Assembly: GCA_020055645.1 (NCBI GenBank)
Contig: CM034546.1
Span: 128,113,875-128,177,874, forward strand
From: Tomocerus qinae
Lineage: Eukaryota > Arthropoda > Collembola > Entomobryomorpha > Tomoceridae
Length of the DNA: 64,000 bases
Direction: 5' to 3'
The position numbers were made by a program, and so were the translations under genes. Under the pieces are notes generated by a model, which was not told the DNA's origin, did not search any database, and saw only the letters and a program-made list of their open reading frames with translations. Of the stretch, positions 1-64,000 are shown in pieces; within the stretch, counting starts at the first letter, position 1; every line of letters starts with the position of its first letter.

Positions 1-3000
1 ATTGGAAAGAAGACGGCTGTTTCAGCTTTATTTGGAAATGAGAATTTGAATCCATTAGATATATATACTAAAAGTAGTGAAAATATTGTAGCTAGTATGA
101 GAGCAGCAAGGTACCTTGGATTAGCATTACAACAATTTAAAACCGATGCAAAAAAAGAAGATTCGATTGTTAGGATTATTGAAATAGGAGCTGGTAGCGG
201 TGCTGCTGCTAAAGAAATATTTTCTATCTTACAAAAAGAAGAAATCCCGTTTCGCTATACGTTCACAGATATTTCTCCACATTTTTTCGAAGGGGCTAAA
301 CAACAATTTTCAACAATTGGTGGAATAGATTATAAAGTATTGGATATTGAAAGAGATCCATCAACGCAAGGATTTTGTCCATACCATTATGATGTCGTTG
401 TTGCATCTAATGTAATACATGCTACTAGTGACTTAAAGAAGTCTTTGACAAATATTCGCAAACTGATGCGAACTGATGGCATTTTGGCATTGCAAGAAAT
501 TACTGATCCAAGTAGAGCTATTGATATAATTTTTGGTATTCTCGAAGGGTATTGGAATTTTACTGATTACAATGTAAGATCTCGTCATGCAATGGCACCA
601 GTTGGAATTTGGAGTAAATTGTTGATTGAATCTGGATTTACTAATGCGATCAATTTATCAAGCAAAGACGAATTTATAAGCAATATGGTATCTAGAGCTG
701 TGAATTACTACCCAAGCAGTGAAAATAATTTGGCTGATGACAAAAAAACTGCATGGCTTATTTTTGGCGAAAATGATGATCTATCAGTTAAAATTAAAGA
801 AAAATTAGAACAAATTAGTGACAAAGTGGTTATCATTTGTCGAGGAGACAAGGAAGTAGAAGACAGATACCTCCACTATTACGATAGTGCTGATGACTTT
901 TCTGTAAAGAAGATTATCTCAGCATTCATGGGAAAATACTATATTAAAGGTGTGATATATTTAGCAACAAACATTAATTTTAAAAATAAGGAGATAGAAT
1001 ACAATAGTATTTTAAATGTATGCAAATTCTTGTCAGAAGCAGCTAATCACAATTTTCAGTTTGTTGCAGTCACAAAAGGAATATATTATATTCAAAATCA
1101 GAAAGCAGTTAGCCCTTTTAGTTCTGTAATATGGGGAATGGCTAAAAGCATCGTCAACGAAGTTTCTGAAATGCATGGTAAAATGATTGATCTTGATCCA
1201 GATGATTCCAATGCGGAAATTGATAGTCAACAAATATTCTTTGAGCTATTTGATATAGATGAGCGGTTAGTTAGTTTTCGAAATAAAAAAAGGTTTGTAT
1301 CAAGAATTATAACTCTACCAAATGCATTAGCGCCATTAATACTCCCTCAAGGAAGATACAGGATTGTTATTCCTAAAACGAAGAAAATTAATGACGTCAG
1401 CTTCTCTTCTATCCAAAAGGAACCTTTAGGATCTAAAGAAATTGAAGTTCTAGTTAAGGCTGTAGCATTGAATTTCAGAGATATTTTTGTAATTCTGAAG
1501 CCTGAAATGTTCCACACAGTGAGAGAGACCGTTGGGTCAGACTTTTCAGGAATTGTTTCTAATATTGGTTCCGAAGTCACAAAATTTAATATAGGTGATG
1601 AAATATATGGGATTTCACTTAGCAGTAGCGTTGGGAGTCACGCTATAACCCATGAGGATGTTGTTATACATAAACCGAAGCAAATGACATTCAATGACGC
1701 TGCAACTCTTCCTTCTGTACTGATGACAGCATTTTATTGCATGGTGACTGTCGCTGACTTGAAAAAATGTGAAACTATTTTGATTCATGTTGCTTCTGGA
1801 GGTGTTGGGTTAATTGCTATCCAAATAGCCAAAAATATTGGGGCAAAGATAATTGCCACTGCGGGATCTCATCGAAAGAGAAATTATTTGCGAACGTTGG
1901 GCATTGAGAATGTTTTCCACTCTAGAGATTTGACGTTTGGAGATGAAATAGCTAGAGTTACTAATGGACAAGGTGTAGACATGGTTCTCAATTCTCTGAC
2001 TGGACACGGATTTAAAGAAACATCACTTAAGGCATGTGCACAAAATGCCCGTTTTGTTGAAATCGGAAAAGTTAACATTTGGAAACCGGAACAAGTTCTG
2101 GAACTACGGCCTGATGTTAAATACACGATTGTTAATTTAGAGACGTTGACAAATGCAGAAATCGGGGATATGCTAGACGCAATAAAATATCACATTAAAG
2201 AGGATTACAAACCGTTGCCTTATTCCAAGTTTGACGTGGTTAATATTAGGGGTGCACTAAATTATTTTTTGAAAGCAAATCACATTGGAAAAATTGTAGT
2301 GACGATGCCAGAAATTATTGAAGTAGGAAATCAAATCACAAAAAAAGATGTGATATTTAGTTCAAATGCTACATATTTAGTTACCGGGGGTTTAGGTGGA
2401 ATTGGTCTTGAAGTTGCAAAATGGATGACAGATTCAGGTTGTAAGTATTTAATTCTGGTTGGCAGATCTGCTCCAAATGAAGCAACTTCACAAGTACTTA
2501 ATAAACTGCGGGAAAAAGGATGTAAAATTCTTTCATTCCAAATCGATATTGGAAATTGGGATCAGTCCAAATCTCTATTCGAAATGATCTCGTCATCTGA
2601 ATATCGTCTTCCACCCTTAAGAGGAGTGATTCATTCTGCTGGTGTCATCTCTGACGCTATATTCATTAATCAAACTTGGGAAAAATATCAAACTGTTTTT
2701 AATGCTAAAATTGCTGGATGCCTCAACTTACATGAATTGACCAAAGATTTAAATTTAGAACATTTTGTTTTGTTTTCCTCCATGGCTGGACTTTTTGGTC
2801 CTATGGGGCAAAGTAATCATGCGGCAGCTAATGCTTTCTTAGATTCTTTTGCTAGTTATCGTCACTCTATTGGTCTTCCAGCACAAACGATAAATTGGGG
2901 TGGTTGGGCAGAAATTGGTGCAGCTTCCAATACAGCCTTTGGAAAAGAAGGCTTATTCGGAGTTAAACCATTTACTCCTAACCAAGGGATAGCATCGTTA

Positions 3001-4752
3001 CAATTTATTATGAGTAGACCTGATTTACTCCAAGTAGGAGTGATTCAAATAGACTTTTCCGAATTTAGTCAATACTTCAGCATTGGAAATTCTCTTGCAG
3101 AATTGACAGACACCTTAGACAGTAGAGAATCATCTTCTTCGTCTATTCAATCAGAAACATTTTGGAATGAAATTGGGCCACTATCTCTAGACGAAAGAAA
3201 TGGATATATTAAAACCAAAATCACTGCAATTATTAGAAAAACATTGAAATTACCTGAAACGGAAACAGTTGATGAGTTTCAAACATTCCAAGAAATGGGT
3301 TTAGATTCATTAATGGCTGTCGAAATGAAAAATAAACTTCAAACTATTGTAGGAAAACGAATAACTTTGAATGTTACCGCCATGATGGATCATCCTACAA
3401 TAAATGCACTTAGTAAGTATTTGGCAGAGAAAACTGTTGCAGCAGAGGGAGATAATGGTGGCCCAGTAATAAATGAACTTGCCGAATTTAATTCAAAAGT
3501 TATGTACGATTTGGTTAAGCAGGATTCAATACTTTTGGAATCTATTCAGAGTGTTAGTAATAATAAACCATCAGAAATAAGAAATATATTGTTAACAGGA
3601 GCTACTGGACATCTTGGAGCATATCTTTTAAAAGAGTTGACACTAAATAAACAGTTGAAATGCTTTTGTTTGATTAGAGGAAAGTCCGTTGAACAAGCTC
3701 AGAAAAAATTGATCGCCAATTTGAAAAAGTATGATATTTTAAATGATATTAATTTAGAAAATGTTACCATTGTTGCAGGCGATATAACAACTGTAAATTT
3801 AGGTAATTCGGATGATGAATATAAGAGGTTGTCGTCAGTAATTGATATGGTGATTCATCTAGCAGCTAAAGCTAATCATATTGAGAGATACTTGGTTAAC
3901 AAAGGAAACAAAAAAGATATTCGATCTGTTAACGTATTAGGAACGGTAAATGTTCTTAAATTTGCCTCTAATATCAAAACAAAGAGAGTAGTTTTCCCGT
4001 CATCTTTCTCATCTATCAATCGTCTTACAGATGATGGTTTTATTTACGAAGATTTTCCTGACAATGAAAACAATGCTGACGATCTTACCATGGGTTACTC
4101 AGTGTCTAAATTTGTTTGTGAAAAATTATTGAAACAGGCGAACGATCGAGGAATTCCATGTATTGTTGTCAGATATTCCAGTCTTTTGGGACACAGTGAA
4201 ACGGGAATTTTCATGTCAAACACTAATACAGTGGTAAACCAACTACTTATATCCCTTCGATTTGGAATGATGCCCGACATAGAAGGTTTTTGGTTTGGAA
4301 TTCCAGTTGATATAGCAAGTCAGCTGACATTGGAATTAATACTGAATACTAACGCAGATTCTGGTGTTTTTAATATAGTTCAGCCTGTACCAATGTACGT
4401 CATGGATTTTATTATTCTCGCCAAACGATTTGGTTTTGATTTGGCATTGGTCAGTATGCAGGAATATGAAGCCAAAATTAAAAAGGAAATTGAAACTAAT
4501 AGTATTTTGTCTATTCTTAAAGATAGTTATTTGGAGAATGAGGAATTTTCCTTCTCAGAAGTATCTAAGACGCATCCCAAACTCCGCCAATTTTTAGAGA
4601 AGGGAATTAATACAAATAGAATTAGTGACAAATGTAGAAATTTAATTCCAGATATTAATGACAGGATACCACAATCCATAGATGTTTTTCAGGTCTATTT
4701 AGAATTTGCTCAGCGAAGTGGTATTTTCGAGAAATTTGGAATTGTGCGTTAA
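1..4752 (+). CDS. Reducing type I polyketide synthase with terminal thioester reductase, 5'-partial
   Basis: The reading frame is open from base 1, so the KS-AT-DH part lies left of the window; 1583 residues remain. Order seen, numbered from base 1: a SAM-dependent C-methyltransferase (glycine motif EIGAGSG near 60); a degenerate ketoreductase-like structural region (about 240-440); an enoyl reductase (about 448-780, NADPH loop VASGGVG near 597); a ketoreductase (about 790-1000, GGLGGIG, Ser927); an ACP (GLDSL, phosphopantetheine Ser1103); and a short-chain thioester reductase (GATGHLG 1200-1206, Tyr1366-x3-Lys1370). This is a highly reducing module whose product would be released as aldehyde or alcohol rather than acid. 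The KR position usually Tyr, 13 residues after Ser927, is His940 (GQSNHAAAN). No intron interrupts 4.7 kb. Base composition matches the neighbours. PKS identity is secure; product and origin are unknown. Confidence 0.95.
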   Translation: MGKKTAVSALFGNENLNPLDIYTKSSENIVASMRAARYLGLALQQFKTDAKKEDSIVRIIEIGAGSGAAAKEIFSILQKEEIPFRYTFTDISPHFFEGAKQQFSTIGGIDYKVLDIERDPSTQGFCPYHYDVVVASNVIHATSDLKKSLTNIRKLMRTDGILALQEITDPSRAIDIIFGILEGYWNFTDYNVRSRHAMAPVGIWSKLLIESGFTNAINLSSKDEFISNMVSRAVNYYPSSENNLADDKKTAWLIFGENDDLSVKIKEKLEQISDKVVIICRGDKEVEDRYLHYYDSADDFSVKKIISAFMGKYYIKGVIYLATNINFKNKEIEYNSILNVCKFLSEAANHNFQFVAVTKGIYYIQNQKAVSPFSSVIWGMAKSIVNEVSEMHGKMIDLDPDDSNAEIDSQQIFFELFDIDERLVSFRNKKRFVSRIITLPNALAPLILPQGRYRIVIPKTKKINDVSFSSIQKEPLGSKEIEVLVKAVALNFRDIFVILKPEMFHTVRETVGSDFSGIVSNIGSEVTKFNIGDEIYGISLSSSVGSHAITHEDVVIHKPKQMTFNDAATLPSVLMTAFYCMVTVADLKKCETILIHVASGGVGLIAIQIAKNIGAKIIATAGSHRKRNYLRTLGIENVFHSRDLTFGDEIARVTNGQGVDMVLNSLTGHGFKETSLKACAQNARFVEIGKVNIWKPEQVLELRPDVKYTIVNLETLTNAEIGDMLDAIKYHIKEDYKPLPYSKFDVVNIRGALNYFLKANHIGKIVVTMPEIIEVGNQITKKDVIFSSNATYLVTGGLGGIGLEVAKWMTDSGCKYLILVGRSAPNEATSQVLNKLREKGCKILSFQIDIGNWDQSKSLFEMISSSEYRLPPLRGVIHSAGVISDAIFINQTWEKYQTVFNAKIAGCLNLHELTKDLNLEHFVLFSSMAGLFGPMGQSNHAAANAFLDSFASYRHSIGLPAQTINWGGWAEIGAASNTAFGKEGLFGVKPFTPNQGIASLQFIMSRPDLLQVGVIQIDFSEFSQYFSIGNSLAELTDTLDSRESSSSSIQSETFWNEIGPLSLDERNGYIKTKITAIIRKTLKLPETETVDEFQTFQEMGLDSLMAVEMKNKLQTIVGKRITLNVTAMMDHPTINALSKYLAEKTVAAEGDNGGPVINELAEFNSKVMYDLVKQDSILLESIQSVSNNKPSEIRNILLTGATGHLGAYLLKELTLNKQLKCFCLIRGKSVEQAQKKLIANLKKYDILNDINLENVTIVAGDITTVNLGNSDDEYKRLSSVIDMVIHLAAKANHIERYLVNKGNKKDIRSVNVLGTVNVLKFASNIKTKRVVFPSSFSSINRLTDDGFIYEDFPDNENNADDLTMGYSVSKFVCEKLLKQANDRGIPCIVVRYSSLLGHSETGIFMSNTNTVVNQLLISLRFGMMPDIEGFWFGIPVDIASQLTLELILNTNADSGVFNIVQPVPMYVMDFIILAKRFGFDLALVSMQEYEAKIKKEIETNSILSILKDSYLENEEFSFSEVSKTHPKLRQFLEKGINTNRISDKCRNLIPDINDRIPQSIDVFQVYLEFAQRSGIFEKFGIVR

Positions 4753-6420
4753 TCAATTGATATGTATATTAAAATATCGTGATTTAATAGCAATTAACAA
4801 GTTATAAAGTTGCAGTGTAGTCTTTCTGGTTTTAAAAGTAAATATTGCTCACTCCAATCCAATTTCCAATCGAGATTAATAAAAACTAAACTAAAAATTA
4901 TGTTGTATGAATAAATTATGTATGTATGAAATGGTATTTTATTAAAAATTTATTTTTTTGTGTAATTGCTCCATGTTCGGTCTTCTCCACTTCCTAACAT
5001 TTGGTAGATACAGTAGGAAGCACTCATTTTTCCCACACCCCACTTTTAGCTAGATAGGGTATATATTATCAGATATTGAGCATAATTGTCTATAAGTAAA
5101 CGTTGCTACTTATAACCTCTATTACGTTCTATGCTAGCCCAATATGTTTAGTGTAGTGTATAATAATAGGTTTTATTATTCCCACCTGCCAGCTGATAAT
5201 GCGAGATGTATCGGAAAAAAGGTAGCTAAGCAAGCCTATTTAGTTGGTTTCTATTTAGTTTTTTGCCTGCGGAAACCAATATGCTTTAATATTTAAAATG
5301 TTGTTTCACCTAGTCATTCTATTAATTAAAAGTTTGATTGAATAGTGAGATGATCATACTAAATGTAAGTAATGCTAATCGTAATTAGTAAATGAGATAA
5401 GAAAGTTAATAAAAAGCACGCTTTATTATTACGTAGTTAAATTAACAAATTAAACTGATAAATTAACTGTTCTTTCTGAAAACAGAAATCATGATACACT
5501 CGAAGCGATCCAGAATAGGAATTTAATTTGATCGATACAATCTTGAATATAGGCACTTGTATAATAAATAACTAAAAGTAATGAGTTTATGTATCAGATT
5601 TTTACATACACGTATATAAGAACTGAAATATTGATTTATAGCAATTACAATATTTACTAGCTCTTTTACTTTATATACGGCTAAAATGGTTCATGCCTAC
5701 ATATTATATACATACGTATGTACGTACTACGGAATAAGTAGTATTACTACGTATACGCAAAATATTATTTTGCAGTGAAAGAAGACATCCAGATTATGTA
5801 CACATCATGCATCAACCAGTAAACTGTGATATTAAACAAACATTTAAAGTTAGGTTCATTAACCGTTGCACGTCTAAGAGTTAAAAAACTAATTACTGCA
5901 TTAATTAGATCTTCATTTATCTCAATACGAACTATTTTACTCGAGTGGTACTTGGAATTGCATAGGACATATAGCACTGAAACAAACGCATATTATGGTA
6001 TTGGAAACCGTGTAGGTTGACTAGTTTATGTCCACACTGACTTCAATTTTTTAAATATCACAATTCTCTAATCTGGATATATTATTTTATTTTATTTTGC
6101 TATTCAATTTAAATTGATGGCTAGACTGCTAGACTGTTTCCAGAATGCCAATAAAGATTATTATCTTACTGATAATATTAGTACATGGCATGGTATTCTT
6201 GTATTAAAACTCATAATACAATAAAGATTACCACGTAGTCGAAGTTTATAGCCATCATAGTAACAACAACAACCTAGAACGCTAGAGTTTTACTTAAATT
6301 GACTTAATTATAATATTGCTCTACTTCAGATTTAATAAATCTAATGGTATATAATTTCGCGAAATTGATGTCAGTATTATTCTATAATATAATCGCACTA
6401 ATACCTGACTATCTATGTCT
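4753..6420. other. Non-coding spacer downstream of the PKS
   Basis: AT-rich sequence without a convincing reading frame. AATAAA-like signals shortly after the PKS stop (about 4878 and 4910) could serve its polyadenylation. Short open frames around 5765-6020 on both strands have no family signature and look random. Confidence 0.6.
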
Positions 6421-6422
6421 TG

Positions 6423-6888
6423 GTACGACCGCCTAGGAAACCTGCATATATTACGTAACGTAAAACCCCCTTTCTCAAGTGTAGCGCAAGTGCTAGCTGT
6501 AACTCTTTTGGGCATCGCTTCCTCCTATCAACTATCAACGTAATATATGCACGTTCCTTGAAAGCAAAAAAGTAAAATGCGCATGCCCCTCCCTCTAAAC
6601 CAACGAATTGAGTTGTTTCATATTATTATAACATCAGAACAATAATACGAATTCACATAAGATGATTATTGGTGATTGAATGGAAATAATTAGCTAAAGA
6701 AGGCAATTCGTTTTCCAAAATCCCGGAATCATATTTTTCTGATTTTAAAGGGGAACATTCTGGGGTGTTTAATAAATATAATGTTTTATTATTCCCCATT
6801 TGAACCGGAATTGTTTTTATTACTGTGATGGGTTGCCTGCTTAATTTCTCTTGAGTGCCAGGTTCGCCCCTTAGCTGGGTTCAACTAT
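6423..6888 (-). repeat. Dispersed repeat, short copy (inverted relative to 58794-59637)
   Basis: The reverse complement of this stretch matches 58794-59637 in several blocks: the end with AGCTGGGTTCA and CTCTTGAGTGC, the block with ATTTCCATTC, the block with ATGCGCATTTT, and the block TGCATATATTACGT. By eye, matching blocks are about 85 percent identical; this copy is shorter because of internal gaps. It contains its own inverted motif TGCATATATTACGT / ACGTAATATATGCA at about 6442 and 6538. No coding capacity is seen. It is probably an eroded non-autonomous transposon. Confidence 0.7.
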
Positions 6889-7172
6889 AAAATTATAAAT
6901 CCTATATACACAATTTAGTTTATTAATAATATTTACAATATATAGGTACGGTACGTGACTAAGCCGTTTGCAGTATATTTACAACTACAGCGAATTGTGT
7001 ATCAGTATAAAATATTTATCTACAAGTACCTACAAGACACCGAACTATTTTTTCGTCCCGGTACGAAATATTTGATTATTATTTTGACTGTCAATAGATT
7101 GAACGTACCTCATTAGAATTATTATACTCAAAAAACTTGTTCCAAAATTATCTCCATACTAATACTGTGAAA
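6889..7172. other. Upstream region of receptor 1
   Basis: AT-rich 5' flank. The stretch from about 7110 onward recurs directly after the Penelope tandem (from 18142), so the duplication junction lies only about 63 bases before the start codon. The sequence TGTGAAAATG around the start is shared with receptors 2, 3, 4 and 6. Confidence 0.5.
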
Positions 7173-8454
7173 ATGCTAACAAAACTGACAATCAAGGCTT
7201 TAGAAAACTGTTGCACTGTAATCCATCGTCTTAAACTGTTCCCCTTGGAATTTGATTCTCAAACAAAGACACTAATCTACAGTGACTCAAAATTTAAATT
7301 ATACAATTGCATCCATTTTACGTGTGCGTTTGTGTATTGTTTCTTAGTGAATACGATAATTTTGCTCAAAAATTTATTTCAACCAGACCCTGCAATAAAT
7401 GTTCGTATAATAATATTTTTTATTGTGTTCGACTTGATTTTGTGCTTGGGATTATCGTTTTCGTATTTCATTTTGTTTAACCTGAAATATGCTGTCAACG
7501 TTGCTAATGCATACCTCAAGATGGACTCCTTGTTTGAAAGTAATTTGAAATGTTAATTTAATTATACAAATAGGATTGGAATATAAGAATCTTCATAATA
7601 AATTATATTACAAATGCTTTTCAGGGTCTTTCCCTAAATGGAAAAAGGAAAGTCAGATTGACACAGTTGGAATCTTTCTTTGCGGGATGTTGCTCATTTT
7701 TCCATTGGTTCAGATTACATTCGGAGCACTCTGCATTTATCACACTGAGAATCCGGTTTACATTATCTGGAATTACATTCTTCCTAAATTTCTAGCAGAA
7801 AATCCATTATTGCTGATTTGGCTATTCTTCGCCATGAGTTCGTTATTGGGATTTGGGCTGTATACATTACTGCTTGCCACAATTGTCTCTGTGATCTACT
7901 TGAACATTACTGATGATTGGATGTATTTCACATCGACTTATATTCCTAATGCCTTAGCTACAAATCCGTCGTACTTTGCTTCAAGACCTAAACTGCTTCC
8001 GAAGATACGTCCACTAATGAGGAAAATGGTCACAATGATGCGTTTAGTAAATATTTATTTCAACCAGATAATTTATGTTGTAGATCCACTCCTTCTGGGC
8101 ATTGTTCTCGTTCTCCACATTATATCTTGCTTTGCTATGGTTAATTTGTTTGGGGCTTTCAAAATGCCTTTCTACCTTCTATTCCCCTTTGTAAATATGT
8201 TGCTTTTTGTTATGGAAATCATTTTATTTCGCACTTCTGCCCGAGTTATTGATCTATCCCAAGAATTCTCTCTCCAGTGGCAGAGGCAAGTCCATGGAGA
8301 TTTGTTCATGAGAAAATGGCTGAAAGGACATCGCCATTTAAGAATTGAAATTGGGCCATTTTTCATGATTACTAAATTTACAATAGTTACCTTTATGTCT
8401 TTACTTATCGGTCACACTATTAACCTTATTCTAGGGATCAATTGCAATGTGTAA
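7173..8454 (+). CDS. Receptor 1: GR-like seven-transmembrane chemoreceptor (subfamily 1)
   Basis: Coding exons 7173-7539 and 7625-8454, joined over an 85-bp phase-1 GT-AG intron (codon split A|GG), give 398 residues. Hydrophobic segments lie at about 44-66, 79-103, 138-160, 186-214, 276-297, 303-325 and 369-391, so seven spans are predicted. The C-terminal pattern (LRIEIGPFF, then TFMSLLIGHTINL in the last span) resembles the TYhhhhhQF region of arthropod gustatory receptors, but diverged. The start is the first ATG in frame; the frame extends upstream only with TTG. It is presumed to be a ligand-gated channel in chemosensory membranes. Its protein is identical to receptor 3, and DNA identity is essentially complete from 7110 to about 8288, then falls sharply. 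Confidence 0.85.
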
Positions 8455-9454
8455 CTTGACATGATATTAATCACAGCTATTGATATGATTTGATTGGTAG
8501 TAATATACATGTAATAATATTTTATGTAATACACAATATATAATTTGCCTCATTTGTATGTGATATGGATGATGTGAAATGTCTAGTACTAATAGACAAC
8601 TTTTAAATCATAAACAATACGTAGTTTCTAATTTATAATGGAAACATATGTATATGACATTAATTATAAACGTCACAACAGTTGCGGTACAGATCAGTGC
8701 TATTACCAATATTACAGAGAATTTTAGTAATTAAATGATACTAAGCAGCAATTAATGGTTTCCTTTTAAGGTAAATTACAATTTAAAATATAATTTACAT
8801 TTACAACTAACATCTACCTCCTCTATCTGTATGTCCGATATCCCAAGCATTAAATTGTACATGTATGTAGCATAAAATAAACTTTTGTACTATATACCCT
8901 ATAAGAATATACTGTTTTAATTGAACAGATGTTATCCTCAGTTCATTTAATACTCTAAATTCAAATAGCTCTTCTTTATAACATTGACCACAATTTATTT
9001 GTCGTATAGACTGCAAAAACAATTTTGTTTATCCTATGTTGCTTGTTTCTCTAAATTATTTTTAGGGTTGGCAGTAAATAAATGTAAAAGCTACATGACT
9101 TCCTAGAAAATAATTTTATACTTATACTTTGACTTGTAAGTAGAGAATTCAATTTAAATATAAATTGCTTAAATAGTATTTCACATTCCTCTTAATCTCT
9201 CAAACTATCCTATTATATGCTATAAATTATAATTAACTATCTACTTCAAAACTCGGAAGACATATATTATTATTTTATCCTTACTACTTACATAGTTAAG
9301 CGTACTGCTCAAACCAACAAAAAACAAATGTACGAATAAAAATATATTCTCAAACAGTTTCTGATCCAAGTTGAGCTTTGTCTTTTTGCATGTGTCCCTA
9401 TAAACCCTTCTACAACCTATATATAAATAGCTACATTTAAATATAACTTTTAAG
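8455..9454. other. Spacer between receptors 1 and 2
   Basis: Non-coding. Its counterpart is 19487-20470, clearly homologous throughout but carrying many substitutions and small indels, unlike the near-identical 5' half of the neighbouring receptors. It contains one copy of the motif GATCCAAGTTGAGC at 9363-9376. The weak minus-strand open frame at 8807-9022 is not supported as a gene. Confidence 0.6.
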
Positions 9455-9459
9455 TCAGT
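9422..9459 (+). promoter_or_regulatory. Candidate core promoter of receptor 2
   Basis: TATAAATA at 9422-9429 and an arthropod-type initiator TCAGT at 9455-9459 lie about 175 bp before the start codon. The TTAAATA ... AAGTCAGT arrangement recurs upstream of receptors 4, 8 and 9 and in altered form before receptor 5. The assignment rests on conservation among paralogues only. Confidence 0.45.
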
Positions 9460-9632
9460 CAGTAAGTCAGTACTAAAGCAAAATCTTTCCTACAAAGACT
9501 CTTAACTTTCCCACAGCATAAATATAAGTCTAAATCATAGTGTGAAACCTGTCTTAATAAGTATAAACCCGTGTCATAAAAAAATTCCGATTTTAATCCA
9601 AGTTGAGCATTTTTTATTTAACAACTGTGAAA

Positions 9633-10938
9633 ATGTTGCCAAGACTAACAATGGCAGCTTTGGATAACTGCTGCACCGTGATTCATCACCTTAAACTTTT
9701 CCCTTTGGAATTCAATCGGAAAACAACAACTCTAAAATACAGTGACTCGAAACTGAAATTATTTAGTGCCGTGATGTTTACTTGCATCAACTGGGGAGGG
9801 GTGATACTTTACACGGGAATTTTACTCAAAAATCTATATCAGCCTGATCCCACGATGAACGTTCGGCGAATAATATTTTTAATTATGTTCGACTTGGTTT
9901 TGTTTTTAGCAGCAGTATTATCATATTTTGTTTTGTTCGAACTGAAAGATGCCATAACTGCCTTTAACGCTTACATCCGGGTTGATTCTATATTTGAAAG
10001 TAAAAAAGTCATTATAAATTAATTGCTAAATACAAAGTACTATATTTACTACTATACATAAATTACATTCTACAAAATAACGAGTTATTTAGAAAACATT
10101 AAAAATAATATTTCTACTCTTTTCAGAAACTTTCCCTAGATGGAGAAAGGAGAGCCAGTTTGATGTAGTCGGACTGCTACTTTGTGCATTGGAGCCCATT
10201 TTACCGTTTTTTAAGATTGTTACGAGTACACTATGTGTATATCACCCTGACAATCCTGTGTATATTATAGTTCATTACGTTCTTCCTGCTAGTGTAGCCG
10301 AGCATCCTTTAATGAAGCTAAGCGTTTTCATTTTCATCTTTTTTATAGCATCTTTTGTTTTATATGCATCATTATCAGGACTGATTGTCTCCATTGGCTA
10401 TGTTACCGTTACAAAAGATTGGTTGTATTTCATATCTACCTTTATTCCCAATTCTAATGACACCTACTACGCCTTAAGACCCGCACTACGTAGAAATATA
10501 AAACCTCTGATGCGCAAAACATTTACAATGTTGCGCTTGGTAAATATTTATTTCAACCAAATGATTCCCGACGTAGCCGCAATCATCATGGGAATTATTC
10601 TTGCTATTCACGTAATTTCAGGATTTGCCATGATTTGTTTGTTAGATATTATTGGAATGCCCTACTATCTCCTATTCCCATGCTTAAATATCATCTTTTT
10701 TGTAGCAGAAATTATTTTATTTAACGCTTCTGCTCAAATTCTTCGTTTATCTCATCAGTTCTCCCACCAATGGAACATCAAAGGAGATATGTACATGAGA
10801 AAATGGCTAAAGGGTCGACGCCCCTTAAGAATTGAAGTCGGACCGTTTTTCATCCTTGGAAGGTCAACGCTATTGACCTTTATGTCTTTACTTATCGCCC
10901 ACACCATCAACACATTATCGAACATGGGTTCGAGTTGA
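9633..10938 (+). CDS. Receptor 2: GR-like receptor (subfamily 2), C-terminus replaced by retroelement junction
   Basis: Exons 9633-9999 and 10127-10938 with a 127-bp phase-1 intron; 392 residues. Closest relative is receptor 4. Homology runs through HTIN in the last membrane span and stops at about 10911, where the Penelope-like insertion begins. The last eight residues (TLSNMGSS) and the stop codon come from ten filler bases plus the retroelement tail repeat. Membrane span 7 is nearly complete, so the protein could still fold, but the natural stop and 3' end are lost. The short motif ATCCAAGTTGAGC at 9596-9608, 37 bp before the ATG, is shared with other subfamily-2 genes. It is either a functional allele with an altered tail or an incipient pseudogene. 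Confidence 0.75.
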
Positions 10939-10968
10939 AATTATTTTCTTCATAGAAGGATTTTGCCC
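10922..10968 (+). repeat. 47-bp Penelope tail repeat, copy a
   Basis: Begins ACATGGGTTCGAG and ends GGATTTTGCCC. The same 47 bases occur at 14300-14346 and 18095-18141, bracketing both retroelement copies. Terminal 'tail' duplications of this size are known at Penelope-like element ends. Confidence 0.85.
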
Positions 10969-10991
10969 ACCTCAGTAAATCGACTCTGATC

Positions 10992-11849
10992 ATGCTAGTA
11001 AAAAATTCAATGACGTATATGCAATCTCGATACTTTCAAGGAAATATGCAGGATGCCACAGCAAACAGAAAATCAGTTATAAATCCATTGGCCAAATTAT
11101 CCATTCCTTCATTTCAACTTATGCCAGCTCAATCATTGAATCGATTTACCGATTTGAAGAAAAGTTTAGCGTTACAATTGCAAACAGAGGCAAATTACGG
11201 ATCAGAATTAATTTGCGAACTTTTAATACTGAGAAACTACAGTGCAATTTATGACGAACTTCTTCCAAAAGTTACGCCTCAGGATAATATGACTGAACTC
11301 ATCAATCACTTCTTTGCCGTAACTTTCATTAAAGCACAAATAGAATTTGTTAAAAGATTCAACATCAAATGTCTTGATTGGGCAGACAAGAAAACATGCA
11401 AAATTCGACATATTGAACCTGCTTGGAGAAAAACAGATGTCCCGTCACCACCAACTACTGCATACAATAAATACTCGGATAAAATAGTAATCAGAATTGA
11501 ACAAAGCCAGGAGGATTTCTCAAGCAAAGCTGTAGTTTCGAGTTATGAGCAATTTCTTCAAAATACTGACATCGACGTACTTAAAATGCAGATTAAAAGC
11601 CAAGAAAGAAACTCTACTAAATATCACAAATCTTCAATACAGAAACCCACAAATATGAATGAAATCGGACGTAAGCCATTTTACAAAGCAAGAAGACGGT
11701 TTTCCAAAATTTCCGAAAACATACCACCTCATCGATCTAACGAATCATCACGTGCGTTAATTAGTTTTTCCTCTCCGAAAGACAAACAGCAAGTAGATGT
11801 TGAGTTGAAGAATCCAACCATTTCAGACCTACTCAACAGAATCAAATAG
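10992..11849 (+). pseudogene. ORF1 fragment of Penelope-like copy 1
   Basis: This open frame corresponds to the last 285 residues of the 414-residue ORF1 in copy 2 and appears identical to it. The N-terminal 129 residues and the natural start are missing because the element is 5'-truncated. It ends at the same TAG as in copy 2. Confidence 0.8.
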
Positions 11850-11921
11850 GACGATGCCATCAGTGAAGAATCAACACGACCAAGGATAATCAAAAGGCCT
11901 CGTAACCGACGTTTTGTTAAT

Positions 11922-13885
11922 ATGACGAAATATTTTAAGATTGAGGGACCAATTAGCAAAAAACGTAACGCAAAATTATTTAAATTATTTAACACACTTA
12001 AACTTAATCCGGATACAATTCACGATTTAACCATAGATAAAAGTATGCCAGTGAAATACAAATACATACTTTCTTTAGGTTTAAAATTTTGCGTTCCAAC
12101 TCATCCTAACTTTAGTAAACTGGAAGACTGTATCATTGAAAGTATTAGGAAAATAGCTTGGCAAATATACTTTAAGGCAAACGACTCATCTAAAAATATA
12201 TCTGATTATGACCGCTGGACTTTTAAAATTAAAAAACAAAATCGGACATTATCTACTAACCCTTTAAGTCACTGTAAGGACGAAAATATAATATTTTCTA
12301 ATGAATATATAGTACAGAACATTATTAATATAATTAAATCTAAAACCCATTTTGCCCCAATAATAAACAATTCTCTCTTAAAAGAAATTAAAGAATATTG
12401 TAAAAATAATAATTTAGTAATATCTGAATCTGACAAATCTGCAGGAATATGTATAATGAATAAGGAACAATACGATAAGGAAGTATATAATCAACTTTCG
12501 GATTTAAATACCTACTATCCTTCCACATTAGTACAGTATTTAAGATCTTTTGACGACTTTCTAGACAAGCTCAAATATTTTGAAAAAATCTAGTAATTAA
12601 AAGTAAACTATCAGATTTGATTCCTAAAACCTGTGAAGCGACTAACTTTTATATACTACCTAAAATTCATAAAGTTAAAGATATTAATGTATTTCCGCCT
12701 GGACGTCCAATTTCCAGTACCATCAGAACTTACAATAAGCCAATAAGTCAACTTTTGGACACTTTCTTAAAACCTATTATGCTATTTATTCCTGATGTAC
12801 TGTTAGATTCAGCACACCTTCTAATATTATTGAATAACCTGAAATTAGATCCTAAAGAAAAATATACTTTGGTGACTATAGATGTAGTTTCGTTATATAC
12901 TAATTTAATAACTAGCTATTGTAAGAAACATTGTTGTGAATATTATAGCAAATATAAGGATTATGTGACACTACCATTTGAATTAACAGTAAATCAACTA
13001 AAGACCTTGTTAGACTTAAGTTTAGATTATAATTATTTAAAATACGAAAATAATTATTATTTTCAATGGCGTGGTATTCAAATGGGTGGAGCAGCATCCT
13101 GTACAATTGCAAACATATCTGTATATGAGGAGCTACGTACTATTTTATGTAATACGCCGGAGATAATATTTAACAAAAAGACTATTGGATGATTTATTTT
13201 TAATTGTTAAAAGTTCAGAAATCTCCAATATAGCGGAATGGCTGGACAAAAAATTTTCACATAAATATTTAAAGTTCACTATGACACATAGCGAAGGATC
13301 TGTAACTTTTCTAGATTTAAATATTATTCTTAATCCTGATAATACTTTTACCAGTAAGTTATACACAAAACCTATGTCAAAACATTTGCCATTACATTAT
13401 TACAGTAATCATCCCATTCATTTGAAAATTCTCTTCCTTACTCTAAAGGTATAAGAGTTATAAGGACCTGTTCACTAAGAGAAGATAGAATTAATGAATT
13501 AAAAATATTATTTGATAAATTTAAGAAAAGATGTTACCCTAATAATGTCCTAATGGTAGCAATGGAAAAATTAGTGGAAGTGGATCGTAACGACCTATTA
13601 GTACCTAAAGGGAAGTTATTACGAAAAGTTCTGAGTATAACAAATCCTGATATCATGTTACAATCGTATACCAATATAAAACCTAGTGATAAATTGAGTC
13701 AATCTACTTTCCTAGTATTTCCATTCTACAATTGCATAAAAAATTTTGGTGACATTATTTTAAATAATATGCGTGACGAACTGAAAAAATGTAATTCGGA
13801 TAAATACAAGAAATACATAGATTGTACATACATATGTATGTCATATAGGAAAGCAAACAGTCTTAGCATGTATACTAAATACTAA
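11922..13885 (+). pseudogene. RT ORF of Penelope-like copy 1, three frameshifts
   Basis: Equivalent to the intact 654-residue RT of copy 2. The frame is lost by one A missing from an A-run near 12587, one extra A in an A-run near 13179, and one A missing near 13427; a substitution lies close by at about 13446. Elsewhere the copies agree almost base for base. All three indels are in homopolymers, so sequencing error is a serious alternative to genuine decay. Confidence 0.8.
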
Positions 13886-14299
13886 CCCATGATGCTGTCA
13901 GTATGTACACTAAAGTTAGTGATAACAATAATCTGTAAAACATCAGCGAAAATTTAAACTTTCATCTCACTCATTCGGCCTAACAACATTGGATTCTTAC
14001 CATATTTTCCTTCAAAATTAATAATTCGAATTTTTTGATATATATTATTCTTTCAAATTCATGCTGTCGTTCTTAAAAGGTAATCATAAAAATATTTCTA
14101 GTATAACAATACACATCTTCACTGTTGGCATAAAAACATCCTTATAGTATGAAATTATAATTTATAATCGTTGTTTGTAATCAGATTTTTGACTATATTG
14201 TAAAATAGTACTTAATTTAATTTATTTTGTTCACAGCTTGATAAAGATTTATCGAAACCTGGTTGCTTTGATGAACAAAAATAAAACAATAATTGGATT

Positions 14300-14346
14300 A
14301 CATGGGTTCGAGTTGAAATTATTTTCTTCATAGAAGGATTTTGCCC
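14300..14346 (+). repeat. 47-bp Penelope tail repeat, copy b
   Basis: The middle copy of the tail, at the junction between the two elements; it ends copy 1 and immediately precedes the 5' end of copy 2. Confidence 0.85.
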
Positions 14347-14398
14347 ACATGCTATATTCTTCAGCTCACCTGGTCTTCATAGATCCCCACGTATACCA

Positions 14399-15643
14399 AT
14401 GTCTACATCACACAGCGCAGCTGTTCTTGAAGATCTATTCAATAATAGCCAAGATTTTGATTACGACGACAACGATCTAATTCCTGACTCACAACCCCTT
14501 CTTTTACCTCTCGGAAAAAGGAAAACAATGGCAAATTCAAATGAAAATACCAAAAAGCTACGATGGAACGGTTCTACTACTTCTTCAGAAATTCTAAATA
14601 CATTGGACTCAGAAAATATACTTATTGTTCATCGTTATATATCTAATTTGGAAGATCCTATCATTGCCGAATATTTGACTCATATCACTAAAGTTAAAAT
14701 ATGCCCAATTATGCCAGCGGAGACTGATTTGAAGACGGCGATGAACTTAGAAGTTTCTTATCACCTCAGTAAATCGACTCTGATCATGCTAGTAAAAAAT
14801 TCAATGACGTATATGCAATCTCGATACTTTCAAGGAAATATGCAGGATGCCACAGCAAACAGAAAATCAGTTATAAATCCATTGGCCAAATTATCCATTC
14901 CTTCATTTCAACTTATGCCAGCTCAATCATTGAATCGATTTACCGATTTGAAGAAAAGTTTAGCGTTACAATTGCAAACAGAGGCAAATTACGGATCAGA
15001 ATTAATTTGCGAACTTTTAATACTGAGAAACTACAGTGCAATTTATGACGAACTTCTTCCAAAAGTTACGCCTCAGGATAATATGACTGAACTCATCAAT
15101 CACTTCTTTGCCGTAACTTTCATTAAAGCACAAATAGAATTTGTTAAAAGATTCAACATCAAATGTCTTGATTGGGCAGACAAGAAAACATGCAAAATTC
15201 GACATATTGAACCTGCTTGGAGAAAAACAGATGTCCCGTCACCACCAACTACTGCATACAATAAATACTCGGATAAAATAGTAATCAGAATTGAACAAAG
15301 CCAGGAGGATTTCTCAAGCAAAGCTGTAGTTTCGAGTTATGAGCAATTTCTTCAAAATACTGACATCGACGTACTTAAAATGCAGATTAAAAGCCAAGAA
15401 AGAAACTCTACTAAATATCACAAATCTTCAATACAGAAACCCACAAATATGAATGAAATCGGACGTAAGCCATTTTACAAAGCAAGAAGACGGTTTTCCA
15501 AAATTTCCGAAAACATACCACCTCATCGATCTAACGAATCATCACGTGCGTTAATTAGTTTTTCCTCTCCGAAAGACAAACAGCAAGTAGATGTTGAGTT
15601 GAAGAATCCAACCATTTCAGACCTACTCAACAGAATCAAATAG
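14399..15643 (+). CDS. ORF1 protein of Penelope-like copy 2, function unknown
   Basis: 414 residues from an ATG 52 bases inside the element. I recognise no domain. The N-terminal 80 residues are acidic then basic (a DYDDNDLIPDSQ stretch, later KKLRWNG), the centre is predicted helical, and the C-terminal third is rich in Lys, Arg and Ser, which would suit nucleic-acid binding. It ends at TAG (15641-15643). The 24 codons after that stop are open in the same frame up to the RT start codon, so an ORF1-RT fusion by stop readthrough is possible. Confidence 0.75.
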   Translation: MSTSHSAAVLEDLFNNSQDFDYDDNDLIPDSQPLLLPLGKRKTMANSNENTKKLRWNGSTTSSEILNTLDSENILIVHRYISNLEDPIIAEYLTHITKVKICPIMPAETDLKTAMNLEVSYHLSKSTLIMLVKNSMTYMQSRYFQGNMQDATANRKSVINPLAKLSIPSFQLMPAQSLNRFTDLKKSLALQLQTEANYGSELICELLILRNYSAIYDELLPKVTPQDNMTELINHFFAVTFIKAQIEFVKRFNIKCLDWADKKTCKIRHIEPAWRKTDVPSPPTTAYNKYSDKIVIRIEQSQEDFSSKAVVSSYEQFLQNTDIDVLKMQIKSQERNSTKYHKSSIQKPTNMNEIGRKPFYKARRRFSKISENIPPHRSNESSRALISFSSPKDKQQVDVELKNPTISDLLNRIK

Positions 15644-15715
15644 GACGATGCCATCAGTGAAGAATCAACACGACCAAGGATAATCAAAAGGCCTCGTAAC
15701 CGACGTTTTGTTAAT

Positions 15716-17680
15716 ATGACGAAATATTTTAAGATTGAGGGACCAATTAGCAAAAAACGTAACGCAAAATTATTTAAATTATTTAACACACTTAAACTTA
15801 ATCCGGATACAATTCACGATTTAACCATAGATAAAAGTATGCCAGTGAAATACAAATACATACTTTCTTTAGGTTTAAAATTTTGCGTTCCAACTCATCC
15901 TAACTTTAGTAAACTGGAAGACTGTATCATTGAAAGTATTAGGAAAATAGCTTGGCAAATATACTTTAAGGCAAACGACTCATCTAAAAATATATCTGAT
16001 TATGACCGCTGGACTTTTAAAATTAAAAAACAAAATCGGACATTATCTACTAACCCTTTAAGTCACTGTAAGGACGAAAATATAATATTTTCTAATGAAT
16101 ATATAGTACAGAACATTATTAATATAATTAAATCTAAAACCCATTTTGCCCCAATAATAAACAATTCTCTCTTAAAAGAAATTAAAGAATATTGTAAAAA
16201 TAATAATTTAGTAATATCTGAATCTGACAAATCTGCAGGAATATGTATAATGAATAAGGAACAATACGATAAGGAAGTATATAATCAACTTTCGGATTTA
16301 AATACCTACTATCCTTCCACATTAGTACAGTATTTAAGATCTTTTGACGACTTTCTAGACAAGCTCAAATATTTTGAAAAAAATCTAGTAATTAAAAGTA
16401 AACTATCAGATTTGATTCCTAAAACCTGTGAAGCGACTAACTTTTATATACTACCTAAAATTCATAAAGTTAAAGATATTAATGTATTTCCGCCTGGACG
16501 TCCAATTTCCAGTACCATCAGAACTTACAATAAGCCAATAAGTCAACTTTTGGACACTTTCTTAAAACCTATTATGCTATTTATTCCTGATGTACTGTTA
16601 GATTCAGCACACCTTCTAATATTATTGAATAACCTGAAATTAGATCCTAAAGAAAAATATACTTTGGTGACTATAGATGTAGTTTCGTTATATACTAATT
16701 TAATAACTAGCTATTGTAAGAAACATTGTTGTGAATATTATAGCAAATATAAGGATTATGTGACACTACCATTTGAATTAACAGTAAATCAACTAAAGAC
16801 CTTGTTAGACTTAAGTTTAGATTATAATTATTTAAAATACGAAAATAATTATTATTTTCAATGGCGTGGTATTCAAATGGGTGGAGCAGCATCCTGTACA
16901 ATTGCAAACATATCTGTATATGAGGAGCTACGTACTATTTTATGTAATACGCCGGAGATAATATTTAACAAAAGACTATTGGATGATTTATTTTTAATTG
17001 TTAAAAGTTCAGAAATCTCCAATATAGCGGAATGGCTGGACAAAAAATTTTCACATAAATATTTAAAGTTCACTATGACACATAGCGAAGGATCTGTAAC
17101 TTTTCTAGATTTAAATATTATTCTTAATCCTGATAATACTTTTACCAGTAAGTTATACACAAAACCTATGTCAAAACATTTGCCATTACATTATTACAGT
17201 AATCATCCCATTCATTTGAAAAATTCTCTTCCTTACTCTCAAGGTATAAGAGTTATAAGGACCTGTTCACTAAGAGAAGATAGAATTAATGAATTAAAAA
17301 TATTATTTGATAAATTTAAGAAAAGATGTTACCCTAATAATGTCCTAATGGTAGCAATGGAAAAATTAGTGGAAGTGGATCGTAACGACCTATTAGTACC
17401 TAAAGGGAAGTTATTACGAAAAGTTCTGAGTATAACAAATCCTGATATCATGTTACAATCGTATACCAATATAAAACCTAGTGATAAATTGAGTCAATCT
17501 ACTTTCCTAGTATTTCCATTCTACAATTGCATAAAAAATTTTGGTGACATTATTTTAAATAATATGCGTGACGAACTGAAAAAATGTAATTCGGATAAAT
17601 ACAAGAAATACATAGATTGTACATACATATGTATGTCATATAGGAAAGCAAACAGTCTTAGCATGTATACTAAATACTAA
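15716..17680 (+). CDS. Reverse transcriptase of Penelope-like copy 2
   Basis: 654 residues. Seen in order: a SDKSAGICIMN block near 175-190; FYILPKIHK near 245; GRPISSTIRTYNKP near 263; motif A TIDVVSLYTN near 320; motif B QMGGAASCTIAN near 390; catalytic motif C LDDLF near 420; a FLDLNI block; and the thumb signature HYYSNHPIHLKNSL. This order is the Penelope-like pattern, as distinct from LINE or LTR reverse transcriptases. About 150 residues follow the thumb, without the Cys-rich YVGxT-type GIY-YIG motif. Endonuclease-free members are known to prime from exposed DNA ends. The protein would copy the element's RNA in the nucleus. Confidence 0.88.
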   Translation: MTKYFKIEGPISKKRNAKLFKLFNTLKLNPDTIHDLTIDKSMPVKYKYILSLGLKFCVPTHPNFSKLEDCIIESIRKIAWQIYFKANDSSKNISDYDRWTFKIKKQNRTLSTNPLSHCKDENIIFSNEYIVQNIINIIKSKTHFAPIINNSLLKEIKEYCKNNNLVISESDKSAGICIMNKEQYDKEVYNQLSDLNTYYPSTLVQYLRSFDDFLDKLKYFEKNLVIKSKLSDLIPKTCEATNFYILPKIHKVKDINVFPPGRPISSTIRTYNKPISQLLDTFLKPIMLFIPDVLLDSAHLLILLNNLKLDPKEKYTLVTIDVVSLYTNLITSYCKKHCCEYYSKYKDYVTLPFELTVNQLKTLLDLSLDYNYLKYENNYYFQWRGIQMGGAASCTIANISVYEELRTILCNTPEIIFNKRLLDDLFLIVKSSEISNIAEWLDKKFSHKYLKFTMTHSEGSVTFLDLNIILNPDNTFTSKLYTKPMSKHLPLHYYSNHPIHLKNSLPYSQGIRVIRTCSLREDRINELKILFDKFKKRCYPNNVLMVAMEKLVEVDRNDLLVPKGKLLRKVLSITNPDIMLQSYTNIKPSDKLSQSTFLVFPFYNCIKNFGDIILNNMRDELKKCNSDKYKKYIDCTYICMSYRKANSLSMYTKY

Positions 17681-18024
17681 CCCATGATGCTGTCAGTATG
17701 TACACTAAAGTTAGTGATAACAATAATCTGTAAAACATCAGCGAAAATTTAAACTTTCATCTCACTCATTCGGCCTAACAACATTGGATTCTTACCATAT
17801 TTTCCTTCAAAATTAATAATTCGAATTTTTTGATATATATTATTCTTTCAAATTCATGCTGTCGTTCTTAAAAGGTAATCATAAAAATATTTCTAGTATA
17901 ACAATACACATCTTCACTGTTGGCATAAAAACATCCTTATAGTATGAAATTATAATTTATAATCGTTGTTTGTAATCAGATTTTTGACTATATTGTAAAA
18001 TAGTACTTAATTTAATTTATTTTG

Positions 18025-18060
18025 TTCACAGCTTGATAAAGATTTATCGAAACCTGGTTG
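18025..18060 (+). other. Small perfect hairpin at the Penelope 3' end
   Basis: GATAAA-GA-TTTATC forms a six-base-pair stem with a two-base loop, preceded by CTT and followed by GAAAC. The same lies in copy 1 about 3.8 kb upstream. Penelope-like elements often carry hammerhead ribozymes near their ends, and the flanking GAAA resembles part of that core, but the CUGANGA half does not match. I treat it as a hairpin of unknown role. Confidence 0.4.
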
Positions 18061-18094
18061 CTTTGATGAACAAAAATAAAACAATAATTGGATT

Positions 18095-18141
18095 ACATGG
18101 GTTCGAGTTGAAATTATTTTCTTCATAGAAGGATTTTGCCC
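18095..18141 (+). repeat. 47-bp Penelope tail repeat, copy c
   Basis: The third copy of the tail, ending copy 2. The next base (18142) begins the duplicated receptor flank that matches 7110 onward. Confidence 0.85.
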
Positions 18142-18204
18142 TCATTAGAATTATTATACTCAAAAAACTTGTTCCAAAATTATCTCCATACTAATACTGT
18201 GAAA

Positions 18205-19486
18205 ATGCTAACAAAACTGACAATCAAGGCTTTAGAAAACTGTTGCACTGTAATCCATCGTCTTAAACTGTTCCCCTTGGAATTTGATTCTCAAACAAAG
18301 ACACTAATCTACAGTGACTCAAAATTTAAATTATACAATTGCATCCATTTTACGTGTGCGTTTGTGTATTGTTTCTTAGTGAATACGATAATTTTGCTCA
18401 AAAATTTATTTCAACCAGACCCTGCAATAAATGTTCGTATAATAATATTTTTTATTGTGTTCGACTTGATTTTGTGCTTGGGATTATCGTTTTCGTATTT
18501 CATTTTGTTTAACCTGAAATATGCTGTCAACGTTGCTAATGCATACCTCAAGATGGACTCCTTGTTTGAAAGTAATTTGAAATGTTAATTTAATTATACA
18601 AATAGGATTGGAATATAAGAATCTTCATAATAAATTATATTACAAATGCTTTTCAGGGTCTTTCCCTAAATGGAAAAAGGAAAGTCAGATTGACACAGTT
18701 GGAATCTTTCTTTGCGGGATGTTGCTCATTTTTCCATTGGTTCAGATTACATTCGGAGCACTCTGCATTTATCACACTGAGAATCCGGTTTACATTATCT
18801 GGAATTACATTCTTCCTAAATTTCTAGCAGAAAATCCATTATTGCTGATTTGGCTATTCTTCGCCATGAGTTCGTTATTGGGATTTGGGCTGTATACATT
18901 ACTGCTTGCCACAATTGTCTCTGTGATCTACTTGAACATTACTGATGATTGGATGTATTTCACATCGACTTATATTCCTAATGCCTTAGCTACAAATCCG
19001 TCGTACTTTGCTTCAAGACCTAAACTGCTTCCGAAGATACGTCCACTAATGAGGAAAATGGTCACAATGATGCGTTTAGTAAATATTTATTTCAACCAGA
19101 TAATTTATGTTGTAGATCCACTCCTTCTGGGCATTGTTCTCGTTCTCCACATTATATCTTGCTTTGCTATGGTTAATTTGTTTGGGGCTTTCAAAATGCC
19201 TTTCTACCTTCTATTCCCCTTTGTAAATATGTTGCTTTTTGTTATGGAAATCATTTTATTTCGCACTTCTGCCCGAGTTATTGATCTATCCCAAGAATTC
19301 TCTCTCCAGTGGCAGAGGCAGGTCCATGGAGATTTGTTCATGAGAAAATGGCTGAAAGGACATCGCCATTTAAGAATTGAAATTGGGCCATTTTTTATGA
19401 TTACTAAATTTACAATAGTTACCTTTATGTCTTTACTTATCGGCCATACCATTAATCTTATTTTAGGAATCAATTGCAATGTGTAA
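18205..19486 (+). CDS. Receptor 3: GR-like receptor (subfamily 1), duplicate of receptor 1
   Basis: Exons 18205-18571 and 18657-19486, 85-bp phase-1 intron, 398 residues identical to receptor 1. The DNA shows no difference I can find up to about 19320; from there synonymous changes appear and cluster in the last 50 coding bases, and the 3' flank is clearly diverged. Only 63 bases of the original 5' flank remain before the Penelope tail, so its native promoter is probably gone and expression may be altered. Alternatively the whole junction is an assembly artefact. Confidence 0.8.
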
Positions 19487-20470
19487 CTTGACATGATATT
19501 TGATATTAACCGCATCAATTTATATGATTTGATTGGTGGTAATAATATGTTATGTAATATACACTATATAATTTGCCTTGTATCTGTGATATGGATGATG
19601 TGAAATGTCTACGAATAAACAAATTTTAAATTATAAACAATACGAGGTTTCTTATTTATTATGGAACATCCGTATGCATTAACTATAATCTTTACAACAG
19701 TTGTGGTACAGATTACAGTGCTATTACCAATATTACAGAGAATTCTAGTAATTAATTGATACTAAACAGCAATTAATGGTTTCCATTTGGGATAAATTAG
19801 AATTTAGAATATAATTTACATTTGCAACTAATATCTACCTCCTCTATCTGTATGTCCTATATATGCCAAGCATTAAATTGTACCTGTATGTAGCATAAAA
19901 TAAACTTTTGTACTATATACCCTATAAGAATTAATATTACTTAATTGAACAGATGTTATCCTCATTTAATACTCTAAATTCAAATAGCTCTTCTTTATAA
20001 CATTGACCACAATTTATTTATCATATAATCTGCAAAAATAATTTTGTTTATTCTAAGTTGCTTGTTTCTCTAAATTATTTTTTAGGGTTGGCAGTAAATA
20101 AATGTAAAAGCTACATGACTTCCTAGAAAATAATTTTGCAAGTAAACTTTGACTTGTAAGTAGAGAATTCAATTTAAATATAAATTGCTTAAATAGTATT
20201 TCAAATTCCTCTTAATCTCTCAAACTATCCTATTATATGCTATAAATTATAATTAACTATCTGCTTAAAACTCGGAAGCCATTATTACTTTATCCTTACT
20301 TACATAGTTGAGCGTACTGCTCAAACCAACAAAAAACAAATGTACGAATAAAAATATATTCTCAAACAGTTTCTGATCCAAGTTGAGCTTTTTCTTTTTG
20401 CATTTGTCCCTATAAACCCTTCTACAACCTATATATAAATAGCTACATTTAAATATCACTTTTTCTTTTT
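19487..20470. other. Spacer between receptors 3 and 4
   Basis: Non-coding and homologous to 8455-9454, with scattered substitutions and indels. It contains GATCCAAGTTGAGC at about 20375-20388. No gene is seen. Confidence 0.6.
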
Positions 20471-20478
20471 AAGTCAGT
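20431..20478 (+). promoter_or_regulatory. Candidate core promoter of receptor 4
   Basis: The TATAAATA block near 20434 and initiator TCAGT at 20474-20478 match the receptor 2 promoter, with a small insertion between them. The predicted start site lies about 170 bp before the ATG. Confidence 0.45.
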
Positions 20479-20646
20479 CAGTAAGTCAGTACTAAAGCAA
20501 AATCCTTCCTACAAAGACTCTTAACTACAGCATAAATATAAGTCTAAATCATAGTGTGAAACCTGTCTTAATAAGTATAAACCCGTGTCATAAAAAAATT
20601 CCGATTTTAATCCAAGTTGAGCATTTTTTATTTAACAACTGTGAAA

Positions 20647-21961
20647 ATGTTGCCAAGACTAACAATGGCAGCTTTGGATAACTGCTGCACCGTGATTCAT
20701 CACCTTAAACTTTTCCCTTTGGAATTCAATCGGAAAACAACAACTCTAAAATACAGTGACTCGAAACTGAAATTATTTAGTGCCGTGATGTTTACTTGCA
20801 TCAACTGGGGAGGGGTGATACTTTACACGGGAATTTTACTCAAAAATTTATATCAGCCCGATCCTACGATGAACGTTCGGCGAATAATATTTTTAATTAT
20901 GTTCGACTTGGTTTTGTTTTTAGCCGCAGTACTATCATATTTCGTTTTGTTCAAACTGAAAGGTGCAATATCTGCCTTTAACGCGTACATCCGGGTTGAT
21001 TCTATATTTGAAAGTAAAATAACTCATCAAATTAATTGTTAAATCTAAAGTACTGCTACTATAAATAAATTAAATTCTACAAATATATAAGTAAAAATTA
21101 TTGCTTTCTCATATTTAAAAAAATTTTAAGATAATAATTTGACTGTTTTCAGAAACTTTCCCTAGATGGAGAAAGGAGAGAAAGTTTGATGTTGTTGGAC
21201 TGCTTCTTTGTGCATTGGAGCCCATTTTGCCGATTTTTAAGATTGTTACGAGCACACTATGTGTATATCACCCTGACAATCCTGTATATATTATAGTTCA
21301 TTATGTTCTCCCTACTAGTGTAGCCGATCATCCTTTAATGAAGCTGAGCGTTTTCATTTTCATCTTTTTTATAGCATCTTTTGTTTTATATGCATCATTA
21401 TCAGGACTGATTGTCTCTATAGGCTATGTTACCGTTACAAAAGATTGGTTGTATTTCATATCAACCTTTATTCCCAATGCTAATGACACGTACTACGCCT
21501 TAAGACCCGCACTACGTAGAAATATAAAACCTCTGATGCGCAAAACATTTACAATGTTGCGCTTGGTAAATATTTATTTCAACCAAATGATTCCCGACGT
21601 AGCCGCAATCATCATGGGGATTATTCTTGCTATTCACGTAATTTCGGGATTCGCCATGATTTGTTTGTTAGATATTATTGGAATGCCCTACTATCTCCTA
21701 TTCCCATGCTTAAATATCATCTTTTTTGTAGCAGAAATTATTTTATTTAACGCTTCTGCTCAAATTCTTCGTTTATCTCATCAGTTCTCCCACCAATGGA
21801 ACATCAAAGGAGATATGTACATGAGAAAATGGCTAAAGGGTCGACGCCACTTAAGAATTGAAGTCGGATCATTTTTCATCCTTGGTAGGTCAACGCTATT
21901 GACCTTTATGTCTTTACTTATCGCCCACACCATCAACCTTATTTTAGGCATTAACTTATAA
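20647..21961 (+). CDS. Receptor 4: GR-like receptor (subfamily 2)
   Basis: Exons 20647-21013 and 21153-21961, 139-bp phase-1 intron, 391 residues. It is the intact counterpart of receptor 2 and shows what that gene's natural C-terminus should be (HTINLILGINL then stop). The membrane topology is as in receptor 1. Differences from receptor 2 include the end of exon 1 (KLKGAIS versus ELKDAIT) and Ser for Pro in the VGSFF motif before span 7. ATCCAAGTTGAGC is at 20610-20622, 37 bp before the start. Confidence 0.88.
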
Positions 21962-23877
21962 TTCCATATACCTATAATGAATCTACATCTATTCGGTTTA
22001 CACTAAAAGCTAAACTAATAAATTACGACACAACTGATGTAACGAATAAAAATAGTTGATGCTGATACAATAATCATGAATATCTACGTATATCTGTAGC
22101 AAGAAATAATTGTATTTTACATACCAGATTATTGCAATGGTCGTAAAAATATAATATTGTTTTAGCAGTAAATCTATAAGAAATTAATATTTGAATTATT
22201 TAAACATATATTATAACTAACATCTTACCGGTAGCCCCTTTAACCTTAGCCCCTGCTCTATAATTCTAAAGTGTCTTATGAATACTTGTTATATACAACG
22301 ATTTAACCGTGAGTATTGAGCGAGTTTGTAAAGCTTTATGTATGTCAAAAAATCTCCAACCTTTGAATGTCAAGTTCTTATGTTCCTATTTCCTACTATG
22401 GGCGGAATATTATTAATGTTATTTACGTAGAATAAAAGGTTACTGTGTCAACCAATTTAAATCGATTGCTAGTCTATCCATAAGTAGGCAATCAAGATGT
22501 CTGGATTACCTTGTTGGTAATAGGTATATAAATACTGCTTTATGTATATTGTTATATACCATTTACTTTATATATTATTTTTATATATAGTAAAGCTGAT
22601 CACGTAGTTCAAGTCAGTTTATAAATCCAGTTGTAAGCAGTTTTCGTTAGTTATGTATGATTTACAGTACTGGAGTAGTAAAGCTTTCGACTGATTTCAA
22701 TTTGGGCTAATAAAAAATAATACACAATAATAATATGGCGTTGCTAAATAGCTTCTTTTTTACTTTGTTTATATTATACTACAAAGAAAATATTTTAAAT
22801 TCAAAATTTTACAATACGTGGTATCCCAATTTATAACGGAAACATTTGTGTACGACATTTATAAACTTACAACAGCAGCAGTATAGATCATACAATAAAT
22901 ATGGCATACAATTCTAGTAATTAAATGATACTATAATATTCCCTTTGAGATAAATTAGGATCTACAATGTAATTTACATAACTAATGACAATATAATAAT
23001 TAATATGTAACTAATCTAGCCCTCTATCTGTATTTCCTATATGTCAGGAATTAAAATGTATTTATATATAGGATTCAATTAACTTTTGTACTACGCTATA
23101 AGAATAAACTGTTTCGATTGAACAGATGGTATCTTCAGTTTCTTTGATATTCTAAAGTCGGATAGCTCTTCTTTATAACATTAACCACAAATTATCTGTC
23201 ATCTAGTTTGCAAAAACAATTTTGTTTATCTTGTTGTTTGTTTGTCTAAATTCCTTTTTAGGGTTGGGAGCAGTAAATAAATGTGAAAACTACTTGCCTT
23301 CCAAGAAAATAATATTCTACATAAACTTTGACTCGTAGGAATTGAGTTCAATTTAAATATAGATTGCTTAAATAGTCCACATTCCCCTTTCTCTCTCAAA
23401 CTATTAAATATACCACAAACTATCTAATTTCGAATTAAAATCTTTCTTACCTTTGGCTAAGATTGACATAAAGTTAGAGTACCTACTTCAAAACTTGGAA
23501 GACATTACTTTATTCTTAGTACTTATACACTTGAGCGTACTGTTCAAAACATAGCGAAAAAACAACTGGACGGTTAAAAATATATTCTCAAACAATTTCT
23601 GATCCAAATTGATCCTTAGCTGTTTTCATACATCCCTATAAGCCCTATCTTCTACGACCCATATGTAAATATTATATGTCTGTAGCTATATTTAAATAAC
23701 AGTTCGTCATTTCAAGTCAAAACTAAAGCAGAATCCTTTACATTGACTCTTAACTGTTCCATGGCATCAACATAAAAAACATAAATCATAAACATAACAT
23801 CTAAAACAAAAATAAATGTCTTAAACATATTCAGATTTTAATCCAAGTTACGCATTCCTTGTTCAAAAATTGTAAAA
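21962..23877. other. Spacer between receptors 4 and 5
   Basis: A 1.9-kb non-coding stretch. Its first half resembles the spacer after receptor 5 (for example the TTGAATTATTTAAACATAT block at about 22190 and 25685), and its second half resembles the upstream flanks of receptors 2 and 4. Spacers were thus duplicated together with the genes. No reading frame of interest. Confidence 0.6.
23690..23720 (+). promoter_or_regulatory. Candidate core promoter of receptor 5
   Basis: The TTTAAATAAC block is followed by TTCAAGTCAAAAC, a changed form of the AAGTCAGT initiator in sister genes, about 160 bp before the ATG. Confidence 0.35.
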
Positions 23878-25185
23878 ATGTTGCCGAGACTAACATTAAC
23901 AGCTTTTGATATTTGCTGCACCGTGATCCATCACCTTAAACTTTTCCCTTTGGAGTTCAACCGAAAAACAATGACTGTAAAATACAGTGACTCGAAAGTG
24001 AAATTATTTAGTGCCGTGATGTTTACATGCATCAACTGGGGAGGGGTGATACTTTACACGGGAATTTTACTCAAAAATCTATATCAGCCTGATCCCACGA
24101 TGAACGTTCGGCGAATAATATTTTTAATTATTTTCGACTTGGTATTGTTTTTAGCAGCAGTATTATCATATTTCGTTTTGTTCGAACTGAAAGATGCCAT
24201 AATTACCTTTAACGCGTACATCCGGGTTGATTCTATATTTAAAAGTAAAATATGTCATTATAAATTAATTGCTAAATACAAAGTACTATATTTACTACTA
24301 CACATAAATTACATTCTATAATTATCTCTATGAGCTATTTTTAAAACATTAAAAATAATATTTCTACTCTTTTCAGAAACTTTCCCTAGATGGAGAAAGA
24401 AGGGCAAGTTTGATATGGTCGGACTGCTTCTTTGTGCATTGGAGGCCATCTTACCAATTTTTAAGATCGTTGCGAGCACACTGTGCATATATCACCCTGA
24501 CAATCCTGTATATATTATAGTTCATTACATTCTTCCTGCTAGTGTAGCCGATCATCCCTTAATGAAGCTTAGCGTTTTCATTTTTATCTTTTTTATAGCA
24601 TCTTTTATTTTATATGCATCCTTATGTGGACTGATTATCGGAATTGGCTATGTTACCGTTACAAAAGATTGGATGTATTTCATATCTACATTTATCCCTA
24701 AAGCTAATGACGAGTACATAGCCTTAAGACCTGCACTACGTAGAAATATGCAGCCTCTGATGCGCAAAACATTTACAATGCAACGCTTGGTAAATATTTA
24801 TTTTAATCAAATGATATCCAAAGTAGGTGCCATCATCGTCGGGATTGTTCTCGCTATTCATGTAGTTTCGGGATTCGCCATGATTTGTTTGTTTGAAATT
24901 ATTGGAATGCCCTACTATCTCATATTCCCATACTTAAATATTGTCCTTTTTGTAGCAGAAATTATTTTCTTTAATGCTGCTGCCCGAATCTTTCATTTAT
25001 CTCACCAGTTCTCCCACCAATGGCACATAAATGGAGATATGTACATGAGAAAATGGCTAAAGGGTCGACGCCACTTAAGAATTGAAGTCGGACCATTTTT
25101 CATACTTGCAAGATCAACACTGTTGACTTTTATGTCTTTACTTATCGCCCACACCATCAACCTTATTTTAGGCATAAATTTGTAA
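23878..25185 (+). CDS. Receptor 5: GR-like receptor (subfamily 2)
   Basis: Exons 23878-24244 and 24377-25185, 132-bp phase-1 intron, 391 residues. Exon 1 ends in FKS rather than the usual FES (one GAA to AAA change next to the donor); the donor AAA|GTAAAA is still good. It differs most from receptors 2 and 4 in the loop between spans 4 and 5 (FIPKANDEYIALRP) and in the R-F-T-M-Q-R segment. ATCCAAGTTACGC lies 37 bp before the ATG. Seven spans and the LRIEVGPFF / TFMSLLIAHTINL signature are intact. Confidence 0.88.
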
Positions 25186-27126
25186 TTAAATATATACACC
25201 TATAACTATGCACTTAAATAAACAACTACGACAATAGCGACCTTGTAAAGTGCGTACAGATTCCAAAAAATGTACTGAAAACCACATGAGAATATAATAT
25301 TCCGAATTCTTCAATAATGAAGTTGAGAACTGAGTACTATTGACTATACTGAAACGAAGTTAAAGGAAGATCATTAATTGTAGTCATAGAAACCAAACTG
25401 CATCCTTAGAAAACTAAACTCTTTTTCATGCCTTTCGATTTAATAGGTCAGTAGTCGTAGGAATCTTTGGAGCCCTTTCACCTCACCGTCCAATGCACTC
25501 AGCTATGTCCGAGTACAAAAACACTATACTTTTGTATTCTGAATCCCGGCTGTCAGGTAAAAAGTTGAGTATTTTTAATACAATACGATACAATACATAC
25601 GAGTACAATACAAAATACTGGGAATGCAACGTCCCTAATAATATAACATTGTTTTAGCATTGCAAATCTATAAGAAATTACTAATTGAATTATTTAAACA
25701 TATATAATGACTATAATATCTTTCGTTTGCCCTTGTAACCCTGCTCTGCTCCATAATTCTACATTCTACATTAAGCATAACATACAATAATTTATCCACG
25801 AGTATTAAGGGAGTTTGTAAAGCTTTATATGTATGTCAAAATACTTGAAATGTCATATTCCTACTACAAACGGAATGTTACTATTATTTACGTATAAGGA
25901 AAGGGGATTATGTCAACCAATGTAAATAGATTTCTAGTTTATCCATCCTTGCAATCAAGATGCCTAGATAACCTGTCAAGTTAGTAATACCATATATTAC
26001 ACTGCTTTATCGTTGTTATATATTACGTATATATGTTTATATACCTACCATAGTAAAGATGATTCCGTAGTTTGTTTAAGCCAGTTATAAAGTAGTAAGT
26101 ACTTTTATTAGTTAGGTACGATTTACTAGTATTGGAATAGTAAAGTTTTTGTCTGATTTCAATTTGGGATATTATAAATTGCTATGGATATAATACAGTA
26201 TAATAATATAAATATATTAGCGTTGTTAACTAGCTTCTTTCTACTTCTTTTATATTACATATAGTGTCTTCAAAGAAATGTAAATTCAAAACAAGCGTTT
26301 ATCACGATCGTGATAGCAAATATCATTTAATGGTTTTATTATAAACATGGTATATAAATAAGAGTTGCTAAAACAATTGTAAATTTTTGTACTAAAGATG
26401 AGCATTAGCAGATTAGCAGTAGGTGCGATTGTAGTAGTATTAGTTAAATGTAATAAAAAGCTTTTACTTGGATTGGATTCAATTATCAAGCAAATATGGA
26501 TGAAGCTTTTAAATCAAATATTGGTGATAAGAAATTTTCTTACCATTTATACACTACAAATGGGCACTTATAAACTTATTAAATGAATTGGTATTAGCAT
26601 TTCTCTGACGACACTGCATAAATTATGATGATATTTCTGCTTATGCTAAACCTCTGTTATGTTTATTCCCATATCCCAATATCTATTTTTACTTAAAGTT
26701 TAATCAATCTAATAGCAATATTTTCTCACATTGGATTGGATTTATTAAATACATTTTATTCGACTTTTGAAATGGATACAGTACTGGAAATACCACTGAA
26801 GCATGCAGATTGTGTATAAAATATATACTTACTACTATAAGTTCTGAAATATCTTATAACCATTATTTAACATATCAATTGCAATCCATTATGAACAAGA
26901 ATACAATTTTCAGTTATAACTAACTGTTAATTTCGTGGCAAACAATCGTTAACATTAATTTGGTAGTTATTAGTTCAAACACTCTTTTATAGTATCCGAC
27001 TATCATTTTATTACTTGAATGTAACTGCATATAATTTAAATTATTTAATTATAGGGACAAACTTAGATTATTGAGATTGAAATGTTTTAAAGAACTATTG
27101 CAAAATCATCTTTGACATCTGTGAAA
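25186..27126. other. Spacer between receptors 5 and 6
   Basis: A 1.9-kb AT-rich non-coding stretch, partly homologous to 21962-23100. Short open frames at 26286-26586 on both strands have no recognisable features. Confidence 0.55.
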
Positions 27127-28960
27127 ATGTTAACAAAACTGATAATCAAAGCTTTAGAAAATTGTTGCACTGTAATCCATAAATTTAGGTTTTTCCCATT
27201 AGAATTTCATTCTCAATCATTAACATTAATCTACAGTGACTCAAAAGTTAAACTGTTTAATTGTATTCTGTTTTCTTCCGCGTTCCTGATTAGTGGAATG
27301 GTTTACACTGGAATTTTGTTCAAAAATTTATTTCAGCCAGACCCAGCAATGAACATTCGCATGATTATATTTTTGATCATTTTCGATTTTTCTTTGGGCC
27401 TGGGATTAACGTTTTCGTGCTTCATTTTATTCAAGATGAATTATGCTGTTCAGGTTGCTAATGCATACCTCCAGATGGACTCCTTGTTTGAAAGTAAAGC
27501 ATTTTCACATTTCAATATTATTGCTATTAATTCAAAGTCAAGATAATAATATTATAATATAATAATTCAATCCTATAACATCCAACTGAATATAACAGTC
27601 CTAAATCAACCTACAACAACTGTCAAAATTACCTTCTTTACAAAATCAAGATCTTGTCTACCTTTGTAAAAATTCCGCATTGAACGTTACTCTTCTTTGA
27701 TATTTTTTTCCAGAAGGTGTTCTTACCTTTACATCTGAAATCATTTCGGTTTTACTCAAAATCGGACGATCTTTACATTACAATTAACATTTTTGAATAA
27801 TTCAAAAGTTATTTAAGATCAATTTGGCATTTTTGGTCATTTACGAAAGTACGAATTCATTTGTTTTCGTCCAAGCAACTACGTTTACCTAGTTTTTTGT
27901 TAGTATTGATATTTAGTTCATTTCTTAGTAATCGCTTTGCCTTTCGATTGGTGTATATCTCGTTTGAATATGTCATATCGTTTGGAAGTCATTTATGGTC
28001 AAGTGTGAGTCATTCTTTTTGGGTCACACAGTATTTATGAGTTTGAAGTTCTACGTCTATGGCCTTAGGTTGCTAAAATACTAAAATCTGGAGTAGAAAA
28101 TCATATACAAATCGTTGCTGTATTATTTGTTTGCAGGAACGTTTCCTAAATGGAAAAAAGAAAGCGAGGTTGACACAATCGGGATGTTTCTTTGTGGGAT
28201 GTCGCTCATTTTTCCATTGGCCCAGGTCATTTTCGGAGCACTGTGCATTTATCATCCAGAAAATCCGCTCTACATTATTTGGCATTCCGTTCTTCCTCAA
28301 TATCTAGCAGTCAATCCAGTGATGCTCTTTGGACTATTTATTGTCGTAGTTGCCTTATCCGGGTTTTGTATGTACACTTTACTCCTCACCACGATTTTTG
28401 GTGTCATATACTTGACCATTACTGATGATTGGATGTATTTCACATCAACTTACATTCCTAATGCCTTAGCTACAAATTCGACCTACTTTGCTTCAAGACC
28501 TAAACTGCTTCCGAAGATACGTCCACTAATGAGGAAAATGGTCACAATGATGCGTTTAGTAAATATTTATCTCAACCAGATAATTTATGTTGTAGATCCA
28601 CTCCTTCTGGGAATCGTTCTCGTTCTCCACATTGTATCTTGCTTTGTAATGATTGGTATGTTTGGGGTATTCCAAATGCCTTACTACCTTCTTTTCCCAT
28701 TTGTAAATGTCTTCTTTTTTGCTATGGAAATCATTTTATTTCGTACTTCTGCCCGAGTTCTTGATCTATCTCAAGAATTCTCTCTCCAGTGGCAGAGGCA
28801 GAGTCATGGTGATTTGTTCATGAGAAAGTGGCTGAAAGGACATCGTCACTTAAGACTTGAAGTTGGGCCGTTTTTTATCATTACTAAATCTACACTAGTG
28901 ACCTATATGTCTTTGCTTATCTGTCACACCATCAATCTGCTTTTAGGACTCAACATGTAA
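27127..28960 (+). CDS. Receptor 6: GR-like receptor (subfamily 1)
   Basis: Exons 27127-27493 and 28137-28960, 396 residues. The intron is 643 bp, far longer than the 80-140 bp of most paralogues, but has the same phase and site (FE A|GTAAAG; acceptor TTTGCAG). Relative to receptors 1 and 3 it has the subfamily-1 start (TIKALENCCTVIH became IIKALENCCTVIH) and nearly the same segment from NALAT through RLVNIY. The block around 28450-28620 is strikingly close to receptors 1 and 3, perhaps through past conversion. Confidence 0.88.
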
Positions 28961-30285
28961 TTTCTTATAGCTATAACTATCCTAATAATTTTAAGATGTA
29001 GACATGTAATGTCATGTAATCTCAAAGGTAAATCAAATCTGTAAATAAAATAAACTTTTCTTTCTACTTTACTTATCTTATTGGCTTTCTCAAATCAATA
29101 TTCTCGACTCTGTTTTTAAAGGCTTTTACTTATATACATATAATATATGTATTATTACATATTCGCATAAGCACTTAGATTAAATTTATATTTTATAAAA
29201 TATTTCAAATCCATTAGGGAGATTGTTTTGTTTTATATACTTTTGAGGTTGATACTGTCATGTATTTCGCTTTCGTGTTCTATTTTAGTAGATTATTATA
29301 AAAGTAAAACTTTGTAAGTATCAAAGTATAATACTATTCTATTTTACGAATAGACTTGTGGAAAAAGGAGAAAAGTGAGCTAAATTATCTAAATAGCTAT
29401 AAATGTTTATTAATATTATATCAACCTCAAAAAATAATGAGTTTCTTACTTGACCCCGTTGACTTTTTACACCAATTGGATTATAGAAGTCAAATAGAAA
29501 TGAAAGCCATTAGCTGAATTCTTTCTCTATAAAAACCGGAAAAACTATTATAGCACAAAATATTTAGAATTATCAGCAATTAAATTCGATTTCAGCTTGA
29601 TAACTACATTTTGTTCAGTGTAATTGGTCATTAAGCATACTTTATTATCATATACAATGTATTACCTATATACGATCATGATACATTAGTAGTGTAAAAT
29701 TGTTTTTATTATTATTATTTTTACTAATAATAAAAATAAGTTCCTTATTTATACCCATTACCCACAAATATAAGTCTGAATACTTGGCTACTATCATTCC
29801 TAAGGAAAATAATAAGCTGAAATAATAATATAACCATTAGTAGGTATGTCCTGATGCTTGACCATGTATAGGTATCCCTGTTTTCATACAATTTTTGATT
29901 TTAAATCTTCTCTTCCAGCTACAGTTCAAGTGAAGTTGAGGAATAATCTATAGATATTATTTATATGTACTTTCCTTCATCCTATACAACTACTCAAGTT
30001 CTAATGCAAATATTGTTATTGTCGTCCCAAATTCATGAATTTATAGCGAATTTATAGTAAAAACAAGTTCTCATTAAAATGAACAAGTAGATCAGATACG
30101 AACAAAGAGAAAAACGCAATTTATAAAGATTACATCTACCTATATAAATAAATAGCCCCAGTTTAACAATATATTGTCTCAGTATATTGTTCGTTGAGTA
30201 CTATATAGTTTCTTAACAAAATATGTGACCACAGTATTATCACAAAAAATTGTGTTATTTCATTATAGTAATAATAGTAATAATA
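28961..30285. other. Spacer between receptors 6 and 7
   Basis: Non-coding. The phrase TTCTTACTTGACCCCGTTGA near 29443 recurs in the receptor 10-11 spacer (about 54113) and in altered form in the 11-12 spacer (about 57604), supporting shared descent of these intervals. A small inverted repeat of TTATTATT/AATAATAA lies near 29705-29735. Confidence 0.55.
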
Positions 30286-31606
30286 ATGTCAAGATTGACT
30301 ATAAAAGCACTTGACCTTTGTTGCTCTGTGATCCACCGCTTTAGGCTTGGCCCATTAGAATTTAATCCTCAAACAATGACACTTAAGTACAGTGACTCCA
30401 AATTGAAATTATTCAATGCCATAATATTTTCGTGCATTTTCGTAGCTGGGTTTATTGTTTGCACTGGAATTTTAATCAAAAATTTGTTTCAACCCGATCC
30501 AGAAATGAACGTCCGGAAAATAATATTTTTAATCTTCTTTGATCTGTTTTTGTTTTTGGTAGTGGTACTTTCTTATTTTGTTTTCTTCGAAATGAAATAT
30601 GCCATTACTGTCATTAATGCTAACTTCCAAGTTAATTCCTCGTTTGAAAGTAAAACTATTTATCTTACTTTAACATAAATTGATCCCTATACTTATTTAT
30701 TACTCTTACTTCCTATTTAATGAGCTCTGTTGAACTAATTTTTGAATTTTGAAATACGTACAAATTTTAAAATTTTCAGAAACTTTCCCCAAATGGAAGA
30801 AGGAATGTCGGTTCGATGTGGTGGGATTTTTTCTTTGTGCACTGCCATTCACTTTTATATTAGTACAAACAGTTGTCGGAGCACTCTGTGCCCTCCACAA
30901 GGAAACTCCGGTCTATATTATCATTCATTTCGTTCTGCCCGAAAACTTGGCCGAAAATCCGTTGACAAAATTTGGAGTATTCATTATCGCTTTTAGTACA
31001 TCAGGATTTGGTTTATATGCGTTATTGGCTCCTTTGATCATTGGGATTGCTTATGTAACGATTACTAGAGAATGGCTATTTTTTGTATCCAAGTTCATCC
31101 CTAATGTCTTAGCCGATGAACACAACGAATATTTTGATTTAAAACCCACTCTAGTTCGAAATATTCGTCCTTTGATGAGGAAAATGATTGTGATGCTGCG
31201 TTTAGTAAATATTTACTACAACCAAGTCACCTGTTTTATTAAACCAATCTCCATCGGGATTGTTCTCGTGATTCATATAATTTCTGGGTTTGCTATGATT
31301 AGTTTGTATTCTACTTTCCAAATGCCTTACTATATTTTATTTCCGTTTTTCAACATTTTCTTTTTTGTGATGGAAATCATTTTATTTAATGCTTCTGCAG
31401 ATATTTTAAATTTATCTCATGAATTCTCGGTTCAATGGCTCCTCAATGCGGATTTATTCCTAAGAAAGTGGTTGGCAGCTCGTCAACACTTAAGAATTGA
31501 AATTGGGCCTTTCTTTATGGTTACTAAATCAACAATCCTGACTTTCATGTCATTACTAATTGCTCACACCATCAATCTCATTTTAGGAGTTAGTATAGAT
31601 AGATAA
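30286..31606 (+). CDS. Receptor 7: GR-like receptor (subfamily 3)
   Basis: Exons 30286-30649 and 30780-31606, 130-bp phase-1 intron, 396 residues. The start is one codon shorter than its relatives (MSRLTIK versus MLSRLTIK) and follows an AT-rich run of ATA/GTA codons. Subfamily-3 traits are DLCCSVIH, a REWLFFVSKFIPN loop before span 5, and LNADLFLRKWLAARQHLRIE before span 7, in place of the KGRRHLRIE of subfamilies 1 and 2. It ends GVSIDR. Confidence 0.87.
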
Positions 31607-32153
31607 TGTTTTAATAAAAGATTCTAAAAATTAAATGTTAATCTATTAATGTGTCACTATGTATAGTTATTTAATTAAAAGTGTAATAATTACTTCTACT
31701 AACAACTCAATTTCTTATTCATATTAAATGTAACTTAATTGTCAGATATTTATACATATTTATTGTATTACTTATTACTAATAATTAGGATGAATAAAAA
31801 AGTAGCTTTATACAATAACGAGTAAATTTTCCTGTGGCACATTGTACTCAATAACCTTTTTAATCCAATCATTTGTTTATTGCATGTCTTCCAAGTCAGG
31901 ACGATTTATCAGGCATAATTGAACGTTTTATGAAAATCATAATGACTCAACACCGTTATTCATTTTTTGTTGTGCTAACTTTTTGTAGTCTTTAAGTAAA
32001 TAAGTCGAATGACAATAAATATCAAAAAACTACCATTATAGTAAATAAACCACAGAAATATCTTTACTCTACATAAACATAATCTTTTTAAACATAAAGT
32101 GGGACATGCGCATGGAATTTTTTTTGAATGTATTAAGGTTTGTGTATTTGTCC
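31607..32153. other. Spacer after receptor 7
   Basis: Non-coding; it marks the start of the transposon island. Nothing recognisable apart from simple AT-rich sequence. Confidence 0.5.
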
Positions 32154-32315
32154 GTAATATTTTGTGATTAATGAGTAAGGTTAATATTTTGTAATTAATG
32201 AGTAAGGGTAATATTTTGTAATTAATGAGTAAGGGTAATATTTTGTAATTAATGAGTAAGGGTAATATTTTGTAATTAATGAGTAAGGGTAATATTTTGC
32301 AATAAATGAGCAAGG
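32154..32315 (+). repeat. 27-bp tandem repeat, about six copies
   Basis: The unit reads TAATATTTTGTAATTAATGA plus GTAAGGG-type sequence. It generates a repetitive minus-strand open frame (LPLLINYKI repeats) that I regard as spurious. It lies just upstream of a Helitron 3' end and may be internal to that element. Confidence 0.85.
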
Positions 32316-32404
32316 ACTAGACTTATACTATCAGTACTGAGTCCAATCAACGGTCTATGAATTTCGGGCCAATGCGCAGTCACTAGAAATTTACTGATTT
32401 CAAC

Positions 32405-32441
32405 ATTTTCTAGCACACTTTGTGTGCTAGGATTCAGCTAG
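32405..32441 (+). mobile_element. Helitron 3' terminus (plus strand)
   Basis: A hairpin with arms CTAGCACA/TGTGCTAG (32410-32430) is followed after seven bases by CTAG (32438-32441) and then T, the standard Helitron 3' end. The 5' end of this element was not found. Confidence 0.6.
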
Positions 32442-33509
32442 TCACTACTAATATATAAACGGCAAAAGTTAGTCACGTGACAATTCCGTTTGTATGTTTG
32501 TACTTCTGTGTGTTGATTTGCCGCAATTCTAAATCGCAGCCAAGCACAATGTAATAAAATTAAATCCTGCTTAAAATAACGCACTTAATGCGGAAAATCT
32601 CTACACGTCCGAAGCAGAAGAACTTCAAGCCAGTGCGCGCGCATCAAAATTAAGAACTTTGCGATCAATTGGAATATTTCATAATTAATAGTTCATGTAA
32701 GCTTCAGCAAACTTAAACCTGATCAGTGCTGTGTGGTGTGATAATGTAAACATCGTGATTTTAGAAGGTATCACACATTTGAAGCTTCTTCATTTTCATT
32801 CAGCAGTGAAATTGCAAACTGATATTGTAATTAAATCAGTAAAACTTCAACTGGCATCTCTATCACAGGACAACTGCTAACGTCTCTTTGGGCTGAGTGA
32901 CACATGTAAGTTTGGAGTATGAAATTTTACAAATGTGCAACCCTCTGACTGTAACAATGGTGCGATTTATGGTTTCTTTCCAGGACAACAGCTAACGTCT
33001 CTTTTACTGGAAAACTGCTACCGATTTTGCTAACCGCCACCAGTGGACTTCATCATTAAAATATATAATTAGGCTGAGTGACACATGTAAGTTTGGATTA
33101 TGAAATTTTACAAATGTTCAACCCGCTGACAGTAACAATGGTAGGAATTATGGTTTCGTTTTCGGTATCCAAAATACTACAAAACACTTTTCCCTGTAAA
33201 TTCCTCGAAGTCTCTTTTCGCAAACCTTTGTTCATTCTCCGTCCCTCCTCCCTTATTTCCTTTTGAACTTCTTCTTTTAAGTAGTGTCTCTGTCACTGAA
33301 ATGCTCCTACCGGTTTTGTTACCCGCCACCCGTCGACTTTATCATAAAATATAATAAAATTGGACTTATTGATCTGTACATGGACATTAAATGAATTATT
33401 GTGTTTAATCCATATTTTATTGTTTTTATTTCAGGAACAGAAACAGCTTTTTTGAAAGCTCCACGAAAAATATTTGTTACAACGGATATTTCATTTTCTA
33501 AATTTTATT

Positions 33510-34118
33510 GACCTCTAACGGTCCAGCCAATTAAGGCTAACTTCACCTCTAACGGTCCATTGCCAATTAAGGCTAACTTGACCTCTAACGGTCCATTGCC
33601 AATTAAGGCTAACTTGACCTGTAACGGTCCATTGCCAATTAAGGCAAACTTGGCCTCTAACGGTCCATTGCCAATTAAGGCTGTTTTGACCTATAACGGT
33701 CCATTGCCATTTAAGGCTAACTTGACCTCTGACGGTCCATTGCCAATTAAGGCTAACTTGACCTCTAACGGTTCATTGCCAATTAAGGCTATCTTGACTT
33801 TCTTGACCTCTGACGGTCCATTGCCAATTAAGGCTATCTTGACCTCGAACGGTCCATTGTCAATTGAGGTTAACTTGACTCTTGCATGGTCCAATGCCAA
33901 TTGAGGCTAACTTTACCAATAAACGGTCCATAACCAATTAAGGCTAACTTGGCCACTAGACGGTCCATTGCTAATTAAGGCTAACTTGGCCACTAAACGG
34001 TCCTTTGCCATTTGTTAACTTGACCACTAAACGGTCCATTGCCAATTTTTAACTTGACCACTAAACGGTCGATTGCCAATTAAGGCTAACTAGGCCACTA
34101 GACGGTCCATTGCTAATT
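33510..34118 (+). repeat. 36-bp minisatellite, about 16 copies
   Basis: The core is ACGGTCCATTGCCAATTAAG followed by GCTAACTTGACC. Because 36 is divisible by three, open frames run through it on both strands (a 12-residue period NGPLPIKANLTS on +); this is a by-product, not evidence of a gene. Later copies (33900-34118) are diverged. Confidence 0.92.
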
Positions 34119-34120
34119 TT

Positions 34121-34938
34121 ATGAAATAATATGAAATAATATGAAATAATATGAAATAATATGAAATAATATGAAATAATATGAAATAATATGAAATAAT
34201 ATGAAATAATATGAAATAATATGGAATAATATGAAATAATATGAAATAATATGAAATAATATGAAATAATATGGAATAATATGAAATAATATGAAATAAT
34301 ATGAAATAATATGAAATAATATGAAATAATATGAAATAATATGAAATAATATGAAATAATATGAAATAATATGAAATAATATGAAATAATATGAAATAAT
34401 ATGAAATAATATGAAATAATTTGAAATAATTTGAAATAATATGAAATAATATGAAATAATATGAAATAATATAAAATAATATGAAATAATATGAAATAAT
34501 ATAAAATAATATGAAATAATATGAAATAATATGAAATAATATGAAATAATATGAAATAATATGAAATAATATGAAATAATATGAAATAATATGAAATAAT
34601 ATGAAATAATATGAAATAATATGAAATAATATGAAATAATATGAAATAATTTGAAATAATATGAAATAATATGAAATAATATGAAATAATATGAAATAAT
34701 ATGAAATAATATGAAATAATATGAAATAATATGAAATAATATGAAATAATATGAAATAATATGAAATAATATGAAATAATATGAAATAATATGAAATAAT
34801 ATGAAATAATATGAAATAATATGAAATAATATGAAATAATATGAAATATTATAAAATAATATAAAATAATATAAAATAATATAAAATAACATAAAATAAT
34901 ATAAAATAATATGAAATAACATAAAATATTATAAAATA
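34121..34938 (+). repeat. 10-bp minisatellite ATGAAATAAT, about 80 copies
   Basis: Over 800 bases of almost perfect ATGAAATAAT with rare ATGGAATAAT, TTGAAATAAT and ATAAAATAAT variants; the last ten units drift to ATAAAATAAT. The top strand is almost devoid of C. The 10-bp period close to the DNA helical repeat puts an A-tract on the same face each turn. The 267-residue minus-strand frame it creates (FILFHIISYY repeats) is an artefact. Confidence 0.97.
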
Positions 34939-35382
34939 CGCTGCCCCTCCCCCTTGCACGCTACTGGATACGTGTTTGCCACTGAATGCACACTAGCTTT
35001 ATATATAACAGGGCTTGGGCCCTGTGACCGCCTAGTTCACAATAAAGACGATTTGTCCATGTTCTCCTTATATCCTAATAGTGATTTCCGTCTCTGTGCA
35101 GGTATATACAGCAATTAAGTGTAATCTATTTTACTTTTATTCCTCGGCCTTCCCCAGGATTCGGTTGTGAAACGAGTCCAATAGTGTAAAATATTTTTAT
35201 ATACTCCATCATTTCTATATAGCTGCAAATGATTGATTTATCACTTATTTTATATTCAGTAATCACTGGTTTTGCATAATCATCATATCTGTTCACCTTA
35301 AGAGTTGTGAATCATTTCAAATTTAAATATTTACGTGAATGACCTAGAAACTCCAAAAAGAATTCTCCGTAGATATAATATA

Positions 35383-35414
35383 CTAGCTGTAACCTAGCAC
35401 GCATAATGTGCTAG
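35383..35414 (-). mobile_element. Helitron 3' terminus (minus strand)
   Basis: On the minus strand, a hairpin CTAGCAC/GTGCTAG is followed by seven bases and CTAG then T, the same family as the terminus at 32405-32441 (shared TTTCTAGCACA and CAGCTAGT). The element would extend rightward; its 5' end was not identified. Confidence 0.55.
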
Positions 35415-35884
35415 AAAAATTCTCATGGGTTCAAACATACTGACATACAAATATAAGGATTATACATTACATGTCATACATTATTCAATGCGCTTGCGTC
35501 AATTTATGTTTATACTATAACCATGATCAGGATTTTCACATATATGTCGACAACAATTCTACTACCACGTCCCCAATAGTGTATTTAACTTTCATAAATT
35601 TATTATGCTTTGCCGTTAAAACGCGGAAGCGTGTATGTATATAAATAAGTTCTATCTGGATAGGAAATTGACCAAATTATGATGCTATTACATTTTGAGA
35701 TTTAATAACCGCACGTCGGCATTCATAATTAGTAATAACATTCATAACTTATACCACTCTGTTTTGAAACTATGCGTGCGACACACACACATATAAGTAT
35801 ACCGAAATATTCAATGCGCATGCGGCAGTTTACGTTTATACTATAGTCATGATCAACAGATAAAAAGAATAACTTCACTGTTTA

Positions 35885-38313
35885 AAGGTGTTCACCCACT
35901 GCCGAGCAGCACGCTGAAAGCGTCTAGCCGAAAGCAGCTTGCAGTTTTTTTAGTATTTTCTGCTGCGTGATCACATTAAAAAAATGCGCGATTACATAGA
36001 ACTGAAAGTACGCGCAAGAAAAAGCTACAGAAAGATTGATGGTAGCTGCTAGCTGCGTCTACAAATATATGGGATCACCCAACGCCCAAAGCTGAGCGAT
36101 TCATCTGTCAACACTGCTGTTTTTGTCGATATAGTGTTGTCTGATGATGTGATGGTCAAAGAGCGGAGATAGAAATGTGCTCTTTTTCATATTATTTATC
36201 ATAAGGTATAATAATTTGATGGAACTTTTTAAAGCACAACTTTATCTACTTTTTGTTTTATAAAGTAATTTAGATAAATCCCCGAAAAATGACGAACATG
36301 CAATTCCTATTCCAAGGGATAAATCGTAGCCATTGACGATGACAATTGAATTGCAATTTCACTACATAAAGGTGGAAAAATAAATTTCAGGCCGGTTTTG
36401 CGAAAGTTGATATTATTGTTTTTCTCATTTCCATTAGAAGTCAATCTCCCGAGTCAGTCCTGTCACATGTGTGTGGGGGCTAGATTTGGTTTTGACTATG
36501 ACTTATGTAAAGTTGTTTAATGGTGTCCCTGAACCTTTTTGCTGTCGAATAATCTATTCCACGACATTTTAACATGAATATAGCTGAGGAGCATATAAAC
36601 CCTTAGACATCAATAGTTAGACATCTGACACCGACCCTTAGTTTACGTAGAAAAAGTTTGTGTTGGAATGCATGGGATGTCCAAGTGATTTTAGAATTTC
36701 GGTTTCAAGCTTTGGCAGCCAAAAGTACTTCATTAAGCATGATTTTTCAGAAATATAAATCTTTTTTAAAATGGGCCGTTTAGAAATTACCACGCGCTGA
36801 AATTTTCGCGGAGGTCATCTGACATGATAGCTCCAAAACTACTCATCCGATTTGTGTCAAAATAGACAGGCAAGGTAGGAACATTTTCTAGACATTAGTT
36901 TCATAACGTGTCAAAAATTATTATTATTATATTATTTTCAAAAAAAGTTTGGTAAAACATTTGTTATTTTTAAGTATATTTTGGAAAACTGGCCAGAGTA
37001 GATTCTTTACCAAGGTGTGGTACCAATAGAAATTTTGGGAGCTACGAGAGTTTTTCTTCAATGCTGAAAGAAAGATTTATTTTAAAAATAAATCTTTTTT
37101 GAAAACTTTTATGAAACATTTATGAAAGACTAGAAAATGTTCTTATCTGCCTGTCCATTTTGACAAGAATCGGATAAGTAGCTTCGGAGCCGTCATACCG
37201 ACCGACCTCCGCGATAATTTCAGAGTGCGATAATTTCTAAACGGTGCATTTTGAAAAAAGTAAATCTAATTTCTAAAAAATCATGTTTCATGAAGTACTT
37301 TTAGCTGCCCAAGTTTAAAACCGAAATTCGAAAATGACTTGGACACTGTCCATCTCATAATATTCTAACACTTACCTCAACCTGAATCGATCAGTTGTTG
37401 ATTGAGTTATCGTTTTACTTAGACGGACACGACGGACAGACATATTGGACATTCCTATTTAGTAGTTCGTGCCACTTAATAATAAGCCTCAATCAGAAAC
37501 ATAATTTAGTTTAACAAGATCTCAAGTTTAGCTTTTGATCGGGCCGAAATATATTTTCCCACCTCTGCTGTTATTTATTTCTTGGGTTACTCTATTTTGA
37601 ATTTATTTTAAGTTATTTTATAAAAAAGAATTGCATGTTCGTCGTTTTTCGGGGATCCATCTAAATTACTGATTATTATGAGTCGACTCATTGGCGTTGG
37701 AGGAAGTTAGGTATCCCATGTACTCAGGGGGTACACTATTTCTTAGGAAGAAATTCTTACCCACGCATACTCAGCAAAATGTAAATTTCTAGGAGTCACA
37801 GTCAACTATTCCGATTGATTCAATAGTTGAATTGTTTTCTTGCCCTGCTGGGCGACCTGACGTAGGGATTGGGATTGACAGTCGTTCAGCCCACTTTCGT
37901 GTTCTATAATATACAGATTTAAAATAATAATAATAAAACTACATTTTATGCAAATAACTTGTGTCAACACAATCATCACCATGATCCACCTGAACAATAC
38001 AAAATAGGTGGAATTTCCATGGTAAATGGTTTGATAATCACAAAAACGCGACATACAGGCAGTTTCGGCTTCTTCCGAACAAGCTTCTATATTTTTGTCG
38101 GCGCGTTTAAAATTTTCGCCGCTTGAGCAGAAAAAGTCGCAGTGGAATCACTCGCGCGTTTTTACGCTTTTCCAAAAAAACATCGACCGAAAGAGAAAAA
38201 AAGCTGCAGCAAAAAATAATGCTGCCGCTGCATACTGCGCGTCTAGTGTAATCACTTTTTCTGCTTGCAGCGAGATGTTTTCAGCGTGCTGTTAGGCAGT
38301 GGAATAAGGCCTT
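35885..38313. mobile_element. Foldback-like inverted-repeat element, 2.4 kb
   Basis: The outer ends are inverted copies (CACTGCCGAGCAGCACGCTG at 35897 versus CAGCGTGCTGTTAGGCAGTG at 38282). Inside, long imperfect arms pair: 36262-36400 with 37540-37671 (for example CGAAAAATGACGAACATGCA with TGCATGTTCGTCGTTTTTCG), and 36640-36905 with 37120-37380. No transposase frame is visible; the minus frame at 37806-38054 has no features. It may be a foldback element or two nested palindromic elements. Confidence 0.7.
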
Positions 38314-38439
38314 AAGGCTGTCTAGATGATACGGTTGCTTAGCGACCAGCAGAAATGAGTAATTTTACTACGAAGTGGTTGATAACCCTGTTAGTAGAAT
38401 GTGACGTAATTTTAAGTCCGTTTGTTTGTTTCCAACAGT

Positions 38440-38794
38440 TTGGAAACCATTTCCATAACGTCTTGGAAACCATTTCCAACCTCTTGGAAACCATTTACAA
38501 ACACTTAGCAACCATTTCCAACCACTTGGAATCCATTTCCAACCACTTGGAAACCATTTCCAACCACTTGGAAACCATTTTCAATCACTTCGAAACCATT
38601 TCCAACCACTTGGAAACCATTTTCAATCACTTCGAAACCATTTCCAATCACTTGGAAACCATTTCCAATCACTTGGAAACCATTTCCAATCACTTGGAAA
38701 CCATTTCCAATCACTTGGAAACCATTTCCAACCACTTGGAAACCATTTCTAACCACATAAAAATCATTTGTAAACTAAATGAAAAAACTAAAAC
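38440..38794 (+). repeat. 21-bp satellite, about 15 copies, internally palindromic
   Basis: The unit approximates ACCATTTCCAACCACTTGGAA. Neighbouring units make TTGGAAA-CCA-TTTCCAA hairpins. The 7-residue period (ISNHLET) makes open frames on both strands (about 38355-39128 on +) that I do not regard as genes. It borders the 340-bp mobile unit, whose first bases are a variant of the same motif. Confidence 0.9.
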
Positions 38795-39134
38795 TTGGAA
38801 ATGGTTTCCAATGATTTGGAAATTGTTTCCAATGACTTTGAAATGGTTTCCAAAACTTAAAAATGTTTTGCTCATCAACGAGTCAGACTTAACCTGTGCA
38901 TTGAACAATGTACGATTGATTTGGATTATATGTACGAAAGTACGAATATTTCACGCTGGTACTGGTACCTATGCTTTCCCCTTACCTCAAGTTATGAGGA
39001 TGCATTTGCTCTATGATACAATCTTAACCTCTAAGATCATCTTAAAATGGGACATGTGCATGGAAATCTGTCGGTATTCTTGTATCAATGTAAGATGCAT
39101 ATGTTTCCTTTCATTTGCAGCTTTCTAGAAATTT
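38795..39134 (+). mobile_element. 340-bp mobile unit, copy 1
   Basis: Matches 41982-42321 over exactly 340 bases with about three substitutions and no indel. It begins TTGGAAATGGTTTCC and ends CTTTCTAGAAATTT. No coding function; the class is unknown. Confidence 0.88.
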
Positions 39135-39425
39135 TCAGCAACACCCGTGCTGAACATGCGACGTGTTGCCCTAAGAGCTGTAACAGAACACCCAAGACGG
39201 AACCTAGAGTTTCGGACCCTGGACAACAGAAAAAGCAGCACCAATCAACAGCTAGTATAACGAAATCCCGACCCGAACAAATCGAAGTCCTGCAGCTTTC
39301 CATGAACAGTCCTGAACATTTACACGACATGCATGACAGTCAAAAATCGATGAAAGAATCGAGAAAGCCAAATGTGGCTATCTTTAGAAATACTAAAAAT
39401 TAGAAACGCGTGACAGCTAAGTCAG
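39135..39425. other. Unassigned sequence between repeats
   Basis: An unusually GC-balanced stretch with an open frame running in from the 340-bp unit (39047-39403), but without any recognisable domain. It is possibly part of the same larger element as the satellite and the 340-bp unit. Confidence 0.4.
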
Positions 39426-39758
39426 CCTTAAGCAGACATGGCACTTGAAATATTTCGCTTGAAATAAATAGGTGAAATTTTTGAAATATTTCGCGAAATA
39501 TTTCACTTGTGCTTTCCTTGAAAAATGAAATATTTGAAATAAATGAAATAAATAGGGTACATGGCATTTATTTCAATTTATTTCAATTTATTTCAAGTGA
39601 AATAAATTAACTGCGCATGTCTATACACATGCGCGTTTAATTTATTTCATTTATTTCAAAAATTTCATTTATTTCATTTTTCGCGAAATATTTCAAATAT
39701 TTCACTTTTCAAGAAATATTTCCTGAAAAATGAAATAAATGCCATGTCTGGCCTTAAG
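39426..39758. mobile_element. MITE-like inverted-repeat element, 333 bp
   Basis: The ends CCTTAAGCAGACATGGCA and TGCCATGTCTGGCCTTAAG are inverted copies. The interior is a long imperfect palindrome built of GAAATA/TATTTC words around a GCGCATG centre near 39612-39636. Non-coding. Confidence 0.7.
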
Positions 39759-40284
39759 AAAAATTGCTGACCAAAGTATGTAAACTTAGAGAAACTTTTC
39801 AAACCGACGAAAAGATTACGTTGATTAAATCTCTCATGAGACGAGAGTTGTGTCAAAAGAAGCTATTTATTAGCTTGCTGTGCATTATAGTCAGCCTTAG
39901 GAGATATTAATCCGCCAAGTGCTAAGAAGAAACTTTACTTTCAATATAAATTACTGTATTGCCAATATTCTGTTCTATACTAGTGAACTCTGCAGACGAA
40001 GGACAACTGTTTTAAAACAGCATAGTATCTCAAAGTAAGGGCGGGGTTTTCCCGGTATTTATTAATTAATAATATCAGACGTCCTTAAATTACTGCACCT
40101 TGTGCTATAAAATAATACTTTATTTTAAGCTATTTCAATAATTTCAAGCTATTAAATTATAACTTTTGATTTTTGATGTCTAAATATATCTCTCAATCTA
40201 TTGCAAATTATTTCCAATATTTCTTGTTTAACATTTGCTTTTAAAAACAGCCTAAAATTGGAATAGGTACAGGTAGTCGGTTGT
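39759..40284. other. Spacer before the LINE
   Basis: Non-coding AT-rich sequence; nothing recognised. The LINE 5' end is placed only approximately. Confidence 0.4.
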
Positions 40285-40817
40285 TTAGTCCAGTCGGCCG
40301 TTGTGAGAAGGTCTCAAGTGAAGGGCCGTCCCTTATCAGCTTATCACTAGGTATTGGTAGCACATAAGGTTAAGTGTAGTTCATTATTTATGATTTCCTG
40401 ATTTTATTACGGAGCGCAGTGTAATTTGTTCCTAATTTTAAAAAAAATCTCTGTAAAGTGCATAAGTGGTACTTTAACATCTGCAATAAGCTGACTGGAC
40501 TGAACGGGTGGAGGGTAACTACTTGAATGTAGTTTTGGCCCTCTGTTTTTTTTGGTGTAGATTTATCTGCACAATTACGGTTTCTGGACTACCATAATAA
40601 AGTCCTGGACTCTACTTAGTGCTAAATGAACTAATAAGTGCCATTGTTAGTTATTATTATTAAGTGTTAATACTGTTATTAAGTATAATAAGTTAATCTA
40701 CTTCTTTCAGCCAGACTGCTATTAGATATAAATTATAAATATTGTATAGTGATAATTAGAGTTATTAAGTGGTGCAATTGATTTTATCTCTACAAAAATT
40801 ATTGGAACTATTCTACT

Positions 40818-41666
40818 ATGGAAACTAATTATTGTACTACATGCTCTGATGAAGTTGAAGGTGGTGTACGATGTGGATTCTGTAATAATCTATTTCATCA
40901 CAGCTGTGCTAAAGGTTTTGTCAAGGAGTTTACTAATTATATCTGGATCTGTGATACATGTAAGGTAGCAAATATTTCTTTTTACTCTATGCATAATCGT
41001 CTACTGGAAATAGAGGATAAACTAAAGCATATTAATATTAACGATACGGATTTGACTATTACAGACCAGTTAGATATGATGACTACAAACATAAGTGAAA
41101 ATTCTGAAAAAATTGTAAAATTAGAGAATAAGATTGAATCTGAAAGTCGAAAATATAACATTATTGTTCGAGGCATAGATTTGAAACATTCTGACCCTGA
41201 CTACATTCCTAGAGATGAGTTGGCGGATATGTTGCATACATTAAATTGTAGCATCGGATATGTCCGTGATATTTTTGTACTAGTACGCAATAAGAATAGT
41301 GTTATTAAGCTAACATATTCAAGCCTTATTGAACGTAGGAGGGTTCTCTTAGCTACTTACAAATTAAAAACTGATTATAGGTATACTAATGTTTTTATAA
41401 ACCCAGACTTATCTAAACAGCAGGTAGCTGATAAAAAAGCTAGAAGGGACATACGCATTGCTCAAAATAATAGTGCTGTGTCTAACTCTAAGGGTACTGT
41501 AGATTGTGGAGATAAAATTATGAATAAGGGTATTATTAATAATGATTTTTTAGAACAATCAACTTCAAAAGCAATCGAACACACAATTACAAATGACTCT
41601 AATGTTACTTTACGTAAAAAATCGAACCTTTTTCAGAGCCGACCTATACCAAGTCTATGTCCATAG
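40818..41666 (+). CDS. LINE ORF1 protein with PHD-like zinc finger
   Basis: 282 residues, intact. A Cys/His cluster (CTTC, CGFC, FHHSC, CDTC) at about 8-50 resembles the PHD-like finger at the N-terminus of CR1-type ORF1 proteins. It is followed by a predicted coiled coil (about 60-110) and an RNA-binding-like region with YNIIVRGI near 113. It would package the element RNA. Its end overlaps the ORF2 start by a few bases. Confidence 0.82.
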   Translation: METNYCTTCSDEVEGGVRCGFCNNLFHHSCAKGFVKEFTNYIWICDTCKVANISFYSMHNRLLEIEDKLKHININDTDLTITDQLDMMTTNISENSEKIVKLENKIESESRKYNIIVRGIDLKHSDPDYIPRDELADMLHTLNCSIGYVRDIFVLVRNKNSVIKLTYSSLIERRRVLLATYKLKTDYRYTNVFINPDLSKQQVADKKARRDIRIAQNNSAVSNSKGTVDCGDKIMNKGIINNDFLEQSTSKAIEHTITNDSNVTLRKKSNLFQSRPIPSLCP

Positions 41667-44600
41667 CTCACATTAATGTAAGGGCAATGAAAAATAAAAT
41701 ATTTCTATTATCCTATATTATATATACATATAGTTTGGATATACTTTGTCTAACTGAAACTTGGTTGAATGAGTTGATTATTCCCATTAGTATATCTGAT
41801 TTTAATTTTTACAGAATGGATAGAAATAACATTGACAAAAATTGTGGTGGAGGTGTAGGTATATATGTTAGAGATACCTTTAAATGCAGTGAGTACTTAC
41901 TTTAATGCAAAACAGAAATGGAAAAAAATTACAATATTGAGTACATGTGTCTGTTGATACAATATAAATTTAATAAGGCATTTGGAAATGGTTTCCAATG
42001 ATTTGGAAATTGTTTCCAATGACTTTGAAATGGTTTCCAAAACTTAAAAATGTTTTGCTCATCAACGAGTCAGCCTTAACCTGTGCATTGAACAATGTAC
42101 CATTGATTTGGATTATATGTACGAAAGTACGAATATTTCACGCTGGTACTGGTACCTATGCTTTCCCCTTACCTCAAGTTATGAGGATGCATTTGCTCTA
42201 TGATACAATCTTAACCTCTAAGATCATCTTAAAATGGGACATGTGCATGGAAATCTGTCGGTATTCTTGTATCAATGTAAGATGCATATATTTCCTTTCA
42301 TTTGCAGCTTTCTAGAAATTTAGAAAGTCTGCATATATCGTTCTCCTGATTACTCTAGTGAATGTATAAATAATGACTTAGATAGTTTAGAACAACTTTT
42401 CTCTGAACTATGTTCTATTAATAAGAATGTTTATATTCATGGAGATTTTAATCTAAAAACAGAGTGTACATACAGTAAGCTTGAACTAATCTTAAATAGT
42501 TGTAATCTTAAGCAATTTGTAAATACACCTACTAGGAAAGACTCCATTCTTGACCTTTTTATTACTAAAGCTGATAACCTAGTGGAAAATGTATTAGTGA
42601 CTAACCCGTATATATCTGATCACAGTTTAGTATCTGCTACTATTAAGGCAAGACAAAAAATAAAATATCCAAAGAAAACTGTTACTTATCGTAATTACAA
42701 ATTGATTGATCAGTCAATACTTATAGATAGGCTGGACAATATTATATTAAACACAGATAATGATAATGATATTGAGTTAATTTATAATGAGTTTTGTAGC
42801 AACATAATAAGTATCTTTGATGAAGTTTCTCCACCCATAACAAAGTCGTTTGTACAGTATTCTAGGAAATTTAAACCCACAGAGAAAACATTGTTAGCTA
42901 TACGGGAACGTAACATTGCATATAAACAACAAATTAAAGATAGCACAAATGCTAATACTGAGAATTTTAAGTTTTTAAAAAAGAAGGTTAAACAACTTAT
43001 ACATATGGACACTAGAGATTATGTTAATGAAGTAATTAAACAGAAGGGCCCAGTAAAAGGTGTACAATCCCTTGTTAATTTAAAGCCTAAAAATTGTAAT
43101 GAAATAGTATTATCTGCTAATGACATAAACGATTATTTTGTTAATATTAGCTCTCCCAATACTTTGTTAACATATCCTCAGTTCCCAAAGCAACCTACTA
43201 GTAGATGTACTACTGATAATAACTTTAGAGTTGACATAGTTGATTTGCCTACACTTACTAAAGCTTGGAGGAAGTGTAATAATAATAATAGTACAAATAA
43301 TGACCATCTTAACTTAGCTGCTATTATGATTAATTTATCGTTATCATCCCTTACTGTCTGTGAAATATTTCTAGATATAATTAATTTAAGCTTTTCTACA
43401 GGGATAGTCCCCAATTGTATTAAAATATCAAAAATTATACCTTCACCTAAACTACCTGTAGTCTTGCAACCCAAAGACTTAAGACCTGTTAGCAACCAAC
43501 CTATTGTACTTAAAGTAATTGAAAAATGTGTAAAAGATAATCTCCTAACTTACCTTGATTCTAATAATGTATTGTGTAGTCAACAATTTGGTTTCAGACC
43601 TAAACATTCTACAGTGCATGCACAAATAGCGTTAACAGATTATATGCTTAAAAATATTGATAATGGTAATGTCTGTCTGTTACTATCTCTTGATCTGAGT
43701 AAGGCTTTTGATAAAGTCTGTCGAGAATTATTGCTGTATAAAATGAAATGGTATGGTATAGATTCATTTTGGTTTGAGTCATACTTGGAAAACAGAGGTC
43801 AATATGTATTTATAGATAAGGACAATATATCTAGTATACAGTATACAGAGCTTGGCGTACCACAGGGCAGTGTATTAGGGCCTATTTTATTTACAATTTT
43901 TATTAATGACCTTCCATTAGCTATTAAAAATAGTTTAAGTATTTTATTTGCTGACGATACCTCCATATCTATTGCTGGACCACCGGAAAGTATAGCCATA
44001 CTAATTGAACACATACAGGAAGACATGTTAAGTATACTTGAATGGATGTCTAGTAATAGAATGGAGTTGAATGTTGACAAGACTCAGTTTATAGTGGTTG
44101 GTAGACCACACATTGTAAAGTCACTAGGTAATATTAATTTCAAAGTAAATGATACTGTTATTACTGCGGTTGATAAGATTAAATGCTTAGGACTTATCAT
44201 AGATTCTCATCTTAAGTGGACTCATGATATTAGTGATAGGACAAAAAGGTGCAATTCGAAACTGTGGTCTTTATATCCCTTACAATCATACATGTCTTTA
44301 GTTAATAGACAACTTGTAGTTAATACTTTGATTTTGCCTATCATTCAGTATATGTCAGCGATATGGGCTACAGCCCCTAAATATAATGTTAGCCTAATAT
44401 CTAATCTATTAAGTAGATCCGGACGATTTGTTTTAGGTCGAGATAAATTTGACTCTGTGAGATATGACATTACAAATGATTTAAAATGGTTATTTCCTAC
44501 CTATCTCTATAAATATGAAATACTTAAAGTAGTTTATACTATCTTTTATAATGTATGCCCTCCATATTTTTCTAACTATTTAGACTTTGTAAATGTCAAT

Positions 44601-44864
44601 ACTACCTCTACTCGTCAGAATACTTATACCACACCAGCTTATCAAGGAAAATCACAACTGTATAAAAAAACATTTCTATTCTCTGGTATTATGCTTTGGC
44701 ATGTATTACCTGAAAACATAACTAGTATAGATAATTTTAATAGCTTTAAGAAAATGTTAAAAAGGTATCTTCTGGAACAGCAAGCGAATGAGTTTGCTTT
44801 AAACTTAGATGATGTTGATCTAAACTATTCATGTATTGATGATGTAGCTAATGGTGTAATATGA
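41657..44864 (+). pseudogene. LINE ORF2 (endonuclease-reverse transcriptase), disrupted
   Basis: The endonuclease starts at 41657 (SIAHINVRAMKNK, LTETWL) and meets an in-frame TAA near 41903. The same frame continues to 41981, where a 340-bp insertion splits the domain. It resumes after 42321 (CIYRSPDYS, YIHGDFN, SDHSLV) and stays open to 44864. Reverse transcriptase motifs: LRPVSNQ, FGFRPKHST, LDLSKAFDKV, GVPQGSVLGP and the catalytic FADDT. The C-terminus (LPIIQYMSAIW ... LWHVLPENI ... FKKMLKRYL) is the CR1/L2 type. The RT half is intact, so inactivation looks recent. Confidence 0.88.
41982..42321 (+). mobile_element. 340-bp mobile unit, copy 2, inserted in LINE ORF2
   Basis: The second copy of the unit at 38795-39134, about 99 percent identical and exactly the same length. 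It interrupts the endonuclease domain of the LINE. I could not define a clear target duplication. Confidence 0.88.
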
Positions 44865-44938
44865 TATGATATGTAAAGTAAGGTGTAAGTATTCTGATGT
44901 TATAATGGCCTCTATTGAGGGTGATATCTGTGCAGTCT

Positions 44939-44965
44939 AAATAAATAAATAAATAAATAAATAAG
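44939..44965 (+). repeat. (TAAA)n tail of the LINE
   Basis: About seven TAAA/AAAT units after the ORF2 3' untranslated region, a normal 3' terminus for several CR1-group LINEs. Confidence 0.85.
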
Positions 44966-44993
44966 GTAGTGATTTGGCCAACCACACCTATCA

Positions 44994-46124
44994 ATGAATA
45001 ATATGGAGAAAATCAAAGAAGAATATCATTCTTTGGTGAAACAAAACTTTAAAATCTCTATTGGCGAACTTCTTACGGTGGATAATTTTAGTTTGGAAGA
45101 CAGATGTCTTAAATTCAACCCGCATAAGGAAACAAATTCCATCATACTACCCGCCAAGGAATTTGGGAAAAAATATGGTGTATTATTGTCTAACAAAGAC
45201 CCGTATAATGTTTGTACCGCCTCTTACATGTTTCCAGGTGGTAAATCATCCCGTGTGCTGGACATTTCAAAGCTACTCATTGTGGGCTACTATATCAATG
45301 AAATTTGGGGTCGTGACGTATTTCGACATCTTAGCAGTGAAGAGCAATATAAAGTAAATCAAATTATTCAACGAATGAGTATTAAAGAATTTCCAACCAC
45401 CTTCCTAGAATCAGTACCTCTTCATGGGGTTGAAAGGGCAAATTTAGAGGTATTAGGGGCTATAAGAAACAACATGTCAACAGAATGGTTTGAGTCGTTT
45501 TATGAACTTTGGACACAATTTATTGAAATCACTCATAGAGATAACAATTCGAAATCTCATTCAGTGGAGGAATACTTAGAACTTCGTTGCCATTACTCCG
45601 GAGCAAAATTTATGCATAAATTGGTAGAATATTCACTTGGCGAATGCATTGATTGGAATTGGCTAAAACTACTGGGGCTACACGAGGGTGTCACAAGTAT
45701 ATCAATTTTCCTAGAAAATATTAACGGTCTTATGAATGATTTTTTCTCGTTTGAAAAAGAAGTTATTGATTTGAACGCTGAATCAAATCTACTTATGGTG
45801 GTGGCTTTAAATAATCCTTCCTTCACTTTAATAGACACAATTAATGCATCTGCAATATTAATCTTATCTGAGATTATAATTAAAGATTATCTGGAGCAAT
45901 ATGAAACTACCAGGGCTGACATTATTCATAAACTTTCTCTGGTGTCCAGCAAAAATTCTGAAAACTGTGGCATTCTTACAAGATATTTAAATGGATTGGA
46001 AGACATTATGAAATCTACATGGACTTGGCAAACTTTAGCTAAGAGATACAAACGGAAAAATTCAATTTGGATTGAGACGGAATTGTTTGAAATGAATGTA
46101 AGAAAACATAATTCTAAAAATTAA
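44994..46124 (+). CDS. Microbial-type class I terpene synthase
   Basis: 376 residues in an uninterrupted frame. Evidence: the metal-binding triad NDFFSFEKE (Asn248, Ser252, Glu256) exactly fits the N-D-x-x-S-x-x-x-E motif; YLELRCHYSG (192-202) fits the pyrophosphate-sensor region; WQTLAKRY (345-352) gives the C-terminal Arg-Tyr pair. The length suits bacterial, fungal and social-amoeba type enzymes. The first, Asp-rich motif should lie about 140 residues before the triad; there the sequence reads YYINEIWGRD (99-108), with Asn-Glu in place of Asp-Asp. It would cyclise a prenyl diphosphate such as FPP or GGPP. A donor (AAT|GTAAGA at 46098) and an acceptor (TTTCAG, exon from 46194) would give an alternative C-terminus ending at 46250 (386 residues). 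It sits 28 bases after the LINE tail, so its promoter may be displaced. Confidence 0.85.
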   Translation: MNNMEKIKEEYHSLVKQNFKISIGELLTVDNFSLEDRCLKFNPHKETNSIILPAKEFGKKYGVLLSNKDPYNVCTASYMFPGGKSSRVLDISKLLIVGYYINEIWGRDVFRHLSSEEQYKVNQIIQRMSIKEFPTTFLESVPLHGVERANLEVLGAIRNNMSTEWFESFYELWTQFIEITHRDNNSKSHSVEEYLELRCHYSGAKFMHKLVEYSLGECIDWNWLKLLGLHEGVTSISIFLENINGLMNDFFSFEKEVIDLNAESNLLMVVALNNPSFTLIDTINASAILILSEIIIKDYLEQYETTRADIIHKLSLVSSKNSENCGILTRYLNGLEDIMKSTWTWQTLAKRYKRKNSIWIETELFEMNVRKHNSKN

Positions 46125-46308
46125 CGTTTTCTTAAAAGTTATTATTTCTCAGATTACTGACCTATTTAGTAATTATTCTAATTATTATTTCAGGTTACGC
46201 AAGAAAATCTCAGAATGTCCAAAAATAACATTACCAATGACGATAGATAAAAATGCTAACTGCATTCGGCATTCCAGGCAGTTTGAATTATTTGTGTTGC
46301 TTAGCTGT

Positions 46309-46446
46309 TATGACGTCACACGGTGACAATTTCCCTATTCATCCCCAGGGGCGGAAAAAATTTTCGGTAAATTTATTTCCCATGTTTTTCAAATTTTTTT
46401 CCACCCATGGGGAACCAAAGGGAAAATCGCCGCGTGACGTCACACA
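46309..46446. mobile_element. Short MITE, about 138 bp, with TGACGTCAC ends
   Basis: Termini TGACGTCACACGG and CCGCGTGACGTCACA are inverted. The interior continues as an imperfect palindrome (CCCCAGGGGCGGAAAAAATT pairing with AATTTTTTTCCACCCATGGGG-like sequence). It would fold as a near-complete hairpin. The open frame crossing it (46253-46450) is not a gene. Confidence 0.75.
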
Positions 46447-47220
46447 TTAATAAACAACAAAAAAATTCAAATTACCTAGAATTGCAAGCCTATTTTATAC
46501 TTTTACTAGCCTTGCTACAAGTAACTTGGACTACGCATGGAATGTCTAAAATTGAAGCTCAGTTGGACAGTACAGAATAATTAGTATATTCAGAATGTTT
46601 AAGGTAATGAATCATTGCGTAGAAAAATAAATAATTAACCATTGCAAACGATTTTGGATAGCAATAATATACATGAAGAGTGCTTTTTGTGCATGCATAT
46701 CGGATTTACTAAAATTTTAGTTAGATGCTATCATCAAGTAGCTTACTTTTTCGAATATATTTGTATTCGTCATCATGTCCAGCTTATAAAGGAAAAGTGA
46801 CTTAGGTTGCACTTAGAATAATGAGATTACTTAAGATAAACTATAGTTTAAACATGTTATCCGTGTAGCATTAAACTTTTCAGAATCCATTAAAATAATA
46901 AGCAGAAGTTATCTTCTATAGCTTAATTCCAGACGATACAAAACAAAAGTTTACGTTCTTATACGTATTAAACACATAATACTATTATTATTAGCTAAAG
47001 GCAGTAGTATGTATAAACAACTTCGTTTATTATTCACCTTAAATGGAAATTGCTATTTAGGTCTCGACAGTTTAAAAATATCAAAACAAAATGTATGGTA
47101 AATGGTATTCCTCAACTCCACGTAAGCTTTAAAATCTATTATGTAATGTAAATATATACAAAAAATTGCTTTGGCCATTCTCTTTGGTCAAAGCTTATAA
47201 AACTAATATTATAAAGCTAT
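46447..47220. other. Spacer before receptor 8
   Basis: Non-coding AT-rich sequence. The part from about 46900 resembles the flank before receptor 9 (48950 onward; for example GCTATTTAGGTCT at 47053 and 49090), consistent with tandem duplication of genes with their upstream DNA. Confidence 0.5.
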
Positions 47221-47252
47221 ACTTAAATAACATTTTTCCATTTAAAGTCAGT
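47211..47252 (+). promoter_or_regulatory. Candidate core promoter of receptor 8
   Basis: TATAAAGCTATACTTAAATA followed by AAAGTCAGT with the initiator at 47248-47252, about 270 bp before the ATG. The arrangement is nearly identical before receptor 9. Confidence 0.5.
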
Positions 47253-47520
47253 CTGATTCCTAAATTGACTCAGGATTAACGTTCCTATAGCATAAATAAA
47301 TGAGCAATAATGCGTCTAACGTGACTAATACTAATAATTAACAACCTTTTCAAAGTATATCGCTATAAATTAAATCTTTAGATTAAACAACTGTTAAATC
47401 TAGTTCAAAAAATCAATAAACCACACCCCGTGTAGTAATAAAACTTTATAAGCAAATTCTGATCCACGTTGAGCTTTGTTGAAGTCTTTTTTTACTAAAT
47501 TGTTGATTGCGATTGAGACA

Positions 47521-48785
47521 ATGTTGCCAAAACTATCAATAACAGCTTTACATCTTTGCTGCACAGTGATTCATCATCTTAAACTATTTCCTTTGGAATT
47601 TAACCGGAAAACAGTGACTTTAAAATACAGTAATTCAAAATTAAAATTATTTAGTGCAGTGATGTTTACATGCATAAACTGTGGAGGGGTAATACTCTAC
47701 ACGGGAATTTTACTCAAAAATTTATATCAGCCTGATCCCATGATGAACGTTCGGAGAATAATTTTTTTAATTTTGTTCGACTTGGTAATGTTTTTGGCTT
47801 TAATATTATCCTACTTCATTTTATTCGATTTGAAATATGCGATTGAGCTCATCAACTCATACATCCAGATTGACTCTTCGTTTGAAAGTAACATCTCAAT
47901 ATTTTTATTCTTAAAACTCATTTCAAACAAATATCAAACAAATATCTAAACACAGTAAATAATATTGTTTCAGAAATTTTTCCAAAATGGAAAAGGGAGA
48001 AAAAATTTGACTTGACTGGAATATTTCTTTGTGCGCTGACACCCATATTTCCATTTTTGAATACCGTTATGGGCTTTCTTTGCATTTATCACCCGGACAA
48101 TCCTTTATATATTGTTGCTCATCGGATTCTTCCTATTGATCTAGCCGAACATCCCGGGGTGCAATTTACTATATTTGCCTTTGCCTATTCAATAGCAACA
48201 TTTGCTTTCTATTCATTACTAAGTGTACTGATTTTTACTATCACTTATGTTACTCTAACCAAAGATTGGATGTTTTTCTTAACAACATACGTTTCTAATA
48301 CTGATGACTCGTACTTCGAATTAAGACCCGCTCTGCTTAGAGATATCAAACCCTTGATGCGCAAAACGGTCACAATGCTGAGATTGGTAAATATTTATTA
48401 CAACCAAATCATATCCAAAACAGCACCAATTTCCATCGGAATTATTCTCGCTATTCACGTAATTTCTGGATTCTCCGTGATTTGTTTGTTTGAGATTGTC
48501 GGAATGCCCTACTATGTCCTATTCCCATCATTAAATATTTTCTTTTTTGTGGCGGAAATTGTTTTATTTAATTCTGCTGCCCAAATCCTATATTTATCCC
48601 ACCAATTCTCCCACCAATGGTACATCAATGGGGATATGTACATGAGAAAATGGATGAAGGGTCGTCGTCATTTGAGTATTGAAATTGGACCGTATTTTAT
48701 AGTTACAAGATCAACACTGTTGACCTTTATGTCATTACTTATAGGTCACACCATCAATCTTATTTTAGGTATAAACTTAAAATAA
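47521..48785 (+). CDS. Receptor 8: GR-like receptor (subfamily 2)
   Basis: Exons 47521-47887 and 47974-48785, 86-bp phase-1 intron, 392 residues. ATG is the first in-frame start; GATCCACGTTGAGC lies 60 bp upstream. It differs from receptors 2, 4 and 5 by FPKWKREKKFDLTG at the start of exon 2, FLTTYVSNTDDSYFELRP in the loop before span 5, and a C-terminal Lys. The Met in RKWMKGRRHLSIEIGPYF is unusual within the array. Closest to receptor 9. Confidence 0.88.
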
Positions 48786-49240
48786 ATGTCAATCAACAAC
48801 TTCAAAGTAAATGAATTAGCCTTGTTGATTATGAATCAAACCGTGTTCGTGTGAAAATGTTAACCACACAAACAAACTAAACCTTTAGAAGCAATAAAAT
48901 TATTTATACGCTGAAAATAATATGGAGATGTTATCTTACTTCCATAACTTAATTCCAGATGCCATAAAACAGGAGCCGTTGTTTACTACTTCTAGTTCTT
49001 ATGCATATTGAACACAACATTATTTGCTATCAAGCCAGTAGTCTGCAAAAACAACTTTGTTTATTTCTTACCTTATTACAAGGAAATTGCTATTTAGGTC
49101 TGGACTGTAATATTATGACAAAATTTAACCTTAATGGCATTCCTCATTTCTTCGTAAGCTATAAAGGCTAATATGTAATTTAAATATACAATAAATTGTT
49201 TTCTCCATTCCCTTTGGCCCCTATCTTAAAACTATTATTA
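48786..49240. other. Spacer between receptors 8 and 9
   Basis: A short non-coding spacer, homologous to the region before receptor 8. Confidence 0.5.
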
Positions 49241-49243
49241 TAA

Positions 49244-49281
49244 AGCTATACTTAAATAACATTTCTTCATTTCAAGTCAGT
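49244..49281 (+). promoter_or_regulatory. Candidate core promoter of receptor 9
   Basis: TATAAAGCTATACTTAAATA and initiator TCAGT at 49277-49281, matching receptor 8; the predicted start site is about 147 bp before the ATG. Confidence 0.5.
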
Positions 49282-49425
49282 GTGAGTGATTCCTACATTG
49301 ACTATTAACGTTCCTACAAAATAAGAGTCTACAATTTCAGACATTTCGTGTAATAATACTGTACAAAAATTCTCATTTCTGATCCAAGTTGACCAATCCT
49401 GAAGTATTATTTAATAATTGTAAAA

Positions 49426-50688
49426 ATGTTACCAAAACTAACAATAACAGCTTTGTATCTTTGTTGTACTGTAATTCATCACCTTAAACTTTTCCCTTTG
49501 GAATTCAACCGGAAAAAAATGACTCTAAAATACAGTGACTCGAAATTGAAATTTTTTAATGCTGTAATGTATACATGCATCAACTTGGTAGGTGCCATAC
49601 TCTACACGGGAATATTACTCAAACTTTTATTTCAGCCCGACCCTAAGATGAATGTTCGGCGAATAATATTTTTAATTTTGTACGACTTAGTTTTCTTTTT
49701 AGACATAATGCTGTCCTATTTCATTTTGTTCGAACTCAAGTATTCTATAATCGTCATGAACGCGCTCATCCATGTCGATTCTTCTTTTGAAAGTAAAATA
49801 AACAAAATATTCAAAAAATTCTTAATAAAGATTATTAATTAGATTAATTACTAACAAATGATTATTTATCTCCTTTCAGTGACTTTCCCGAAATGGAAGA
49901 AGGAAAACAAGTTTGATATAATCGGAATGTTTCTTTGTGCAATGCCACCCATGTTTACAGTTTTGAATATAGTTTTGGGCACCTTGTGTATTAATTACCC
50001 GGACAATCCCGTATACATTCTTGTTCATCAGATTCTTCCTCCTGATTTAGTTGATCATCCCTTAATTCAGTTGATTATATTTGCTATCGTGTATGCATTG
50101 GGAACCTTTGCTGTGTATTCATTATTAAGTGTGCTGATTATCGCTATTGTTTATGTTAACCTAATCAAAGATTGGATGTTTTTCCTATCTACATACATTC
50201 CTAATGCTGATAACTCATACTTTGGATTAAAATCCGCACTACATAGAAATATAAAGCCCCTGATGCGCAAAATGGTCACAATGCTGAGATTGATAAATAT
50301 TTATTTCAACCAAATTGTCTCCAAAATATCGCCCATCTTTCTTGGAATCATTTTGGTAGTTCACGTAATTTCTGGATTTGCTATGATTTGTTTGTTTGAG
50401 ATTGTTGGAATGCCTTATTATGTCCTGTTCCCATCTTTAAATATCTTCTTCTTTGTAGCGGAATTTGTTATATTTAATGCTTCTGCCCAAATCCTATATT
50501 TATCCCATCAGTTCTCCATTCAATGGCATATCAACGGGGATATGTACATGAGAAAGTGGCTGAAGGGTCGCCGTCATTTAAGAATTGAAGTTGGTCCGTT
50601 TTTCATACTTTCAAGATCAACGCTGTTGACATTTATGTCTTTACTTATCGGTCACACCATTAACCTAATTTTAGGAATTAACTTATAA
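49426..50688 (+). CDS. Receptor 9: GR-like receptor (subfamily 2)
   Basis: Exons 49426-49792 and 49880-50688, 87-bp phase-1 intron (codon A|TG gives Met, then TFPKW), 391 residues. GATCCAAGTTGA lies 45 bp before the ATG. Distinctive: LLKLLFQPDPKM instead of LLKNLFQ/LYQPDP in the first loop, and LVVHVISGFAMI in span 5. All seven spans and the IEVGPFF / TFMSLLIGHTINL signature are present. Confidence 0.88.
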
Positions 50689-52138
50689 TTTCTCATCCCA
50701 TCTGTATCTAAACGTAAATGTCATCATATACCCCAAGAAATTATATAGATGAATATAATTATAGTCTAACTATCTTGAACATGTCTAAAGGTTTAGTGAT
50801 CAAAAGTATAATTTATGTAGTAATGAAATTTATATATTTAATTAGAATTTGAATTGTAACTACGCACTAAACTTCAACAGTCGCAAAAGTTTATATAGAG
50901 AGCAAACATATAATATAAGAGTATAGCTATAACTGACGGTACGATTATCTTGATACCTATTTATGTTAATATGATTTCCTTTTCTGCTCTATTATTCTTT
51001 TTAGCATTATCTCATACGTAGTACATAACATAATACCAAATACAATCAGTACGGAATATCAGTATTATTTATGTATAAGCAAAGCAATAACTAAAGTATG
51101 TTTTGTGTGTATTTAAATGGTTGGGTGGATTAAAGACTAAAGAGCGAATAAAGATATTATAGCATGGATAACCTGTCAAGTTGATTCTTTTATTTAAACT
51201 TTCATGGGATTTTTAGGGGGACAATTCGTCCTGTAATTTAGTATTCATGCATTAGGTAATTAAAGCTTTTACTTGGATTCATTTCAATTTAAGGTAATTA
51301 ACTTCAAGATAATATACCAAGTAATGTTTAAATTAGGCTCCTTTTATAGCTGAATTAATACACTAACTTAGTAAATAGGTAGGATATGGTTTGGTATGAC
51401 TTAACATGTTTGAATCCCAATTAAAATTGGAATATCACAACATGTTTTCTATCATTATCTAGTTAATACTCGCCAATATTATTCAAAATATATCTAATGG
51501 GCATGAAACTAATTCAGTACACAAATGGTAAATACATATCTATCATAGAATCAAATACTATTATAAGTCTTTTTTTAGGTTTTGTTTTTGTGTTAAACGC
51601 AATTGAAGTAGAAACTACAGGAATAATATAATCGTGTCGACAGCTATTATATTTACATTAGGCACTTTAACCACAGCCAATAATATATTTGCTTTGTGCT
51701 ACTTTAGTTTTAATAAGTTTAATGGCACGATATTTCTAGAAATTGACCTGGGCACATTAATTTAAAAACCTATAGTTTATCCATTTTGTTTATTAAAAAT
51801 GCCTAGCCGCTTTCAATTTATTGAAACATTATAGATTGAAGTGGAGGACTTTTAAAACGAAAGTGGATTGAGTGCTAGTGCAAACGATCATCTACAAGCT
51901 CCAAGTAACCATTGTTCAACTATTCTTTCCATTTTTAGTCATATAATAATTTTAAGGTGCTAAATATTTCTGGTGATTTTGTCCGACAGATTCTATCGCT
52001 TTCAAAAATTATATGTAATTAAATAGCTCAAGCCAATAGAAATTATTCACGTGGGACTTTGGCTAAAAATAAATTCAGTTTATCTAATTTGAACGAAATT
52101 CTATTTTCTGAGAACCCGATCACCTTCAACACAGAAAA
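50689..52138. other. Spacer between receptors 9 and 10
   Basis: A 1.45-kb AT-rich non-coding region. Some phrases, such as TAACCTGTCAAGTT (51168), recur in the receptor 5-6 spacer (about 25970), as expected if blocks 4-7 and 8-11 are paralogous. Confidence 0.5.
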
Positions 52139-53409
52139 ATGTTAACAAAATTGACAATCAAAGCTTTAGAAAATTGTTGCAATATAATCCATAGATTTAG
52201 GCTTTTCCCATTGGAATTTAATTCTCAATCGCTGACACTAATCTACAGTGACTCTAAAGTGAAATTAGTCAACTGCATCCTGTATACATGTATTTATGTG
52301 CTATGCTTCGTAGTCAACACGGGAATTCTGCTCAAAAATTTATTTCAACCAGACCCAGCAATGAACGTTCGAATAATAATATTTTTTATATTGTTCGACT
52401 TGATTTTATGTTTGGCTTTGACATTCTCCTATTTCATTTTATTTCAAATGAAATATGCTATCATCGTTGCTAATGCATACATTCAATTGGATTCCTTGTT
52501 TGACAGTAATGAAAGCATTTTATCTAAATAATAAATATGGACGATAAGAAATGAAATGCAAATTTTTATTTATTTACTATTTCAGGAACTTTCCCGAATT
52601 GGAAAAATTCAAACCGGTATGACACAGTCGGGATATTTCTTTGCGGGATGTCTCTCGTTTTTCCATTGGTCGTACTAATTTTCGGAGCACTCTGCATTTA
52701 TCAGCCAGAAAATCCTGTATATATTGTTTGGCATTTCGTCTTTCCTCAACATCTCGCAGAAAACCCGATGATGCTGTTTGGACTATTCATTGGCGTGATT
52801 TCAATAACGGGGTTTGGTATGTATACATTACTGCTCGGAACAATTGTTGCTGTCATCTACTTGAACATTACTGATGATTGGATGTATTTCGTATCGACTT
52901 TTGTTCCTAATGTCTTATCTAGTGGAGCAAATCCAACTTACTTTGCTTCAAGACCTAAATTAATCCGAAAGATACGGCCACTAATGAGAAAAATGGTCAC
53001 AAAGATGCATTTAGTAAATATTTATTTCAACCAGATAATTTATGTCATTGAACCACTTGGCCTGGGAATCATTCTTGCTATACACATTATTTCCTGTTTT
53101 GTCATGATTAGTATGTTCGGCGTATTCCAAATGCCCTACTACCTTGTATTCCCTTTTTTAAATGTATTCTTTTTTGTTATGGAATTCGTTTTATTTCGTA
53201 CTTCTGCCCAAGTCCTTAATCGGTCTGTAGAATTCTCTCTTAAGTGGCAGATCCAAGGAGAATTGTTTATGAGAAAATGGTTGAAAGCACGTCGCCATTT
53301 AAGAATTGAAATTGGGCCGTTTTTTATAGTTACTAAATCATCATTAACGACCTTTGTATCTTTACATATCTGCCACACCATCAATCTCTTATTAAGTATC
53401 AACTTGTAA
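52139..53409 (+). CDS. Receptor 10: GR-like receptor (subfamily 1)
   Basis: Exons 52139-52505 and 52586-53409, 80-bp phase-1 intron (shortest of the set), 396 residues. Exon 1 ends FDS rather than FES. Exon 2 begins RTFPNWKNSNRYDTVG, so the otherwise constant FPKWKK is altered. The loop before span 5 has a two-residue insertion (LSSGANPTYFASRP). Span 7 reads TTFVSLHICHTINLLL, the most deviant version of the signature. It appears functional. Confidence 0.87.
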
Positions 53410-54930
53410 TGTAATTTTAGTACAGAAATAAGTAGCAGGATGTAATAAGTTATCAATAGCATATCTTTCTACATGTAAGTTGTGTTCAGTTAATAAATCT
53501 GATCGGATTTCAAAGTTGTAATGTGTCGTATTTACTTAGTAACATTGCTTATAATGTTATAATAGCCTTTCTAACTAGATTTATATTGCCTTTGTATTCG
53601 TATCTATTTTATTAAAATTGAAATATTTTAATATTGACGTCATCAATACATTCGCCAGTTATCAATTTAATTATGTTGTCTCCATTTGTAATCCGATAAA
53701 AGGCGCCAGGTGCTATTAAAATTATTGGATTTTAAACCTTACTCTGCTGCCACGAAAACCTCCCCCAAATGGACAATAGAAAACATAGACTCTGGGAGCA
53801 ACCTTATAGAATCATTATTAATTTGCTAGAGAGTTTTAACTGGCTTATGTTTACACGCTCTTAAAAATGATTATAAGAAAAGGAAACCGCAGTTGTATTA
53901 AGCAATAAGGTATTGAATGTATTAAGTGTTCCCTGGAAGCAATTACAGTTAGGACTTAAGTATAAGAAACAAAGCTTATTCTCGGAAACCAAACCTTTAT
54001 AGACTTTCCTATCACAATAAGCTTTGAGCCTAAAGAGGAGGAAATTAACTATAAAAATGGTAATACATATTTAATAATGTACATGTCAAGCAACGGTAAA
54101 AAAATAATAAGCTTCTTACTTGACCCCATTGTCTATGACTCTACCCAGGTTGTTTACTCTGTTCTGTCGGACGGCTCTTCTATGTAGTTTCCATGAATAT
54201 GTTTACCAAACAAACAAAAACGCTAGAAAAATAATAAACATTTTCTCTAAGATGTGTAAGATATTTGCTAATTCACCCACCTTAGTAAGATACAATCCAC
54301 CAGCATTGTTTGGTTTCTTTGTAGCATGTATAATATTTTATCTACAGCAACTGCGTAAATTCTTTAATTGATACTAAAAGGTCAACCTTCTATCTAAAAC
54401 TAAGATTTGGGTTTAATGACAGTTTAGCATGATAACATAAAATAAGCACAATGCGATTATTAATACTGATAGAATTATTGTCATACGGTCTTAAATCCAA
54501 AGCATTTACCGATATATAGTAGTAAACATACACGGTATTACAATTTAAAACCAAAGATCTTCCAGTCGCAGCAAAGTTTAAGGCTCTATAAAAATATTCA
54601 TGCACATACCTAATAACTATCCAAATGGTAATATTGTTTTGGACGAGGTTTGTCCTCAAGCTGAATATGAGAATATTAGAGCAAGGTAAATTCTCATTAA
54701 ACTGAACATGTATTAATTTTAGATAAGTATAATGAGAAAAAGCAGTTTTATAAGCTTTATTATTTACCTACTTCTAAATAGAGCATAAAACGTCGTATAC
54801 ACAATAATTTTAAAGATGACGCATTAAAACTGCTACAAACATTTAACCACAAACATTCAAGCTGTTAGCAATCAAAATTTAAAAAATAATTTCTTTTAAG
54901 TTTTGTTATTTTCTTTTATCGGTTGTAAAA
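53410..54930. other. Spacer between receptors 10 and 11
   Basis: Non-coding. Long stretches are homologous to the receptor 11-12 spacer (for example CCAGGTGCTATTAAAATTAT near 53706 versus 57231, and CTGTTCTGTCGGACGGCTCTTC near 54160 versus 57650). The small frame at 54120-54371 has no family signature. Confidence 0.6.
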
Positions 54931-56810
54931 ATGTTGTCAAGATTAACAATAAAATCATTTGACCTTTGTTGCTCTATAATCCACACCTTCAGGCTTTTCC
55001 CATTAGAATTTAATTCTCAATCTGTGACCCTGAAGTACAGTGACTCAAAACTGAAATTATTCAATGCCACACTATTTACTTGCGGTTTCGTTGCTGGGGT
55101 TATTGTTTACACTGGAATTTTACTCAAAAATTTGTTTCAACCTAATCCAGAAATGAACGTTCGGAAAATAATATTTTTAATCCTGTTTGATTTACTTTTG
55201 TTTATGGCCCTAGTGTTTTCTTATATCATTTTCTTCGAATTGAAAAATGGCATTGTCATCATAAATGCATATCTTCGAGTTAATTCCTCGTTTGAAAGTA
55301 AACTATTTTAAACATAAATATCGTCTCTAAAGATGGAGAAATATTTATTCAATTTCAGACTGTTTCAGAAAATGCTTATATCCATTTTTCGTTTGGTGTA
55401 TGCAAGGACGTATTTAGGGATGGGCTTTACGGGCTGAAGCCCCCCCCCCGAAATCCAAGATAAAAGGAATTTTTTCTCAAAATAGCAAAAAAATTTTTGC
55501 CATTTTTAGGCCTTTTTTGACTCATTTCGTTCAAAAAATGTCAAAAATTTTCGCGCTATTATCCGAAACTCAGTTCTGCATACGTGCTTGGGTGTATGTA
55601 ATTAGCCTGTCTGCTTAGTAGAGATAATAAAGGATAGAGGAGACATCCAGTACATAATTTTGTTTGATTCGTGAGATATCTTGTTTTATCCTTATAACCG
55701 CGAGGTTAAGGTATAGCCCCGAGATGCGGGAATATGAATAGTTGTTTAATGAGTGTTTTTTTAGAAAAGAAGTAGTTTTTTTAGAAAAGAAGTAGTTTTT
55801 TTAGAAAAGAAGTAGTTTTTTTAGAAAAGAAGTAGTTTTTTTAGAAAAGGAGTAGTTTTTTAGAAAAAGGAGTAGTTTTTTTTGTAAAAAAGGAGTACCG
55901 CTTTTATTCCCTGATGAATCCCTACAAGGATAAAATACGTATTAAAAATTTATTTTTTAATTATAAATTATATTTTTTAAAATTTTCAGAAACGTTTCCC
56001 AAATGGAAGGAAAAGAGTCGGTTTGATGCAGTTGGATTCACTCTTTGCACGCTGCCATTCGTTTTTCCATTGCTTCAAGTAATATTTGGTGCACTCTGCG
56101 TCTATCACAAAGAAAATCCAATATACGTCATCGTACATTTCATTCTTCCAGAACATCTAGCTGGAAACCCGTGGACACAACTTGGAATGTTTGTCTTGGC
56201 GATTGTAGTATCAGGTTTTTGGTTGTATGCAATATTGGCTTTGTTGATCGTTGCCATCGTTTATGTAACGATAACAAGAGAATGGCTATTTTTTGTATCT
56301 AAATTCATTCCTAACACATTAGCTGGTGATTCTAAGTCGTATTTTGATTTAAGACCTACTCTCGTCCAAAATATACGACCTTTGATGAGGAAAATGATCA
56401 CAATGATGCGATTGGTAAATATTTATATCAACCAAATCATTTATTTTGCTGAACCAATCTTTCTCGGGGTTATTCTTTCTGTCCATGTAATTTCTGGGTT
56501 TGCTATGATCAGTTTGTATTCCACATTCCAAATGCCTTACTACATTCTATTTCCTTTTGGTAATGTTTTCTTTCTCTTGATGGAATTAATTTTATTTACC
56601 GCATCAGCCGAGATATTAAATTTATCTCATGAATTCTCGGCTCAATGGCTTCTCAATGCGGATTTATTCATGAGAAAGTGGTTGACAGCTCGTCAACACT
56701 TAAGACTTGAAGTCGGGCCTTTCTTTATGGTTACTAAATCAACAATCTTGACTTTTATGTCATTACTAATCGGCCACACTATCAACCTCATCTTAGGTAT
56801 CAATATATAA
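54931..56810 (+). CDS. Receptor 11: GR-like receptor (subfamily 3)
   Basis: Exons 54931-55297 and 55990-56810, 395 residues. The 692-bp intron has been enlarged by a foreign insertion containing a C10 run and a 20-bp tandem repeat, but the donor (GAA A|GTAAAC) and acceptor (ATTTTCAG) are intact. Subfamily-3 marks are DLCCSIIH, REWLFFVSKFIPN, and LNADLFMRKWLTARQHLRLE. It shares with receptor 12 the HFILPEHLAxNPWTQ segment between spans 3 and 4. Confidence 0.87.
55380..55640 (+). repeat. Foreign insertion in the receptor 11 intron
   Basis: A stretch with GGGCTGAAGCCCCCCCCCCG and repeated TTTTTGCCATTTTTAGG-like words, absent from the introns of all other receptors. It resembles a transposon fragment; the class is unknown. 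Confidence 0.4.
55754..55895 (+). repeat. 20-bp tandem repeat in the receptor 11 intron, about 6-7 copies
   Basis: The unit TTTTTTTAGAAAAGAAGTAG varies slightly in the last copies. It lies about 95 bases before the acceptor and does not touch the splice sites. Confidence 0.88.
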
Positions 56811-57774
56811 GCTTGTAAATAATTACAAAAAAAATTATTGTCATTATCTGATGACTGCAAAAACTTTTATATTATACCTATTGTGTAAAATTATTAGATT
56901 TGAATTTTGTGACCCATCAATAGGAAAACTTCTGTAGGATATAATATTATTGAGTACTGCAAATCTTGCTTTACAACCTGAAACACTTAATCTGTAATTA
57001 TATGTACATAATTTTACCAGTCATATACACTGTATTCATCATAATTTGTAACACACTATATTTTAAAATATGTACTCAAATCAAAAGGAAAGGAAGTAGA
57101 GTAAATTAAAATTACGTTTTGTATTGACATTCTATTTCATTAAAATATTACACTATCAACGTCATCATGATTTCGTGAGTTATCAATTTTATTGTGTTGT
57201 CAATACATTTCGAATCCAATAAAATGCGTTAGGTGCTATTAAAATTATTTCATCTCAAACCTTTCATATTAAAACGCCACTGGGAGACATGCTCCAACAT
57301 ATTAGGATCATTATTAAATTGTTAGATTATTTTAACTGGTTTATGTTAACATGCTCTTAAAAATGGTTCTTTATTATTAGAAAAGGAAACCACGTTCATT
57401 ATGTATTGAATCTATCAAATGTTCCGTTATTACAATTGAGACTAACTTATATAAAACAAAGCATATTCCCGGAAAAGAAAACTATATAGACTTTCCTATA
57501 AACACATTAAACTCCGTGCTTAAAGAGGAAGAAATTAAACTATAAAAATAGTTATAAATATTTAATGATGTACATGTCAAGCAATGGTAAAAAAATAATG
57601 AGCTTCTTACTTGACCACGTTTACTCTGACTCCAAACAGGTTATTTTCTCTGTTCTGTCGGACGGCTCTTCTTTGTAGTTTCCATGAATATCTGCACTAA
57701 ACAAACAAAGCGTTAGAAAAATAATCCACTTTTTAAAACTTGGCCTTAAGATGTGCGTAAGACATTTATTAAAT
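56811..57774. other. Spacer after receptor 11, up to the hAT MITE
   Basis: Non-coding and largely homologous to the receptor 10-11 spacer. Confidence 0.55.
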
Positions 57775-57782
57775 CATCCAGC

Positions 57783-58380
57783 CAGTGTACAAAATTTACC
57801 ACTTTTTAGCCTTTTTTACCATCACAGTGGTAAAAATGCACTTAATGGTAAAAATGCATTTAATGGTAAAAATGGTAAATAGCGATTGATTAAACAGCTG
57901 AGTACAGATACACTAGACTTCCTAAAATATAAGTTTTAAAACTTTATTTTCTATGAAATATTTCCAATTAGCCCCTTAATCAATTAAATTAATCATATTT
58001 ATTTGATTGTACACCAAAAGTTATAAAAAAAAATGAAGAAAGAAAGATTGTATTTGGCACCGCCCATTTAAAATTGATGCTAATTTCATTGCAATTAATT
58101 TCTCAATCGGCAAGGGTTGTTAGCGCCCCCATTGGTTGAATCCTACTCTGATTGATGAACACTTATCAATTTGTGACAACAATGATCATTTGCTAAGCTA
58201 TTTCATACTTTGGCACCGAGTTTTATTCAAAATTCCAACACCAAATTTAAATGAAACTATTTTTTACCATTTTTACCATTTATACCACTTACCACTACTT
58301 GGTAGGTAGTGGTATTTAACATTAAATACCATTAAAAACCATTTACCACTGGTAAGTGTTAAATGGTATTTTGTACACTG
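57783..58380. mobile_element. hAT-type MITE, 598 bp, with 8-bp target duplication
   Basis: The terminal inverted repeat CAGTGTACAAAAT...ACCA is mirrored by TGGTATTTTGTACACTG at the right end. CATCCAGC flanks it on both sides (57775-57782 and 58381-58388). CAGxG ends and an 8-bp duplication are hAT hallmarks. Subterminal regions carry repeated ATGGTAAAAATGCA words and their inverse. No transposase is present. The clean duplication means the surrounding spacer can be read as the empty site, as seen at 54280-54290 in the paralogous spacer. Confidence 0.92.
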
Positions 58381-58388
58381 CATCCAGC

Positions 58389-58793
58389 ATAGTAAGATAC
58401 AATCCACCAACATTGTTTGGTATCTCGGAGCATGTATACTAATATTGTATTAGTATTTAGCAACTGTGTAAATTCTTTAATTGATGTTAAAAGGTCAACT
58501 TTCTATTAAAGCAAATAATTAGCTAAGATATTTTATTATGATAGTACAAGATACAGGCACAATACGATTATTAATACTGATAGAAATATTGTCATATCAT
58601 CCATAGTTGAAAGTACTTACGGAGCAAAGTAGTAAATTATTATAAACTTATTATTACAATTTAAAATAAAAATCTCACAAAGCAGCAAAGTTGCAAACTC
58701 TATAGAAATAGTACTCATACACATAACTAATAACTATCCAAATATAATGTTTTGGGCGAGGTTTGTACTCTAAGCTGAATATAGGAATACTAG
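58389..58793. other. Spacer continuing after the MITE
   Basis: The continuation of the paralogous spacer (matching about 54285-54690). Non-coding. Confidence 0.5.
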
Positions 58794-59637
58794 TGAACCC
58801 AGCTAAGGGGCAAATCTAGCACTCAAGAGAAATTCAGCAGGTCACCCATCACAATAATAAAAATAATTTCGAAAACATGCCATTAGGTTTTTAACTTTGT
58901 AAATACAAAAAAATTGTTAATTGGAAAAATTAGCTGCAGCCCAAACTTCCTGATAAAAAGGAATTTCCTACACCAAAACAATAACTGTTGATAGTAGCAT
59001 CAAATACAGGGAATAATGAAAGACTATTTTCGAAAAGACTCCCACAAAGTTACCAAAAAATATCGAAAAAATAAGATTCACTCTAGGATTTTGGAAAAAC
59101 GTACAAATCCTATGAGTACAACTTGCAATAAATATTTTTGGAGAATAAATTAGTGGCTCCCAGTACTGTTATTCAATTCTACAAAAAGATATCCCAACTG
59201 GCACAAAGGAATTAAGAGGGTAGTAAAGAGTACACCCAGCTCTATTAAAAAACGTTGAATAAGTTTTTCGATATTAATAGCAGCACCAATTTGGTTTAGA
59301 AGTTTTGAAATGCTATTTAATACGTACATTACGATCATTACGAAATGTTCCCTTCCGCTAATCATTTCCATTCGATCACCCCTCACCATTCAACCTATTG
59401 TTTTCTATTATTATTTAGATGTTATAATAATAATATGAAACGACTCATTTCGGTGGTTTAGAGAAATTGGGCTTGCGCATTTTGCTTTCTTGTTTTTAAG
59501 GTGCCTGCATATATTACGTGTGCAGTTGATAGGAGGAGGAGATACCCAAAAGTGTTGCAGTCAGCACTTGCGTTACACATGTGGAAGGGGGTTTTGCTTT
59601 ACGTAATATATGCAGGTTCCCTAGGTTCTCCCTACCA
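58794..59637 (+). repeat. Dispersed repeat, long copy (inverted relative to 6423-6888)
   Basis: Starts TGAACCCAGCTAAGGGGC and ends with TATGCAGGTTCCCTAGG; matches the reverse complement of 6423-6888 at both ends and in the middle. The longer interior contains only a weak minus-strand open frame (59150-59389) with no recognised domain. Insertion falls just upstream of receptor 12. Confidence 0.7.
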
Positions 59638-59638
59638 C

Positions 59639-59720
59639 ACGTACATATAACACACACACATATATATATAACACACACTCATATATGTATATATATATAT
59701 AAATATGTATGTATATATAG
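59639..59720 (+). repeat. CA/TA microsatellite
   Basis: ACACACACATATATATATAA-type dinucleotide tracts and ATGTATGT words, directly after the dispersed repeat. Confidence 0.9.
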
Positions 59721-60101
59721 ACAGGTAAATTTATTAAGTCTACGATTATATATAGAGATTAGACCAAAGGCAGATTCTCACATGTATTCATTTCAAAGTG
59801 TAATGAAAAACCTTAGTTATTATAAGCTTTATTATGTACCTAATTTAAATGGCGATATTAGAGCAAGGGCAAATTCTCATTAAACTGAACACGTTTTGAT
59901 TACAGATAAATACAAAGAGGAAACTTAATACAGCTTTATACAACTTATTATTTGCTTATTTCTAAATATACATTAGTCCATAAAACAACTTACTATTGTC
60001 AATTCTTGAGAAGAAGGAGAAGGCACAAAAACACTAAAACACAATTCAACTATAAAATATTTTTCATAGAGTTGTTTTAATTATAAATTCTTTCCATAGC
60101 A

Positions 60102-61397
60102 ATGTTGTCAAGATTAACTATAAACGCACTTGACCTTTGTTGCTCTGTAATCCACCGCTTTAGGCTTTTCCCATTAGAATTTAATTCTCAAACAATGACA
60201 CTTAAGTACAGTAACTCAAAGCTAAAATTGTTTAATGCAATAATATTTTCGTGTAGCTTCCTTGCTGGGGTAATTGTTTACACTGGAATTTTACTCAAAA
60301 ACTTGTTTCAACCCGATCCAGAAATGAACGTTCGGAAAATAATATTTTTAATCCTGTTTGATTTGCTTCTGTTCTTGACACTTATATTCTCCTATATCAT
60401 TTTCTTCGAATTGAAAAATGGTATTGTCGTCGCAAATGCATACTTCCGAGTTAATTCCTCATTTGACAGTAAGCTATTCATGTTTATCTTAAATAAATAA
60501 ATACTATTACAGTATAAAAATAAATAAACCAATTTATACTATGTTTTGAATTAATTACCATTTTTAACATTTTCAGAAACATTCCCTAAATGGAAGAAGG
60601 AGAGTCGTTTCGATGTTGTTGGATTCATTCTTTATTCTCTGGCGATAATTTTTCCTTTCTTTCAAGCAATATTTGGTGCACTCTGCATCTATCACAAGGA
60701 AAATCCAGTCTACATAATCGTGCATTTCATTCTTCCAGAACATCTAGCTGAAAATCCATGGACACAATTTGGAATATTTATTTTGGCGATTTCAGTGTCA
60801 GGTTTTTCCATCTATACATTTTTGGCTTTGTTGATCGTTGGCATCTCTTATGTAACGATCACTAGAGAATGGCTATTTTTTGTATCTAAATTCATTCCTA
60901 ATGCTTTAGCTGATGAGCACAACGAGTATTTTGATTTAAAACCCAATCTGGTTCGAAATATACGACCTTTGATGAGGAAAATGGTCACAATGATGCGATT
61001 GGAAAATATTTACTTTAACAAATCCATCTATTTTGCCCAACCTATCGCTCTTGGGATTATTCTTTCAATTCATGTCATTTCTGGGTTTGCTATGATTAGT
61101 TTGTATTCCACATTCCATATGCCTTATTATATTCTATTTCCATTTATGAACATTTTCTTTCTTGTGATGGAAATCATTTTATTTCCCACATCAGCCGAGA
61201 TATTAAACTTATCTCATGAATTTTCCGTGCAATGGCTTCTCAATGCAGATCTATTCATGAGGAAGTGGTTGACAGCTCGTCAGCATATAAGGGTTGAAGC
61301 CGGGCCTTTCTTTGTAATTACTAAATCAACACTCCTGACTTTCATGTCTTTACTAATCGGCCACACTATTAACCTCATCTTAGGTATCAACATGTAA
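60102..61397 (+). CDS. Receptor 12: GR-like receptor (subfamily 3)
   Basis: Exons 60102-60468 and 60577-61397, 108-bp phase-1 intron, 395 residues. Exon 1 ends FDS. Exon 2 starts KTFPKWKKESRFDVVG and is open from the acceptor; its first in-frame Met is only a third of the way in, so the gene is complete only when spliced. Distinctive: RLENIYFNKSIYF in place of the conserved RLVNIYxNQ, and HIRVEAGPFF before span 7. It is the last receptor in the window and a close paralogue of receptor 11. Confidence 0.87.
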
Positions 61398-63648
61398 GCT
61401 TGTATAAATCTATATTTCTATATGAAGCTGATTTCTAATATGTGAATAATACATAAATGCTGAAAACTGTATTAAAGTAAGACCTACTTACAGAGGTGAA
61501 ATCATAGCATGTTTTGGCAGTAAAACTAAAAAGTACCTATCTAGTAAATATATTGCAGTATGTATATTGAATACAGGTTTGGGTATAAAAGATAGATATA
61601 AAACATAATTAGTTATAGTTATATAAGTAGGTATTCATTTTAGAATTCTTTCTATACCAAATGGCCATATTGGTTATTATGGTAATTAAGTTTGATTGCT
61701 CTATATTTTTAATACAATTTAAATGTGAATAATGAAGTAGACATTCTTCTAAGGATACATTGTAGATCATTTGGTTGGATAGATGGTTCAAACCTATAAT
61801 ACAATACTGTGTTTAGTGTAGTAATGTATAGTGGACGAAAAGTATAAACGCCAATTATGTTTTGTAATTCGATTCTTACGTACCACAATATAATGATAAA
61901 TCTAAATTATAATGGAATATTATATTATTGTAGCTCTAATGGCAAAACCTAACTTAAAAGCACCGGGAATAAATCAAAACCTCAACAAGTTTGTGCCAAG
62001 CAAACATCGAACCAAATAGGAATAATAATACCAATAAACTCAATAGTTTATATTTATAATGTAGCTTTTCGTATGATGTCTTTTACTCATGGGAAATATT
62101 ATTTCTCAACTTATTACTTTATGTACCCATGTCATACAGTTGTGTCTTCTTCCGTACTTTTTCTTGCCTAAAACAGTCATTGGCCATGTTAGAGTAATGA
62201 ATTTTAAATCTTTTAAGCAGAGCAATTTAGTATACCATTGGTAGTTTTTCTCCTAGACAAAAGGATTTAATTTACTTGCTATTGTATTATTTCCTTTGCG
62301 AGAGAGCCGATAATTAAATAAACACTTTTAATTTAAATTATTGTCGACTGTTGTTTTCTTGCTCATGTTACTGACCTCTAATCCTTTGACGGTGACTCCT
62401 CATTGTCCTCATATACCTCATAATATACTTGTCTATATACTTACACTATTTAAATATCAAATAAGAGGATTGGATTGAAAAATAAAAGCTACAAAGAGTG
62501 GGTTTGATATAATTAAGGTTTATTGAACATGATAAAGGCGTAGTCGTAGTCTTCGTAAATATTTTTGTTTACTTCTCCAATAGAACTTTTGCTATAAATT
62601 CATAACTACGTCGTTCCTGTAATTACAATATTGCTTATATACTGTAATATTATACTTATAGTATATAAGAAATTAGCAGTATTGTACACTATTGTTATTC
62701 TTATTTCCTGATGATTAATCTATCTAAACTGTTTAAATGTGTGAATAATTTGCATTTTTTACTTGTACTTTTTAGGCATAGATATGAACGTTATTGATAA
62801 CCTACTCATTTTTTGCTGATTTATTTAACAAATTAGAGTGTCTCTTTGAGGAAAGTTTGTAGTAACGAATGCCATTTAAAATACCCTTAAATTGTTCTTA
62901 TTTTTATAAAGAAATCCAAATTTCTTGTAACATTATTCCATTGTATTGTATAGTAATTACATATAGGTAGCATCTTCCGTTAGTTATTCCATTGTAATTT
63001 TAACTTTTTAAAGATTTATTTTATCTATTTATTTTACCTATTTATTGTATATCAACCATTGCCAATAAGTGATATTTCACAGAACCAAAATCCTCAGTGG
63101 AATTGAATGCAGGCCACAGAGCACAATCACTCATTACTTTCATCACTATCATCGCTCTGCTGCTGAGAACAATTATAATCATAATATCATGAACATGTCA
63201 TCCATACTTTGTATCATTCATCATGCTTAGCACAAATTGATAATAGTTTTTGCTTATCTCCTCTCCTTCCTCAATTAAATTAGAACTAAAATGTGTATCA
63301 AATATCACCGGCGTTATCGAGTGTGATGATACGATTTGAGAATGGAGAATTATAAAGTGCTCATTCAAATATTGACTGATGGATATTAAAAATCAGTCTA
63401 TCAGTGACAGATAGTCAATCTTGCAGTAAAATAAAACCTTTTGTTGCAATACAATTAGGTACAATTGTTATAAAAACAAAGAATTAAAAAATTAATTCTA
63501 CTTTATAAGGCCACTGACTCATTTGAGGATTTGGTAATATCCAAATATTACATAGAGAGAGATTGAGAGATACATCTTTATTAAATTCGCGGCTGTGTAA
63601 GGGACAATTCATATTAGAGAGTTAGAGAGATCTCGGTTTTTAATAATT
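61398..63648. other. Spacer between the receptor array and the ankyrin gene
   Basis: 2.2 kb of AT-rich non-coding DNA. GAGAGA-rich words around 63555-63635 may belong to the promoter or 5' leader of the next gene. No gene or repeat was recognised. Confidence 0.5.
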
Positions 63649-64000
63649 ATGTCGTCTATAACCCAATCATTTGAGCACCCAACACAAAATGAAAGTAGGG
63701 ACCAATATTCATTAATGTCACACTCAAATTATGATGAGAAAATATTTGAAAATTTTGAGAATTGGTTAAAAGATAAAAATTATGAGAAAATTGAAAATCT
63801 GTTTGAAGAAGATGAAGACTTGATAGACTACCAAGATCCGTTGTCTGGTGGAACGTTCCTTCATTTCGCGTCTAGCATTCAAAAGTGGGATTTAAAAGTT
63901 GTTTCGCTGCTACTGGAAAAAAGTGGCCCAAGAGTGAACAGCATTGATAAAATTGGTCGGACTCCACTTCATTGGGCAGTGGCAGGAGGTATGTTCAATT
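63649..64000 (+). CDS. Ankyrin-repeat protein, 5' part
   Basis: Open from ATG 63649 to the window edge (117 codons). An acidic, Asn-rich N-terminus (about 1-70) is followed by ankyrin-type units: GGTFLHFASS...VVSLLLE (about 73-95) and GRTPLHWAVAGG (from about 104). A GTATGT at 63989 could be a splice donor (phase 1), or the frame may simply continue the ankyrin helix (AVAGGMFN). The overall family cannot be judged from this fragment; candidates range from IkB-like proteins to ankyrin-type channels or adaptors. Confidence 0.8.
   Translation, partial: MSSITQSFEHPTQNESRDQYSLMSHSNYDEKIFENFENWLKDKNYEKIENLFEEDEDLIDYQDPLSGGTFLHFASSIQKWDLKVVSLLLEKSGPRVNSIDKIGRTPLHWAVAGGMFN

Follow-up and report, generated by a model that had tools for sequence, protein, structure and literature searches.

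A probable bacterial origin for a putative class I terpene synthase gene family in a springtail genome

Laterally acquired terpene synthases (TSs) are already known in arthropods. The trombidid mite TSs orthomcl65 and orthomcl1284 are microbe-derived canonical TSs that have expanded in a soil arthropod; they share at most 30% identity with microbial sequences, and Bacteroidetes are one of several phyla that supply the closest homologues of orthomcl1284 (PMC6275457). Fungus gnats possess five canonical TS genes, stated to have been acquired from mites (Chen et al. 2024, PNAS, as cited in PMC12051294). The TSs of Folsomia candida are described as more like those of flea beetles, i.e., as being of the isoprenyl diphosphate synthase (IDS) type (PMC6275457). 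Among bacteria, Chitinophagaceae enzymes give both sesquiterpene and diterpene products, and 2 of 11 TS homologues of Chitinophaga japonensis were inactive (PMC12723471). Many springtails bear a coat of unusual terpenes; higher terpenes were found in 16 of 23 species, and the ubiquinone pathway was proposed as their source, while TSs go unmentioned in the text of that report (PMC11321324). A literature search that was thin on subscription journals listed no title on a PF19086-type TS in a springtail; springtails may be among the animals treated by Chen et al. (2024).

The gene described here, termed A1, adds to these laterally acquired arthropod TSs, whose occurrence in some mites and other arthropods had been noted in the initial annotation of the locus. 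Compared by published description, A1 resembles the mite genes as a microbe-derived canonical TS expanded in a soil arthropod and the fungus gnat genes as a microbial-type gene resident in a hexapod genome; no mite protein was among the matches of the A1 protein search or of a search with one protein of a second TS group (group B). A1 shares its length, its domain, the NSE triad, the pyrophosphate-sensor Arg, the RY pair and the motif N-[DE]-x-x-G-R-[DE] with the PF19086 TSs of Chitinophagaceae, at 31 to 38% identity. It differs from them in its location in an animal chromosome, its AT-rich, host-like codons and its occurrence in six copies (group A). The relatives retrieved here were not matched to the characterized enzymes of C. 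japonensis (PMC12723471). What is noteworthy in group A is the Chitinophagaceae-like character of the putative donor, the apparently inherited N-first metal motif and the FPP synthase (FPPS)-like neighbor of one copy.

A1 is an intronless open reading frame of 376 amino acids on the plus strand (44994..46124, stop included) of the window, by which we mean the whole analyzed stretch of 64,000 nucleotides (C1:128113875-128177874). A frame of this length has a chance of 8.5e-14 from local base composition alone. Since the paralogues and relatives begin at Met4 (45003) and not at the first ATG, residues 1 to 3 of A1 may be untranslated. The initial annotation had extended the gene to 46250, and nothing was seen that links 46125-46250 to A1; an extra exon out to that position was rejected, as the bacterial relatives stop near residue 364. 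In Pfam, the only match of A1 at E<=1 was PF19086 (Terpene synthase family 2; E 4.2e-12, 46.7 bits, where the curated cut-off is 23.7). A search of 5.8 billion proteins placed 21 of 2043 candidates at E<=1e-3, the top match having 37% identity over 97% of the query (E about 1e-68), with Bacteroidota TSs nearest; organism names were attached to 5 of the 21 matches (Pseudoflavitalea, three Chitinophaga and [Flexibacter]). Proteins of Allacma fusca and Orchesella dallaii were present in the searched database and none was among the A1 matches, which suggests that these two species carry no A1-type gene. When the A1 family was searched against PDB profiles, 10-epi-cubebol synthase (7zrn) was the best solved relative, near full length (E 3.9e-17). 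The class I TS similarity anticipated in the initial annotation was thus borne out, and the assignment of A1 as a class I TS is supported by homology, its activity being a prediction.

Alignment located the catalytic residues that the initial annotation had pointed out: the pyrophosphate-sensor Arg198 (45585..45587), the NSE triad NDFFSFEKE at residues 248 to 256 (N248, D249, S252 and E256; 45735..45761) and the C-terminal pair Arg351-Tyr352 (46044..46049), all on the plus strand. N248, D249, S252, E256, R198, R351 and Y352 were invariant in a 22-sequence alignment of A1, copies A2 to A4 and 18 of the 21 protein matches, with copies A5 and A6 omitted. When the comparison was widened to 55 rows, R198, D249, S252, E256 and R351 were kept throughout and N248 in 54, A5 having Tyr at that site. 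The Tyr of the RY pair was kept in 52; A5 has His there and two bacteria have Phe. R198 sits 50 residues ahead of the NSE Asn, compared with 43 in PMC5588592, and aligns with the Arg region of 7zrn. The residue after the ND of the triad is Phe in A1 and in 5 of the 50 bacterial rows, while the consensus given in PMC7192455 has (L,I,V).

The first metal motif, a feature absent from the initial annotation, is noncanonical. By profile alignment and the 55-row comparison, N102-E-I-W-G-R-D108 (45297..45317, plus strand) stands in place of DDxx(x)D/E, a pattern that A1 does not match in its strict form. All 50 bacterial rows have Asn at the first site, and so do four of the five copies A1 to A5. At the second site, 49 of the 50 bacterial rows have Asp, while A1, A2 and A5 have Glu. 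Because the 41 bacterial loci among these rows were fetched with the patterns LxND[LF]FSFE and YLN[DE]x[MW]GRD, the motif counts lean that way and the fixation of Asn may be overstated. The solved relative 7zrn, which is remote in sequence, has DDVCEN at this position, unlike A1, and in the profile alignment DDVCEN falls opposite the family's N-D-V-M-G-R. As Asn is fixed in the bacterial rows, the odd motif would have been inherited, with a later D-to-E change in some of the animal copies. An N-first form, (D/N)DXX(D/E), is listed among class I motifs (PMC7192455), and the N-first motif provides an instance in which altered metal binding can be checked. Separately, the loci designated L050-L090 make up a bacterial TS subfamily with an N-[DE]-x-x-G-R-[DE] first motif instead of DDxxD, found mainly in Chitinophagaceae plus Nocardia.

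The relationship of group A to bacterial TSs was examined in a maximum-likelihood tree of 55 rows, comprising A1 to A5, 9 of the 21 protein matches and all 41 bacterial loci; the frameshifted A6 was omitted, and one stop in the matched stretch of row L082 was read as X. These rows covered bacterial and metagenome sequences, without the TSs of other arthropods. A1 to A5 formed one clade (100/100) on a stem of 1.58, placed among Chitinophagaceae sequences, within which A1 and A2 paired with support of 93/89. A tree constrained to keep the 47 Bacteroidota and metagenome rows together, with the animal copies outside, was 4.1 log units worse (AU p 0.059), so that descent from within the sampled Bacteroidota is favored over a sister position, short of significance. 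The 41 relatives in species genomes were all bacterial by record title (38 Bacteroidota and 3 Nocardia), which makes bacteria to animal the sensible direction of transfer. No bacterial relative closer than 38% identity to A1 was found. A viral carrier was considered and rejected, since none of 185 pattern stretches in viral contigs encoded a relative. The horizontal acquisition proposed in the initial annotation is consistent with homology, tree, codon usage, dN/dS, paralogues and animal-type neighbors, and the sequence comparisons support lateral acquisition of the A copies from bacteria by a springtail ancestor.

The window belongs to the largest contig (C1, 140.5 Mb) of a 334.4-Mb assembly of 115 contigs, and all six group A loci, A1 and five diverged copies, lie on that contig. 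A2 is at C1:135.22 Mb, A3 and A4 (88% alike) are at C1:76.31 and 76.35 Mb, A5 is at C1:134.49 Mb, and A6, at C1:3.768 Mb, is frameshifted and consists of two pieces in different frames. A5 adjoins an A2M-type gene and a multicopper oxidase gene, and A2 is embedded in a run of WS/DGAT-like acyltransferase genes (C1:135210001-135230000). A short remnant of a group-C TS was also seen close to A2 in that interval. The host is most likely a springtail, judging from its PDSS1 protein: among the best 120 of 1411 matches, the closest named proteins were those of Allacma fusca (72%) and Orchesella dallaii (69%), with ticks and crustaceans next at about 60% and three unnamed proteins slightly higher.

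Immediately upstream of A1 lies a non-LTR retrotransposon (LINE) on the plus strand (40278..44963, approximate ends), recognized by a profile match to RVT_1 in ORF2 and by further copies in the genome. Its 3' tail of TAAA repeats stops about 30 bp before the first ATG of A1. A candidate target-site duplication, the 7-bp AGGTAGT, occurs at 40271-40277 and 44964-44970; a shared 7-mer has a background of 0.57% in random 12x12 windows. Because the LINE lies between A1 and what was formerly upstream of it, the ancestral promoter was probably displaced by 4.7 kb, and A1 may be silent, or using another start, after the insertion. By eye, the LINE also contains a nested insert at about 41900-42320 that resembles 38.9-39.1 kb. 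Multi-TM genes of one family, each seen as two neighboring frames, occur on both sides of A1; by open reading frames, the nearest downstream gene (frames 47476-47949 and 48012-48785; 47476..48785) and the nearest upstream frame (30749..31606, among frames of at least 150 amino acids) are both on the plus strand. In an alignment of twelve multi-TM frames, two of which lie upstream of the window, 11 showed 52 to 76% identity to the first. Searched against Pfam, the 12 members gave just two single-member matches (E 0.77 and 0.97), and the family matched no PDB profile at E<=1. Intron-containing chemoreceptor genes had been read in these flanks; the two-sided arrangement in paired frames held up, and the chemoreceptor identity found no confirmation in Pfam or PDB, although the genes look receptor-like. 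Two of the multi-TM frames, 7576-8454 and 18608-19486, encode an identical protein and differ at 8 of 876 nucleotides, which points to a very recent duplication. To the eye, retroelement-like frames lying between the two appear to be duplicated as well.

Two alternative origins for A1 were weighed. Bacterial contamination or misassembly would fit its lack of introns and the bacterial identity of its nearest known proteins, and is nevertheless very improbable. The GC3 of A1 is 0.32 (0.32 to 0.35 across A1 to A5), compared with 0.35 to 0.41 in seven host multi-TM frames and 0.47 to 0.74 in six bacterial relatives. Synonymous codon choice was closer to the host table, built from the seven multi-TM frames of the window, in all five copies A1 to A5, and a bacterial control was closer to the bacterial table, built from the six loci. 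Moreover, five diverged relatives share the 140-Mb contig, the LINE and multi-TM genes stand on either side of A1, and the closest bacterial relative reaches no more than the 38% noted above. The concern that the frame might sit on a contaminant contig was therefore not borne out, and the host-like codons, the paralogues on the 140-Mb contig and the animal-type genes beside some copies support A1 as a resident gene integrated among animal genes. Alternatively, A1 could be an animal TS that evolved from IDSs, as in flea beetles and as stated for Folsomia candida (PMC6275457), and the host does carry several FPPS-like genes. This origin was rejected, being refuted by the sequence to the point of near impossibility: PF00348 was absent at E<=1, where PF19086 alone matched, and the nearest relatives of A1 are bacterial TSs.

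Given a lateral origin, two further alternatives concern what A1 does now. It could be a decaying relic, a once-active family member whose promoter was severed by the LINE. In favor of a relic are the LINE tail so close to the ATG, the long branch of A1 (0.51, compared with 0.26 for A2), its odd residue make-up, and the 24 columns at which it alone departs from a residue shared by the other four copies (9 such columns for A2); A1 also has a private 6-residue insertion, and it evolves, from these comparisons, evidently faster than its sister A2. The family has other damaged members, since A5 no longer carries the NSE Asn or the RY Tyr (the NSE, sensor and RY residues being kept in the other four of A1 to A5) and A6 is frameshifted, so that group A also decays. 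Against this, the A1 frame is fully open with its NSE, sensor and RY residues kept, where a crude estimate of free drift since the A1/A2 split would predict about 27 nonsense changes. Polarized changes in A1 were 44 nonsynonymous to 25 synonymous, a nonsynonymous share no higher than, and indeed below, that of A2 (39 to 12), and the A1/A2 dN/dS was 0.30. Pairwise dN/dS among A1 to A5, with A6 omitted, ranged from 0.197 to 0.343 in 10 of 10 pairs, several dS values exceeding 1 and thus being near saturation; these ratios show purifying selection on A1 to A5 on average. We regard the relic as possible, if rather doubtful. A1 could instead handle prenyl diphosphates without cyclizing them, as a prenyltransferase or binding protein, a notion prompted by the Asn in place of the first Asp and by Glu103. 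This is unlikely, because the variant first motif is conserved in the bacterial subfamily and the class I motif itself is given as (D/N)DXX(D/E) in PMC7192455.

The explanation that we prefer, and hold to be highly probable, is that A1 is one of six copies of a gene from a Chitinophagaceae-like Bacteroidota that was acquired by a springtail ancestor, duplicated and diverged, and whose protein is predicted to cyclize FPP or GGPP. On this reconstruction, the springtail ancestor would have taken the TS gene from such a bacterium, and duplication and divergence on what is now the largest contig would have given A1 to A6. The A1 protein would fold as an all-alpha cyclase, in which the NSE triad and the N102-E103...D108 region would bind three Mg2+ ions while R198 and R351-Y352 would grip the diphosphate. 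Following the mechanism of known class I enzymes (PMC5588592), the protein would take FPP or GGPP supplied by the host itself, ionize it and cyclize it to a sesquiterpene or diterpene, and a deprotonation or the capture of water would precede release of the cyclic product. FPP is the probable substrate, predicted because FPPS-like genes have multiplied and one adjoins copy A6. Whether the A1 copy itself makes terpenoids is uncertain because of the LINE upstream, the changed first motif and the faster evolution; we lean slightly towards predicting an active enzyme. Since Chitinophagaceae enzymes give both product classes, either class is conceivable for A1. A putative product would likeliest serve as a defensive or signaling compound rather than as bulk cuticle wax: cholesterol and squalene were the sole epicuticular terpenes found in Tomocerus vulgaris (PMC11321324), so that a cuticle-lipid role is not favored should the host be a tomocerid.

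A genome scan with PF19086 gave 14 loci above the cut-off, all on C1: A1 to A5, six of group B (C1:3.94, 3.95, 4.16, 59.35 [twice] and 59.39 Mb) and three of group C (C1:52.2, 72.8 and 75.2 Mb, the 72.8 copy being partial). PF19086 was matched by all nine group B and C members scanned, and broken B and C pieces also occur in the genome. Groups B and C share 22 to 26% identity with each other, and their profile aligned with that of group A in the C-terminal part only (E 3e-6, probability 88). The DDxxD motif is kept in 6 of 6 group B members. A search with one group-B protein returned none of 764 candidates at E<=1e-3. The location of all 11 TS clusters, pieces included, on C1 has a probability of 7e-5 if placement is proportional to contig size, for clusters drawn after seeing the data; as matches to a LINE probe were also mostly on C1, the bias may not be special to TSs.

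FPPS-like exons with both DDxxD motifs were found at C1:3.766, 25.29 and 112.47 Mb. The first belongs to a multi-exon gene (within C1:3760001-3770000) in which one exon, FPPS-like by PDB matches, lies about 0.7 kb from A6, and whose last frame, assigned by eye, terminates tail-to-tail with A6 at a spacing of 184 bp. Under a crude uniform model, an IDS gene would fall within 2 kb of a TS with a probability of 0.002, the TS partner here being the frameshifted A6. The TS clusters, drawn post hoc, were nearer to polyketide synthase (PKS)-like frames than uniform random positions were (P 0.0025), with single distances of 25 kb to 5.1 Mb. We propose tentatively, and with more doubt than confidence, that springtail cyclic-terpene chemistry could derive from separate microbial acquisitions (A, B and C) retained on a single contig, together with an incipient pairing of an A copy and the animal's own FPPS-like gene in a PKS-rich genome. 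The resident set of bacterial-type TSs provides genes to express and test for springtail terpenes.

An intronless type I PKS frame of 3007 codons was also observed in the multi-TM array, at C1:128109603-128118626 (window 1-4752 and upstream). Its domains read KS-AT-DH-MT-ER-KR-ACP-reductase, ending in a thioester reductase. Genome-wide, the PKS dehydratase profile PF14765 matched 120 times, with a few genes possibly counted twice. The reductase profile PF07993 matched 126 times; 61 of these matches fell in open frames of at least 2500 codons, and the shorter ones may represent ordinary fatty acyl reductases. The 61 long frames were distributed as 47 on C1, 9 on C4, 3 on C2 and 2 on C5. That an animal genome should hold scores of intronless PKS-like frames is possibly a larger story than the TSs.
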